Shown piece after piece: positions 1 to 46,860 of a stretch of 46,860 nt of DNA. Position 1 is the stretch's first letter, and each line of letters starts with the position of its first letter. The notes under the pieces are model-generated. The model was not told where the DNA came from. It was given only the letters and a program-made list of their open reading frames with translations, and ran no database searches. The stretch comes from an uncultured Metabacillus sp. (GTDB lineage Bacteria; Bacillota; Bacilli; Bacillales; Bacillaceae): the NCBI RefSeq assembly GCF_947503125.1, contig NZ_CANNCR010000033.1:1-46860 (forward strand), given 5' to 3'. The translations under genes and the position numbers were made by a program.

Positions 1-52
1 TATATCCCTCCAAAAGTACCGACATAAAATTTTCCTAAAACAACAAAAAACA

Positions 53-84
53 CTGCCATTGAAAATGGCAGCGGACACTTTTTT
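53..84. terminator. Hairpin terminator at left edge
   Basis: CTGCCATT (53-60) pairs with AATGGCAG (64-71), and a run of six T follows at 79-84. It probably ends a plus-strand gene lying left of the window. A T-run also follows on the minus strand, so it could work in both directions. Confidence 0.6.
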
Positions 85-187
85 ACTAATTAATTATCGG
101 AAAATATGTCATAATAGATAATTGAGTAATCATGTATATTATTTTTCATATATTCAGAATCCAACCGTTGCAAAGGAGACACACAAG

Positions 188-1045
188 ATGAAAAAATTAA
201 TCGCAATTGACCTTGATGGAACATTGTTATCGTCAAACATCGAAATTTCTAAAGAAAATGTGGAGGCGATTCAAAAAGCGCAACAAGCCGGCCATGTTGT
301 GATGATTTGTTCTGGACGTGCACCGGAAGATATCAAACAGCTCATTGATCAAACACCGCTTGATTGTCCTGTAGCAGGAAGTAATGGCACAAAGGTACTT
401 GCAGACGGAAAATTATTAAGTCAAATTTCCATAGACAAAGAACATGTGAAAAAAGTTGCTGCAATCCTTAACGAGAAAAAATACCCATTTAAACTTTATA
501 CAAGCCACGGGATATTAGTTGCTTCCACTTGGACAGAGCGTATGTTAGCATTCCTTGAGCAAAATCAGGAATTCAGCAAAGGTTTAACACCTAAAGAATA
601 TAAATTCCTGACTGAGCAGCCAAAGGAGACAGATACAATTAAAGTATTTGATGAAATTGAAGAAGTACTTAAAATCGAAGAGATCGCAATTCAAAAGTTC
701 TTCATCCCAACGATTTCAGGAAAAGACGAGCTAATCGCTACCCTTAAAGCGATTGAAGGCATTTCTATTACAACTTCAGGGCCGTTCAATATTGAAATTA
801 TGGACACAAATGGACATAAAGGCAACGGAATTAAAGTAATGGCTGAGTACTTCAAGATTCCAATTGAAAACACAGTGGCAATCGGCGATAATTTCAACGA
901 TGTTCCGATGCTGGAGGCAGCCGGACTTTCCATTGCAATGGGTAATGCTGACCCAACTGTTAAAGACATTGCTGATGTTGTAACTTTAACGAACAATGAG
1001 CATGGGGTTGCACATGCAATTGAAACATATGTTTTAGAAAAATAA
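188..1045 (+). CDS. Cof-type HAD-IIB family phosphatase
   Basis: This 285-residue protein is a cytoplasmic haloacid dehalogenase-type sugar-phosphate or cofactor phosphatase of the Cof subfamily. Motif I, DLDGTLLSS, lies at residues 8-16 with the nucleophile Asp8 and acid Asp10, and the C-terminal motif GDNFNDVPML supplies the magnesium-binding aspartates. The middle section is the large type-IIB cap, which sets substrate choice, so the substrate cannot be read from sequence. I place the start at the ATG at 188, nine bases after AAGGAG (173-178). An in-frame extension to 122 has no ribosome binding site. The gene appears monocistronic, with a strong terminator at 1062-1104. Confidence 0.9.
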   Translation: MKKLIAIDLDGTLLSSNIEISKENVEAIQKAQQAGHVVMICSGRAPEDIKQLIDQTPLDCPVAGSNGTKVLADGKLLSQISIDKEHVKKVAAILNEKKYPFKLYTSHGILVASTWTERMLAFLEQNQEFSKGLTPKEYKFLTEQPKETDTIKVFDEIEEVLKIEEIAIQKFFIPTISGKDELIATLKAIEGISITTSGPFNIEIMDTNGHKGNGIKVMAEYFKIPIENTVAIGDNFNDVPMLEAAGLSIAMGNADPTVKDIADVVTLTNNEHGVAHAIETYVLEK

Positions 1046-1061
1046 TCTCGTTTTATCTTCT

Positions 1062-1104
1062 AAAAAAGCTAACAAGTCGTATCAATCCACTTGTTAGCTT
1101 TTTT
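1062..1104. terminator. Bidirectional terminator between convergent genes
   Basis: A 16-bp perfect inverted repeat (1062-1077 and 1089-1104) runs A-rich on the left and T-rich on the right. It serves the HAD phosphatase and the convergent membrane-protein gene, whose stop codon lies inside the right arm. Confidence 0.85.
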
Positions 1105-1990
1105 GGATTTGCTGCTTATTTAATTGTGTTTCCTTATTTTCAGAGTCATTCGGATAAACCTTATAAATCATATTAAATAGTTTATTTGATATAAAGCACA
1201 TTAACATATGAAACGGAAAAAGGATAAGGATCGTCTTTTTGTTTTTTAGTACGTTTTTTTGATACAGGACAAAGTCAAATATAACAACAAATATCATTCT
1301 GTAATAAGTAGATAACCTCGTATTTACTTTGTATGTAATCAATAGCACAGCTGATAAGATAAAGGAATACCCAGGTACAATAATAAAATGCTCTCTCCAC
1401 GAATGAATAACACCTAAACCAAATTTTATTTTACCAAATAATGCAAGAATATATAAGATACTCACATTGATTGAAGTGATTGTTAAATACGAGGTAACCC
1501 CTTGTGCGACAGGATGATTATGTTTTAATAAACGATGACAGATGTCACTACACATAAAAGAGATAGGTATGAAGATAAGGGTATAATATGTTTTCCACCA
1601 TTTCTTGTTAAAGATCTTCATCGAAATAAACAGCCGTTCAATTAAAGCATAACTGATGGCAACAAGTAGTTTCCAACCAAAACCTAATCGAAATGCAGTA
1701 AGAGCTGTCGCAGTAATCGGCACATACATCCCCTGAGAAAAGATTGCACCCAAAATATTATCAAAGTACTTGTTCCTAAATATTTTAGGCTTATACCGAT
1801 ATCCTTGGAATAAATTGAGAACAAAATACTCGAAAAAATAGGAAAAGCCAATGTTCGTAAATAATAAGATCAAATAGCTTTTATGTCTTTTTTTAAATAG
1901 GGTATACATTAAAAGAAGAAAATGCATGATTAATAAAATAAGGAATGGTGTAGAATTTTTAATTGTTTTCTTCTTTATCCGCATTTTCAT
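1094..1990 (-). CDS. Polytopic membrane protein of unknown function
   Basis: I do not recognise the family. The 298-residue protein has about seven to eight hydrophobic segments separated by short basic loops, a strongly basic N-terminus and a hydrophilic Gln/Lys/Asn-rich tail of about 20 residues. There is no visible catalytic motif, Walker box or extracellular domain. The start used is the ATG at 1990, preceded by AGGAG at a seven-base gap; an upstream in-frame ATG at 2008 has no ribosome binding site. It stands alone, convergent with the HAD gene and divergent from the kinase gene that follows. It resembles small Bacillus membrane proteins with 'hypothetical' status only in general build. 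Confidence 0.7.
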   Translation of the reverse strand: MKMRIKKKTIKNSTPFLILLIMHFLLLMYTLFKKRHKSYLILLFTNIGFSYFFEYFVLNLFQGYRYKPKIFRNKYFDNILGAIFSQGMYVPITATALTAFRLGFGWKLLVAISYALIERLFISMKIFNKKWWKTYYTLIFIPISFMCSDICHRLLKHNHPVAQGVTSYLTITSINVSILYILALFGKIKFGLGVIHSWREHFIIVPGYSFILSAVLLITYKVNTRLSTYYRMIFVVIFDFVLYQKNVLKNKKTILILFPFHMLMCFISNKLFNMIYKVYPNDSENKETQLNKQQIQKS

Positions 1991-2180
1991 AATCCTGCTC
2001 CTAATCATTAGGTTAGTAAGTAGTTTTCGTCTATTCCCCCTTAATTATTCAATAGGAATAAGGAGGCGATATTCTTCTTGAAAACGTAACTAAACTGCAT
2101 ATTTTCTCAACAATTACACATTAAACTAGTATGATAAAGAGGATTTTATTTATTCAAAAAAATGCAATAGGTGAACAAGT

Positions 2181-3548
2181 ATGAACATTTCAGTTAAATT
2201 AGGCTTATGGTTTTTTATATGTATTTTTATCATTGAAACGTGTTCCATGATCTTTCTTCATCGCAACATCGTGCAATCCCTTGTAAGTGATGAGCTTGAT
2301 TCATTATTGGCAAGAGGAAATAGTCATCGGGATGTATTAGAAATATCACTTGATAAAGCTACACTTCATCACATTGGATTGATGGAATCTCAAACAGATA
2401 CAGAAGTTGTCATTACGAATAAATTCGGTAAAGTAATTGAATCCTCCAATCCAATCGATCACGATATGGAAGCCATTCTAAAGTTGAAGGTTGATGACAT
2501 TCCAAGAAAAGGACTAATTTTACAATCAGATTGGCAAAAGAAGAAGTACATTTCAACAGTTTCACCGTATGAAGGAGGAAACGAATCAAAAGGCTATGTT
2601 TACATGTTCAAGAGCAAAGATCAGATTCAACATTTAATTTTACAATTAAATAGTCATTTCCTTTTTGCATCATTACTCATTCTATTTTTTCTGTTCATAA
2701 CGATTTTCTTTTTATCAAGGGCATTAACGAAACCGCTTATCTCAATGAAAGAAGCAACCAGCAGGCTGAGTAGTGGAGATTTTTCTGTAACACTTCCGGT
2801 CTCATCTAAGGATGAGCTTAGCGAGCTGGCCCATTCGATCCAAACATTAGCAAACGACTTAAATTATTTAAAAAAAGAGCGTAATGAATTTTTAGCAAGT
2901 ATTTCTCATGAACTTCAAACACCATTAACTTACATAAAAGGCTATGCCGATATTGGCAAAAGAAACTCGATTGATGAAACCGAAAGATTGCAATATTTAC
3001 ATATCATTCATGAAGAAGCTGATCACGTAAGCAACCTGCTAAAAGAATTATTTGACCTTGCAAAAATGGACCAAAATACGTTTACCATCACAAAGGAAAA
3101 AATCAATCTCTGTTCTTTCCTTCAATCCATTTGTCGAAGAATCCTTCCTGTTTTTACAAGCAAAGGGATCCAATTATCCTATCATTGTCAAAAAGATCTG
3201 ATTGCTGAAATCGATCCAGTGCGCTTTGAACAAGTCTTATTTAATCTCTTAGATAACGCGCTAAAATACTCAAATGAACAGACAATCACTGAGATAAAAG
3301 CCATACAAGAGAAAAAGAACATCATCATTACGATTAAAGATCAAGGAATAGGCATTCCTTCTGATGATTTACCCTATATTTTTGACCGCTTATTCCGCGT
3401 TGACAAATCTCGCTCAAGGTTAACTGGCGGTTTTGGATTAGGCCTGTCGATTGTAAAAGAAATCGTGGAAGCACATGACGGTGAAATTTTCGTAGAAAGC
3501 CAAATCGGGAAAGGAACTTGCTTTAAAATATTGTTGAAGGAGCCATAA
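2181..3548 (+). CDS. Membrane sensor histidine kinase (HAMP-HisKA-HATPase)
   Basis: This is a 455-residue sensor kinase of the EnvZ/PhoR architecture. A transmembrane segment (about 6-27) is followed by an extracellular sensor region of about 130 residues, a second transmembrane segment (about 159-179) and a HAMP linker. The HisKA motif SHELQTPLT carries the phospho-acceptor His243. The ATP-binding domain shows an N box (LLDNALKY), a G1 box (DQGIGIP) and a G2 box (GFGLGLSIV). The gene is followed after one base by its response regulator, so the two are almost certainly one operon. The stimulus is not readable from sequence. The neighbouring metal-ligand-rich DUF1541 lipoprotein is convergent rather than co-transcribed, so a link to metals is only a guess. 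Confidence 0.9.
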   Translation: MNISVKLGLWFFICIFIIETCSMIFLHRNIVQSLVSDELDSLLARGNSHRDVLEISLDKATLHHIGLMESQTDTEVVITNKFGKVIESSNPIDHDMEAILKLKVDDIPRKGLILQSDWQKKKYISTVSPYEGGNESKGYVYMFKSKDQIQHLILQLNSHFLFASLLILFFLFITIFFLSRALTKPLISMKEATSRLSSGDFSVTLPVSSKDELSELAHSIQTLANDLNYLKKERNEFLASISHELQTPLTYIKGYADIGKRNSIDETERLQYLHIIHEEADHVSNLLKELFDLAKMDQNTFTITKEKINLCSFLQSICRRILPVFTSKGIQLSYHCQKDLIAEIDPVRFEQVLFNLLDNALKYSNEQTITEIKAIQEKKNIIITIKDQGIGIPSDDLPYIFDRLFRVDKSRSRLTGGFGLGLSIVKEIVEAHDGEIFVESQIGKGTCFKILLKEP

Positions 3549-3549
3549 A

Positions 3550-4236
3550 ATGAAAACTGTTTTACTTATTGATGACGAAGAAAGGATGCTAAATTTATTA
3601 TCTTTATATTTATCCCCCCATGGCTACAAATGCATAAAAAAAGTTTCAGCAGAAGATGGAATCATTTATTTAGAAAATGAAACTGTTGATCTTGTCATAC
3701 TTGATGTCATGATGCCGGGAATGGATGGTTGGACAACCTGTAAAAAAATGAGAGAGTTTTCAGATGTACCGATCATCATGTTAACAGCAAGAGGTGATAA
3801 AGCAGATATCGTTAGAGGGCTTAAAATCGGAGCTGACGATTACTTATCTAAACCTTTTAATGAGCAAGAATTAGTAGCAAGAATCGATGCTGTAATCCGT
3901 CGGACAGGCAGACCATTTCATCAAGAAAAACTGCTGTCGTTTAACCATTTAACGTTAAATCCAACAACGTTTGAAGTGAAATATTTGAATAAAGGCATCA
4001 CCCTGACACCGAAGGAATTTGCCTTGTTAGAATTATTTCTAAACTACCCGAATAAGGTGTTTTCACGTGATCACCTTCTTACAACCATATGGGGGCTAAG
4101 TGCTGAAACAGAGGACAGAACAATAGATTCCCATATTCGAAATATTAGAGAAAAACTGCGAAATCGAGCATTTCCAGTTGACCAGCATTTGAAAACAGTT
4201 TGGGGAATCGGATATAAATGGAGTACAGAGGAATAG
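3550..4236 (+). CDS. OmpR/PhoB-type response regulator
   Basis: The 228-residue regulator has a receiver domain with the acidic pair Asp8/Asp9, phospho-acceptor Asp52 in VILDVMMPG, the conserved Thr in MLTARG and Lys in SKPF. A C-terminal winged helix (about 128-226) has the family signature LTPKEFALLELF and DSHIRNIREKLR. It starts one base after the kinase stop codon and is translationally coupled to it. The expected role is phosphorylation-dependent DNA binding at target promoters. No autoregulatory direct repeats were recognised upstream. A hairpin terminator follows at 4244-4279. Confidence 0.92.
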   Translation: MKTVLLIDDEERMLNLLSLYLSPHGYKCIKKVSAEDGIIYLENETVDLVILDVMMPGMDGWTTCKKMREFSDVPIIMLTARGDKADIVRGLKIGADDYLSKPFNEQELVARIDAVIRRTGRPFHQEKLLSFNHLTLNPTTFEVKYLNKGITLTPKEFALLELFLNYPNKVFSRDHLLTTIWGLSAETEDRTIDSHIRNIREKLRNRAFPVDQHLKTVWGIGYKWSTEE

Positions 4237-4243
4237 CCAATAT

Positions 4244-4279
4244 GGAAAAAGAGCTTATTTAGCAATTAAGCTCTTTTCC
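4244..4279. terminator. Terminator after the two-component operon
   Basis: GGAAAAAGAGCTTA pairs with TTAAGCTCTTTTCC, and TTTT lies downstream. It can serve both the response regulator and the convergent lipoprotein gene. Confidence 0.75.
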
Positions 4280-4294
4280 CTTTTAGTTCCATTC

Positions 4295-4894
4295 TTACTC
4301 AGGTGAAAGTTCGCTTTCCGTTACCCATTTGTGATTTTTAACCTCTTCCCCGCCATTTGTTGGTGTGTAATCGACCATATATACGGTTGTTTCCTCTGCT
4401 GATTCAATGACAGCTGTTGCTTCATTCATCCCTTCCATATGATCTGCTTCTAAAGTAACCTCTGAACCAGCTTCTAGTGGGTCTTCACCTGCATTTTTTA
4501 TTTCTTCATGAATAACCCATTTATGACCTTCCACTTTATCTCCGCCAGTTGTTGGTGTATATGTTACAACATGGACTGTCGTTTCATACGCTCCTACAAT
4601 CGTTGCTGTAGCGCCTTTCATCCCTTCCATATGGTCGGTTTCAAGAATCGCTTGACTGCCTACTTTATAAGTAGGATTCTCTGCTTCTTTCAGCCCTTCA
4701 GGAACTTCGCCCGAGCTGGAATGGTCCATATTTGCATGATCCATCTCTGCGTGATCGTTTTCCATCCTTTCTTCTGAGCTTGCATTCATCTCAGTGTTGT
4801 TCTCCTGCTCTGCTTCCTCCGTGTTCGAACCACAAGCAGATAAGATGGATGCGAAAAGAATGGTTGCAATTCCTACACTTATTTTTTTCTTCAT
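4295..4894 (-). CDS. Lipoprotein with two DUF1541 repeats (YdhK-like)
   Basis: This 199-residue surface lipoprotein has a signal peptide ending in the lipobox LSAC with Cys21 as the lipidated residue. A disordered acidic linker follows, rich in Asp, His and Met (DHAEMDHANMDH, about 47-58), the kind of segment that often binds copper or similar metals. Two clear repeats come next (about 76-131 and 140-196), each with the pattern TDHMEGM or ADHMEGM, a Y/V-T-P-T-G-G stretch and HKWV. They match the DUF1541 domain of B. subtilis YdhK as I remember it. The domain's function is not established. Start: ATG at 4894 with GAGGAGGG upstream. It converges on the two-component operon. Confidence 0.82.
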   Translation of the reverse strand: MKKKISVGIATILFASILSACGSNTEEAEQENNTEMNASSEERMENDHAEMDHANMDHSSSGEVPEGLKEAENPTYKVGSQAILETDHMEGMKGATATIVGAYETTVHVVTYTPTTGGDKVEGHKWVIHEEIKNAGEDPLEAGSEVTLEADHMEGMNEATAVIESAEETTVYMVDYTPTNGGEEVKNHKWVTESELSPE

Positions 4895-5021
4895 TCATGT
4901 TCCCTCCTCAATATTCGATACCCTACTAGGTACTTCTTTATTGGAGGATAACAAAATAGTTTGCAGAAAATATGCATTTATCTTAACTAAATTAATTTGA
5001 TCAAGGGAATTGACAAAAGAA

Positions 5022-5197
5022 TCAATTTTTTTGAGTTTTTGTATACGTTGGGATTAAAATGATCCCTAATAGAAGCAACCCAAAAGAAACTCCTCGAACT
5101 AGATCGTAATATTCATAGGTTTTAAGGAATAATACGTTTATGTACATAGCTAAGGCACCTAATATCAATAGTATTTTCCTAATAATTGTCTAGACAT
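5022..5197 (-). pseudogene. Small membrane-protein gene, probably frameshifted near its start
   Basis: On the minus strand a GAGGGAG-preceded ATG at 5197 opens a reading frame that stops after ten codons. The adjacent frame is open from 5191 and reads a very protein-like sequence ending at 5022: a hydrophobic stretch (IRKILLILGALAMYINVLF), a short polar YEYYDLVRG link, a second hydrophobic stretch and a Lys-rich end. A single-base indel just after the third codon would join the two into a two-helix protein of nearly 60 residues. The intact alternative is a 48-codon gene starting at TTG 5168, with AGGA eight bases upstream. Either a young pseudogene, a sequencing error or a short TTG-start gene fits. 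No family is recognised. Confidence 0.45.
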
Positions 5198-5389
5198 ATC
5201 TTGTTTCACTCCCTCTACGAAACATTATAGTTAACAAATCACCATCTGTAAAATAATGTATATTAATCCAGTGTATGGTATTACTTGTAATTAGAAAGCA
5301 CTCGTCAGCAGTCGGGTTAAGGGTGTGGTGGTACGAGTTTCAAAAGCATTTTGTTTCAAATTCCTTCTAAACTATACTTTAGGAAAAGT

Positions 5390-5418
5390 AAAAAGCCACT
5401 GAACACTCAGTGACTTTT
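5390..5418. terminator. Terminator of spoVR
   Basis: AAAAGCCACTGA and TCAGTGACTTTT form a stem with one mismatch and a four-base loop just past the spoVR stop codon. A run of T follows on the minus strand. Confidence 0.6.
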
Positions 5419-5424
5419 CTCACT

Positions 5425-6840
5425 TTATAAATATTTCCTTGTCACACTCTTCCCATCGTAAGAAAACAGCACAGGCTTATCTTCTAACACACTTTCCATA
5501 TGAACAGGTCTTCCCCAAAGCTGATACACATATGGCAGAACCTTTTCCAAATATTTAAGATCAAGCTCAATATCTTCATACCAATGTTTTAAATACAGCT
5601 CGTTGTTTTTCAGATAGTCGCCATCATTTACAGTGATGTATGGGAATCCGCCATTCACCCGCATGCTTACCAGCTGATCCCGGACAGCTTCCCATTCCTT
5701 ATCAACGATTTTGTAATCCCTGCCTTGCTTTTGGAATAAGTACATATCCTCACGCATAATAAGGTCCTTTGTTAAATAATTGCGAATGAAGGAAATGTCA
5801 GATTCAATTTCGCGAACTTCAAATATCTTCTCACGGCCAGAGCCTGGTACAACTCCTAACTTTTTCATCTCTTCGGTTGGGTTATTATAGCGTTCTTCAA
5901 TGTCCTCAAAGATTTTCAATCCTAAGTAGTAAGGGTTTATACTTGTGCGCGATGGCTGCACAACACCTGCGTTCAACTTGGCAAATTCAATGGATTCATC
6001 AGATGTTAAATCAAGCTCCCGGATAATTCGTTGATGCCAGTAAGAGGCCCAGCCTTCGTTCATGATTTTCGTTTCAAGCTGCGGCCAAAAGTACAGCATT
6101 TCTTCACGCATCATCGTTAAAATGTCCCGCTGCCAATCCTCTAGCTCGCGGCTGTATTCCTCAATAAATAAGAGAATATCTTTCTCAGGTGCAGGAGGAA
6201 ATTTCCGTTTTTTCTTTTTCGGTGCAGGCTTCGGATCTTGTTTTTGATCAAGCTTCCATAGATCATCATATGGTGTTATCGTTTTTTCCTCTTCCTCCTC
6301 GAACTCAATATCATCGATTGTCCATGCAAGCTTTGGACGAACTAATGATGGATCGATATGCTCTTGGATGGAGAGAACAGCATCTAAAAATGTTTCGACT
6401 TCCCGTCTGCCATATTCAATTTCATATTGCTTAATTCGCTCGGCAGTTGCTGCCATGCTTTCTACCATCTCGCGCTTTGTATTACTGAAGCGGGCGTTAT
6501 TTTTAAAGAAATCACAATGAGCTAACACGTGGGCGACTATTAATTTGTTTTGAATCAGTGAGTTCGTATCTAATAAAAAGGCATAACATGGATCAGAATT
6601 AATCACAAGCTCGTATATTTTACTTAGCCCAAGATCATATTGCAGCTTCATTTTGTGAAATTGCTTCCCAAAGCTCCAATGTGAAAATCTAGTTGGCATA
6701 CCGTATGCCCCAAATGTATAAATAATATCAGCAGGACAGATTTCATATCTCATTGGATAAAAATCTAAGCCGAACCCTTTTGCAATCTCCGTTATTTCCC
6801 CAATTGCATATTCAAGAGCCTTATGATCAGCTTCCTTCAT
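5425..6840 (-). CDS. spoVR: Stage V sporulation protein R
   Basis: The 471-residue protein is SpoVR, a cytoplasmic protein required for correct spore cortex formation in B. subtilis; its biochemical activity is unknown. Its length fits the family (about 468 residues in B. subtilis), and it shows typical signatures such as [28 protein letters not shown] and [17 protein letters not shown]. The start is the ATG at 6840 after GGGGGGAG. A near-consensus sigma-E promoter lies at 6869-6897, matching mother-cell expression. It follows the phn operon by 140 bp and has its own promoter, so co-transcription is not needed. A Lys/Glu/Pro-rich insertion lies around residues 183-215. Confidence 0.95.
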
Positions 6841-6868
6841 GGTCTCCCCCCTAAGCTATTGTTACAAT

Positions 6869-6897
6869 AGTTTATGAGCGAGGGTGTGGAAACATGC
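6869..6897 (-). promoter_or_regulatory. Predicted sigma-E promoter of spoVR
   Basis: On the minus strand GCATGTT (6897-6891) and CATAAACT (6876-6869) are separated by exactly 14 bases. Against the sigma-E consensus KMATATT-N14-CATACANT this is 6 of 7 and 7 of 8. The transcript would start about 20 bases before the spoVR ATG. The match is read by eye. Confidence 0.65.
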
Positions 6898-6935
6898 TCC
6901 TTGATCTTTTCAACTCTTTTGAAATACTTTCATTC

Positions 6936-7796
6936 TTAGTTCTTTTGAAGGATATTTCTCCGTTCAAGCAATTTGGTAAAGTGCTCCAAGCCTATACTTT
7001 TTGCTCCAATGCTGACAGCAGATGATTCTCCATAAAAACCATGAAAGTCAGATCCACCTGTTTGAATGAGATCCCACTTCTCAGCTAAAGCCCTTGCTTT
7101 CTTTTCCGCTTCTTTATCATGTAATGGATGCAAAACCTCGATTCCTTCTAACCCTGCCTGAACACAATCTTCAACTGCTGAAAAATTATCAAATTGTCCA
7201 GGATGTGCAAGAATTGGTAACCCGCCAGCTTCTCTAATGACACGAATCGCATCAAAGACATCGATGTACTCAATCGAAATGAAGGCTAGTCCCCGATCAT
7301 TAGGTGAATCTCCTCTTTTAAAGAGCTTTTTATATAAATCTCCATAGATCCGATCTGTATATCCTTTATTTAGTAAGGCATGCATAATATGTTGCTTATA
7401 CACCCCGGTTCCTTCTTTGCAAAACTCAAGAACCTCTTCCCATGTAATATCATATCCAGCCTCTTGAATGCGTGACACCATTTGCCATGATGCCTCATGC
7501 CTTTTTGCAACCAATGGGCTGCATAATTCATCAATCGATGCATGTCCAGGCGTAATATACATGCCTAAAATATGAGCTCTTCTCTTTCTCTCATAATCAT
7601 AGGCAGAAATTTCGATTCCTGGAATAATCTCTACTCCTAATGTCTCTCCGATTTCCATAGCTTGAAAAAGACCTTTCGTCGTGTCGTGATCGGTTATCGC
7701 TAAATGCTTGACACCATTTAATTTAGCAAGACGAATGACTTCCTCGATTGAATACGAATTATCAGAAATATTTGTATGACAATGTAAATCTATCAT
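6936..7796 (-). CDS. phnPP: PHP-family phosphoesterase of the C-P lyase operon (PhnPP type)
   Basis: This 286-residue PHP-domain enzyme has the metal ligands expected for the family: DLHCHTNISD at the N-terminus, TDHDT, GIEIS, AHPGQF and a terminal SDFHG. Some C-P lyase operons lack the beta-lactamase-like PhnP and carry such a PHP protein. One member, from Eggerthella lenta, hydrolyses cyclic phosphodiesters, including the ribose 1,2-cyclic phosphate 5-phosphate left by PhnJ. That role is inferred here from position as last gene of the phnG operon and the absence of PhnP. I start at the ATG at 7796, nine bases after GGAG; the upstream TTG at 7811 overlaps that ribosome binding site. Alternatively it could be a generic YciV/TrpH-type nuclease. 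Confidence 0.8.
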   Translation of the reverse strand: MIDLHCHTNISDNSYSIEEVIRLAKLNGVKHLAITDHDTTKGLFQAMEIGETLGVEIIPGIEISAYDYERKRRAHILGMYITPGHASIDELCSPLVAKRHEASWQMVSRIQEAGYDITWEEVLEFCKEGTGVYKQHIMHALLNKGYTDRIYGDLYKKLFKRGDSPNDRGLAFISIEYIDVFDAIRVIREAGGLPILAHPGQFDNFSAVEDCVQAGLEGIEVLHPLHDKEAEKKARALAEKWDLIQTGGSDFHGFYGESSAVSIGAKSIGLEHFTKLLERRNILQKN

Positions 7797-7821
7797 ATCG
7801 ATCAGCTCCAATTAGATGATT

Positions 7822-8535
7822 TTAAACGACGATCTTTTTATTTAAAGCACCATTTTCCAAATGGTAATGGGAATCTACGACAGCTTCCATAAATTCAAGA
7901 TCGTGAAAAATACCGATCATACTTGTTCCCGATTGTTTCAGCTGTTCAATCATTTCTTTTACAGACTGTTTCGAAGCATCATCTAATGAAGCAGTTGGTT
8001 CATCAAGCAATAACAGCTTTGGTTTCTTTACCATGGCTTGCGCTAAATTTAATCGAAGCTTTTCACCGCCGCTGAATGTTCTTGGAAAGGAGTTCCATAA
8101 AGATTCAGATAATTGAAAATGTGCGAGCATCTTTTTGGCTTGTTCTTCTGCTTCGGTTGTGCTTACGCCCATCTCTAAAATCGCATCCATGACAACCTCC
8201 AATGCTGTCACCCTTGGCATCACATTTAGAAATTGTGACACATAACCGATTTCTCTTTTTCTTAAGGCAATGATTTCACGTTCATTAGCTGTGACAAGAT
8301 CAATGGGGCCAAACTGGACTGAGTGGAAGATAAGTTCTCCTCCCGTAGGCAAATAGGTACGATAAATCGTTTTTAAGATCGTTGATTTTCCTGCACCGCT
8401 TTGTCCGGTAATCCCAATAAACTCTCCTTCACTCAAATCAAAGCTTATATTATTGCAGCCAACTACATGCTCCCCATGTAAGTAATGCATGACAAACGTT
8501 TTCACTAATCCCTTCATGCTTAAAAGCACAGCCAT
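7822..8535 (-). CDS. phnL: Phosphonate C-P lyase ATP-binding protein PhnL
   Basis: This 237-residue ABC-type ATPase belongs to the PhnL group, which in E. coli works with PhnGHI in transferring ribose triphosphate from ATP to the phosphonate. Visible motifs are Walker A (GQSGAGKS), the Q-loop YVSQFLNVMPRV, the ABC signature FSGGEKLRLNLAQA, Walker B LLLLDEPTASLD and the switch His in GIFHD. No transmembrane partner is needed. The start used is the ATG at 8535, seven bases after GGAGG; an in-frame TTG at 8553 lies upstream of that site. It sits 24 bp after the hexapeptide transferase in the same operon. Confidence 0.92.
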   Translation of the reverse strand: MAVLLSMKGLVKTFVMHYLHGEHVVGCNNISFDLSEGEFIGITGQSGAGKSTILKTIYRTYLPTGGELIFHSVQFGPIDLVTANEREIIALRKREIGYVSQFLNVMPRVTALEVVMDAILEMGVSTTEAEEQAKKMLAHFQLSESLWNSFPRTFSGGEKLRLNLAQAMVKKPKLLLLDEPTASLDDASKQSVKEMIEQLKQSGTSMIGIFHDLEFMEAVVDSHYHLENGALNKKIVV

Positions 8536-8559
8536 ATCTTTTCCTCCTCTCAAAAAAAC

Positions 8560-9168
8560 TTATGAGTATTTCTTAATAAATTCCTCTACATTTTTTAAAT
8601 CTTTATACCGTTCCTCGATCAGCTTACGATCCCAATTCCACCATTCAATTTCCATAAGCTTTTCCGCAATTTCATCTGAAAATCTATTTTTAATTGGTTT
8701 TGCTGGGACACCAACAGCTATTGTATAGGCAGGAACATCTTTCGTGACAACCGATCCCGCTCCAATGACCGCACCTGTTCCAATTGAGACTCCAGGCATG
8801 ATAATAGCGCCGTGACCAATCCACACATCATGCCCGATCGTAACATGATGCTCTCTGCGCCAATTAAAAAAATCATGATCATCCTCATCAGCTAATTGAT
8901 ATTGTGTGAGGCGATACGTAAGATGATGCTGTGTCACTCGCCACATCGGATGATTCACAGGGTTGATCCGAACATGTGAGGCGATCGAGCAAAACTTACC
9001 AATCGTTGCATAAATGATTTCGGCATCACCAGATGTGTAACTATAATCACCAAAATACGATTCTTCTATTTTTGTATTCGGACCAATTTCCGTCCACTCT
9101 CCTATGAAGCTATCTACGATTTGCGAGCTCGGATGGATGGTTGGCTCGTTTGCTAAACGTTTTTTCAT
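8560..9168 (-). CDS. Hexapeptide-repeat transferase of phosphonate operons
   Basis: The 202-residue protein is a left-handed beta-helix acetyltransferase of the type found in phn operons (family 'phosphonate metabolism protein, transferase hexapeptide repeat'). Isoleucine-patch repeats (IGHDVWIGHGAIIMPGVSIGTGAVIGAGSVVTKDV) span about residues 108-150. His residues in the PVNHPMWR segment and after it resemble the xenobiotic acetyltransferase active site. Its acceptor is unknown; a role like E. coli PhnO, N-acetylating aminoalkylphosphonates, is plausible but unproven and PhnO itself is an unrelated GNAT. It lies between phnM and phnL with short gaps. ATG 9168 follows AAAGGA. Confidence 0.8.
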   Translation of the reverse strand: MKKRLANEPTIHPSSQIVDSFIGEWTEIGPNTKIEESYFGDYSYTSGDAEIIYATIGKFCSIASHVRINPVNHPMWRVTQHHLTYRLTQYQLADEDDHDFFNWRREHHVTIGHDVWIGHGAIIMPGVSIGTGAVIGAGSVVTKDVPAYTIAVGVPAKPIKNRFSDEIAEKLMEIEWWNWDRKLIEERYKDLKNVEEFIKKYS

Positions 9169-9184
9169 AGAGTAAACGTCCTTT

Positions 9185-10378
9185 CTACACCCTTCCTGTT
9201 ACAGAAAGCGGCATTTGGTAATTCATTTGACAAACAACCTTTCCATTTACAAGTACAGTTTGTAATACAGGGCGTGCCTTTTCCTCTCTCACAATTAAAA
9301 GATCTGCTTTTTTGCCAACTTCGATTGATCCGACTTCATGATCAATATGCAATGCTTTTGCAGGATTTAATGAGACCATATTCATTGATTTATTAATCGG
9401 AGTACCTTGTTTATAAAGTTTAAAGGCAGCATGCAGCAAGGAGGACGGATAATAATCTGAGCACAAAATATCAACAACCTCATGTTCTAATGCTTCCATT
9501 GCCGATAGATTATTACTATGAGATTTGCCTAATAAAGCATTCGGAGCACCCATCACAACAAACAGTCCCATTTCTTTTGCTTTCTTGGCTACATGAAGTT
9601 CGATTGGAAATTCACTAATAGAAGCATTCCAGTCTTTTACAAGCTCGAGTTTTTCTAATGTGTCATCATCATGGGACGCGATTGGAATATGATGTTCATG
9701 AGCTAAATCTGCTAATTCCTTTAGAACATACTCCTCTAATTTTTCTTGTTTTTTACTTTGCTCAATGATTTCCATTGCTTCTTCTTCAGAAAAGCGACGG
9801 TGTTCCACTAACAGCTTTTTATGAATTTCAATGTCTCTAAACTGTCCTTGACCAGGGGTATGGTCCATAAAGGAAAGCTGATTGATTTTCTGTTGTTTAA
9901 GTAACTCCTTAACTGGATTAACTGCACTTATATTTGTAATCTCGTATCGCAAATGAGTTTTGTGGCGAATAAGGTAGGCACCTTGAGCCAAGCGGTTAAT
10001 TTCTTCAATAACAGATAGAACGGTTTTATTTTGTCTAACAAATTTTTTTGCATTTTCTTCAAGTAAAGAGAGAGAATGATAGATGGTTGTAATACCTTCA
10101 CCAACTAGTTTTTTCTCTAATTCATAGAAGGATACTTCAATAGGAAACGTACTGCTCGGACGAGGCTCGAGCTCCATTTCAATGGCATCACTATGTGAAT
10201 CAACAAGACCAGGAAGCACCCATGCCCCTTCGGCATCTATATCACCTGGTTGAATATTCTCTGGTTTTCCTTTTAAAATTTGTGAAATTTGATCATCTTC
10301 TATGATAATGGTTCCGTTATAAATAACCTCATCAGGTGTGACAATATTGGCAGAATGAATCTTTAGCATGTTCATCAT
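9185..10378 (-). CDS. phnM: Ribose 1-methylphosphonate 5-triphosphate diphosphatase PhnM
   Basis: This 397-residue amidohydrolase-superfamily enzyme removes pyrophosphate from ribose 1-methylphosphonate 5-triphosphate, making the 5-phosphate that PhnJ cleaves. The metal-site segment LVDSHSDAIEMELEPRP replaces the usual HxH, as is normal for PhnM, and further ligands appear in ASHDDDT and in ILCSDYYPSS. The C-terminus has the familiar VGSIEVGKKADLLIV strand. I start at the ATG at 10378, six bases after GAGGTG; the frame is open upstream to 10417 with no better signal. Only 19 bp separate it from phnK. Confidence 0.94.
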   Translation of the reverse strand: MMNMLKIHSANIVTPDEVIYNGTIIIEDDQISQILKGKPENIQPGDIDAEGAWVLPGLVDSHSDAIEMELEPRPSSTFPIEVSFYELEKKLVGEGITTIYHSLSLLEENAKKFVRQNKTVLSVIEEINRLAQGAYLIRHKTHLRYEITNISAVNPVKELLKQQKINQLSFMDHTPGQGQFRDIEIHKKLLVEHRRFSEEEAMEIIEQSKKQEKLEEYVLKELADLAHEHHIPIASHDDDTLEKLELVKDWNASISEFPIELHVAKKAKEMGLFVVMGAPNALLGKSHSNNLSAMEALEHEVVDILCSDYYPSSLLHAAFKLYKQGTPINKSMNMVSLNPAKALHIDHEVGSIEVGKKADLLIVREEKARPVLQTVLVNGKVVCQMNYQMPLSVTGRV

Positions 10379-10397
10379 CGTTTTCACCTCATCATTT

Positions 10398-11255
10398 TTA
10401 TAAAAGCGAATGGACAAGCTGCTGTGTATAAGGGTGCTGCGGATCCTCTAATATTTGATCTGTAAGGCCTCTTTCAACAACACGCCCATGACGCATCACC
10501 ATCGTACGATCAGCGAGCATTCTGATCACACCTAAGTCATGGGATACAACAATCATCGCTACACCTAAATCACGTTGAATTTTTCGAATTAAATCTAATA
10601 CTCTAGCTTGAACAGAAAGATCAAGTCCGGTCGTTACTTCATCAAGCAAAAGAATCGGCGGATTATTCGCCAACGCTTTCGAGATTTGAACCCTTTGCTG
10701 CATTCCGCCGCTAAAATTTTTGGGAAGCTCATCCATTCTGCTGATCGGAATTTCCACATGCTCTAATAACTGTTTTGCCCGGTCTCGTATCGTGCCGACA
10801 TGAAGAGTACCTGATGCAATTAGTTTTTCAGCGATATTGCCACCACTTGAAAAAGACATTTTTAACCCTAAGTAGGGGTTTTGATAAACCATGCCCATCA
10901 TATAATTTCGGATGTATCGCTTTTGTTGAGCAGATTCTTCAAAAATGTTTGCCTCTCCATTTTTATAGGAAGAAATGGTAGCGCGGCCCGATGAAATCCC
11001 ATCATCAAAATATAAGCTCTTCACTAATGAGCTTTTTCCAGATCCGCTCTCACCTACAATTCCTAAAATTTCCCCTTTATACAGCTTTAAGTTAACATCA
11101 ATACACGCCCAAACACTCCCGCAATTCGGGCAGCGGTTATCTTTTGCTTGAAGCATTTCAGGTGTTTGGCAATGGGAACACCCTTTTCCATATCTTTTAT
11201 TTAAGCCATGCACTTCAAGCTCAGGTCCTTCTATTTGCATCGAATGTGTAATCAA
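10398..11255 (-). CDS. phnK: C-P lyase ATPase PhnK with a Cys4 insertion
   Basis: This 285-residue ABC-type ATPase docks on the C-P lyase core in E. coli and is needed for phosphonate breakdown. Walker A GESGSGKS is at about 68-75, the signature FSGGMQQRVQISKAL follows, then Walker B ILLLDEVTTGLD and the switch motif VSHDLGV. Unlike E. coli PhnK (252 residues), it has an insertion ahead of Walker A with C26-x2-C29 and C42-x2-C45, plus C51, looking like a zinc ribbon. The TTG start at 11255 overlaps the phnJ stop codon (TTGA) and sits seven bases after AGGAAAGAGGG; an ATG at 11240 is the alternative. Confidence 0.92.
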   Translation of the reverse strand: MITHSMQIEGPELEVHGLNKRYGKGCSHCQTPEMLQAKDNRCPNCGSVWACIDVNLKLYKGEILGIVGESGSGKSSLVKSLYFDDGISSGRATISSYKNGEANIFEESAQQKRYIRNYMMGMVYQNPYLGLKMSFSSGGNIAEKLIASGTLHVGTIRDRAKQLLEHVEIPISRMDELPKNFSGGMQQRVQISKALANNPPILLLDEVTTGLDLSVQARVLDLIRKIQRDLGVAMIVVSHDLGVIRMLADRTMVMRHGRVVERGLTDQILEDPQHPYTQQLVHSLL

Positions 11256-12112
11256 ACGACATACCCTCTTTCCTTTTGCTGTGTTTGACAGTATCCGGTG
11301 TCTGAGCATTGGTATCTTTTCTCTCCGGTTTCCGCATCATAAATCTCATCAAGAAAAACATCTTGGCTGCCGCAACAATGACAGGATAATCCATCAAATT
11401 TTTCTACCTCAAATGGGTAATCATCAAATTCAAGCGGCTTTACATCTGTAAATGGCGGAATCGCATAAATCTTCTTTTCTCTGCCTGCACCAAATAAAAA
11501 CAAACCTTTTGCTTGATGCAATTTCAATAAATCATAACGCGGGATGGGGCTAGGGTTAAAAATATATCGTCCGTTCACCATGCTCGGATAATCAGCACCA
11601 ATCGTAATTTCACCCCACCTTACGATATCCTCATATAATCTCAGCCAAATGCTGCTGTAATCCATTTCGGCATGGAGTCTTTTTGTATCCTTTTCCTTTG
11701 CTTCTACTCTTCTTAACGGTTCTGGTAATGGAACCTGTAAAACCAATATTTGATCCTCTCTCAAAGGAACCTCCGGGATTCGGTGTCTCGTTTGAATAAG
11801 AGAAGCCTCTTCAGAATTTTCTGTCGTTCCTATATTCGAACAAGCTTGTACTAATCGTTTAATACTGACGGCATTTACGCTGTCATCATGACCCTGGTCA
11901 ATGACTTTTAACGTATCCTTTTCACCTATAAGTGAAAGGGTGATTTGTAATCCTCCTGTCCCCCAGCCCCTTCCGATCGGCATCTCTCTTGATGCAAACG
12001 GGACTTGGTAGCCAGGAATGGCGACAGCCTTCAAAACGGATCTTCTTATTTCCTTTTTAGATCCCTCATCTAAAAAGGCGTAATTATAAGTGTGGGCAAC
12101 CTCCATTTTCAT
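11252..12112 (-). CDS. phnJ: Alpha-D-ribose 1-methylphosphonate 5-phosphate C-P lyase PhnJ
   Basis: PhnJ is the radical-SAM enzyme that cleaves the carbon-phosphorus bond, giving an alkane and a cyclic ribose phosphate. The 286-residue protein has the unusual C-terminal cluster motif with Cys244, Cys247, Cys269 and Cys275; the spacings of 3, 22 and 6 equal those of E. coli PhnJ (Cys241/244/266/272). The glycyl-radical site is probably Gly34 in AIPGYQVPF. One extra cysteine, Cys246, lies between the first two ligands. I start at the ATG at 12112, nine bases after GGAGG. The gene lies between phnI and phnK and overlaps phnK by four bases. Confidence 0.97.
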   Translation of the reverse strand: MKMEVAHTYNYAFLDEGSKKEIRRSVLKAVAIPGYQVPFASREMPIGRGWGTGGLQITLSLIGEKDTLKVIDQGHDDSVNAVSIKRLVQACSNIGTTENSEEASLIQTRHRIPEVPLREDQILVLQVPLPEPLRRVEAKEKDTKRLHAEMDYSSIWLRLYEDIVRWGEITIGADYPSMVNGRYIFNPSPIPRYDLLKLHQAKGLFLFGAGREKKIYAIPPFTDVKPLEFDDYPFEVEKFDGLSCHCCGSQDVFLDEIYDAETGEKRYQCSDTGYCQTQQKERGYVV

Positions 12113-12151
12113 TTCCCTTTTCCTCCTTTGCATTTGGTCATACAAATCATC

Positions 12152-13273
12152 TTAAAATGGACTAAACGTCACAGACTGTTCTTGCAAGGTATCATTTTTC
12201 TTCTTATTTTTTGCTTCTCTAATCCGATCAAGCTTTGATTGGAATGTAATATAATGCGGCAATTTTAAATGTGAAACAAACCCATGTGCTTCAACACTAT
12301 CTATGTGCAAAAGAACAAATTCCTCATCCTGTGTAGGAGACGTTCCCTCTGTTTCTAAGCTTCTTTCTAAAATCGCCATGGCAATGGCCTTCACCTCGTT
12401 TTGTCCAAATGTTAAGCCATATCCTAGTAAAAATTCCACATTTCCTTCTTCGGTTTCAGCAAAAGAATTGATCGTTTCTACCTCGGTTACCATCACCTCA
12501 CCAATGTAAATGGAGTCTTCTTCATCACCATATGGATAAGGGATATACACTTCCGTATAGCCGACTCTTAACTCACCTATTGTCGGGTGAACAACACCAT
12601 ATCCTCTCATACTGCTATAGGCAAAAGAGGTCATCGCCCCTGTTTCACCTCTTGAGAGAATTTGCAGGCGTGCAGAACGAGACGCTGGAAAAATAAGCTT
12701 GTCCCTTGTTACATCAAAGGGCTCAATCTCTTCACACTGTTTGTTACCGATCAATCCTTCTTTTTCCAACAAATCGGCCACTTTTCCAAAAGTTGCGGCC
12801 TCATGTTCATCAAGCTTTTCATTTAATGCAAAATCAGCTAAAAATTGCTTTATCACGTCTGTTTCTTCTTGGTGCAATTCGAAATTTAACAGTCTATGCG
12901 TATAATCATAGGTTGGTCCTAATAATTGACCTCCGGGTATATCTTTAAATGAGGAAGATATTTTTCGTATGACTCTCATCTTGCTAGGTTCTACTGTTCG
13001 AGAGTAATAATTTCTCGGTAATGTTGACCGATAGGCTCTTAGTAAAAAGGCTGCTTCTGCCGGATCACCTTCAGCCTGTTTCAACGCTAAAGCAGCATAT
13101 TCTGGTGCATATAGCCCTCCTTCTCCCATAACCCGGTCAATCAAAAGCCGGAGCTGTGATTCGATATCCTTTACCTTCAGAACTTGATCAGCATTTTTTA
13201 AACTATAGTATTTGGTCAGAGTATCAGCCTCTTCAATTGCCTTTTGTCCCCCTGTTACTGCAACATAACCCAT
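12152..13273 (-). CDS. phnI: C-P lyase complex subunit PhnI
   Basis: PhnI (373 residues; about 354 in E. coli) is the nucleosidase subunit that, with PhnG, PhnH and PhnL, exchanges adenine of ATP for the phosphonate to form ribose 1-methylphosphonate 5-triphosphate. The N-terminus GYVAVTGGQKAIEEAD and the internal segments RVMGEGGLYAPEYAALAL and TGAMTSFAYSSMRGYG are typical. The ATG follows the phnH stop codon directly, with GAGGG seven bases upstream, so translation is coupled. The Lys-rich C-terminal tail is longer than in the E. coli protein. Confidence 0.95.
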   Translation of the reverse strand: MGYVAVTGGQKAIEEADTLTKYYSLKNADQVLKVKDIESQLRLLIDRVMGEGGLYAPEYAALALKQAEGDPAEAAFLLRAYRSTLPRNYYSRTVEPSKMRVIRKISSSFKDIPGGQLLGPTYDYTHRLLNFELHQEETDVIKQFLADFALNEKLDEHEAATFGKVADLLEKEGLIGNKQCEEIEPFDVTRDKLIFPASRSARLQILSRGETGAMTSFAYSSMRGYGVVHPTIGELRVGYTEVYIPYPYGDEEDSIYIGEVMVTEVETINSFAETEEGNVEFLLGYGLTFGQNEVKAIAMAILERSLETEGTSPTQDEEFVLLHIDSVEAHGFVSHLKLPHYITFQSKLDRIREAKNKKKNDTLQEQSVTFSPF

Positions 13274-13903
13274 CTACAATCCCTCACTTTCTACTAATGT
13301 CGTTCTAGGTAGTGCCATGATGTCACCACAATTCGTTGTCAGAATAAAATCAATTCCTAAAGGGAATTCACTTGTCGCAAGGTTTCGTTCTTCGATCCAC
13401 TTGGAAGGAAGTCCCTTAATGTAGACAACGTTACTTGTTTCAATACCAGGCCCTCTCATTGTAAGTTTTAAAGAGGAAGGTACTTTGCTAACCGTTATTT
13501 CGTCGACACAAAGTACGACAGTGGCACTATCATGCGGATCTGATAGCGTTCCGTTCTTTAGCTGTTGAATACATTCCGAAATGTTATCCACTTCTTCTGG
13601 ATGATTGATAAAAAGATAATCGGCAGCATTAATTGGGCTGCCTTTACTATATGTTTTCCATTCCAATGACCGTGTGATTATTTCGGAATGTTCCGCTAGA
13701 ATATGGAAACTCACTTCCCGATCAATTAGCGTATAAGCGATTCCTTGGAGCGACTTGGAAAATCCTTCCATTTCCTGATTAGTAGTAATCTCTTCAGCGA
13801 TCTTTTCAATTTTCCCCGGTCTAGCCATACAGTCTAGTAATTTACGAAAAATACGCTGTGTGTCATGTACCATATCAAATGCAGCAAGATTAGCTTTTTG
13901 CAT
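13274..13903 (-). CDS. phnH: C-P lyase complex subunit PhnH
   Basis: PhnH (209 residues) is a core subunit of the PhnGHIJ complex with a fold related to PLP-dependent enzymes but without the cofactor lysine. The N-terminal stretch FDMVHDTQRIFRKLLDCMARPG is a clear family signature, and GPGIETSNVVYIKGLP and NFPLGID-like EFPLGIDF lie toward the end. The ATG at 13903 has GGAGG six bases upstream. It overlaps the phnG end by 14 bp and abuts phnI. A role in substrate binding or complex scaffolding is known from E. coli; nothing unusual is seen here. Confidence 0.95.
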   Translation of the reverse strand: MQKANLAAFDMVHDTQRIFRKLLDCMARPGKIEKIAEEITTNQEMEGFSKSLQGIAYTLIDREVSFHILAEHSEIITRSLEWKTYSKGSPINAADYLFINHPEEVDNISECIQQLKNGTLSDPHDSATVVLCVDEITVSKVPSSLKLTMRGPGIETSNVVYIKGLPSKWIEERNLATSEFPLGIDFILTTNCGDIMALPRTTLVESEGL

Positions 13904-14327
13904 TGTAATCCTCCATCGTATCAAATTGAACTTTTGTTTTGGCAATTCGTGCTGCTTCTTCTTTTACTTTCTGCTGGATATATGCTTCTTCGAATTCCAA
14001 TTCGATCAGTAATTGATTTGTGATTGGAAGCTTCGCATTCATCGCCGCATCGATTACTGCGATCTGATAGGATCTTACCGGATCATCGCCCATGACTATC
14101 CCTATTCCAGAATGCTGATCAAGAGAAACTGAACATTCTGTTACGAGAACCTCTCCCATATAGAATGGTTGCTTTGAGACAGAATCCCGTGTTTTAAGCA
14201 TGACAAGGCCAGTTGAAGGAGCACGATCAACGCTGACTATCGATGCTTTTTCAATGGCATCTGTCCATTTAGCAAGAAACTCTGGTCTGCCTTCAACGAG
14301 AATTTTCATCAACCTCGATTTTTTCAT
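13890..14327 (-). CDS. phnG: C-P lyase complex subunit PhnG
   Basis: PhnG (145 residues; about 150 in E. coli) is the first subunit of the C-P lyase core and the first gene of this operon. Recognisable segments are PSTGLVMLKTRDSV, FYMGEVLVTECSV and GIGIVMGDDPVRSYQIAVIDA, the last being the most conserved in the family. I start at the ATG at 14327, nine bases after GGGGAGG. The leader is about 50 bases from the predicted control element at 14382-14420, which should drive the whole phnG-H-I-J-K-M-transferase-L-PP operon. Confidence 0.94.
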   Translation of the reverse strand: MKKSRLMKILVEGRPEFLAKWTDAIEKASIVSVDRAPSTGLVMLKTRDSVSKQPFYMGEVLVTECSVSLDQHSGIGIVMGDDPVRSYQIAVIDAAMNAKLPITNQLLIELEFEEAYIQQKVKEEAARIAKTKVQFDTMEDYNAKS

Positions 14328-14380
14328 TTTGGATAACCTCCCCATCGTATTGTTTCTTCAATCTTTGTGATACATAAAAG

Positions 14381-14400
14381 GTAACTTATTGATAAGTTAC
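14381..14400. promoter_or_regulatory. 20-bp perfect inverted repeat, likely GntR operator of phnG
   Basis: GTAACTTATTGATAAGTTAC has two perfect 9-bp arms around a 2-bp centre. A near copy (18856-18873) lies in front of the GntR-family gene at identical distance to the conserved Pho-box-like hexamers. This makes it the best candidate binding site for that regulator. It would overlap the minus 10 region of the phnG promoter. Confidence 0.7.
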
Positions 14401-14403
14401 AAT

Positions 14404-14442
14404 GGTTAAGCTATTGTAAATAACATATGAAGATTTATTAAA
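14404..14442 (-). promoter_or_regulatory. Pho-box-like direct repeats of the phnG promoter
   Basis: On the minus strand TTTACA (14420-14415) and TTAACC (14409-14404) are 11 bp apart. Weaker hexamers TTCATA and TTTAAT continue at the same pitch upstream. The PhoP consensus in Bacillus is TT(A/C/T)A(C/T)A repeated every 11 bp. The two best hexamers and their spacing are conserved before the GntR gene. Confidence 0.55.
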
Positions 14443-14481
14443 GATGCGATCCTTGCGCTAATTCTCTTTTAGCTTTATAGA

Positions 14482-14513
14482 CAAAATTAAAAGCACAAGA
14501 GTTTCCTGTGCTT
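14482..14513 (-). terminator. Terminator of the phnF-D-C-E1-E2 operon
   Basis: AAGCACA (14491-14497) and TGTGCTT (14507-14513) form the stem core, and the minus-strand product runs into TTTTAATTTT. It lies just past the phnE2 stop and separates the transport operon from the phnG promoter. Confidence 0.75.
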
Positions 14514-14529
14514 AAAAAGAATAATAAAG

Positions 14530-15384
14530 TTATATTTTCACTCGTAATCTTGATTTAATTCTTGTTGCAATCATTTCCAGCACAATAGCAAAGAATAAGA
14601 TGAAGAATGTAATTGTCCCTACTTCACGTAAATCCAGATAGAAGCTGCTGGCCATAAACATATCAAAGCCAATCCCGCCTGCACCTGCAGCTGCTCCCAT
14701 TGCGACCGCAACACCAAAGTTGATTTCAAATCGCAAAAAGGTCCACGAAACGAGATAGGTTAAAGAAGATGGAATAACAGCTTGAAAAACGATCTGCCAC
14801 CAGCTTGCACCGCTTCCCCGTAATGCCTCAATGACCCCCTCATCCAACTCTTCAAACGATTCTGAATATGCTTTTATTAAATATCCAACAGAATGAAAGG
14901 TCATTCCAATAACAGCTGCTACACTCCCTAACCCTGCAGCAACGGCAAAAATTAATACCCACAATACCGTTGGAACAGCTCTTATAAACGCAACAACTCC
15001 TTTGATTATATTGGATACCTTTGCTGACGATAAATTTTGCGCAGCAAAAAGCGCTAGAAAGAGTGCAATGAGTGCTCCTATTAAGGTAGTTAGTAGCGCC
15101 AAACCAATTGTAACCAATACTTGATAGGTGGCATCAGTAAATGAAAAATGTACGAAATGAGGTTCGAGAAACATCACTTTTAAATTAGTAAGTGTAGAAA
15201 CTACCCCTTCAAATAGATTGATATCCTTATAGTCAAATGTAAAAAACCCATATATTGTAAGGATAGCTAGAATCACAATTGTTAATCTTATTGTCAAAAC
15301 TGCCTTACTTAATGGTTTAATTTTCATATTTTGAAAAGGATTATTGTGTGAAGGCTCTTCTTTGCTAATGTCAGCAACTCTCAC
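14530..15384 (-). CDS. phnE2: Phosphonate ABC transporter permease PhnE2
   Basis: This 284-residue membrane permease has about six transmembrane segments after a cytoplasmic N-terminus of roughly 30 residues. The cytoplasmic EAA loop, EALRGSGASWWQIVFQAVIPSS, is the contact site for the ATPase PhnC. It pairs with PhnE1 as a heterodimer, a frequent arrangement in Firmicutes where E. coli uses one permease. The GTG start shares its first G with the phnE1 stop codon (TAGTG), with GGGTGA upstream. It is the last gene of the transporter operon and is followed by a hairpin terminator. Confidence 0.9.
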   Translation of the reverse strand: MRVADISKEEPSHNNPFQNMKIKPLSKAVLTIRLTIVILAILTIYGFFTFDYKDINLFEGVVSTLTNLKVMFLEPHFVHFSFTDATYQVLVTIGLALLTTLIGALIALFLALFAAQNLSSAKVSNIIKGVVAFIRAVPTVLWVLIFAVAAGLGSVAAVIGMTFHSVGYLIKAYSESFEELDEGVIEALRGSGASWWQIVFQAVIPSSLTYLVSWTFLRFEINFGVAVAMGAAAGAGGIGFDMFMASSFYLDLREVGTITFFILFFAIVLEMIATRIKSRLRVKI

Positions 15385-16166
15385 TATAAAATCACCCTTC
15401 TTACATAGTTTGAAATGAATTCAATGGTTAGAATGGCAGCAACAATTGTCAGCACCACTAAGCTTGCTGCATTATAATTCAAGCTTTTATAAAACAAGTC
15501 AAAGGAAAATCCGATACCTGTGCCAGTCAGGATTCCGACTAAAGTGGCACTGCGAATATTCGTTTCGATCATAAATAACACCCAGCTGATGATCTGGGGA
15601 ATGCTTGAAGGAATAACAGAATGAATAATAATGGATGTATAGCTGGCACCTGTTGCCGTTAATGCCTCAACAGAATGAACACCAACTTCATCAATAGTCT
15701 CCATAAAGGCTCTTGTTAAAAATCCAAACGATACAAAAAACAGGGCAAAATATCCAGTTAATGAGCTTTGTCCAAAGGAAAAGAGCAAGATCATTGCCCA
15801 TGCCGCTACATCAATATTACGGAATAATGTCGCAATCCCGCGACTAATTGTACTTAAAAAACCGTTCATTTTTGTTGTCTTGGATCCGAAGATTGCAAAT
15901 ACAATAGCAAAAACAGATGCAACAGATGCCGCTGCAATTGAGATTAATACAGTTTCCTGCAATTTTTCTAATATACTTGGGAGCTTCTCAAGTGATTCCT
16001 GTGTTGGATAAAAATTAGAGAACCCCCACATAATCGCATTAGGAATGGAATGTAAACCCTTTATGACATCAAATTCAGTGATAAGGATGGATCCATATGC
16101 AACAATTATGATTAAGGAAAGGACAAGAACCGACTGTGCTCTTTTCTTTAAAAAGAACTTATCCAA
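15384..16166 (-). CDS. phnE1: Phosphonate ABC transporter permease PhnE1
   Basis: The 260-residue permease has about six membrane segments and the EAA loop VEALTATGASYTSIIIHSVIPSS, which fits PhnE/PtxC-type permeases. It should form the channel with PhnE2 and be driven by PhnC. The TTG start at 16166 lies inside the phnC 3' end, overlapping it by eight bases, with AGGAGG upstream within the phnC reading frame. The tight overlaps on both sides point to coupled translation in equal amounts. Confidence 0.9.
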   Translation of the reverse strand: MDKFFLKKRAQSVLVLSLIIIVAYGSILITEFDVIKGLHSIPNAIMWGFSNFYPTQESLEKLPSILEKLQETVLISIAAASVASVFAIVFAIFGSKTTKMNGFLSTISRGIATLFRNIDVAAWAMILLFSFGQSSLTGYFALFFVSFGFLTRAFMETIDEVGVHSVEALTATGASYTSIIIHSVIPSSIPQIISWVLFMIETNIRSATLVGILTGTGIGFSFDLFYKSLNYNAASLVVLTIVAAILTIEFISNYVRRVIL

Positions 16167-16947
16167 CGTTTTTTCCTCCTAGATTCATCATTAATTCACC
16201 TGCTTCAGATCCATAAATTTTGTGTATCGCTTCATTTGTTATGTCTTTTGGAGATCCATTATATACCACTTCCCCCTTACATACACCGATGATTCGATCA
16301 GAATACGTAAGGGCAACGTCAACTTGATGTAAATTTACAAGAACGGTGATACCCATTGTTGTGGATATATTTCGTAAGTGATCCATAATGACTTTTGATG
16401 AATTAGGGTCTAATGATGCGATAGGTTCATCACATAAAAGCATTTTCGGATCTTGTATGAGGGCCCGGGCAATTCCAACACGCTGTTTTTGTCCCCCGCT
16501 TAATTGATCACATCTTTTATAAACCTGATCTTCTAACCCTAACGTTTTTAATAAAGAAAAAGCCTGTATTTTTTCGGCTTCACTATAGAGACCGAGTGCA
16601 CCGCCAATAACTGATTTGTATCCAAGTCTTCCATGCAGGACATTCTCAATAACGCTCAGCCTGTTTACGAGATTATAATGTTGAAAAATCATGCCAATCC
16701 TTGTTCTTAATTTCCTAAGCTCCCGCTTTTTTAAAGCCATCACATTGACATCATCAAAAATGATATCCCCTCCGTTAGCATCAATCATGCGATTAATGCA
16801 GCGAAGGAGAGTCGACTTCCCTGCTCCAGACGGACCAATAATGGAAACAAACTCTCCTTCTTTAACAGAGAAGCTAACATCTGATAACGCAAATGCATCT
16901 TGACCATATTGTTTTGATACATTTTTTACTTCAAGTAACGTTTTCAT
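16159..16947 (-). CDS. phnC: Phosphonate ABC transporter ATP-binding protein PhnC
   Basis: This 262-residue ATPase powers phosphonate import. Walker A is GPSGAGKS (about residues 38-45), the Q-loop is MIFQHYNLV, the signature LSGGQKQRVGIARAL, Walker B MLLCDEPIASLD and the switch region VNLHQVD. The sequence VNLHQVDVAL is typical of PhnC rather than of sugar or amino-acid transporters. The ATG at 16947 has AAAGGAG ahead. It lies 27 bp after phnD in the order D-C-E1-E2. Confidence 0.95.
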   Translation of the reverse strand: MKTLLEVKNVSKQYGQDAFALSDVSFSVKEGEFVSIIGPSGAGKSTLLRCINRMIDANGGDIIFDDVNVMALKKRELRKLRTRIGMIFQHYNLVNRLSVIENVLHGRLGYKSVIGGALGLYSEAEKIQAFSLLKTLGLEDQVYKRCDQLSGGQKQRVGIARALIQDPKMLLCDEPIASLDPNSSKVIMDHLRNISTTMGITVLVNLHQVDVALTYSDRIIGVCKGEVVYNGSPKDITNEAIHKIYGSEAGELMMNLGGKNVG

Positions 16948-16974
16948 TGTTAACTCCTTTTTTATTTTTTCGAA

Positions 16975-18009
16975 TTACTTAGATAATTCTCTAATCGGAT
17001 CGAACCAAGCATCTTCAACTTCTAAGAAACGCTCTTTATCCGTTTTCTTAAACAATCCAGTAGCATCTTCCGGGACAAAAATTTTGTCATTATTCGCTAG
17101 TTCATCAGAAGTAAAGGCATCAATTAGAGCTTGTCTATCTTCTTCACTAACCGTATCTGTATTAATCGCAAACGGTGCATTTAATACTGGTGTAACGGAG
17201 ATCAATTTAAACTCTTCACCAGGAACCGTATTGAATGGTTCAGCTGCATCAGCTTTTACTTTATAAGTTGCGCCTGGTGTATTCTCTTCACCATCTGCCA
17301 ATTCTACATAATTGCTTACACATGTATCACAAAAAGCAGCGACATCTGCTTTGTCAGTCAATAGGTTAACTGCAGAGCCCTGATGCGACCCTCCGTAAAG
17401 AACTTCACTAAAGAATTTTCCTCCTTCAAGAAGATCTTCTGGAGTGAGATCCTTGTACTCTTCTTTTTCACTAAAGTGAGAGACGATTCCATCTGAAGGT
17501 ACTTTAAACCCTGAAGTGGAACTATTTGATACAAAAGAAAACTTTTTATCTACGATGTTATCGATTGAAAACTCGTCACCATTCTTATATGCTTCTTCAT
17601 TTCCTTTTTTAACTGCGAGCCAGCTGTGATATACAGCATCATCTAATGTTCCTGAAGGACCGCTTGGCACAACTAAAGGCTGAACCTTATCATTTTTTGC
17701 ATTTGCCTCAATATATCCTTGTGCACCCATGAACGCTAAATCGGCATTACCTGAAGCCAGTGATTCAATGGCAATAATATAATCAGTCGTTGTTTTATGT
17801 TCCACTATCTTTCCAGTTGCTTCTTCAATGACCTTTCCTATTTCATCACGCGCATCTTTCAGATCTGCTCCTGACTCATTAGGGTACCAAGCAATCGTAA
17901 GTGTATCATCATCACTTGAACCGCTTGCTTGTGTCCCGCCACCAGCTGAACAAGCTGCAGAAATTACTGTCATCATTAGAGCCATCACTAATAATAATGC
18001 CTTTTTCAT
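16975..18009 (-). CDS. phnD: Phosphonate-binding lipoprotein PhnD
   Basis: The 344-residue protein is the extracellular phosphonate-binding component. A signal peptide ends in the lipobox ISAAC with Cys20 as the lipid anchor. The mature part has the PhnD/PtxB-type features AWYPNESGADLKDARDEIGKVIEEATG and a segment VSNSSTSGFKVPSDGI that corresponds to the phosphonate-binding Ser/Thr loop of the family. The ATG at 18009 follows TAGGAGG. It lies 79 bp after the GntR gene; a 6-bp stem (TGGAAG/CTTCCA) sits in that gap but lacks a T-run, so I do not call it a terminator. Confidence 0.94.
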   Translation of the reverse strand: MKKALLLVMALMMTVISAACSAGGGTQASGSSDDDTLTIAWYPNESGADLKDARDEIGKVIEEATGKIVEHKTTTDYIIAIESLASGNADLAFMGAQGYIEANAKNDKVQPLVVPSGPSGTLDDAVYHSWLAVKKGNEEAYKNGDEFSIDNIVDKKFSFVSNSSTSGFKVPSDGIVSHFSEKEEYKDLTPEDLLEGGKFFSEVLYGGSHQGSAVNLLTDKADVAAFCDTCVSNYVELADGEENTPGATYKVKADAAEPFNTVPGEEFKLISVTPVLNAPFAINTDTVSEEDRQALIDAFTSDELANNDKIFVPEDATGLFKKTDKERFLEVEDAWFDPIRELSK

Positions 18010-18088
18010 TTTCCATTCCTCCTAAAAAGTAAATGTTTTTTTATAATCATCCTGGAAGTGTTAGCGATTCTTCCAATGTTGATTCAAC

Positions 18089-18811
18089 TTAAAATTCCAC
18101 CAGGCATTTATGCATATCGCCTCTTATTCGTGCAACACTGTATTCAATCGGGTTGCCGCTTGGATGATTCATAATGCTTTCCATTTGAATAATTGGCACA
18201 CTTTCAGGGATTTCGAGAACTTTTGCATCCTTTAGGATCGGCAATAAAGCTTGGAATATAGATTTGGATCTTACAGGACGTAATTGATAATAATCTGACA
18301 AAATCCGGTAAAGTGATTTGAAATTTTGTAAATATTGTTCCAGTTGCGGGACTTCTTCCTCAGGCATGACCGTAGTGGTAATAGAAATAGGCTGCCCTTC
18401 TATAAATCTAAGAATTTCTAAACGGTAGATTGTTTGATTTTCTGATAGAAAGAGATTCTTCTGTTCAACATCACTTGGCAATCCTTTTTCCCAAGTTAAT
18501 AATCTACTCTGATACACAAGACCCAAATTTTCCATATTATCTGTAAAACGAGTCCTTGATGACAACACATACTGAATAGGCTTTTGAACACTATTTACAT
18601 AGCAGCCCTTTCCTTGAAATGGAGTGATCCAGCCTAAATTTGTCAGCCTTGCCAATGCCTGTCTGATAACATGGCGATTGACATTAAATTGCTGACAAAG
18701 CTCATTTTCAGAAGGAATCTTCTGATTTTCCCGAAAGACACCAGATTGGATTTTTTGAATGAGGTACTCTGAAATTTCCAAATGGCACGGCATGTCCTCT
18801 TTTAATCTCAT
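18089..18811 (-). CDS. phnF: GntR/HutC-family regulator of phosphonate genes (PhnF-like)
   Basis: This 240-residue repressor-like protein has an N-terminal GntR winged helix (IQSGVFRENQKIPSENELCQQFNVNRHVIRQALARL, about 20-58) and a C-terminal UTRA ligand-binding domain ending in IEYSVARIRGDMHKCLVEF. It heads the transporter operon. PhnF-type proteins in other bacteria repress phn genes and respond to phosphate or phosphonate metabolites. The frame is open to 18853, but that GTG lies right beside the predicted operator and lacks a ribosome binding site. I therefore choose the ATG at 18811, although its AAGGAG is rather far upstream (12 bases). Confidence 0.85.
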   Translation of the reverse strand: MRLKEDMPCHLEISEYLIQKIQSGVFRENQKIPSENELCQQFNVNRHVIRQALARLTNLGWITPFQGKGCYVNSVQKPIQYVLSSRTRFTDNMENLGLVYQSRLLTWEKGLPSDVEQKNLFLSENQTIYRLEILRFIEGQPISITTTVMPEEEVPQLEQYLQNFKSLYRILSDYYQLRPVRSKSIFQALLPILKDAKVLEIPESVPIIQMESIMNHPSGNPIEYSVARIRGDMHKCLVEF

Positions 18812-18855
18812 CGTCTTGTTTGACTCCTTATTCGTTTCTTTCGACAATTCCACTC

Positions 18856-18894
18856 TAACTTATCGACAAGTTTCTTAGGTTAAGCTAGAGTAAA
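18856..18894 (-). promoter_or_regulatory. Operator plus Pho-box-like hexamers before the GntR gene
   Basis: This 39-bp block matches 14382-14420 at 31 of 39 positions without gaps. It contains an imperfect inverted repeat (18856-18873) and, on the minus strand, TTTACT (18894-18889) and TTAACC (18883-18878) at an 11-bp pitch. The four-base gap between the two parts is the same in both copies. Autoregulation plus PhoP control is the inference. Confidence 0.7.
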
Positions 18895-19269
18895 AGTTGC
18901 ATGAAATTTCCTTCCTTTTGTTAATTTATTTTTAAGAAATGATCACTCTTGAAAAAAACCCCTTTACATTTTTACAACCGCTTCAAATTCACACGGAAAA
19001 TTGACGTATTTTTTACAAAACAAGCATTTCTCCCTATAACCATTCTCCTATAAACGGCCATGTATATTTATGTGTCATTCAGAAATAATGATGTAATGTT
19101 CAGAGATATGTTAAATATTTCTTATCGTTTCCTCAGCACCCTCACGTTTCACGGAAATTTTCAAATAATCTTTTCCAGATGCACCTGATAATTCAAAATT
19201 AACGTCTTTGATTCAAGTTTTTTAATGGATGTGTGGTAAGATACGATAGAGTAGATAAATAAATCTAAT
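18895..19269. other. Non-coding spacer between the phn and nsrR genes
   Basis: No convincing gene is seen. An open stretch of 34 codons without a start (19111-19212, minus strand) reads acidic and lysine-rich and might be a gene remnant. The nsrR promoter must lie near the right end. Confidence 0.4.
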
Positions 19270-19287
19270 ATGGTGAGGGTATTAAGC

Positions 19288-19740
19288 ATGAGATTAACAA
19301 ATTACACAGATTACTCGCTTAGAGTTTTAATATATTTAGCGATGAAACCAGAGGGTGAGCTATCGAATATAAAAGAAATTGCTGAGGCTTATAACATTTC
19401 AAAGAACCATTTAATGAAGGTCACCTATGAACTCGGCAAAATGAATGTAATTGAAACCATTCGCGGTCGCAATGGCGGCATCCGCCTGGCCCACTCTCCA
19501 GAACAAATTAATGTCGGAGAGATCGTCCGTAAAACCGAGGAAGATTTTCATATTGTGGAATGCTTTGATGCAGATCATAATCATTGTGTGATCTCACCTG
19601 TCTGCGGATTAAAACATGTCCTCAATAAGGCCTTACAAGCTTATCTAGCCGTGCTTGATGAGTATACCTTAGCTGATTTGGTTAAGAATCAGCATTCCTT
19701 ATTGGCTTATTTTTCACTTGATAAAGATAAACAAAGTTGA
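19288..19740 (+). CDS. nsrR: Rrf2-family nitric oxide-sensing repressor NsrR
   Basis: This 150-residue Rrf2 protein is a DNA-binding repressor that holds an Fe-S cluster and is inactivated by nitric oxide. The winged helix is at about 1-70 (LTNYTDYSLRVLIYLA, NISKNHLMKVTYEL, GRNGGIRLA), and the cluster ligands are Cys92, Cys100 and Cys106, the same positions I recall for B. subtilis NsrR (YhdE). The ATG at 19288 follows GTGAGGG; an earlier ATG at 19270 lies upstream of that site. Expected targets are flavohaemoglobin and nitrite metabolism genes, none of which are here. A strong terminator follows. Confidence 0.95.
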   Translation: MRLTNYTDYSLRVLIYLAMKPEGELSNIKEIAEAYNISKNHLMKVTYELGKMNVIETIRGRNGGIRLAHSPEQINVGEIVRKTEEDFHIVECFDADHNHCVISPVCGLKHVLNKALQAYLAVLDEYTLADLVKNQHSLLAYFSLDKDKQS

Positions 19741-19773
19741 GAAGACGCTTCTACAAAGGAGCGTCTTCTTTCT
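19741..19773. terminator. Terminator after nsrR
   Basis: GAAGACGCT (19741-19749) pairs perfectly with AGCGTCTTC (19760-19768) and TTTCTTTTC follows. It reaches into the end of the convergent yhdC-like gene. Confidence 0.8.
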
Positions 19774-20092
19774 TTTCAAGATTTACTGTAATAAGCTTAC
19801 CTGTCTTTGGATTAAACACAACATTCACATAGACAATAAATTGCTTGTCTTTTTCCTTTACTTTCACATGAAAAATATCCTTTGATTCCTCTTCATTAAC
19901 TTCCTCTCGGTTTACATATTTATAATCGATGAGCTGTGATTCCGGATATTTTTCTTTTACAGCTGATAAAGCAATTTTACTCCACTTCTCATAGTCAACA
20001 TTTTGTTCCCCATACGCTTTCATTCCTGCTGTTAAAATAACCATTAATGCGACAATTGCGAATAGAACTTTTGAAAATGATATTGATTTCAT
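19751..20092 (-). CDS. yhdC: DUF3889 exported protein (YhdC/YqzG-like)
   Basis: This 113-residue protein has an N-terminal signal segment (FSKVLFAIVALMVILTAGMKAYG) and a secreted domain of the DUF3889 type. Its signature is YEKWSKIALSAVKEKYPESQLIDYKYV, followed by alternating beta strands with FHVKVKEKDKQFIVYVNVVFNPKTGKL. The function is unknown. The symbol rests on gene order next to yhdB and yhdA as well as on sequence, so YqzG-like is equally fair. Start: ATG 20092, six bases after GGAGG. The last codons overlap the nsrR terminator stem. Confidence 0.72.
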   Translation of the reverse strand: MKSISFSKVLFAIVALMVILTAGMKAYGEQNVDYEKWSKIALSAVKEKYPESQLIDYKYVNREEVNEEESKDIFHVKVKEKDKQFIVYVNVVFNPKTGKLITVNLEKKEDAPL

Positions 20093-20159
20093 AACATCCT
20101 CCATAGTTGCTTTTGCTATGAAATTAATTTGTCCTAAATCGTTTGATCCTATTCGACTT

Positions 20160-21134
20160 TCATTTCAAAAATTCACTCTCTGCATACTTTGCTAAAATGA
20201 GTCCCACTTCCTTGTTTCGTTCCCACTCTTCAGGCAAGACAGATAACGGCGGGCTTGTTTCATAATATGGCGGGCTCACTTCGATCGTAAGAGCAGGTCT
20301 TTTATATCTTTGAATAAACCAATCGGTAAACCCTCCGCCAACAGCATTCGCTGGAGGATAGTCAATTTCATATCCCGTTGCATGTGCAACCTGCTCAATT
20401 ATTTGATAATCACGGAAAAGATGTTCAAGCTCATTAAAGTAGTACCAATAAATCATCTGTCCAGAGGTATGGTAAGATGCAGCTATAAGAGGTTGAATTT
20501 GTTCAGTAAAGCTAACCAGTGCCTTTGCTTCCTTTGCTTCAAGAGGTTTTTTCCCTTTATAACGGGAATATGAGGCATATTCTTGACTTCCCTCAATATT
20601 CTCCCACCCCGCAGGATATTGGCGGTTAAGATCCACTCCGAGTCCATTTGCTTTCCATCTTGAAAAGCCTTTTCTCCCTTTATTCATATCCATATATACG
20701 TCCTGTAATAAAAAGGGGAACCCCTTTATTCCTTCCTGCTGTATCGTTACCCCATCAGGGTTCACCATCGGGACAAACCAAATCGAAATATGATCTAAAA
20801 TCTTCAAACAATTTCCATATAATAATTGCTTTTGATCATAAGCTGATGCATATTCCTTTATCATGTTCATGATGATATGAGTTGTCAGCCACTCACGTCC
20901 ATGATGACTTCCTGATATAAGAATAGAACGTTCACCTTTACCAACTTTAACAGCCAAAAGCTCTCTTCCAAATTCTGAATGTCCAATCGTTTTTAATTCC
21001 AATTGATATGTTTCAGCTAAATCAGTTAATTCATTCTTCATGGATTCATATGTATAAGGTTCAGCAGCCTCGATAACGTCTTGATTCATTCCTAAAAAAA
21101 CCAACATAAAAAGTATGAACAACCTTTTCCGCAT
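20160..21134 (-). CDS. Secreted M14-family zinc carboxypeptidase
   Basis: The 324-residue protein has a signal peptide (about 1-24, RKRLFILFMLVFLGM, cleavage near VIEAAEP) and an M14 metallopeptidase domain. Zinc ligands appear in SHHGREWLTTH (His and Glu) and later in AASYHTSGQMIYW; the catalytic Glu is in TIEVSP near the end. NPDGV and VDLNRQYP are also typical. This is the build of gamma-D-glutamyl-meso-diaminopimelate peptidases acting on peptidoglycan stems in Bacillus, which is the likely role. I place the start at the ATG at 21134 because the basic and hydrophobic signal begins there; the ribosome binding site (GGGTG) is a little distant. Confidence 0.85.
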   Translation of the reverse strand: MRKRLFILFMLVFLGMNQDVIEAAEPYTYESMKNELTDLAETYQLELKTIGHSEFGRELLAVKVGKGERSILISGSHHGREWLTTHIIMNMIKEYASAYDQKQLLYGNCLKILDHISIWFVPMVNPDGVTIQQEGIKGFPFLLQDVYMDMNKGRKGFSRWKANGLGVDLNRQYPAGWENIEGSQEYASYSRYKGKKPLEAKEAKALVSFTEQIQPLIAASYHTSGQMIYWYYFNELEHLFRDYQIIEQVAHATGYEIDYPPANAVGGGFTDWFIQRYKRPALTIEVSPPYYETSPPLSVLPEEWERNKEVGLILAKYAESEFLK

Positions 21135-21294
21135 TTTATAGATAACACCCTTTTTTTTATCTTTTCTTAACCATCCCATTTTATAAAGGGAATCACTACC
21201 ACAGCTAATCTAACAACAACACCAAGTTTTTCACAGTAAAAAAAGCCTTATTTCGCACACAATAATCATATCTCCTTAAGAGGGAGGAAATGAA

Positions 21295-21534
21295 ATGAAC
21301 AATGTTGATTATGATAAAGCCTTGTATTACACACATCGTTCACAATGGGATAACCTTCTTATCCTAATGGTCCGTACAAAGGACGATTTTTTATCAAAGA
21401 AAATTGAACATTTTTTACATGCCTATAACTTTGAACATGACTATAAAGAAGTCGAAAAACAGTTATATGCATTACTAAGATATATTGATCACGCTGTTGA
21501 AACTCCAGAACTGGAATATGCATATCAGATGTGA
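21295..21534 (+). CDS. yhdB: YhdB family small protein
   Basis: This 79-residue cytoplasmic protein is aromatic- and charge-rich with no membrane segment (VDYDKALYYTHRSQWDNLLIL; FLHAYNFEHDY). It matches my memory of B. subtilis YhdB and lies in the same place next to yhdA. No function is known. GAGGGAGG lies eight bases before the ATG. A large bidirectional terminator follows. Confidence 0.8.
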   Translation: MNNVDYDKALYYTHRSQWDNLLILMVRTKDDFLSKKIEHFLHAYNFEHDYKEVEKQLYALLRYIDHAVETPELEYAYQM

Positions 21535-21540
21535 TAGCAC

Positions 21541-21597
21541 AAAAAAGAGGCTTCACTACAAAGTATTTCCCATACTTTGTAATTCAGCCTCTTTTTT
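21541..21597. terminator. Bidirectional terminator after yhdB
   Basis: AAAAAAGAGGCT pairs with AGCCTCTTTTTT, and an inner stem ACAAAGTA/TACTTTGT stacks on it. The outer arms give T-runs in both directions. Confidence 0.85.
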
Positions 21598-21726
21598 ACA
21601 CTTTAAGAAAGGATAAATTGGCAGCGAAGAAGGAATTTCGACGTAGTGGCCAATTTAAAGTATAAAGTATAAGTGCAACTTCTCATCACGCTTCGCCTTT
21701 CAGGCTCGCCAGTCGGCGAGTTTTCT
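21598..21726. repeat. Palindromic intergenic element
   Basis: TAAATTGGC (21614-21622) and GCCAATTTA (21649-21657) are perfect inverted arms inside a longer, looser palindrome that begins CACTTTA and ends in repeated TATAAAGTATAAGTG. To its right CTCGCC and GGCGAG (21705-21720) form a second small hairpin followed by TTTTCTTT. It looks like a small mobile or REP-type element of Bacillus intergenic regions. Confidence 0.45.
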
Positions 21727-22919
<1,193 letters not shown>

Positions 22920-22932
22920 AGTCAACCCCCTT

Positions 22933-24048
22933 TCACAATGGAATGATGATTTTAATCATCGTACCTTGACCAGGTGCACTTGTCAGGTTAAAGCATCCAC
23001 CTAATTTCATGACCCGATCCCTCATACCTTTAAGACCCAAAGTTGGAATAGACGTTGTTTCATCATAATTAAACCCGTTCCCTTTATCTCTGACAATCAT
23101 TTCCACTGTTTGCTTTGAACGTGTAATGGATAGATAAACCTGATTGGTTCCAGCATGTTTTTTACAATTATTTAATGCCTCCTGCCCAATTCGCCAAAGC
23201 TCCTCTTCGATATGGCATGGCAACGTACTAACACCAGAAATGTCCGACTCGATTCTTAATCTTAATACATTTGCATAATTTAATAGGGCTGCAGCAATTC
23301 CATTTTCCAATCCTTGCGGCCGCAGCTGCCAAATGAGCGCCTTCATTTCCGTTAATGCTTCCTGTGATAGCTCCTGTAAATAAGTAAGCATTTCTTGTAT
23401 ATCCGGCTGATTGGTCATTTCCTTCGTGCCTCTTGCTGTCAACATAATGGAAAACAACAGCTGATTGACAGAGTCATGCAGGTCTTGAGCAAGCCTGTTT
23501 CGTTCTTCGATTAAGGCATGTCTTCTTTCCTTTTCTACCAGCTGATTACGTTTTATGGCCGTACCAATTTGGAAGGCAACAGCCTCTAATAATGCGAGTT
23601 CTCCATCGGAAAAATGTGTTTTCTTTGGTGCAGCAACATTTAACAAGCCAAACTTTTCTTTGCCCGCCCTCAACGGAACGGTAGCATGATGTGTAATTCC
23701 CCTCGTCTCTCCCCATTTGTGTTCAATCACATCTTCAATTCGTTTGCATGAAATAATATTGGCAGCTGTTTTCAAACGCCCATCCTTATAACGATCAATA
23801 CACCAGCAGCCGCCCGTACACAAAGGCTGTTTCCGGTTCCAAGTTAAGCCTTCCGGTAAAGAATAGTCTGCTGCTAATTCATATTCTCCCTGCTTGTTAA
23901 TTAAGAAAATCCACCCTGCATCAAGCTCGATCAGATGAAGCAATTCCTTTAAAACATCACTTAACATATCCCTTACATCTGTTGCTTCGTTCAGCTTTTC
24001 AGCAATTGTTTTTAACGTATTTAATTCATGGATCCGATTATCACTCAT
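22933..24048 (-). CDS. yhcY: GAF-domain redox-sensing histidine kinase YhcY (AirS-like)
   Basis: This 371-residue soluble kinase has a GAF domain (about 20-165), a HisKA_3 dimer helix with His191 in RNRLAQDLHDSVNQLLFSI, and an ATPase domain with VRDKGNGFNYDE and LGLKGMRDRV. In the GAF domain four cysteines, C77-x3-C81-x-C83-x17-C101, form a likely Fe-S site; the S. aureus homologue AirS binds a [2Fe-2S] cluster and senses oxygen. There are no membrane segments. I start at the ATG at 24048, after GAGAGG; the frame opens at 24069. It heads the yhcY-yhcZ-yhdA operon. Confidence 0.92.
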   Translation of the reverse strand: MSDNRIHELNTLKTIAEKLNEATDVRDMLSDVLKELLHLIELDAGWIFLINKQGEYELAADYSLPEGLTWNRKQPLCTGGCWCIDRYKDGRLKTAANIISCKRIEDVIEHKWGETRGITHHATVPLRAGKEKFGLLNVAAPKKTHFSDGELALLEAVAFQIGTAIKRNQLVEKERRHALIEERNRLAQDLHDSVNQLLFSIMLTARGTKEMTNQPDIQEMLTYLQELSQEALTEMKALIWQLRPQGLENGIAAALLNYANVLRLRIESDISGVSTLPCHIEEELWRIGQEALNNCKKHAGTNQVYLSITRSKQTVEMIVRDKGNGFNYDETTSIPTLGLKGMRDRVMKLGGCFNLTSAPGQGTMIKIIIPL

Positions 24049-24174
24049 GCAAGCCTCTCCCAGCCCCAATGTTTTCTAACTTTATTATAACAATTTCTTA
24101 TCAATTGCGACCTTCTCAATCCGTATGAATTTCCCCTAAGACTTTTGGAGTAGGGTTAAAAGCAAATAAAAAGA

Positions 24175-24202
24175 AAAAGCGGACAAATAGGCTTGTCCGC
24201 TT
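24175..24202 (-). terminator. Terminator of pgcA
   Basis: GCGGACAA (24179-24186) pairs with TTGTCCGC (24193-24200), and the minus-strand product ends in TTTTTCTTTTT. It lies just past the pgcA stop. Confidence 0.85.
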
Positions 24203-24210
24203 TCTGCTTT

Positions 24211-25956
24211 TTATTTGCTCAATTCTGCAATCAAATCATTTACTTTTTCCATAACCTCGGCTTCTAATGCTGCAAGCTGCTGTTCACTTTGTTCGAGGGA
24301 ATCACTCTTAACACCAAAGTAGAACTTTGCTTTCGGCTCTGTTCCTGATGGTCTTACACAGAACCAAGAGTTGTCTTCAAGTGTGTATTTTAACACGTTA
24401 GAACCTGGCAGATCGATCTTTTCAGTAGTGCCAGCTAAAACATTTTGACGCTCGCTTGTTTTATAATCTTCAATTGTTGTCACTTTTTTACCAGCTACTT
24501 TTAAAGGAGGATTTGTTCTAAAGGAATGAAGAATGCTTTGAATTTGTTCAGCTCCTTCTTTTCCTTTTAATGTTAATGACTGCAGTCCTTCCTTGTAATA
24601 GCCGTATTGTTTGAAAATTTCCAGCAACCCTTGATATAAGGTTAATCCTTGCTTTTTATAGAAAGCACATACTTCAACAGCTAACAGTGCTGCTTGTACC
24701 GCATCTTTATCACGTGCGAAATCTCCGATTAAATAGCCATAGCTTTCCTCATAGCCAAACTGGAATTCATACTGTCCAGTTCTTTCGTATTCATTGATTT
24801 TCTCACCAATAAATTTAAATCCTGTTAATGTATCAATTGTATCTAAGTTATACGATTTTGCGATCTCACGGCCAATTTCAGATGTCACAATCGTTTTTAA
24901 CACAACCCCATTGCTTGGAAGAGTTCCATTTGCCTTTTTCTCAGAAAGCAAATAATGAAGCAGCAATGCACCCGTTTGGTTTCCTGTTAATACAACATAC
25001 TGTCCCTCATTATTTTTTACGGCAACTCCAAGGCGGTCAGCATCAGGATCTGTTCCGATCAGAATATCTGCATCAATTGCTTCACCATCACGAATCGCAA
25101 GTGTGAAAGCTTCATGCTCTTCTGGATTAGGAGATTTAACTGTAGAGAAATTAGGATCTGGAAGCTCCTGTTCCTTTACAACTGTCACATTTTTATAGCC
25201 CAACGCTTCTAACCCGCGGCGTACAGGCTTATTTGCTGTTCCATGTAATGGCGTAAAGACGATTTTTACATCCACTTCAGTTGATAAAGAAGGGTTAACA
25301 GAAATCGTTTTTAATTTTTCTGTATAGGCTTGGTCAATTTCTTCGCCGATCATTTTGATTAGACCCTGTGCTTTTAATTCTGCCTCTTCTTTCACCTCAA
25401 CAAGCAATTCGTCCTCTACTTTATTGACATAAGAAATCACCGTATCAGCTGCTGCTGGGGGCAATTGGCCTCCATCCTCACCATAAACCTTATAGCCATT
25501 ATACTCAGGCGGATTATGACTTGCTGTTACGACAATTCCTGAAAATGCATTTAAATAACGAACAGCAAATGAAAGCTCTGGAGTAGGGCGTAATTCCTCA
25601 AATACATATGTTTGAATGCCGTGTGAAGCTAATGTCTTAGCCGCTTCCATTGCAAATTCCGGTGATTTGTGGCGAGAATCATATGCAATCGCTACACCGC
25701 GCTTTTTCGCTTCTTCACCAAATGAATCTATGTAAGTTGCCAATCCTTCAGATGCTTTTCGAACAGTATAGATATTCATTCGGTTTGTACCAGGTCCAAT
25801 CTCACCGCGCATACCGCCTGTTCCAAATTCTAAGTCCTTGTAAAAGCAATCTTCTAATACTTTGGCATTTCCTTCGATCGTACTTAATAACGTTTGTAAT
25901 TCTTGATCTAAATCCTGCTTATTTTTCCAACGTTGATAGCTTTGTTCCCAGCTCAT
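24211..25956 (-). CDS. pgcA: Alpha-phosphoglucomutase PgcA
   Basis: The 581-residue enzyme interconverts glucose 6-phosphate and glucose 1-phosphate, feeding UDP-glucose for wall teichoic acid and glucolipid synthesis. The phosphoserine is Ser146 in [12 protein letters not shown], the metal loop is TDPDADRLG, the sugar-binding loop [12 protein letters not shown], and the phosphate-binding C-terminus [12 protein letters not shown]. Length equals B. subtilis PgcA (YhxB), and its position before yhcY matches that genome. The ATG follows CAGGAGGTAAAG. A terminator lies directly behind. Confidence 0.95.
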
Positions 25957-26215
25957 CTTTACCTCCTGGATTCTTCATAGTATTCTCCCCGAAATAACAT
26001 TCCTATTTTAGCATATTCTTGGACTTTCCACATACTTGAATTTCTACAAATTCCAACAGAATTGGTGGTGTTGTTTAGGAAGTTTAGGGGGGAAGTTATT
26101 TTAAAACAATGTTGGGAAGTAAGGCAAAGATTGATAAACAACATTCAACTTATTTTTTATTTTTCTAGTATAATAAAAAAAATCGACAAAAGCCGTCATT
26201 ATATGGGCAAAGTAT
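25957..26215. other. Spacer between yhcX and pgcA
   Basis: No gene is supported in this AT-rich stretch. It must contain the pgcA promoter; no site stood out clearly enough to place it. Confidence 0.4.
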
Positions 26216-26255
26216 AAAAAGGGTCTGTCCCCGAGATGATTGAGGACAGACCCTT
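26216..26255 (-). terminator. Terminator of yhcX
   Basis: GGGTCTGTCC (26221-26230) and GGACAGACCC (26244-26253) are a perfect 10-bp stem. The minus-strand transcript then runs into TTTTT. Confidence 0.9.
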
Positions 26256-26259
26256 TCGC

Positions 26260-27804
26260 TTACTTGTTCTTTTTATAATGAATGGAATAGATATCATGTC
26301 TGCGGTCCTTTAATTGATTAACTGTACCGGATTGGCGCTGGCGTCTTAAGATCTCCAAGTCTACATCTCCGATGGCAACCATTTCAATATTCGGATTGCA
26401 TTCAACAACAATGCCATCGCGGGCAAATTCAAAATCTGAAGGTGCGAAAACAGCAGATTGTGCATATTGAATATCCATATTTTCGGTTTGCGGCAGGTTG
26501 CCGACAGTTCCAGCGATCACTGTATAAATTTGATTTTCAACAGCACGAGCCTGCGCACAATACCGGACTCGTAAGTAGCCTTGGCGGTCTTCCGTACAGA
26601 ACGGAGTGAAAATAATCTTCGCTCCCTTATCTGTTGCAATCCTTGCAAGCTCAGGAAATTCAATGTCATAGCAAATTTGGATGGCAATTTTCCCACAGTC
26701 AGTATTGAACACTTTTACTTGATCGCCTCTGCTAATCCCCCACCATTTACGTTCGTTTGGCGTAATATGAAGTTTATATTGCTTTTCAATTGTCCCGTCT
26801 CTTCTAAATAAATAGGCAATATTGTAGATTCGCCCTTCTTCCTCTACAACATGTGATCCGCCAATGATGTTGACGTTGTATCGTACTGCTAACTCGGTGA
26901 ATAGCTCGATATATTCTTCCGTATACTCAGTCAGCCTTTGTATCGCCTTACTTGGTACTTTTTCATCAAGGAAGGACATGAGCTGTGTTGTAAAGATTTC
27001 TGGAAAAACAGCAAAATCGGAACCGGCATCTGAAGCGACATCTGTGTAATACTCTACTTGCTTCGCAAATTCCTCAAAAGAATTAATTTGCTTCATCATA
27101 TATTGTACAACACAGATCCGAACGGGATGGGATGTTTTATAAAATCGTTTTGTATTTGCATGATAATCAACATTATTCCATTCCATAAGTGTTGCGTATT
27201 TATAAGAGGCTAAATCATCCGGCAAATAATTAGGATTAATTCGCATTAACGTAAACCCGTTTAATAATTGGAAAGAAAGAACTGGATCATAAATTTTATG
27301 TAAGGTTACTTGCTGGACATATTGTCTTGGTGTTAATTCGTCTGCATATTTATAATAATTAGGAATTCTTCCCCCAATAATAATACTTTTTAAATTCAGC
27401 CTTCTTGCAAGATCCTTTCTCGCTTCATATAAACGGTGACCGATTTTCATCCTGCGGTAGTTTGGATGGACCATCACTTCAATTCCGTACATATTATAGC
27501 CATCAGGATTATGGTTTGTAATATAGCCGTTATCTGTAATATCATCCCATGTATGGCGGTCATCGTATTCATCAAAGTTAATTAACAAGCTGGAACAGGA
27601 ACCAATGATTTTCCCATCTAGTTCCGCACAAAACTGACCCTCTTGAAAATGTTCAAGATGGCTTTCTAAATGCTCTCGCTTCCACGGTGTCATTCCTGGA
27701 AAACATTTCGTTTGCAGCTTTAAAATTTCATCAATGTCACTTTCTTCAATATTGCGTATAACCATTTTCTTCTCAAATTTAGATAAATCTAGCTTTTCCG
27801 ACAT
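26260..27804 (-). CDS. yhcX: GNAT acetyltransferase-carbon-nitrogen hydrolase fusion YhcX
   Basis: This 514-residue protein joins an N-terminal GNAT domain (about 15-170; acetyl-CoA loop near HPNYRRMKIGHRLYEARK) to a C-terminal nitrilase-family amidohydrolase (about 225-510). The nitrilase triad is visible as Glu in FPEIF, Lys in KLHITPNERKWW and Cys in QICYDIEFPE. B. subtilis YhcX has the same fusion and length. The physiological substrate is not established; coupling deamidation and acetylation of one metabolite is possible. It follows yhcW by 42 bp and probably shares its transcript. GGAGGAG precedes the ATG. Confidence 0.93.
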   Translation of the reverse strand: MSEKLDLSKFEKKMVIRNIEESDIDEILKLQTKCFPGMTPWKREHLESHLEHFQEGQFCAELDGKIIGSCSSLLINFDEYDDRHTWDDITDNGYITNHNPDGYNMYGIEVMVHPNYRRMKIGHRLYEARKDLARRLNLKSIIIGGRIPNYYKYADELTPRQYVQQVTLHKIYDPVLSFQLLNGFTLMRINPNYLPDDLASYKYATLMEWNNVDYHANTKRFYKTSHPVRICVVQYMMKQINSFEEFAKQVEYYTDVASDAGSDFAVFPEIFTTQLMSFLDEKVPSKAIQRLTEYTEEYIELFTELAVRYNVNIIGGSHVVEEEGRIYNIAYLFRRDGTIEKQYKLHITPNERKWWGISRGDQVKVFNTDCGKIAIQICYDIEFPELARIATDKGAKIIFTPFCTEDRQGYLRVRYCAQARAVENQIYTVIAGTVGNLPQTENMDIQYAQSAVFAPSDFEFARDGIVVECNPNIEMVAIGDVDLEILRRQRQSGTVNQLKDRRHDIYSIHYKKNK

Positions 27805-27846
27805 AATGGATACTCCTCCTGATCTAATTTCAGTATATTTTACCCT

Positions 27847-28506
27847 TTATTGCTTATCTAAAAACGAGATTAATTCCTTCAATTCCATATGTGCCATTGA
27901 TTCTATGCTGTGATCTATTTCGCAAAATGTTAAATCCTTTGTGACAGTGTTTGGAACTGTAACACATTTCATCCCCGCTCGCTTTGCTGCTAAAGCGCCA
28001 TTTGCCGAGTCTTCAAAAGCAATACACTCTTCAGGCATTACTCCGAGGCATTTGGCAGCTTCCAGATATAGTGCTGGATCAGGCTTTACGTTTTGGACAT
28101 GGTCTGATGTACGGATACATTCAAACCGCTCTAATAGATTTAGCCTTTTTAAGTGTGATGACACCCACTCGTAATTAGAGCTCGATGCCAGGCCAACCTT
28201 GAGACCTAGAGTTTTTGCAGCATCTAAATAGTCCACGACACCAGGCCTTTCCTTTTCTTCGACGATCCTTTTCATAAATAGTTCCTTTTGGCGTTGTGAC
28301 AATTCATTGTGATCAAGTGTTTTTTTCGCCTGCTCTTCAAGATATGTGTAAGGATTAAAATCAGACTTCGTACCGATCAATTCCCCCCAAAGACTTAAAG
28401 GCAATTCACAGTTATGCTCAGCAAAAATTTCACATAAAACTTCATATTCATGTGTTTCCGTATCTAAAATCAATCCATCAAAATCAAAAATTATCGCTTT
28501 TATCAT
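27847..28506 (-). CDS. yhcW: HAD-superfamily phosphatase YhcW
   Basis: The 219-residue protein is a class I HAD phosphatase of the phosphoglycolate phosphatase/beta-phosphoglucomutase type. Motif I is IFDFDGLILDTE (nucleophile Asp9 and Asp11), motif II LASSSNYEWV, motif III Lys in NVKPDP, and motif IV AFEDSANGALAAKRAG. The alpha-helical cap lies between motifs I and II. Substrate is not readable. ATG 28506 follows GAGGTGA. Length and place fit B. subtilis YhcW. Confidence 0.9.
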   Translation of the reverse strand: MIKAIIFDFDGLILDTETHEYEVLCEIFAEHNCELPLSLWGELIGTKSDFNPYTYLEEQAKKTLDHNELSQRQKELFMKRIVEEKERPGVVDYLDAAKTLGLKVGLASSSNYEWVSSHLKRLNLLERFECIRTSDHVQNVKPDPALYLEAAKCLGVMPEECIAFEDSANGALAAKRAGMKCVTVPNTVTKDLTFCEIDHSIESMAHMELKELISFLDKQ

Positions 28507-28586
28507 ATCGATCACCTCTACCTCATTATACAGAAATTAACATTACTTTTCATTTTTGAGGTGTAGGCCTAATTCAGGGAGCCTGC

Positions 28587-28681
28587 TATGAGACTTTTCT
28601 ATGGTTCTCTTACTGGTTTTTGTCCTTTATAAGCCTTTTATGGGACTCTTCTTAGGTTCTCTTATTGAATTTTGTCCTTTA
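28587..28681. repeat. Two-copy imperfect tandem repeat, 52-bp period
   Basis: Units at 28587-28629 and 28639-28681 match at 36 of 43 positions. Each contains GGTTCTCTTA and TTTTGTCCTTTA. They lie between yhcW and the yhcV terminator and code for nothing visible. Confidence 0.7.
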
Positions 28682-28685
28682 AATG

Positions 28686-28714
28686 AAAAAGAGGACTGAC
28701 ATCGTCAGCCCTCA
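28686..28714 (-). terminator. Terminator of yhcV
   Basis: GAGGACTGAC and GTCAGCCCTC pair (one G-T mismatch on the RNA) around a short loop, and the minus-strand product continues into TTTTTC. Confidence 0.8.
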
Positions 28715-28727
28715 AGGAGATTTCTGC

Positions 28728-29159
28728 TTAAGTTGTTTTGTTTGGTTCAGAAATGTTTGTTAAGGCTGCACCAGCAGCTTGGTCTGACAATTGGTTCGTT
28801 GCAAGGTCACCTAATGCAACGATACCAACTAGTTGATTGTTTTCGACAATTGGCAAGCGACGGATCTGATGCTGTGCCATAATCTTTGCTGCTTCAGCAG
28901 CAGACATTGATTTGTGTCCTGATACAAGGTTAGTGGACATAACCTGTGAAACAGGTGTATTACCATCAAGTCCTTGTGCAGTTGAACGAACCGTGATGTC
29001 ACGGTCAGTTACAATTCCTTTAAGCTGACCATTATCAACCACCGGGATTGAGCCAACATTATCTCTACTCATTAATTCTGCTGCTTCTTTAATCGTTTGA
29101 TTAGAAGAAATCGTGTCAACATTTGTTGTCATACATTCCTGAATTGTATTATTCAACAT
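28728..29159 (-). CDS. yhcV: CBS-domain protein YhcV
   Basis: This 143-residue protein consists of two CBS domains (about 5-60 and 68-125; VPVV-type strands in SIPVVDNGQLKGIVTDRDI and RRLPIVENNQLVGIVALGDL) and a short polar tail. CBS pairs bind adenosine nucleotides, so a sensory or regulatory role is likely. No catalytic domain is attached. Three ATG codons follow AGGAG; the third, at 29159, has the best spacing. It matches B. subtilis YhcV in size and place. Confidence 0.9.
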   Translation of the reverse strand: MLNNTIQECMTTNVDTISSNQTIKEAAELMSRDNVGSIPVVDNGQLKGIVTDRDITVRSTAQGLDGNTPVSQVMSTNLVSGHKSMSAAEAAKIMAQHQIRRLPIVENNQLVGIVALGDLATNQLSDQAAGAALTNISEPNKTT

Positions 29160-29350
29160 CATCATCTCCTTTCGTACATAGTTTGAACAGATTGCTGTAC
29201 TTTATTTATAGAAAATTTTCTCGGGAATAGTAACGGATAATTCGTTTTCTTGTATAGACCGTTTCACTTCTGTTCACAATCTATCCATTTTACAGATCAT
29301 ACAGATTACGACTATAATTTAAGAAAACATTATCACTGTGAGGAGATGTC

Positions 29351-29782
29351 ATGTCGAGTACTAAGGAAAAGCAGATTGAAAATTTATTATCCATCGGTTG
29401 GATTGCTTCATTTATTGCTACATTAGGCAGTCTCTATTTCTCAGAAATATTACAATATACACCATGTGATCTTTGCTGGTATCAGCGAATATTTATGTAT
29501 CCTTTAGTCATTATATTAGGTGTTGGCGTATTTAAGAAGGATGCTTCAATTGCGCTTTATTCACTTATTCTGTCAGCCATTGGCGGCTGTATTTCCATTT
29601 ACCATTACAGCATTCAGAAGATCGACTTTTTGGGGGAAAAATCGATTTCTTGCGGGATTGTCCCTTGTACAGGTGAATACATCAATTGGCTGGGATTTAT
29701 TACGATCCCGTTTTTGGCACTTGTCGGATTTATCATTATTTTCTCCACAAGCTTACTAATTTTAAAAAAGGCAGGTCGTTAA
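29351..29782 (+). CDS. bdbC: DsbB-family thiol-disulfide oxidoreductase BdbC
   Basis: The 143-residue membrane protein has four transmembrane segments and the two cysteine pairs of the DsbB/BdbC family: C39-x2-C42 in CDLCWYQR and C101-x4-C106 in CGIVPCTG. It re-oxidises an extracytoplasmic thiol oxidase by passing electrons to quinone. The ATG follows GAGGAG. The next gene, a membrane-anchored thioredoxin, starts two bases after the stop codon and is probably its partner. In B. subtilis bdbC sits elsewhere, so this pair is an addition to the yhc region. Confidence 0.92.
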   Translation: MSSTKEKQIENLLSIGWIASFIATLGSLYFSEILQYTPCDLCWYQRIFMYPLVIILGVGVFKKDASIALYSLILSAIGGCISIYHYSIQKIDFLGEKSISCGIVPCTGEYINWLGFITIPFLALVGFIIIFSTSLLILKKAGR

Positions 29783-29783
29783 C

Positions 29784-30254
29784 TTGAAGAAAATACTTAT
29801 ATTTGGTGCAATCATAGTCATTTTATTTGGGGCACTGGCATTCATCAATACCTATCAAAATAAACAACAAGCAGAAGGAAATGTATATGGAAAAGATAAT
29901 CTTAAGCCAGCAACTATTGATCAATTAGATGACCCGAATTATCAAAACATTATCCTTCCAGACGAGCTGGAAGCAAAACTGGAAAATAAAGAGGAAATCA
30001 TTGTTTACTTCTTCAGTCCAGAATGTACACATTGTCAGGCAACAACCCCTGTTCTTATGCCTGTTGCAGACGAGGTTGGTGTTGAGATCGACCAATTTAA
30101 TTTGTTAGAATTTGAGGACGGCTGGACCCAATATGGTATTGAGTCAACACCAACGCTTGTTCATTACAAGGATGGAAAAGAGGTTGCCCGCAGTGTAGGT
30201 TCAAATACGGAGGAATATTTCCGTAATTTGCTGACTGAATGGGAAGCTAAATAA
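29784..30254 (+). CDS. Membrane-anchored thioredoxin-like protein
   Basis: The 156-residue protein has one N-terminal membrane anchor (about 4-21) and an extracellular thioredoxin fold with the active site C81-T-H-C84 in FFSPECTHC; the cis-proline loop is STPTLVHYKDGK. It should exchange disulfides with secreted proteins, with BdbC as the likely oxidant; it resembles B. subtilis BdbA more than DsbA-type BdbD because it has no helical insertion. The start is TTG at 29784, one base after the bdbC stop, with GGCAGG upstream. Confidence 0.85.
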   Translation: MKKILIFGAIIVILFGALAFINTYQNKQQAEGNVYGKDNLKPATIDQLDDPNYQNIILPDELEAKLENKEEIIVYFFSPECTHCQATTPVLMPVADEVGVEIDQFNLLEFEDGWTQYGIESTPTLVHYKDGKEVARSVGSNTEEYFRNLLTEWEAK

Positions 30255-30260
30255 ACATGT

Positions 30261-30310
30261 AAAAAGAGGATGTTCTAAGGGTCAGACCCTTTTGAAACAT
30301 CCTCCTTTTT
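30261..30310. terminator. Bidirectional terminator between thioredoxin and yhcU
   Basis: AAAAAGAGGATGTT and GAAACATCCTCCTTTTTT form the outer stem with an inner GGGTC/GACCC hairpin. T-runs appear on both strands. Confidence 0.85.
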
Positions 30311-30312
30311 TG

Positions 30313-30717
30313 TTAAATGATTAAGTTATTTGCCGGTTTTATAAACTGACTAAACTCCCCATCCTGACTTTCAGCTTCTTTGAATTGAGAAAAAGACAGC
30401 GGAAAAAAATAGCCATATTCATTTAAATTATGACTGTTTCGTTCAAACATTTCTTGATATTCTTTTTCATGCTTGCAATCGTCAATATGATCAAGCACCG
30501 CAATGACCGCTTGAAGGCTTGAAATAATATGAAAGGCATCCTTTAAAGTCCCATTATACATTTGATCAGATTCTTGCGGCTGTAATACCTTTTGTCCTTT
30601 TAGCAATTTAATTTCTTTGTCTGGAAAAAATCTCGGAAAAATCTCCGTATATAATTGTTCAACAAGTTCATCTATATGACGCTCTTGTTCCTCAGTTGAC
30701 GCAACAACAACCTTCAT
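30313..30717 (-). CDS. yhcU: YhcU family cytoplasmic protein
   Basis: The 134-residue protein is soluble, with an N-terminal strand (MKVVVASTEEQERHIDELV) and mostly helical remainder. No domain with known activity is recognised; the size (131 in B. subtilis, from memory) and the location between yhcT and yhcV identify it as YhcU. I start at the ATG at 30717, six bases after GGGTG; the frame extends to 30777 without a site. Confidence 0.78.
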   Translation of the reverse strand: MKVVVASTEEQERHIDELVEQLYTEIFPRFFPDKEIKLLKGQKVLQPQESDQMYNGTLKDAFHIISSLQAVIAVLDHIDDCKHEKEYQEMFERNSHNLNEYGYFFPLSFSQFKEAESQDGEFSQFIKPANNLII

Positions 30718-30895
30718 TTCAATCACCCTTTTTATTCTTCCTATCAATTCTTCTTTATCTTGAACTACTGTAAGCATACCATAGTATATTCGGTCATTTT
30801 AGAGGTAAGTGTTACCGGAACTAGATTGTACATCCAATATTGGTTCTGTATACTTTTTTACAGATAAATGAAAACAGTTAAGGTTGGTGAAGTAC

Positions 30896-31789
30896 TTGAA
30901 ACGAGTGGGTGAATGGCTTGAAATCGACATTCCCGAAAACTGGGCAAATAACACCGTCTTCCATGTTCTAACTAATAAACTTGGCGCTTCAAAAGCCCTC
31001 GTTCAAAAATGGAATCAGATGAAAGCCATTAGAAAAAATGATCAGCAAGCAGATGTAAATCATAGGCTTCATATCAATGACAGCTTATCCTTACATTTAT
31101 TTAAAACGGAGGATTATGGTGTAGTTCCAGAGCAGCTTCCTATTGAAGTCCTTTATGAGGATGACCATATGCTGATTGTGAATAAACAGGCAGGTATCGA
31201 TACACACCCAAATGCTCCTGAACAAACAGGGACATTGGCAAATGGCATTGCCTATTACTATCAAATGAACGAACAACAACTCAAAGTAAGGCATATTCAT
31301 CGACTTGATAAGGATACATCGGGAGCGATCATTTTTGCTAAGCATGACCTGGCCCATACATTATTGGATAAAGCTCTTGAGCAAAGAAAAATTAAACGGA
31401 CCTATATTGCTATAGCTGAAGGCAAGCTTGCTCAAAGGAAAGGAACGATTGATAAGCCGATTGGAAAGGACCGTCACCATGCGACACGAAGAAGGGTATC
31501 ACCTACTGGTCAGAGGGCGATAACCCATTTTCAAGTCAAACATTATATCCCTGATCAACAATTATCAATTGTTGAACTCAGGCTTGATACAGGAAGAACT
31601 CATCAAATTCGTGTGCATCTAAGCTCGATCGGCCATCCAATCATTGGTGATGTGCTATATGGGGCGAAAAAGCGAATCATGAACAGACAAGCACTACATG
31701 CTGCAAAGGTGACACTTATCCATCCCCTAACTGGAGAAGGGGTCGAGGTTGAAGCTGAATTTCCAAAGGATATGCTTCCCTTTCTTTAA
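30896..31789 (+). CDS. yhcT: RluA-family RNA pseudouridine synthase YhcT
   Basis: This protein of nearly 300 residues has an N-terminal S4-like region and a pseudouridine synthase domain of the RluA/RluD group. The catalytic Asp is in RHIHRLDKDTSGAI, with supporting motifs RTYIAIAEG, TGRTHQIRVHLSSIGHPIIGD and LHAAKVTLIHP. The RNA target (likely 23S rRNA) is not readable. The start is uncertain: the TTG at 30896 has GGTGA five bases upstream and I prefer it; the frame is also open from TTG 30884 and GTG 30887. Confidence 0.9.
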   Translation: MKRVGEWLEIDIPENWANNTVFHVLTNKLGASKALVQKWNQMKAIRKNDQQADVNHRLHINDSLSLHLFKTEDYGVVPEQLPIEVLYEDDHMLIVNKQAGIDTHPNAPEQTGTLANGIAYYYQMNEQQLKVRHIHRLDKDTSGAIIFAKHDLAHTLLDKALEQRKIKRTYIAIAEGKLAQRKGTIDKPIGKDRHHATRRRVSPTGQRAITHFQVKHYIPDQQLSIVELRLDTGRTHQIRVHLSSIGHPIIGDVLYGAKKRIMNRQALHAAKVTLIHPLTGEGVEVEAEFPKDMLPFL

Positions 31790-31871
31790 AAAGGGCAATA
31801 TTCACTAATTCGATGATTTATTTTTGAAGAAGAAGACTGATTGATCTACGAACTTTATTTGACAAACAAAG

Positions 31872-31928
31872 GCACCACATTTTCCGAGAATTATTTCCTA
31901 TGGTTTACGGACTATGTGGTGCTTTTTG
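31872..31928 (+). terminator. Terminator of yhcT
   Basis: GCACCACAT (31872-31880) pairs with ATGTGGTGC (31914-31922) around a long loop and TTTTT follows at once. Confidence 0.75.
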
Positions 31929-31953
31929 CCTGAATTTCTGATTTAATAAAATA

Positions 31954-32003
31954 TTTACAGTACATCAACATGAAGTTAATAATTTATTGATAGTTTGTAC
32001 ATA
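31954..32003 (+). promoter_or_regulatory. Four Pho-box-like hexamers and minus 10 site of tatA-tatC
   Basis: TTTACA (31954), TCAACA (31965), TTAATA (31976) and TTGATA (31987) occur at an exact 11-bp pitch, matching the Bacillus PhoP consensus TT(A/C/T)A(C/T)A with 5-bp gaps. A minus 10-like TACATA (31998-32003) follows five bases later, the placement usual for PhoP-activated promoters. Read by eye, not scored. Confidence 0.6.
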
Positions 32004-32055
32004 GGCAGGATTTTCTCGGTACTTTAACATCAATATTTATAATTGGAGGTTTCAT

Positions 32056-32286
32056 ATGTTACAAAACATAGGTATACCAGGACTGATCTTAATTTTAGTT
32101 ATTGCATTAATTATTTTTGGCCCTTCAAAGCTACCGGAAATTGGACGTGCTTTCGGATCAACCTTAAAAGAGTTTAAAAAGGCAACAAATGATTTAGTAA
32201 ATGGTGACAAAAAGGATTCAGATAACGAGGAAGATGATAAAAAGCTTCATGCGGTTGAAAGTGCAAAAACGAAAACTGGAAGCTAA
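32056..32286 (+). CDS. tatA: Twin-arginine translocase subunit TatA
   Basis: The 76-residue TatA has one membrane helix (about 5-21), the hinge motif [14 protein letters not shown] and an amphipathic helix, then a charged Asp/Lys-rich tail. It oligomerises in the membrane to let folded proteins bearing twin-arginine signals pass, with TatC as receptor. Upstream, TTGGAGG gives a strong ribosome binding site, and four Pho-box-like hexamers precede the promoter. No twin-arginine substrate gene is seen nearby. Confidence 0.95.
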
Positions 32287-32385
32287 CATAAGTTGATGTA
32301 GGCAGGAATAATCCATAACTTGCTTACATCTTTTTTCTCTTATGATGAATTCGAATCTTTCTTTTTTACGGAAAGGAGCAATGGA

Positions 32386-33132
32386 ATGGACTTAACAGAA
32401 AAGAACGTGATTGAACACTTGAGTGAGCTGCGGAAAAGGATCATTATTACCTTGAGTTTTTTCCTCCTCTCCCTCCTTGCCTCCTTTATCTTCGTAAAGG
32501 ACATTCATGATTTTTTAGTAAAAGACCTTCATGATAAATTAGCCATTTTGGGGCCAGGAGATATTCTTTGGATTTATATGGCGATCGCAGGTTTTAGCGC
32601 GATTACCTTAACGATTCCTGTTGCAGCTTTGCAAATATGGCTTTTTGTCAAGCCTGGGTTAAAAAAGGAGGAGCAAAGGGTTACGTTAGCATTTATTCCT
32701 GGAATTTTTATTTTATTTCTTTCAGGGATTACCTTTGGTTATTTTGTATTATTTCCCATCGTCCTGTCGTTCCTGCAAAGCCTTGCTGGAGATCAATTTG
32801 AAACCTTTTTTACAGTCGATAAATATTTTCGTTTTATGATTAATCTTACTTTACCTTTCGGATTTTTATTTGAAATGCCCGCGGTTGTCATGTTCTTAAC
32901 AAGACTAGGTATTATTAATCCGCAGAGGCTAGCAAAAACCAGAAAGGTCTCTTATTTTGTTTTAATCATCATTTCTGTTTTTATTACACCTCCTGATTTT
33001 ATATCAGATATTTTAGTGATTATCCCTTTATTGCTGCTCTACGAGTTCAGCATTACCTTATCAAAAATTGTGTACCGTAAGAAGATTTCTCTCGAACAAA
33101 CCATGCTGCAATCAAATGAAAAAACAGCCTGA
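32386..33132 (+). CDS. tatC: Twin-arginine translocase subunit TatC
   Basis: The 248-residue TatC has six membrane segments and the family signature NVIEHLSELRKRI at the N-terminus, which with the following loop binds the twin-arginine signal. FGFLFEMPAVVMFLTRLGI and the ITPPDFISD loop near the end are also characteristic. I start at the ATG at 32386 (AAAGGAG seven bases upstream); an in-frame ATG at 32320 has no ribosome binding site. The gap to tatA is 99 bp with no terminator, so the two are co-transcribed. Confidence 0.95.
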   Translation: MDLTEKNVIEHLSELRKRIIITLSFFLLSLLASFIFVKDIHDFLVKDLHDKLAILGPGDILWIYMAIAGFSAITLTIPVAALQIWLFVKPGLKKEEQRVTLAFIPGIFILFLSGITFGYFVLFPIVLSFLQSLAGDQFETFFTVDKYFRFMINLTLPFGFLFEMPAVVMFLTRLGIINPQRLAKTRKVSYFVLIIISVFITPPDFISDILVIIPLLLLYEFSITLSKIVYRKKISLEQTMLQSNEKTA

Positions 33133-33157
33133 GCTTTCTCACTTCTTCAGGCTGTTT
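33121..33157. terminator. Bidirectional terminator between tatC and yhcS
   Basis: AAAACAGCCTGA and TCAGGCTGTTT form an 11-bp stem that begins in the last codons of tatC. The arms supply A- and T-runs on either side. Confidence 0.75.
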
Positions 33158-33161
33158 ACTA

Positions 33162-33740
33162 TTAAACACTCTTTTTCTTGGCATAGATAATATAACGTTG
33201 CGGAGCATTGCCAACATAGCTGAACGGATAGCAGGTTGTTAAAAGAAGCTCCTCTGTTTCATTTTGTAAGGTGATAATGCTAACATCATCTGCTTCGACA
33301 ATTTTTGTTTTCGTGATTTCATATTCAAAGCTGCCATATGGCAAACCAATTTCGAGCGAATCACCGATTTTAAGCTCTCCAGCTCTGCGAAATACAGTAT
33401 CCCGATGTCCTGATAGAACAATTTGTCCATTTTCACCCGGATAATAACTGCCTTTATAGTGGCCTACACCTTTTTCGAGATCATCAGGATCTGTTCCCTC
33501 CACAATCGGCAAATGCGCATTTAGCCTTGGTATATGTAAGATCCCAACCGCTTCCCCTACCGGCGGTTTAAATGCCCCATTCTTATCCTTAAACACTTCT
33601 TTAGCAGGTGGAGATTCAACCATTGCTTGAGCTTCCTCTAATGATTTTGACGTTTGCTTTTTGGTATCAACCATTTCCCAACCAGCATATGCCACAATAC
33701 AAAGGCCAACAACAATTAATAAATAGGATAGCTTCTTCAT
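33162..33740 (-). CDS. yhcS: Class D sortase YhcS
   Basis: This 192-residue transpeptidase attaches LPxTG-type proteins to peptidoglycan. It has an N-terminal anchor (about 4-20) and the sortase triad: His112 in LSGHRDT, Cys170 in LLTTCYP and Arg182 in PQRYIIYA. The VGILHIPRLNAHLPIVEGT strand region is typical of class D. No protein with a sorting signal is encoded in this window. Its place next to yhcT and yhcU matches B. subtilis with the tat genes in between. The ATG at 33740 follows GGAAGGTAG. Confidence 0.92.
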   Translation of the reverse strand: MKKLSYLLIVVGLCIVAYAGWEMVDTKKQTSKSLEEAQAMVESPPAKEVFKDKNGAFKPPVGEAVGILHIPRLNAHLPIVEGTDPDDLEKGVGHYKGSYYPGENGQIVLSGHRDTVFRRAGELKIGDSLEIGLPYGSFEYEITKTKIVEADDVSIITLQNETEELLLTTCYPFSYVGNAPQRYIIYAKKKSV

Positions 33741-33883
33741 CTACCTTCCACTCTTTCTTCTATTAATAAGTTCATTATATCACAGAGAAGATGTCCTTTA
33801 TTAAAAGAGCAGAGTAAATAGGGGGTTCAATTGTTAAATTTTTGTAAATGCCGATCATTCCGATAACTAACTGTGAAACTAAT

Positions 33884-34462
33884 TTATAAAATTTCCGTTA
33901 TCCCTTTAATTTCCTTTAACATTTTTTCTCTCGTTTCTTTATCAACATGGGGCACGGAAAATAAGAATTTATGTGTGATCACATTGATTCCGCAATAATC
34001 AAAAATCCCAACATCCATTGATGTTTCCATGGATGAAACAAGCTGGCTGGGCTTCATAAACTCTTCTGTTTGGCTGGTCGTTTGCAATATGATGGCTCGT
34101 TTCCCTTTAAGAAGACCGTCAATCTCCCCTTTTCCAAATCTAAATGCAAATCCATTTGTAAACACACGGTCAATATACCCTTTCAGAATTGCTGGCATGC
34201 CGCACCACCAGGTAGGAAAAATAAAGACGAGGTTTTCCGCCCAGGTTATCTCATTTTGTTCTTCCAAAATGTCTTTAGGAAGCTTAGTTTGATAAAACTC
34301 TGTATGATTATCCTCTGTTAATAGTGGATCAAATTTCAGCTTATAGAGATCCCGTATTTTAACCTCAAAATTTCTCTTGGTTAAATGTTCTTTTACCTCA
34401 CTGCAAATAGCATGATTAAAGCTATCCTCATTAGGATGTGCCAATATGATGAGCGTTTTCAT
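33884..34462 (-). CDS. Flavodoxin-like NAD(P)H (quinone) oxidoreductase
   Basis: The 192-residue enzyme belongs to the KefF/MdaB/YwrO-type flavodoxin-fold family and probably reduces quinones with two electrons. The N-terminus KTLIILAHPNEDSFNHAI binds the FMN phosphate, and FPTWWCGMPAILKGYIDRVFTNGFAF is the isoalloxazine loop and family signature. The ATG at 34462 has GGAGG six bases upstream. It stands alone between yhcS and the large kinase. No terminator is obvious. Confidence 0.87.
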   Translation of the reverse strand: MKTLIILAHPNEDSFNHAICSEVKEHLTKRNFEVKIRDLYKLKFDPLLTEDNHTEFYQTKLPKDILEEQNEITWAENLVFIFPTWWCGMPAILKGYIDRVFTNGFAFRFGKGEIDGLLKGKRAIILQTTSQTEEFMKPSQLVSSMETSMDVGIFDYCGINVITHKFLFSVPHVDKETREKMLKEIKGITEIL

Positions 34463-34658
34463 ACAAGCCTCCAAACGTTATTTTTTTCTAGTATGGATCT
34501 TTTCGTGGCCTGTATTCATAAAAAAGCTTTACAAATAATGATTGTTAAACAGGAACATGGCATAAAAGCCTGGGGTGAGGTCATATTGCCGGTTATCTGC
34601 CTGCATGCTCATTCTGCCTTATCCAGTATGAGCTTGTCCAATTCCGATTGTATATGGA

Positions 34659-36734
34659 TCATGTTTCAAGATCTTCAATTGGCAATAAAATCTTCACTTT
34701 TGTACCAATATTCACCTGACTTTTAAACTCGATGGTTCCTTTATGATTTTGAATCATTTTATAGCTGATCATTAAGCCTAAACCGCTGCCTTTTTCCTTA
34801 TTGGAGTAAAAGGGTTCCCCGAGAGTATCCAGCCTTTCCTCGGCTATCCCAATGCCCTCATCTTCAATGAGAATATAGACAAATTGATTCTTTTCTTTGC
34901 CGAGCTCAATTGAAACGGTTCCGCCATTTGGCATCGCCTCAATCGCATTGTCTATTATATTTCTCAATACTAATTTAATCTGACTTTCATCACAAAGAAT
35001 GGATACAGAAGAATCAGCGACTTTTAATGAAAACTGAATATTTAACAAGCTTACCTGATCCTTTATGTCAGACAAAACCTCCTGAAGAAGTGTATACATA
35101 TTCTTTTGCTCTCGCTTTATTTCATGATGCGGATTCGCAAGCAGCAAAATTTCAGTGATAAAATTTTCAATTTGCTTCAGTTCTGAAAATAAAAGATCCT
35201 GAAAAGGAAACTGAGTGTCATTAATTAACTGCATAAAGCCTTTAATACTTGTTAGCGGGTTTCTTATTTCATGAGCGATACTTGCTGCTAATTGCCCTAC
35301 CGCTGCCAGCTTATCTGCTTTTCTAAGGAGATCTTCCTTCATTTTTGCTTCCGTTATATCCTCGGCAACCCCTGCGATTTGATTGATTGATCCGTCCTTA
35401 TTTATGATTGGTACGACGCGATGACGTATCCAACGCATTGACCCATTTGCATGAAACATGCGGGATTCAAAATCTACTCTTTCCTTACGATTATTAAAAC
35501 TTTTCAGGGTGAAATCAAGATCATCCGGGTGAATAGCGTTTAGCCATAGTAAAGGATTTTCGCTATACTCCTCAAAGGTCCTCCCTGAAAAATCATGCCA
35601 TGTCGAACTCAGGTATAAAAGCTTCTCTTCATTTAAATCATACATCCAAAAGGCTTCTTTAATATTGTTCACAATTTGTTGAAAGCGATCTTGACTTTCC
35701 TTCAGCTTTTTTTCTGATTGGATTCGCTCAACTTCATTTCCAATCCATTGGGCCATTAATTGCAAAAACTCTAAGTCTGTATAACTTATTTTATAAGCAG
35801 CCTGTTTATCAGATAAAAAGCAAAACGTTCCATAGAATTGATGATTGACAAAGATTGGTGCTCCGATATACTCATTGATTTTGAAACCATTAATATTATA
35901 TGGAGTTTGTTTAAGATGAATCGGCTCTAAAGCTTCAGCCACTTTGGATGAACAGGTTTCTTCCAATGGAAGTTGATCTCCTGATTTCAGAAAGCCTGTC
36001 TCAGTTTTGGCCTCCAAAACCTTATACTTTCCATCATTGATCCGGGAAACAATCCCGTGGGGCATCTGAAACCGTTCACAACCTAATTCCAAAAGATTTT
36101 TTAACTTTTCCTGAAAACCCAGTTCAAGATTACTAGTTACTTCATGCAGAATCCTGATTGACCGTTCACTAATGGTTTTCTCCATTAAGTCTGCCTTTAA
36201 ATCAATTTCTGCTTTGACCCAATTGCTTAAATCGATTAATGTTTTTAAATCTTCATCACTGAACGAACGGGGCTTTGTATCGATAATACATAAAGTCCCT
36301 AATACATTATTATTTTTTGTTATAATCGGCGCACCTGCGTAAAAACGGATATTGTATTCTTTTACAAGTCGATTATGAACAAATCTCTCATCCATTAATG
36401 AATCCTGAACAACCATTGGGTTCTCATCAACCACTACATAATGGCAAAAAGCAGCACTTCTTTCAGTTGAACGCGAATCCTTTATGTTCTCAGGTAAACC
36501 AACGAATGATTTAAACCACTGTTTATCCTCTGTTATTAACGTAATGAGAGAGATTGGAACGTTAAAAAGCTTGCTTGCCAATTTTGTAATCCGGTCAAAA
36601 GATTTTTCTTCAGGAGTATCAATGAGATTAAGATGATATAGCTCTGTTAATCTCCTCTGTTCTTTTTCTAAAAAAGAGGAGCTATTTTCATTATACATAC
36701 CCTCTAGCTTAAAAATAGAAATCACTCCAAACAT
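34659..36734 (-). CDS. Orphan GAF-GAF-PAS sensor histidine kinase
   Basis: This soluble kinase of up to 691 residues has two GAF domains (about 35-175 and 200-345), a PAS/PAC segment (about 355-475; FSGRTFEEYSENPLLWLNAIHPDD and RHRVVPIINKDGSINQIAGVAEDITE), a HisKA domain with the phospho-His in SIAHEIRNPLTSIKGFM, and an ATPase domain (IDNAIEAMPNGG, EDEGIGI, KGSGLGLMISYKM). No membrane segment and no adjacent response regulator are seen. The family resembles kinases feeding sporulation or stress phosphorelays, but this is only a resemblance. The start is unsure: 36734 has a weak site and ATG 36698 lies too close to GAGGG. Confidence 0.88.
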   Translation of the reverse strand: MFGVISIFKLEGMYNENSSSFLEKEQRRLTELYHLNLIDTPEEKSFDRITKLASKLFNVPISLITLITEDKQWFKSFVGLPENIKDSRSTERSAAFCHYVVVDENPMVVQDSLMDERFVHNRLVKEYNIRFYAGAPIITKNNNVLGTLCIIDTKPRSFSDEDLKTLIDLSNWVKAEIDLKADLMEKTISERSIRILHEVTSNLELGFQEKLKNLLELGCERFQMPHGIVSRINDGKYKVLEAKTETGFLKSGDQLPLEETCSSKVAEALEPIHLKQTPYNINGFKINEYIGAPIFVNHQFYGTFCFLSDKQAAYKISYTDLEFLQLMAQWIGNEVERIQSEKKLKESQDRFQQIVNNIKEAFWMYDLNEEKLLYLSSTWHDFSGRTFEEYSENPLLWLNAIHPDDLDFTLKSFNNRKERVDFESRMFHANGSMRWIRHRVVPIINKDGSINQIAGVAEDITEAKMKEDLLRKADKLAAVGQLAASIAHEIRNPLTSIKGFMQLINDTQFPFQDLLFSELKQIENFITEILLLANPHHEIKREQKNMYTLLQEVLSDIKDQVSLLNIQFSLKVADSSVSILCDESQIKLVLRNIIDNAIEAMPNGGTVSIELGKEKNQFVYILIEDEGIGIAEERLDTLGEPFYSNKEKGSGLGLMISYKMIQNHKGTIEFKSQVNIGTKVKILLPIEDLET

Positions 36735-36990
36735 TTAATCACATGTACCCTATCCGAAAATTCTATGTTAAAAAAATACAGCATCCCTTTAGGGTTTATT
36801 GGCCAATGAGATTTATAAAAATTACCTTACTTTCAAACTATATTTATCCTACCATATTTAAAAGTAAATACTTGAGGTACTATTGTACTAGTGAGAGAAA
36901 AAACAAAAACTGGAACCTATTATTGTCCCAGCCCCTATTGTACAAAATGTTTTAAGTTCCTATATGAGATAAAAGACCTTTAAAAAACAA
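36735..36990. other. Spacer without recognised features
   Basis: This AT-rich stretch upstream of the orphan kinase holds no supported gene. Its promoter was not located. Confidence 0.4.
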
Positions 36991-36991
36991 C

Positions 36992-37041
36992 AAAAAGGCT
37001 GCCAGAAAGTCAGTTTTCACTAACTCCCTGGACAGCCTTCA
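36992..37041 (-). terminator. Terminator of the siderophore-binding protein gene
   Basis: AAGGCTGCCAG and CTGGACAGCCTT pair (one mismatch) around a loop of about 22 bases. The minus-strand transcript ends in TTTTTG. Confidence 0.8.
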
Positions 37042-37047
37042 CACAAA

Positions 37048-38094
37048 TTATTGTCCTAATTCAGCTAATACTTCTTCAATTTTTGCAAGCTCAGATTGTA
37101 AACCGCCGCCGCTTAAGTACCAAAGTGGACCATCTAAGTATACGATACGATTGTTTTTATAAGCTGTCGTTTGCTTAATAATGTCGTTTTCCATGTCTGC
37201 TTCAATGTTAGATTTGTTACCATTTGTTGCCGCTGTGCGGTCAATTACGAATAATACTTGTGGATCAAATTCTAAAATTGCTTCGAATCCGAAGTTTGAA
37301 CCGTGTGAAGAAGCTTCAATATCTTCTGTTACAGGTTTGAAGCCATATAGATCATAAATGTAACCGAATCGAGAATTTGGTGCGAATCCTGATAAGTTCC
37401 CTTCGTTGTACATCGAAACTAATGACGTTTCATAGTTACCAGCTAAAGCTTTAATTTCTTCAAAAGCTGCATCAAATTTAGCTAGGTATTCATCAGCTTC
37501 GGCTTCTTTACCAAACATTTTAGCTGCGGTATCTACAGAAGCTAAGAATGTATTCCAGTAATCGTCTTGTGAAGTACCAACGAATACGACTGGAGCGATT
37601 TCTTTTAATTCTTCATAGAAGGCAGATTGACGACCAGAGATGAAGATAACGTCTGGTTCAAGTGCTGCGATATCTTCAAGTAATGGGGTTTTTAAATTAC
37701 CAATGTTTGCATACTCATCACTTTCATATTTTTCAAGGTGAGCCGGTAAGCTTGAGTCTTTAGCAACCCCTACGATCCCTTCAACTCCAAGAGCATCTAA
37801 TGTATCTAACATACCATAATCAAATACAACGATTTTTTCCGGCATCTTTTCGAATGTAACATCCTCAAAACTAATTGTACCTGCTTCTTCACTTTCGGTT
37901 GAACCAATTGTTGGAGATACAGTCATTGGATAAACAGGACCTTCTCCTTCTTTAGCTTCTTCTGTTCCTGCTGCTTGATTTTCAGCTGCAATCGTTTCAT
38001 TTTGTTCTTCTGTTGAAGCTTCTTCATTAGAACCACATGCAGCAAGCATTAACAACATAGCTACTAGTACAATGGCTAAATTCCATTTTTTCAT
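37048..38094 (-). CDS. yclQ: Siderophore-binding lipoprotein (YclQ/FatB-like)
   Basis: This 348-residue lipoprotein is the extracellular iron-siderophore receptor. The lipobox LAAC gives Cys20 as the anchor, followed by a Glu-rich linker, then a type III binding fold with EKIVVFDYGMLDTLDALGVEGIVGV and LEPDVIFISGRQ. The gene order with two permeases and an ATPase equals B. subtilis yclNOPQ, whose YclQ binds petrobactin and its precursor 3,4-dihydroxybenzoate. The substrate here is inferred from that. It lies 200 bp after yclP with its own double Fur box at 38135-38165, so it can be made in excess over the permease. Confidence 0.87.
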   Translation of the reverse strand: MKKWNLAIVLVAMLLMLAACGSNEEASTEEQNETIAAENQAAGTEEAKEGEGPVYPMTVSPTIGSTESEEAGTISFEDVTFEKMPEKIVVFDYGMLDTLDALGVEGIVGVAKDSSLPAHLEKYESDEYANIGNLKTPLLEDIAALEPDVIFISGRQSAFYEELKEIAPVVFVGTSQDDYWNTFLASVDTAAKMFGKEAEADEYLAKFDAAFEEIKALAGNYETSLVSMYNEGNLSGFAPNSRFGYIYDLYGFKPVTEDIEASSHGSNFGFEAILEFDPQVLFVIDRTAATNGNKSNIEADMENDIIKQTTAYKNNRIVYLDGPLWYLSGGGLQSELAKIEEVLAELGQ

Positions 38095-38134
38095 TTGCCT
38101 TACTCTCCTCTTATCTATTTGTTTTTATCATTAA

Positions 38135-38165
38135 TGATTATCATTATCATTGATAACGATTGTCA
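38135..38165. promoter_or_regulatory. Two tandem Fur boxes before yclQ
   Basis: TGATTATCATTATCA (38135-38149) fits the Fur 7-1-7 consensus TGATAATNATTATCA at 13 of 14 defined positions. TGATAACGATTGTCA (38151-38165) fits at 12 of 14. They overlap the likely yclQ promoter. Confidence 0.85.
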
Positions 38166-38235
38166 TTATAAGATCATTTAATCATTAGCGTCAAAACATT
38201 TAAAAAAATATATTAGACAATTTCGAATAACAATA

Positions 38236-38276
38236 CCTAGAGAAAAACATTATACTTGATAGATATTTTCTCTAGG
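38236..38276 (-). promoter_or_regulatory. Hairpin between yclP and yclQ
   Basis: CCTAGAGAAAA (38236-38246) and TTTTCTCTAGG (38266-38276) are perfect 11-bp arms just after yclP. The following bases are not a clean T-run, so it may be a weak attenuator or an RNA-stabilising end rather than a full terminator. Confidence 0.55.
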
Positions 38277-38294
38277 CTGGTCTTTACTGCTGGC

Positions 38295-39062
38295 TCACAT
38301 ATGTGAATTGAAGTATACACAAATACGGCATCCATTTTGTTCTTGAATTGGAATATCCATATCGTAAATATCCCGCAGTGCATCCGAATTAATAATCTCA
38401 TTTGTTAATCCGTTTTTAACAAGCTTACCGTTTTTTAATGCAACAATGCGGTCTGAATAAACAGATGCAAAATTAATATCGTGCAGGACAATGATCACTG
38501 TTTTCCCAAGTTCATCTACAAGCTTACGCAAAATCTTCATGATTTGAACAGAGTGCTTCATATCCAGGTTATTTAAAGGCTCGTCAAGCAATACATAGTC
38601 CGTATCTTGCGCAATAACCATCGCAATAAACGCACGTTGTTTTTGCCCGCCCGATAATTCATCTAAAAACTTATCTTGCATCTCTGTCAAGTTCATATAT
38701 TCAATTGCTTGATCAACAAATTTTTCATCCTCAGCTGTAAGACGACCTTTTGAATACGGATAGCGCCCAAATGCAACAAGCTCACGTACCGATAATCGAA
38801 CATTAATAAAGTTTGCTTGCTTCAAAATCGAAACTCGCTTGGCAAACTCAGACGACTTCCACTTTTTCACATTATTTTGATCAAGTAATACTTCCCCTGT
38901 ATCTGCTTCTAATAATCGGCTCACCATGGAAAGAAGTGTCGATTTACCGGCACCATTTGGTCCGATAAACGATGTAATCGTCCCCGGCTCAATTGTGACA
39001 GATACGTCTTCTACAACAGGTTTCTTACCAAATCGCTTCGTTAATCCCTTGATTTCAATCAT
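38295..39062 (-). CDS. yclP: Siderophore ABC transporter ATP-binding protein (YclP-like)
   Basis: The 255-residue FepC-type ATPase has Walker A GPNGAGKS, Q-loop ILKQAN, signature LSGGQKQRAFIAMV, Walker B YVLLDEPLNNLD and switch His in VLHDINFA. It powers uptake through the YclN/YclO pair. The ATG overlaps the yclO stop codon (ATGA), giving coupled translation. It ends 200 bp ahead of yclQ, with a hairpin in between. Confidence 0.93.
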   Translation of the reverse strand: MIEIKGLTKRFGKKPVVEDVSVTIEPGTITSFIGPNGAGKSTLLSMVSRLLEADTGEVLLDQNNVKKWKSSEFAKRVSILKQANFINVRLSVRELVAFGRYPYSKGRLTAEDEKFVDQAIEYMNLTEMQDKFLDELSGGQKQRAFIAMVIAQDTDYVLLDEPLNNLDMKHSVQIMKILRKLVDELGKTVIIVLHDINFASVYSDRIVALKNGKLVKNGLTNEIINSDALRDIYDMDIPIQEQNGCRICVYFNSHM

Positions 39063-40012
39063 CCTGCTGCCCTACTTTCCTTTAATAATAAGTAAATGAA
39101 GTAAATACCACCGATGAAGTTAATAATGACACTTAGCGTTGTCCGTAATTCAAAAATATGTTCAACAAGGAACTGACCACCGACTAATGCAATAATACTA
39201 ATCAAACTTGCACCTAAAATTAAAATAGAGTGCTTATACGTAACTAAATATTGATAAGAAAGATTCGCCACGATTAAGCCAAAAAACGTAATCGGGCCGA
39301 CAAGTGCTGTGGATGTCGCAATTAAGACGGACGATAAAATTAAAATATTCATTACCATACGGTCATAGTTAATACCTAGGTTAATCGCATTTTCACGACC
39401 AAGTGACATAACATCCAGCTTATCCATAATCGAATAACCGTAAATAAAGGCAATGATTAATATAGCGATTGAAATATATAATAAATCAGCCTTTACATTT
39501 GCAAAGCTCCCGAATAAACGAGATTGCAGACTTAAATATTCCACCGGATCGATCAGTACTTGCAAAAATGTCACAAGACTTCCTAAAAGCGCACCTAAAA
39601 TCATTCCTATTAAAAGGAGTAAATAAATAGGATGCTTATCTGCTCGGAATAAGAAACGATATAATAGGATAGCAAATAAGACCATGGCAAAAATCGCTGC
39701 ACCGAAATTTAAATATTTATTTAATACCCAAATCGACATTGACCCAGCAAAGAAATAAATTAATGTTTGTACGACTTCGTACATCGAGTCAATGCCCATT
39801 ACAGAAGGTGTTAAAATACGGTTATGTGTAATTGTCTGGAACACGACTGTTGCATACGCAATCGCAACCCCTGTTACAACCATTGCCGTCACACGAATCA
39901 TACGTCGTGGGAAGGCATAATCAAAGCCGCCTTTTATATCATAAAACCCGTATAACAAAATACAAATAATGGCTATTACAGCTAATAATATCAACTTCGT
40001 ACTATTTCGCAT
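39059..40012 (-). CDS. yclO: Siderophore ABC transporter permease (YclO-like)
   Basis: The 317-residue FecCD-type permease has about nine to ten membrane segments and the conserved region GPITFFGLIVANLSYQYLVTYKH, which contains the ATPase-contact Gly. It forms a heterodimer with YclN. The ATG at 40012 lies inside the 3' end of yclN (11-bp overlap). Confidence 0.92.
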   Translation of the reverse strand: MRNSTKLILLAVIAIICILLYGFYDIKGGFDYAFPRRMIRVTAMVVTGVAIAYATVVFQTITHNRILTPSVMGIDSMYEVVQTLIYFFAGSMSIWVLNKYLNFGAAIFAMVLFAILLYRFLFRADKHPIYLLLLIGMILGALLGSLVTFLQVLIDPVEYLSLQSRLFGSFANVKADLLYISIAILIIAFIYGYSIMDKLDVMSLGRENAINLGINYDRMVMNILILSSVLIATSTALVGPITFFGLIVANLSYQYLVTYKHSILILGASLISIIALVGGQFLVEHIFELRTTLSVIINFIGGIYFIYLLLKESRAAG

Positions 40013-40955
40013 ATGCTCTCCCCCTAAATAACATAATTAAGAAGATCGCACTGCCGATTACTGCTACAGTTACATTAACTGGAATCTCATAAGGATGAAT
40101 AACAATTCGGCCAATAATGTCACATATTAATAGAAAGACAACCCCTAATACTGCCGTATGAGGAATTGTTTTCCGTAAATTATCACCTAAATAAAGAGAG
40201 ACAATATTCGGTACGATTAAACCTAAAAACGGAATAACCCCGACTGTTAGTACAACTGTTGTCGAAATAATCGCAACAAGGATAAGACCTATATTTAACA
40301 CAAGCTTATAGCTTAAGCCTAAGTTTTTCGCGAAATCTTCGCCCATACCTGCAACAGTAAATTTATTTGCATAAAGATACGCTAAAATAACAGCGGGAAT
40401 ACTTACATATAACAATTCATAACGACCCGCAATAATTAAGGTGAAACTCCCCATTAACCAAGAAGAAATGTTTTGAATAAGATCTTCTTCATATGCAAAA
40501 AACGTTGTAATCGATGATAATATATTTCCGTACATAATCCCGATTAACGGGACGAAAATGACATCTTTAAATTTAATACGATCGAGAATTTGCATAAAAA
40601 TTAAGGTACCAGCTAAAGCAAATCCGAAGCAAAAAATAATTTCTTGCATATATGTTGTATTTGTAAAAAACAGCATGGAAATTAAAATTCCTAGTTTTGC
40701 TGCATCTAACGTACCGGCTGTTGTTGGCGATACAAATTTATTTCGACTTAAAGACTGCATAATTAAACCCGCTATACTCATTCCTGCTCCCGCCAAAATA
40801 ATCGCCAATAAACGAGGCACTCGACTGATCAAGAAAAGCTGCGTCTTATCCGAATTCCAATCGAGCAAGTCACTTATCTTGATATCAATCGCACCTATAA
40901 AAAGCGAAATACATGACAGGATGATCGTCGCAATCACTAACATCCATAATCTCAT
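40002..40955 (-). CDS. yclN: Siderophore ABC transporter permease (YclN-like)
   Basis: The 317-residue FecCD-type permease starts the operon. It has about nine to ten membrane segments; IPRLLAIILAGAGMSIAG-like RVPRLLAIILAGAGMSIAGLIMQ and VGVIPFLGLIVPNIVSLYLG are the family signatures. The ATG at 40955 follows GAGGA. Fur boxes lie at 40996-41010 and 41041-41055, so the operon should be iron-repressed. Confidence 0.92.
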   Translation of the reverse strand: MRLWMLVIATIILSCISLFIGAIDIKISDLLDWNSDKTQLFLISRVPRLLAIILAGAGMSIAGLIMQSLSRNKFVSPTTAGTLDAAKLGILISMLFFTNTTYMQEIIFCFGFALAGTLIFMQILDRIKFKDVIFVPLIGIMYGNILSSITTFFAYEEDLIQNISSWLMGSFTLIIAGRYELLYVSIPAVILAYLYANKFTVAGMGEDFAKNLGLSYKLVLNIGLILVAIISTTVVLTVGVIPFLGLIVPNIVSLYLGDNLRKTIPHTAVLGVVFLLICDIIGRIVIHPYEIPVNVTVAVIGSAIFLIMLFRGRAYAK

Positions 40956-40995
40956 ATGTAATCCTCATTACGTATTTATTCTCAGCATGACAATT

Positions 40996-41010
40996 GGAAA
41001 ACGATTATCA
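40996..41010. promoter_or_regulatory. Weaker Fur-like box near yclN
   Basis: GGAAAACGATTATCA fits the Fur 7-1-7 consensus at 11 of 14 positions, with a perfect right half. It lies 30 bp from the perfect box and may be a second site. Confidence 0.5.
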
Positions 41011-41040
41011 TTCCAAGTGCTGACTTTCTTTAACTATCTT

Positions 41041-41055
41041 TGATAATCATTATCA
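41041..41055. promoter_or_regulatory. Perfect Fur box of the yclNOP operon
   Basis: TGATAATCATTATCA matches the Fur consensus at every defined position and is a perfect inverted repeat. It lies 86 bp before the yclN start. Confidence 0.92.
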
Positions 41056-41333
41056 TTGGACTCAAAAAAAAATGAGCTTGTTTTGCTTCAAGTTCGTTTT
41101 CAATGAGATTGATTATCAACTACATTATTTAATGTATCACAAAAAATATTTAGTGGAAAGTACTATTTTCGAAATATTTTTATTAAATAAATCAAGTTCA
41201 CAAAATTTCCAAATATTTATTTACGCAGGTTCCATTTCCGATTAATAATGAGACGGCATAACAAATCCCCCCAATGTAAACAGACTTTTATCTGTCCACT
41301 TCGGAGGGATCCATCCTATCATATACGTATCCT
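41056..41333. other. Spacer with a possible hairpin after the RHH gene
   Basis: No gene is supported. At 41263-41313 a CAGA/TCTG hairpin is framed by CCCCCC and GGAGGG arms; it may terminate the RHH gene or be the end of a lost insertion element. Neither is certain. Confidence 0.35.
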
Positions 41334-41723
41334 CTAGAGTTTTCTAATCATTTCCCTAATCGTTTCTGAGATATCCATATCTTTTTCACGACAATATTGG
41401 CTAAGCTTTGCGTATGCCTCATCATCCAGTCGTACATGGATTGAATGATTAAACTTGTCTGAATCAAGCTTTTTCGGCCTGCCTCTCGCTATTTTTCTTC
41501 TGCCAATTTCATCCTTCCACACGTTGATAATGACATAGCCATGCTTTTCAATCCAATGGTCACAATCATTTTCTTTCCACATTTTATTTGCTCTTTCTTT
41601 AAATTCATTTTTAAATGTGGTCAGCTCTTCACCTTCCAAACCTTTCATGACTGCCTTTTCCATCGCCTTATGCTCAATAAATTGCTGGAATTGAGCATAC
41701 GATTTAAATGTAAGTTCCTTCAT
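41334..41723 (-). CDS. Ribbon-helix-helix protein with AT-hook-like motif
   Basis: This 129-residue protein has a helical N-terminal part of unknown family (about 1-60), then RGRPKK at 80-85, which resembles an AT-hook core, and a C-terminal ribbon-helix-helix fold (about 92-129; HSIHVRLDDEAYAKLSQYC and ISETIREMIRKL). It is probably a DNA-binding regulator. Cys54 and Cys111 are the only cysteines. I start at the ATG at 41723, right after AGGAGAGGG; the upstream open frame to 41816 only runs through a repeat element. It lies between the iron importer and the pga genes and its targets are unknown. Confidence 0.75.
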   Translation of the reverse strand: MKELTFKSYAQFQQFIEHKAMEKAVMKGLEGEELTTFKNEFKERANKMWKENDCDHWIEKHGYVIINVWKDEIGRRKIARGRPKKLDSDKFNHSIHVRLDDEAYAKLSQYCREKDMDISETIREMIRKL

Positions 41724-41743
41724 TTTCCCTCTCCTGAAATAAG

Positions 41744-41866
41744 AAAAGCGCAAGGCGCTAAGCATTCGGCGACAAGCATAAGGCGAATAGGAATAGAAGG
41801 TGTTCTTTACCTTCAATTCCTATTTGACTAGACCCTAGAGCCGATGGCGCCTGGAGCTAGACACTA
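41744..41866. repeat. REP-like intergenic repeat of Bacillus
   Basis: The element begins AAGCGCAAGGCGC, contains GGCGACAAGCATAAGGCGA and ends GGCGCCTGGAGCTAGACA. Its centre is an inverted repeat around GGAATAGAAGGTG and ATTCC. I recognise these end phrases from intergenic repeats spread through Bacillus genomes. It lies just upstream of the RHH gene. Confidence 0.7.
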
Positions 41867-42097
41867 AAACTAAGTTCAATTTTTATACTTATCTTTTAAT
41901 AAAATGATAACCTTCATTGGGAGTTATTTCAATGCTTGCGGGCAATGTGTAGGAGCTAATTGGAGATTTTCATAAATAGTCTGTAAGTTTATCTTGTAGT
42001 CGGTTAACAAAATGGGTATTATTACTTAGGTAATATGTATGGTTCACTAGTTAATTCCCTTATTCAAATAAAATAAAGTAGAAGTGATAGGTGAAAT
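41867..42097. other. Promoter region of the pga-like operon
   Basis: No gene is seen. The start signals of the downstream glycosyltransferase gene must lie here; a specific promoter could not be fixed. Confidence 0.4.
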
Positions 42098-43333
42098 ATG
42101 GAAGGCTTTATTCGTTTTCTGTCCGAATTTGTCTTTTGGTATCCTTTAATGATGTCTTTGCTTTGGATAGCTGGTTCCAGTCTATTCTTTAAATATCGTG
42201 AGAAAGAAAAAGTTATTGACTTTGAACATATTGAATGGCCATTGATTAGCATTTTGGTCCCTTGCTTTAACGAGGAAGAAACAATTGAAGAAACGATCAA
42301 GAATTTAACTGGAATCTATTATCCGAAGAAGGAAATTATCGTTGTAAATGATGGAAGTACAGATGATACATTTAAAATCCTTCAGGAGCTAGCTAAACAA
42401 TATCAAGATCTAAAAGTTATAGATTGCCAAGAAAATAGAGGGAAAGCAAATGCTTTAATTATTGCCAGTCATGCATCGAATGCTGAGTATCTTGTATGTG
42501 TAGACTCTGATGCTTTATTGGACCCATATGCAGCACATTACCTAGTTTACCATTTTCTTCATAAAGGAGAAAGATTAGGAGCAGTAACAGGTAACCCTAG
42601 GATCCGTAATCGGGATACACTGATCAGCCGTTTACAGATCGTCGAATACGCATCAATTATAGGAGCAATCAAAAGAACCCAAAGAATACTGGGTAAAATC
42701 ATGACTGTTTCAGGAGTAGTTGTTGCTTTTCGAAAAAAAGCACTTATTGATGTTGGCCTTTGGGATAGAGATATGATCACTGAAGATATTTCCATTTCTC
42801 GGAAATTGCAACAGCGCTTTTGGGATATTCGCTATGAACCTCGTGCATTGTGCTGGATGCTTGTTCCCGAAACCATAAAAGGCATTTGGAAACAAAGAAT
42901 CAGATGGGCTCAAGGTGGACAAGAGGTGATGATGAGATATTGGCGGATTCTATTAAACTGGAAACAAAGGAGAATTTGGCCTGTTTATTTAGAACAATGG
43001 GCGAGTTTAATATGGTCTTTTTCATGGGTTTTCGTCACTCTTTATTATTTATTATCAGCATCATCCATACAGCAGTTTTTTATCTGGATTACTTTTTCAT
43101 CCTTTTCCCTTGTTTTTATGAGTCTTATCCAGCTTTGGGTATCAATAAGAACAGATTCAAAGTATGACAATATTTTAATGTATTATTTATGGGCTGCGTG
43201 GTATCCTGCAATTTACTGGTTATTGAACACGGTTATAGTGATGTTTGCTCTTCCAAAAGCAATTAAATCCAGATTAAATGGAGGTTATGCTACATGGGTA
43301 AGCCCAGACAGAGGGAACAGAAAAGTGGGTTAA
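42098..43333 (+). CDS. pgaC: Poly-N-acetylglucosamine synthase-type glycosyltransferase (PgaC/IcaA-like)
   Basis: This 411-residue processive family 2 glycosyltransferase has one N-terminal membrane segment (about 12-30), the catalytic domain and three to four C-terminal membrane segments. Motifs are VNDGSTDDT (84-91), the DSD motif Asp136/Asp138, TED with the catalytic Asp230, and KQRIRW at 265-270. The set fits PgaC/IcaA, which polymerise beta-1,6-N-acetylglucosamine for biofilm matrix. A hyaluronan- or cellulose-type synthase is less likely because the next gene is PgaD-like. ATG 42098 follows AGGTGA. Confidence 0.88.
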   Translation: MEGFIRFLSEFVFWYPLMMSLLWIAGSSLFFKYREKEKVIDFEHIEWPLISILVPCFNEEETIEETIKNLTGIYYPKKEIIVVNDGSTDDTFKILQELAKQYQDLKVIDCQENRGKANALIIASHASNAEYLVCVDSDALLDPYAAHYLVYHFLHKGERLGAVTGNPRIRNRDTLISRLQIVEYASIIGAIKRTQRILGKIMTVSGVVVAFRKKALIDVGLWDRDMITEDISISRKLQQRFWDIRYEPRALCWMLVPETIKGIWKQRIRWAQGGQEVMMRYWRILLNWKQRRIWPVYLEQWASLIWSFSWVFVTLYYLLSASSIQQFFIWITFSSFSLVFMSLIQLWVSIRTDSKYDNILMYYLWAAWYPAIYWLLNTVIVMFALPKAIKSRLNGGYATWVSPDRGNRKVG

Positions 43334-43737
43334 TCGTTCATACAAAAATGAATTGCTTAAGAGAACTAGTAATCTCGATTTTTTTTTTAGTTGTTTGGGC
43401 TTATTGTGCACTTGTTGTTATCTTTTTCATTACTGCTATATTTGATTATCATGATCCTTACAGCAGTCTTATAAAAATGTCCTTTAAAATGACTAATAGC
43501 GACATCCGTGCCTTTCTTTTTATTATCCTATTCATTTGGGCTATCTTTTATTTAATGCTTTGGGGCTGGAAAATTTACAACAAAAAAAGATTTGGATCTT
43601 TAAATAGAAGAACCTATCCAGCAAATGCTACAAAAGAAGATCTTCTAAGTCTTCAGTTCATGAGCGAAAAAGATTATGACTCATTACAGCAATCAAATGT
43701 TATTATATTTGAGAAAAATCCAATAAAAGAAATATAA
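43294..43737 (+). CDS. pgaD: PgaD-like accessory protein
   Basis: The 147-residue protein has two membrane segments (about 25-50 and 70-92) and the cytoplasmic motif KKRFGSLNRRTYP, which is conserved in PgaD-family partners of the synthase. In E. coli PgaD is needed for polymer synthesis and binds c-di-GMP with PgaC; whether that holds here is unknown. The ATG at 43294 lies within the synthase gene (40-bp overlap) nine bases after GGAGG, so translation is coupled. Confidence 0.8.
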   Translation: MGKPRQREQKSGLIVHTKMNCLRELVISIFFLVVWAYCALVVIFFITAIFDYHDPYSSLIKMSFKMTNSDIRAFLFIILFIWAIFYLMLWGWKIYNKKRFGSLNRRTYPANATKEDLLSLQFMSEKDYDSLQQSNVIIFEKNPIKEI

Positions 43738-43750
43738 TAGGTGCATTTTT

Positions 43751-43873
43751 ATGAAGAAAAAAATTATTGGTGCCAGTATTGTTTTAATTGTTGCTTTTGG
43801 ATGTATTTTTTTCTTCTTTCATAATATGAATGATTCTAAATCAACCATGTTTTTTCCAGAAGAACTTGATTAG
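43751..43873 (+). pseudogene. 40-residue stub after pgaD, possibly a truncated deacetylase
   Basis: A 40-codon reading frame with its own AGGTG starts 14 bases after pgaD. It encodes a basic start, a membrane anchor (IIGASIVLIVAFGCIFFFF) and about 20 polar residues, then stops. In many Bacillus pga-type operons the third gene is a membrane-anchored polysaccharide deacetylase, and this looks like the anchor of such a protein cut short. It could also be an intact small membrane protein. The stop codon lies inside a perfect 12-bp hairpin. Confidence 0.5.
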
Positions 43874-43899
43874 TTGTCCTTACCCAATAAGGACAACTA
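43871..43899. repeat. Perfect 12-bp inverted repeat after the pga genes
   Basis: TAGTTGTCCTTA and TAAGGACAACTA enclose five bases. No T-run follows on either strand, so it is not a typical terminator; it may be a processing site, an operator or the scar of a deletion. Confidence 0.6.
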
Positions 43900-44050
43900 A
43901 CTCTGAAATAGGATAAAATATGAGGATGCCAACGCATTCGTAGGAACTTTTGAGAGCTGAGCTTGTATTGATGTGACTATCTATATTAGTCGTTTCTCTT
44001 TCTATCAAGGAATCTACATGAATTTCGTCCCCAATCTTGCCCTTATGGTC
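43900..44050. other. Spacer between pga stub and mgrA
   Basis: No supported gene. A minus-strand open frame (43880-44131) crosses the mgrA terminator, has no ribosome binding site and resembles no family I know. Confidence 0.4.
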
Positions 44051-44061
44051 TGCGAAAAATA

Positions 44062-44122
44062 AAAAAAGCTGACGAAAATAATTAACCTCAACATATTGTG
44101 AAGTCATTCTTTTAGTCAGCCA
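44062..44122 (-). terminator. Long imperfect terminator of mgrA
   Basis: AAAAAAAGCTGAC (44062-44074) and GTCAGC (44116-44121) close a long stem with several mismatches and an inner CTTCA/TTGAGG pairing. The minus-strand product ends in seven T. Confidence 0.65.
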
Positions 44123-44133
44123 TTGCTTCACTA

Positions 44134-45126
44134 TTATTGTTTTAAAATCTCATCAATCATAGCTAATTCTTCTTCTGAAAACGAAAGATTATTAAGTGCA
44201 GCAACATTTTCTTCGATTTGACTTACCTTGCTTGCGCCAATTAAAGCAGAGGTTAACCGTCCTTCTCGAAGCACCCAAGCCAATGCCATTTGTGCAAGGT
44301 TTTGGCCGCGTTCTACCGCAAGCTCATTTAGCTGTCTCAAGCGGCTAACTACTTGCTCTGTAACCCTGTCCCTATTTAAGAACGTATTCGCTTTTGCCGC
44401 TCTCGAGTCAGCTGGGATGCCGGAAATATATTTATTCGTTAGCAGACCTTGCTCTAAAGGACAAAATGCAATCGAACCAACACCATTTTCTGCTAATACA
44501 TTTTGAAGCCCGTCTTCAATCCAGCGATTGAACATGGAATAACTTGGTTGATGAATGAGTAATGGTGTACCTAGATCGTTTAAGATTTTCACCGCTTCTG
44601 CTGTTTGCACTGCATCATAGCTTGAAATCCCAACATATAATGCTTTCCCTTGTTTAACAATCTGAGCTAAAGCACCCATTGTTTCCTCTAAAGGTGTGTT
44701 TGGATCAGGACGGTGGGAATAAAAAATATCAACATAATCGAGCCCCATCCGTTTTAAGCTTTGATCAAGGCTGGCAATCAAGTATTTTTTTGATCCCCAG
44801 TCACCATATGGGCCATCCCACATATGGTAGCCCGCTTTTGTCGAAATGATCATTTCATCTCGATAAGCAGCAAAATCTGTTTTCAACATCCTTCCAAACA
44901 TTTCTTCCGCACTTCCTGGCGGCGGTCCGTAGTTATTCGCGAGATCAAAATGGGTAATTCCTAAATCAAATGCTCTATGCAATATTGCACGGCCATTTTC
45001 AAACGGATCTACTCCACCAAAATTATGCCATAACCCAAGTGAAATGGCTGGTAATAACAAACCTGAGTTCCCAACACGGTTATATTTCATCGTCTCATAA
45101 CGCTCTTTACTCGCTATATATCCCAT
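44134..45126 (-). CDS. mgrA: Aldo/keto reductase, L-glyceraldehyde 3-phosphate reductase type
   Basis: The 330-residue NADPH-dependent reductase is close to E. coli YghZ (AKR14), which reduces L-glyceraldehyde 3-phosphate and methylglyoxal. The family phrases ISLGLWHNFGGVDPFENGRAIL, FDLANNYGPPPGSAEE (Asp and Tyr of the catalytic set), ISTKAGY (Lys) and FYSHRPDPNTPLEETMGALA (His) are clear, and the C-terminus holds the NADPH-binding LIGASKVSQIEEN. The role is probably aldehyde detoxification. The ATG at 45126 has AAAGGGG six bases upstream. It appears monocistronic. Confidence 0.92.
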   Translation of the reverse strand: MGYIASKERYETMKYNRVGNSGLLLPAISLGLWHNFGGVDPFENGRAILHRAFDLGITHFDLANNYGPPPGSAEEMFGRMLKTDFAAYRDEMIISTKAGYHMWDGPYGDWGSKKYLIASLDQSLKRMGLDYVDIFYSHRPDPNTPLEETMGALAQIVKQGKALYVGISSYDAVQTAEAVKILNDLGTPLLIHQPSYSMFNRWIEDGLQNVLAENGVGSIAFCPLEQGLLTNKYISGIPADSRAAKANTFLNRDRVTEQVVSRLRQLNELAVERGQNLAQMALAWVLREGRLTSALIGASKVSQIEENVAALNNLSFSEEELAMIDEILKQ

Positions 45127-45195
45127 ATGTATCCCCTTTCAAAATTACTTTCTCCTCCATTCTACCTCAATTTCTTCTCTATTTGTGTTCAAAAT

Positions 45196-45232
45196 GAATG
45201 AAGTCAGCTTTTTTTAAAAGCTGGCTTCATTC
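45196..45232. terminator. Hairpin terminator of the CNNM/CorC-type gene
   Basis: GAATGAAGTCAGC and GCTGGCTTCATTC form a 13-bp stem with one mismatch. The left arm lies behind the stop codon at 45227 on the minus strand and ATTTTG follows. Confidence 0.75.
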
Positions 45233-46558
45233 AAGTACTTCTTCCTCAGTCTTTTCCATTACCGATGCACGTAATTGCATAATTCGCTTATCATTCATTT
45301 TCTCAACTTTAAACACGATATTTTCCAATTCAACTTCAGGCTTTTCATCCTCATTCGGAATATAGCCAAGCTGCCCAATGACAAAGCCGCTTAATGTATC
45401 AAAATCCTCTGTTGGAAAATGAATGTTTAAAAGATCTTCAACAACATAAAGATTGGTCATCCCAGGTATGAGATATGTGTTTTCATCAAGCTCAATTATT
45501 TCTTCTTCATCGATCCCACGATCATCGTATTCATCAAAGATATTTCCCACGATTTCTTCAATCACGTCTTCAATTGTTACGAGCCCATCTGTACCTCCAT
45601 ATTCGTCAATGGCAATTGCCATATGAATATTATTCATCTGCATTTCTTTAAACAATTCATCAATTCGCTTTGACTCTAAAACAAAATAGGGTTCTCTTAG
45701 TAGTTCCTTTAGTTTAAATGCTTGTTCATGGCAATTTTCAATAAACTGAATTAAATCTTTAACATGTAAAATCCCGACAATATGATCGATTTTTTCTTCA
45801 TAAACCGGGAATCTTGTGTATTTCTCAACATTCACTAACCGAACGGTTTCAATTAACGTATAGTCTAGAGGGATCCCGACAATGTTTGTCCGATGTGTCA
45901 TAATATCCGAAACTGTTTTGTTATCCAATTCAAAAATATTATTAATCATGATTTTTTCTGTTTCTTGAATCGTTCCTCTTTCTTTTCCAACATCGACCAT
46001 CATGCGGATTTCCTCTTCCGTGACATTTTCTTCATCCGCATTTGGGTCTACTCCAAATAAACGAACGATGAAATTCGTCGATAATGTCAACAATTTAACA
46101 AATGGAGATGATATTTTCGATAAAAGGGTAAGCGGGGTGGCAGCAAATGATGAGATCGCTTCAGCTTTTTGCAACGCAAGCCGTTTTGGTACAAGCTCAC
46201 CTAAAACTAACGTGAAATAGGAAAGAACGAGTGTAATGACAATCACCGAGATTGTCCCTAGCAATTCCTCAGAAATTGGCACACCCCATTCATATAGCAA
46301 GCTGGCTAATTGCCCTGCAAAGCTTTCAGCCGCAAATGCACTCGCCAAAAATCCTGCAAGCGTAATCCCAATTTGAATCGTTGCCAAAAAGCTGCTCGGT
46401 TCAGACAAAAGGTTATTCAACATTTTCGCCTTCTTATCCCCGCCTTCAGCTAATATCTTGATCTTGTTATCATTTAATGAAATCAAAGCGATTTCAGAAG
46501 CAGCAAAAAATGCATTTACTATAATAAGGACGATTAGGATCATGATTTCCAATGCCAA
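45227..46558 (-). CDS. CNNM/HlyC-CorC family membrane protein with CBS domains
   Basis: This protein of about 443 residues has an N-terminal DUF21/CNNM membrane domain with four hydrophobic segments (about 1-190), two CBS domains (about 205-330; MTHRTNIVGIPLDYTLIETV, YTRFPVYEEKIDHIVGILHVKDL, MAIAIDEYGGTDGLVTIEDVIEEIVG) and a C-terminal CorC_HlyC domain (about 345-435). Relatives act in magnesium efflux; the older label 'hemolysin' is misleading. B. subtilis has several paralogues (YhdP, YhdT, YrkA, YqhB) and I cannot tell which matches. The start is uncertain: GGGGG precedes a row of TTG codons, and the one at 46558 has suitable spacing; 46567 is too close. Confidence 0.88.
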   Translation of the reverse strand: MALEIMILIVLIIVNAFFAASEIALISLNDNKIKILAEGGDKKAKMLNNLLSEPSSFLATIQIGITLAGFLASAFAAESFAGQLASLLYEWGVPISEELLGTISVIVITLVLSYFTLVLGELVPKRLALQKAEAISSFAATPLTLLSKISSPFVKLLTLSTNFIVRLFGVDPNADEENVTEEEIRMMVDVGKERGTIQETEKIMINNIFELDNKTVSDIMTHRTNIVGIPLDYTLIETVRLVNVEKYTRFPVYEEKIDHIVGILHVKDLIQFIENCHEQAFKLKELLREPYFVLESKRIDELFKEMQMNNIHMAIAIDEYGGTDGLVTIEDVIEEIVGNIFDEYDDRGIDEEEIIELDENTYLIPGMTNLYVVEDLLNIHFPTEDFDTLSGFVIGQLGYIPNEDEKPEVELENIVFKVEKMNDKRIMQLRASVMEKTEEEVLE

Positions 46559-46792
46559 TAAAACCAACCCCCGGTGTTAATAAATCATTTCAATACAAAT
46601 CCAAAGTATAATATTTTATCATGCCCTAAATTGTTGATTTTTTTAAGGAAGATATTTCTGAATGTTGAAAAGCGAATTCTCCCTTTTAAAAAAACACTGA
46701 AAAGTTCCGTTGAAAGCTCCTAAAGGACAAACTCTGGTTAATCCCAGCTTATCAGTAAAACTAATAACAAATTACTTTAAAACATAAGAAAA

Positions 46793-46820
46793 ACCGGGCA
46801 AAAACCGCCCGGTCCTTTTT
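46793..46820. terminator. Terminator at right edge
   Basis: ACCGGGC (46793-46799) and GCCCGGT (46807-46813) form a GC-rich stem with T-runs on both sides. It most likely ends the minus-strand gene that enters from the right. Confidence 0.8.
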
Positions 46821-46823
46821 TGT

Positions 46824-46859
46824 CTAGCGAATATCCGATAGCTTGTACTCTATTCCATG
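46824..46859 (-). CDS. 3' end of a gene entering from the right (partial)
   Basis: Eleven codons ending in TAG at 46824 read HGIEYKLSDIR on the minus strand, directly ahead of a strong terminator. The length is too short to name a family. The position before the hairpin is the main support. Confidence 0.4.
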   Translation of the reverse strand, partial: HGIEYKLSDIR

Positions 46860-46860
46860 A

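Follow-up and report, generated by a model that had tools for sequence, protein, structure and literature searches.

A predicted GntR/HutC operator in fixed register with Pho-like hexamers at two phn promoters of an uncultured Metabacillus

C-P lyase frees phosphate from methylphosphonate and other phosphonates. The window analyzed here, a stretch of 46,860 nucleotides from an uncultured Metabacillus sp., carries C-P lyase and phosphonate transport genes in two units (Table 1), and the question raised by this locus is how the two units might be controlled together. The likely start of the regulator gene was chosen on sequence grounds, helped by a TAG closely upstream in locus L009. The encoded protein matched PF00392 with 67.6 bits and PF07702 with 90.2 bits, both above cut-off, and thus has the HutC arrangement of an N-terminal GntR winged helix-turn-helix and a C-terminal UTRA domain. 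The PhnF equivalog TIGR02325 was its top family at 142.7 bits, yet under the curated cut-off of 156.8. The phnD product scored below the cut-off of the NCBIfam phosphonate-transport models. The host genome encodes PnpS, above cut-off, with a response regulator directly upstream, a PhoPR-like pair.

Table 1. Features of the two phn units and their promoters in the window
Feature	Position	Strand	Remarks
phnF-like GntR/HutC regulator	18089..18811	-	GntR + UTRA; likely start ATG 18811, listed ORF from GTG 18853
phnD, phosphonate-binding protein	16975..18009	-	PF12974
phnC, ATPase	16159..16947	-	TIGR02315 above cut-off
Two phnE-type permeases	14530..16166	-	Named from gene order and conservation in relatives
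Terminator-like hairpin 3' of phnE2, separating the two units	14491..14513	-	One found, against a mean of 0.0 in shuffles
phnG, first gene of the C-P lyase unit	13890..14327	-	TIGR03293 above cut-off; likely start ATG 14327, listed ORF from 14345
phnH-I-J-K, phnM, hexapeptide transferase, phnL	7822..13945	-	I, J, M and transferase by family search; H, K and L by order
39-bp module before phnG	14382..14420	-	TTTACA-N5-TTAACC-N5-AACTTATCAATAAGTTA
Pho-like hexamer 1, phnG promoter	14426..14431	-	TTCATA, PWM 4.6
Pho-like hexamer 2, phnG promoter	14415..14420	-	TTTACA, PWM 7.0
Pho-like hexamer 3, phnG promoter	14404..14409	-	TTAACC, PWM 3.1
Predicted operator, phnG promoter	14383..14398	-	AACTTATCAATAAGTT, at position of fourth Pho hexamer + spacer
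-10-like hexamer, phnG promoter	14378..14383	-	TACCTT, 3/6 to TATAAT, overlaps operator's last base
39-bp module before GntR gene	18856..18894	-	TTTACT-N5-TTAACC-N5-AACTTGTCGATAAGTTA
Pho-like hexamer 1, GntR-gene promoter	18900..18905	-	TTCATG, PWM 2.3
Pho-like hexamer 2, GntR-gene promoter	18889..18894	-	TTTACT, PWM 2.8
Pho-like hexamer 3, GntR-gene promoter	18878..18883	-	TTAACC, PWM 3.1
Predicted operator, GntR-gene promoter	18857..18872	-	AACTTGTCGATAAGTT
-10-like hexamer, GntR-gene promoter	18852..18857	-	TAGAGT

The layout of the two promoters points to an AND-NOT gate, probably one with PhoP~P as the activator and the linked GntR/HutC protein as a block to RNA polymerase; both would be Pho promoters carrying a built-in lock. 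We infer that PhoP~P binds the hexamers of 11-bp pitch, which would lie roughly between -33 and -60 relative to the presumed start, and brings RNA polymerase to a weak -10 that has no good -35 at the usual distance. In ordinary Pho promoters of the genus, those of pstS and phoA, the array is separated from the -10 by a fourth hexamer followed by 9 bp of spacer; the phn promoters have a predicted 16-bp operator there instead, and its last base is the first of the -10. The regulator, encoded by the first gene of one operon, would occupy this operator and shut out the polymerase; binding of a phosphonate or a breakdown product to its UTRA domain would lift the block. Production of the transport and C-P lyase proteins would then require both scarce phosphate and the inducer, and the regulator would restrain its own synthesis.

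The ungapped identity of 31 of 39 positions between the blocks 14382-14420 and 18856-18894, claimed in the first-pass annotation, was reproduced. Over 1000 shuffled pairs of the intergenic regions, with dinucleotide content kept, the best 39-bp match was 23.2 on average and 28 at most, ruling out a chance resemblance. The composite GGTTAA-N5-(T/A)GTAAA and a third hexamer that keeps the 11-bp pitch, TTCAT(A/G), were found in both blocks as described. Two details had to be corrected. The repeat before phnG, taken for a perfect 20-bp palindrome, consists of 9-nt arms around a 2-nt centre (14381-14389 and 14392-14400), so that 18 of its 20 bases are self-complementary, and three bases (14401-14403) rather than four lie between this 20-mer and GGTTAA. 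Scored with a matrix built from pstS and phoA hexamers only, each window promoter has three positive-scoring hexamers, direct repeats resembling TT(T/A/C)ACA at about the 11-bp pitch of Bacillus Pho promoters. In the 5.44-Mb host genome the pattern ACTTRTCRATAAGT occurs without mismatch solely at the two module sites. When up to two mismatches were allowed there were 94 forward and 103 reverse matches, no excess over the reversed-pattern control (145 and 100), and a wider operator regulon in this genome was rejected on these counts. Ten one-mismatch operator sites were listed in the genome outside the two blocks; of six that were retrieved, three lay within open reading frames of at least 100 aa.

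A motif search in relatives with C-P lyase, proposed at the outset, found the operator AACTTR-N4-YAAGTT, with a match of at least 10/12, upstream of phnF, of phnG or of the operon's first gene in 45 of 49 loci of Bacillales and kin (L013 and L023 were excluded as duplicates of L098 and L101, and one operator row of 54 because it repeated another exactly). A closely similar promoter design recurs in most of the related gene clusters examined. The operator score by itself is weak, 10/12 being reached in 23 of 245 shuffled upstream sequences. Searching 397 genomes for the whole-module pattern with at most three mismatches gave 12 places, spread over 11 genomes, against 0 for the reversed control. 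Of these places, 11 are phn loci; the pattern occurs in 10 of 33 genomes with PhnJ (E <= 1e-100) versus 1 of 364 others. Beyond Bacillales and kin, none of 13 loci (L022 and L024-L035, some incomplete) reached 10/12 before the phn genes tried. Loss of the element from relatives that keep both operons had been named as evidence against the proposal; for the most part it is not seen. Counting the window, 13 loci of clade A (A, B and C are our own labels) have a phnF-phnD-phnC-phnE unit separate from phnG. Both promoters carry the operator in 10 of them; in L010, L020 and L064 it stands before phnG and is missing before phnF. By eye, the phnF promoter of L020 still has two Pho hexamers and the -10 in register.

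An unlinked regulator, instead of the adjoining GntR protein, was considered as a possible binder of the palindrome. The linked regulators of clades A and B are far apart although the operator is nearly identical, the sister regulators of clade A in L017 and L019 have no such operator, and the palindrome differs from the HutC consensus: the centre GTMTAKAC (GT-N4-AC) was not found at the sites here, which read GT-N2-AY or GG-N2-AC. The portion of PMC4494728 consulted gives this consensus and also names HutC exceptions. However, a phnF-like gene is present in all 45 operator-bearing loci, and the operator is absent from L018, in which no phnF was found. Moreover, ACTTGT-N2-AYAAGT is in its general form a GntR-type palindrome, and the A, B and C regulators may form a single group (80/76). 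An unlinked regulator is therefore considered unlikely.

The divergence of the regulators bears on the age of the operator. With the regulator of the window, those of clade B share 27-46% of the helix-turn-helix and, in the UTRA domain, 15-24%, and the operators alongside are near-identical. The L009 regulator was left out of the regulator comparisons and trees because of the stop upstream of its likely start; the first GntR hit of L104 is absent from the trees, and one tree was thinned to 39 of 64 rows. One row labelled C, the second regulator of L064, was placed inside A. A tentative reading, somewhat doubtful in our view, is that the operator predates its present neighbour regulators and that the repressor competes directly with the polymerase recruited by PhoP~P. 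Since distant A and B HutC regulators appear to use nearly the same palindrome, with its register kept across Bacillales, the cis module may have outlived a replacement or extreme divergence of the regulator.

The register of the operator also speaks for the gate of PhoP~P and linked repressor. The best Pho hexamer lies 11 bp upstream of the operator in 30 of 32 clade A promoters and 22 bp upstream in the same number, and in clade B at -12 in 16 of 21 and at -23 in 19 of 21. The third hexamer is irregular (clade A, -33 and -32 in 14/32 each; clade B, -34 in 10/21), and L065 and L105 have no hexamers in register. TANNNT stands at +15 from the operator in all 53 phn promoters, the operator score including its first T only, and the operator's end is the first base of this -10-like hexamer in every one. 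TANNNT stands likewise at +15 from hexamer 4 in 27/27 scored pstS/phoA promoters, the pstS set being closely related sequences of one genus. This set came from 31 PstS matches, one without a locus and one (L157) without a usable ATG; L170, L161, L174 and the phoD array scored below 21, leaving 26 pstS promoters and phoA. The operator thus occupies the place of the fourth PhoP hexamer and spacer, since the +15 register is common to both; the -10 distance is that of pstS/phoA exactly in clade A, whereas in clade B the hexamers stand 1 bp farther from the -10. In many pstS promoters a TCTAAT 3 bp downstream scores as high as the +15 hexamer or higher. The layout supports both earlier suggestions, activation by PhoP from upstream, for which the arrays of the same genome and genus speak, and repression over the -10, on which the predicted operator ends.

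WalR-type boxes are similar to PhoP boxes, and the hexamers might be read by WalR/YycF, or by WalR and PhoP, with the operator part unchanged. In the portion of PMC5405149 consulted, sites resembling TTAACA-N5-TTTACA are predicted for YycF before pstS and phnD of S. epidermidis. However, the pitch and -10 distance equal those of the pstS/phoA arrays and the genes governed are phosphorus genes, and we give a role of WalR little credence. The Pho array was also sought before phnD units separate from phnF. The best three-hexamer score was above the random 95% level (11.2) in L014, L015 and L017 and not above it in L012, L098, L099, L100 and L019, so that a Pho-only transporter is only partly supported.

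One operator half could double as the fourth PhoP hexamer, with PhoP~P and repressor competing for the same bases. AACTTR of clade A does begin exactly one 11-bp pitch past hexamer 3; against this, it is a poor Pho hexamer (mean -8.1 in A and -8.8 in B) and the clade B pitch is 12, not 11, making this sharing of bases improbable. The true promoter could also lie elsewhere; the operator would then supply the -35-like element of a more downstream start, and the +15 TANNNT would be only operator flank. The operator does contain bases resembling TTGACA, with on average 4.8 of 6 matches at +3 in clade B and 4.3 at +6 in clade A, but the partner -10 for +3, 17 bp on at +26, averaged 2.6 of 6 matches to TATAAT versus 3.9 at +15, which is the pstS/phoA register. 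The chance of such a downstream promoter is judged slight. At the usual -35 distance from the -10, TTGACA averaged 0.2-1.0 of 6 matches in clade A and 0.6-2.2 in clade B, and a conventional sigma-A promoter was rejected on these low values. A promoter-pattern scan returned 2 sites against 1.3 expected; one of them, a promoter-like pair at 14441-14413 on the coding strand (9/12), overlapping hexamer 2, is within chance.

Finally, recent copying of one block from the other, which the 31/39 identity and the small contrast over all 10 genomes that have the two sites (31.1 and 31.6 for the same promoter against 29.4 for different ones) might suggest, is disfavoured by orthology and very improbable: among four congeneric species, matches of the same promoter averaged 36.2 and 37.2 of 39 (minimum 34) and those of the two promoters 30.0, so that the promoters have been separate longer than these species.

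The predicted gate offers a base-level model of how Gram-positive bacteria could join a global starvation signal to a local substrate signal, and it would predict when Bacillales make C-P lyase. Natural variants, with the operator kept or lost or with the 1-bp shift of clade B, are test cases. In the open-licence text of PubMed Central, a scope without subscription papers and RegPrecise, no description of this module was found.

In M. smegmatis, phnDCE and phnF are reportedly controlled by PhnF and SenX3-RegX3, as Gebhard and Cook in 2008 and Gebhard et al. in 2014 are said to have described. The PhnF operator there is said to be TGGTATAGACCA, at two sites in a divergent promoter region; the window operators, AACTTATCAATAAGTT and AACTTGTCGATAAGTT, do not match it. 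As in M. smegmatis, a control element also precedes the linked repressor gene: the module here stands before phnF, the first gene of phnF-phnDCE. According to the portions of PMC7866108 and PMC5309233 consulted, the phn genes of M. smegmatis are under a GntR repressor encoded next to them and a two-component system responding to phosphate starvation, and the repressor gene is induced too. Dual Pho/PhnF control is already known in that species, and the linked repressor and two-component control resemble the arrangement here. In M. smegmatis, however, two repressor sites in a divergent promoter region serve a phosphate transporter, whereas here AACTTR-N4-YAAGTT is in fixed register with a Pho array and the -10, and C-P lyase appears to be governed as well. 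The Bacillus PhoP box is given as TT(T/A/C)ACA in the part of PMC6327384 consulted. The pstS/phoA promoters share the 11-bp hexamer pitch and the register of the -10-like hexamer, but have a fourth hexamer and spacer where the predicted operator stands here. In E. coli, the sections of PMC7866108 and PMC10574752 consulted place a Pho box upstream of phnCDEFGHIJKLMNOP and a PhnF homologue within the cluster, as at this locus; the E. coli genes form a single operon with a single promoter, whereas here there are two units with matched composite promoters.

The phn genes of the window (contig C33 of genome G000, 5.44 Mb, for which Bacillus sp. SA1-12 was the nearest named relative found, with a PhnJ identity of 96%) form two units. 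Because these are separated by a terminator-like hairpin, two promoters are expected. The 39-bp blocks preceding the units had been read as one shared control element, and they are indeed alike at 31 of 39 positions, whereas shuffled pairs (n = 1000) never exceeded 28. The inverted repeat before phnG, described in the first-pass annotation as a perfect 20-bp repeat, actually consists of 9-bp arms around 2 bases, and 3 bases rather than four separate the palindrome from GGTTAA. Outside both blocks, the genome has no exact copy of the operator core.

Features of the phn region in the window
Feature	Position	Strand	Remark
phnF(GntR)-phnD-phnC-phnE-phnE	18811 to 14530	minus	phnE named by order
Terminator-like hairpin	14513-14491		between this unit and the phnG unit
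phnG-H-I-J-K-M-(hexapeptide transferase)-L	14327 to 7822	minus	H, K and L named by order
Hexapeptide transferase	8560-9168		phn family TIGR03308, 292.9 bits, above cut-off
PHP-domain gene	6936-7811		next after phnL

PHP-type cyclic phosphodiesterases are known from phn operons in other bacteria. In genome G155, a PHP-like gene called from the sequence (locus L117, 584-1438) stands first in the phn operon, directly behind the module of Pho-like hexamers and operator.

C-P lyase loci were gathered via PhnJ or the regulator and their flanks were then read; the collections yielded 27 loci and hits in 11 of 100, 11 of 80 and 33 of 397 genomes. In the resulting 49 non-duplicate loci from Bacillales and kin, an operator (AACTTR-N4-YAAGTT) scoring at least 10/12 precedes phnF or phnG at 43, in 53 distinct promoters. 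The total rises to 45 of 49 with L132, whose element is the same as that of L130, and L134, where the module precedes a PHP-domain gene that is first in its operon. A scan before the phn genes found no operator in L017, L018 and L019, and L021 has only a half-site, in register. Clade A comprises 32 promoters with regulators at least 40% identical to that of the window, and clade B 21 promoters, all before phnG, with regulators 25-32% identical. A score of 10/12 by itself was attained in 23 of 245 shuffled upstreams, therefore the register carries the weight.

A search for the whole module that allowed at most 3 mismatches and covered 397 genomes of the order found 12 places, and none for the reversed control. 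Eleven were at phn loci, within 10 of the 33 PhnJ-bearing genomes; the pattern was derived from clade A and misses most clade B modules. The twelfth, with 3 mismatches, lies in G243, which has no PhnJ match at E <= 1e-100, and is probably due to chance. Sharing of the element by both units held in 10 of the 13 clade A loci where phnF-phnDCE stands apart from phnG, and failed in L010, L020 and L064, which carry it before phnG only. L064 (10458-12058) has two divergent GntR/HutC genes, heading phnG and phnDCE, with the operator at the phnG promoter only. In L062 (8047-8846), the match to the second phnE is split into two pieces that overlap and differ in frame, pointing to a frameshift or an assembly error.

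The Pho matrix was built from pstS and phoA hexamers only (28 hexamers, 7 arrays). Counted from the operator start, the clade A mean peaked at -22 (5.9) and -11 (2.6), followed by +6 (1.2) and -33 (0.7), against an overall mean of -4.7. The best local hexamer was at -11 in 30 of 32 promoters and at -22 in 30 of 32; a third was irregular, at -33 in 14 and -32 in 14. In clade B, both positions lay a single base further upstream, at -12 for 16 of 21 promoters and at -23 for 19 of 21. L065 and L105 have no hexamers in register. The PhoP box is given as TT(T/A/C)ACA (PMC6327384) and PHO boxes as repeat units of 11 nt (PMC4415409). Furthermore, the window's genome encodes PnpS (above cut-off) with a response regulator immediately upstream, and has Pho-like arrays at phoA and two pstS genes.

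For clade A as for clade B, the hexamer at +15 from the operator start matched TATAAT better than those at the other offsets tried (mean matches of 3.94 and 3.95). It reads TA...T in 53 of 53 phn promoters; the first T is counted in the operator score and the other two bases are independent of it. TTGACA at the usual distance is poor (0.2-1.0 of 6 in clade A, 0.6-2.2 in clade B). The operator itself includes TTGACA-like bases, so transcription may start at a position other than that implied by the +15 hexamer. At pstS and phoA, the hexamer 15 bases from hexamer 4 is TA...T in 27 of 27 scored promoters, those of pstS all being from one genus; that of phoA is exactly TATAAT. For pstS the position of the -10 is ambiguous, with a TCTAAT that matches 5/6 at +18 in many. 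With the -10 at +15, the phn promoters would align onto ordinary Pho promoters, the operator standing where the latter have hexamer 4 and a spacer.

The linked regulator has GntR and UTRA domains, and its top family was TIGR02325 (PhnF), below cut-off. Also below cut-offs, two clade B proteins gave another HutC model as best and the L017 protein gave PhnF. Clade B regulators are 27-46% identical to the window's in the HTH and 15-24% in the UTRA domain, and regulator trees separate them with strong support; clades A, B and C may form a single group against 11 paralogues (support 80/76). Clades A and B have the operator in common, and L017 and L019 lack it. In G018 (L067), of the same genus as the window, a clade B C-P lyase system (PhnJ 62%) is present rather than one of clade A, which may reflect whole-operon horizontal exchange.

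In the proposed mechanism, phosphorylated PhoP bound upstream of the operator would activate the phn promoters, and the linked repressor would occupy the gap from the Pho array to the -10, covering its first base. Given this predicted overlap, repressor and polymerase are expected to be mutually exclusive. Expression would thus be confined to low phosphate with inducer present. The phnF promoter of L020 is a natural variant that agrees with this scheme: judged by eye, it retains a pair of hexamers in register with a -10 but no recognisable operator.

The phn operator deviates from the HutC consensus given in PMC4494728. No prior description of this module was found in the open-licence PubMed Central text searched. 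In M. smegmatis, phnDCE and phnF are raised by SenX3-RegX3 and phnDCE is repressed by PhnF (PMC5309233, PMC7866108); to this are added here the architecture found in Bacillales, the operator within it and the spread of that architecture over C-P lyase loci.
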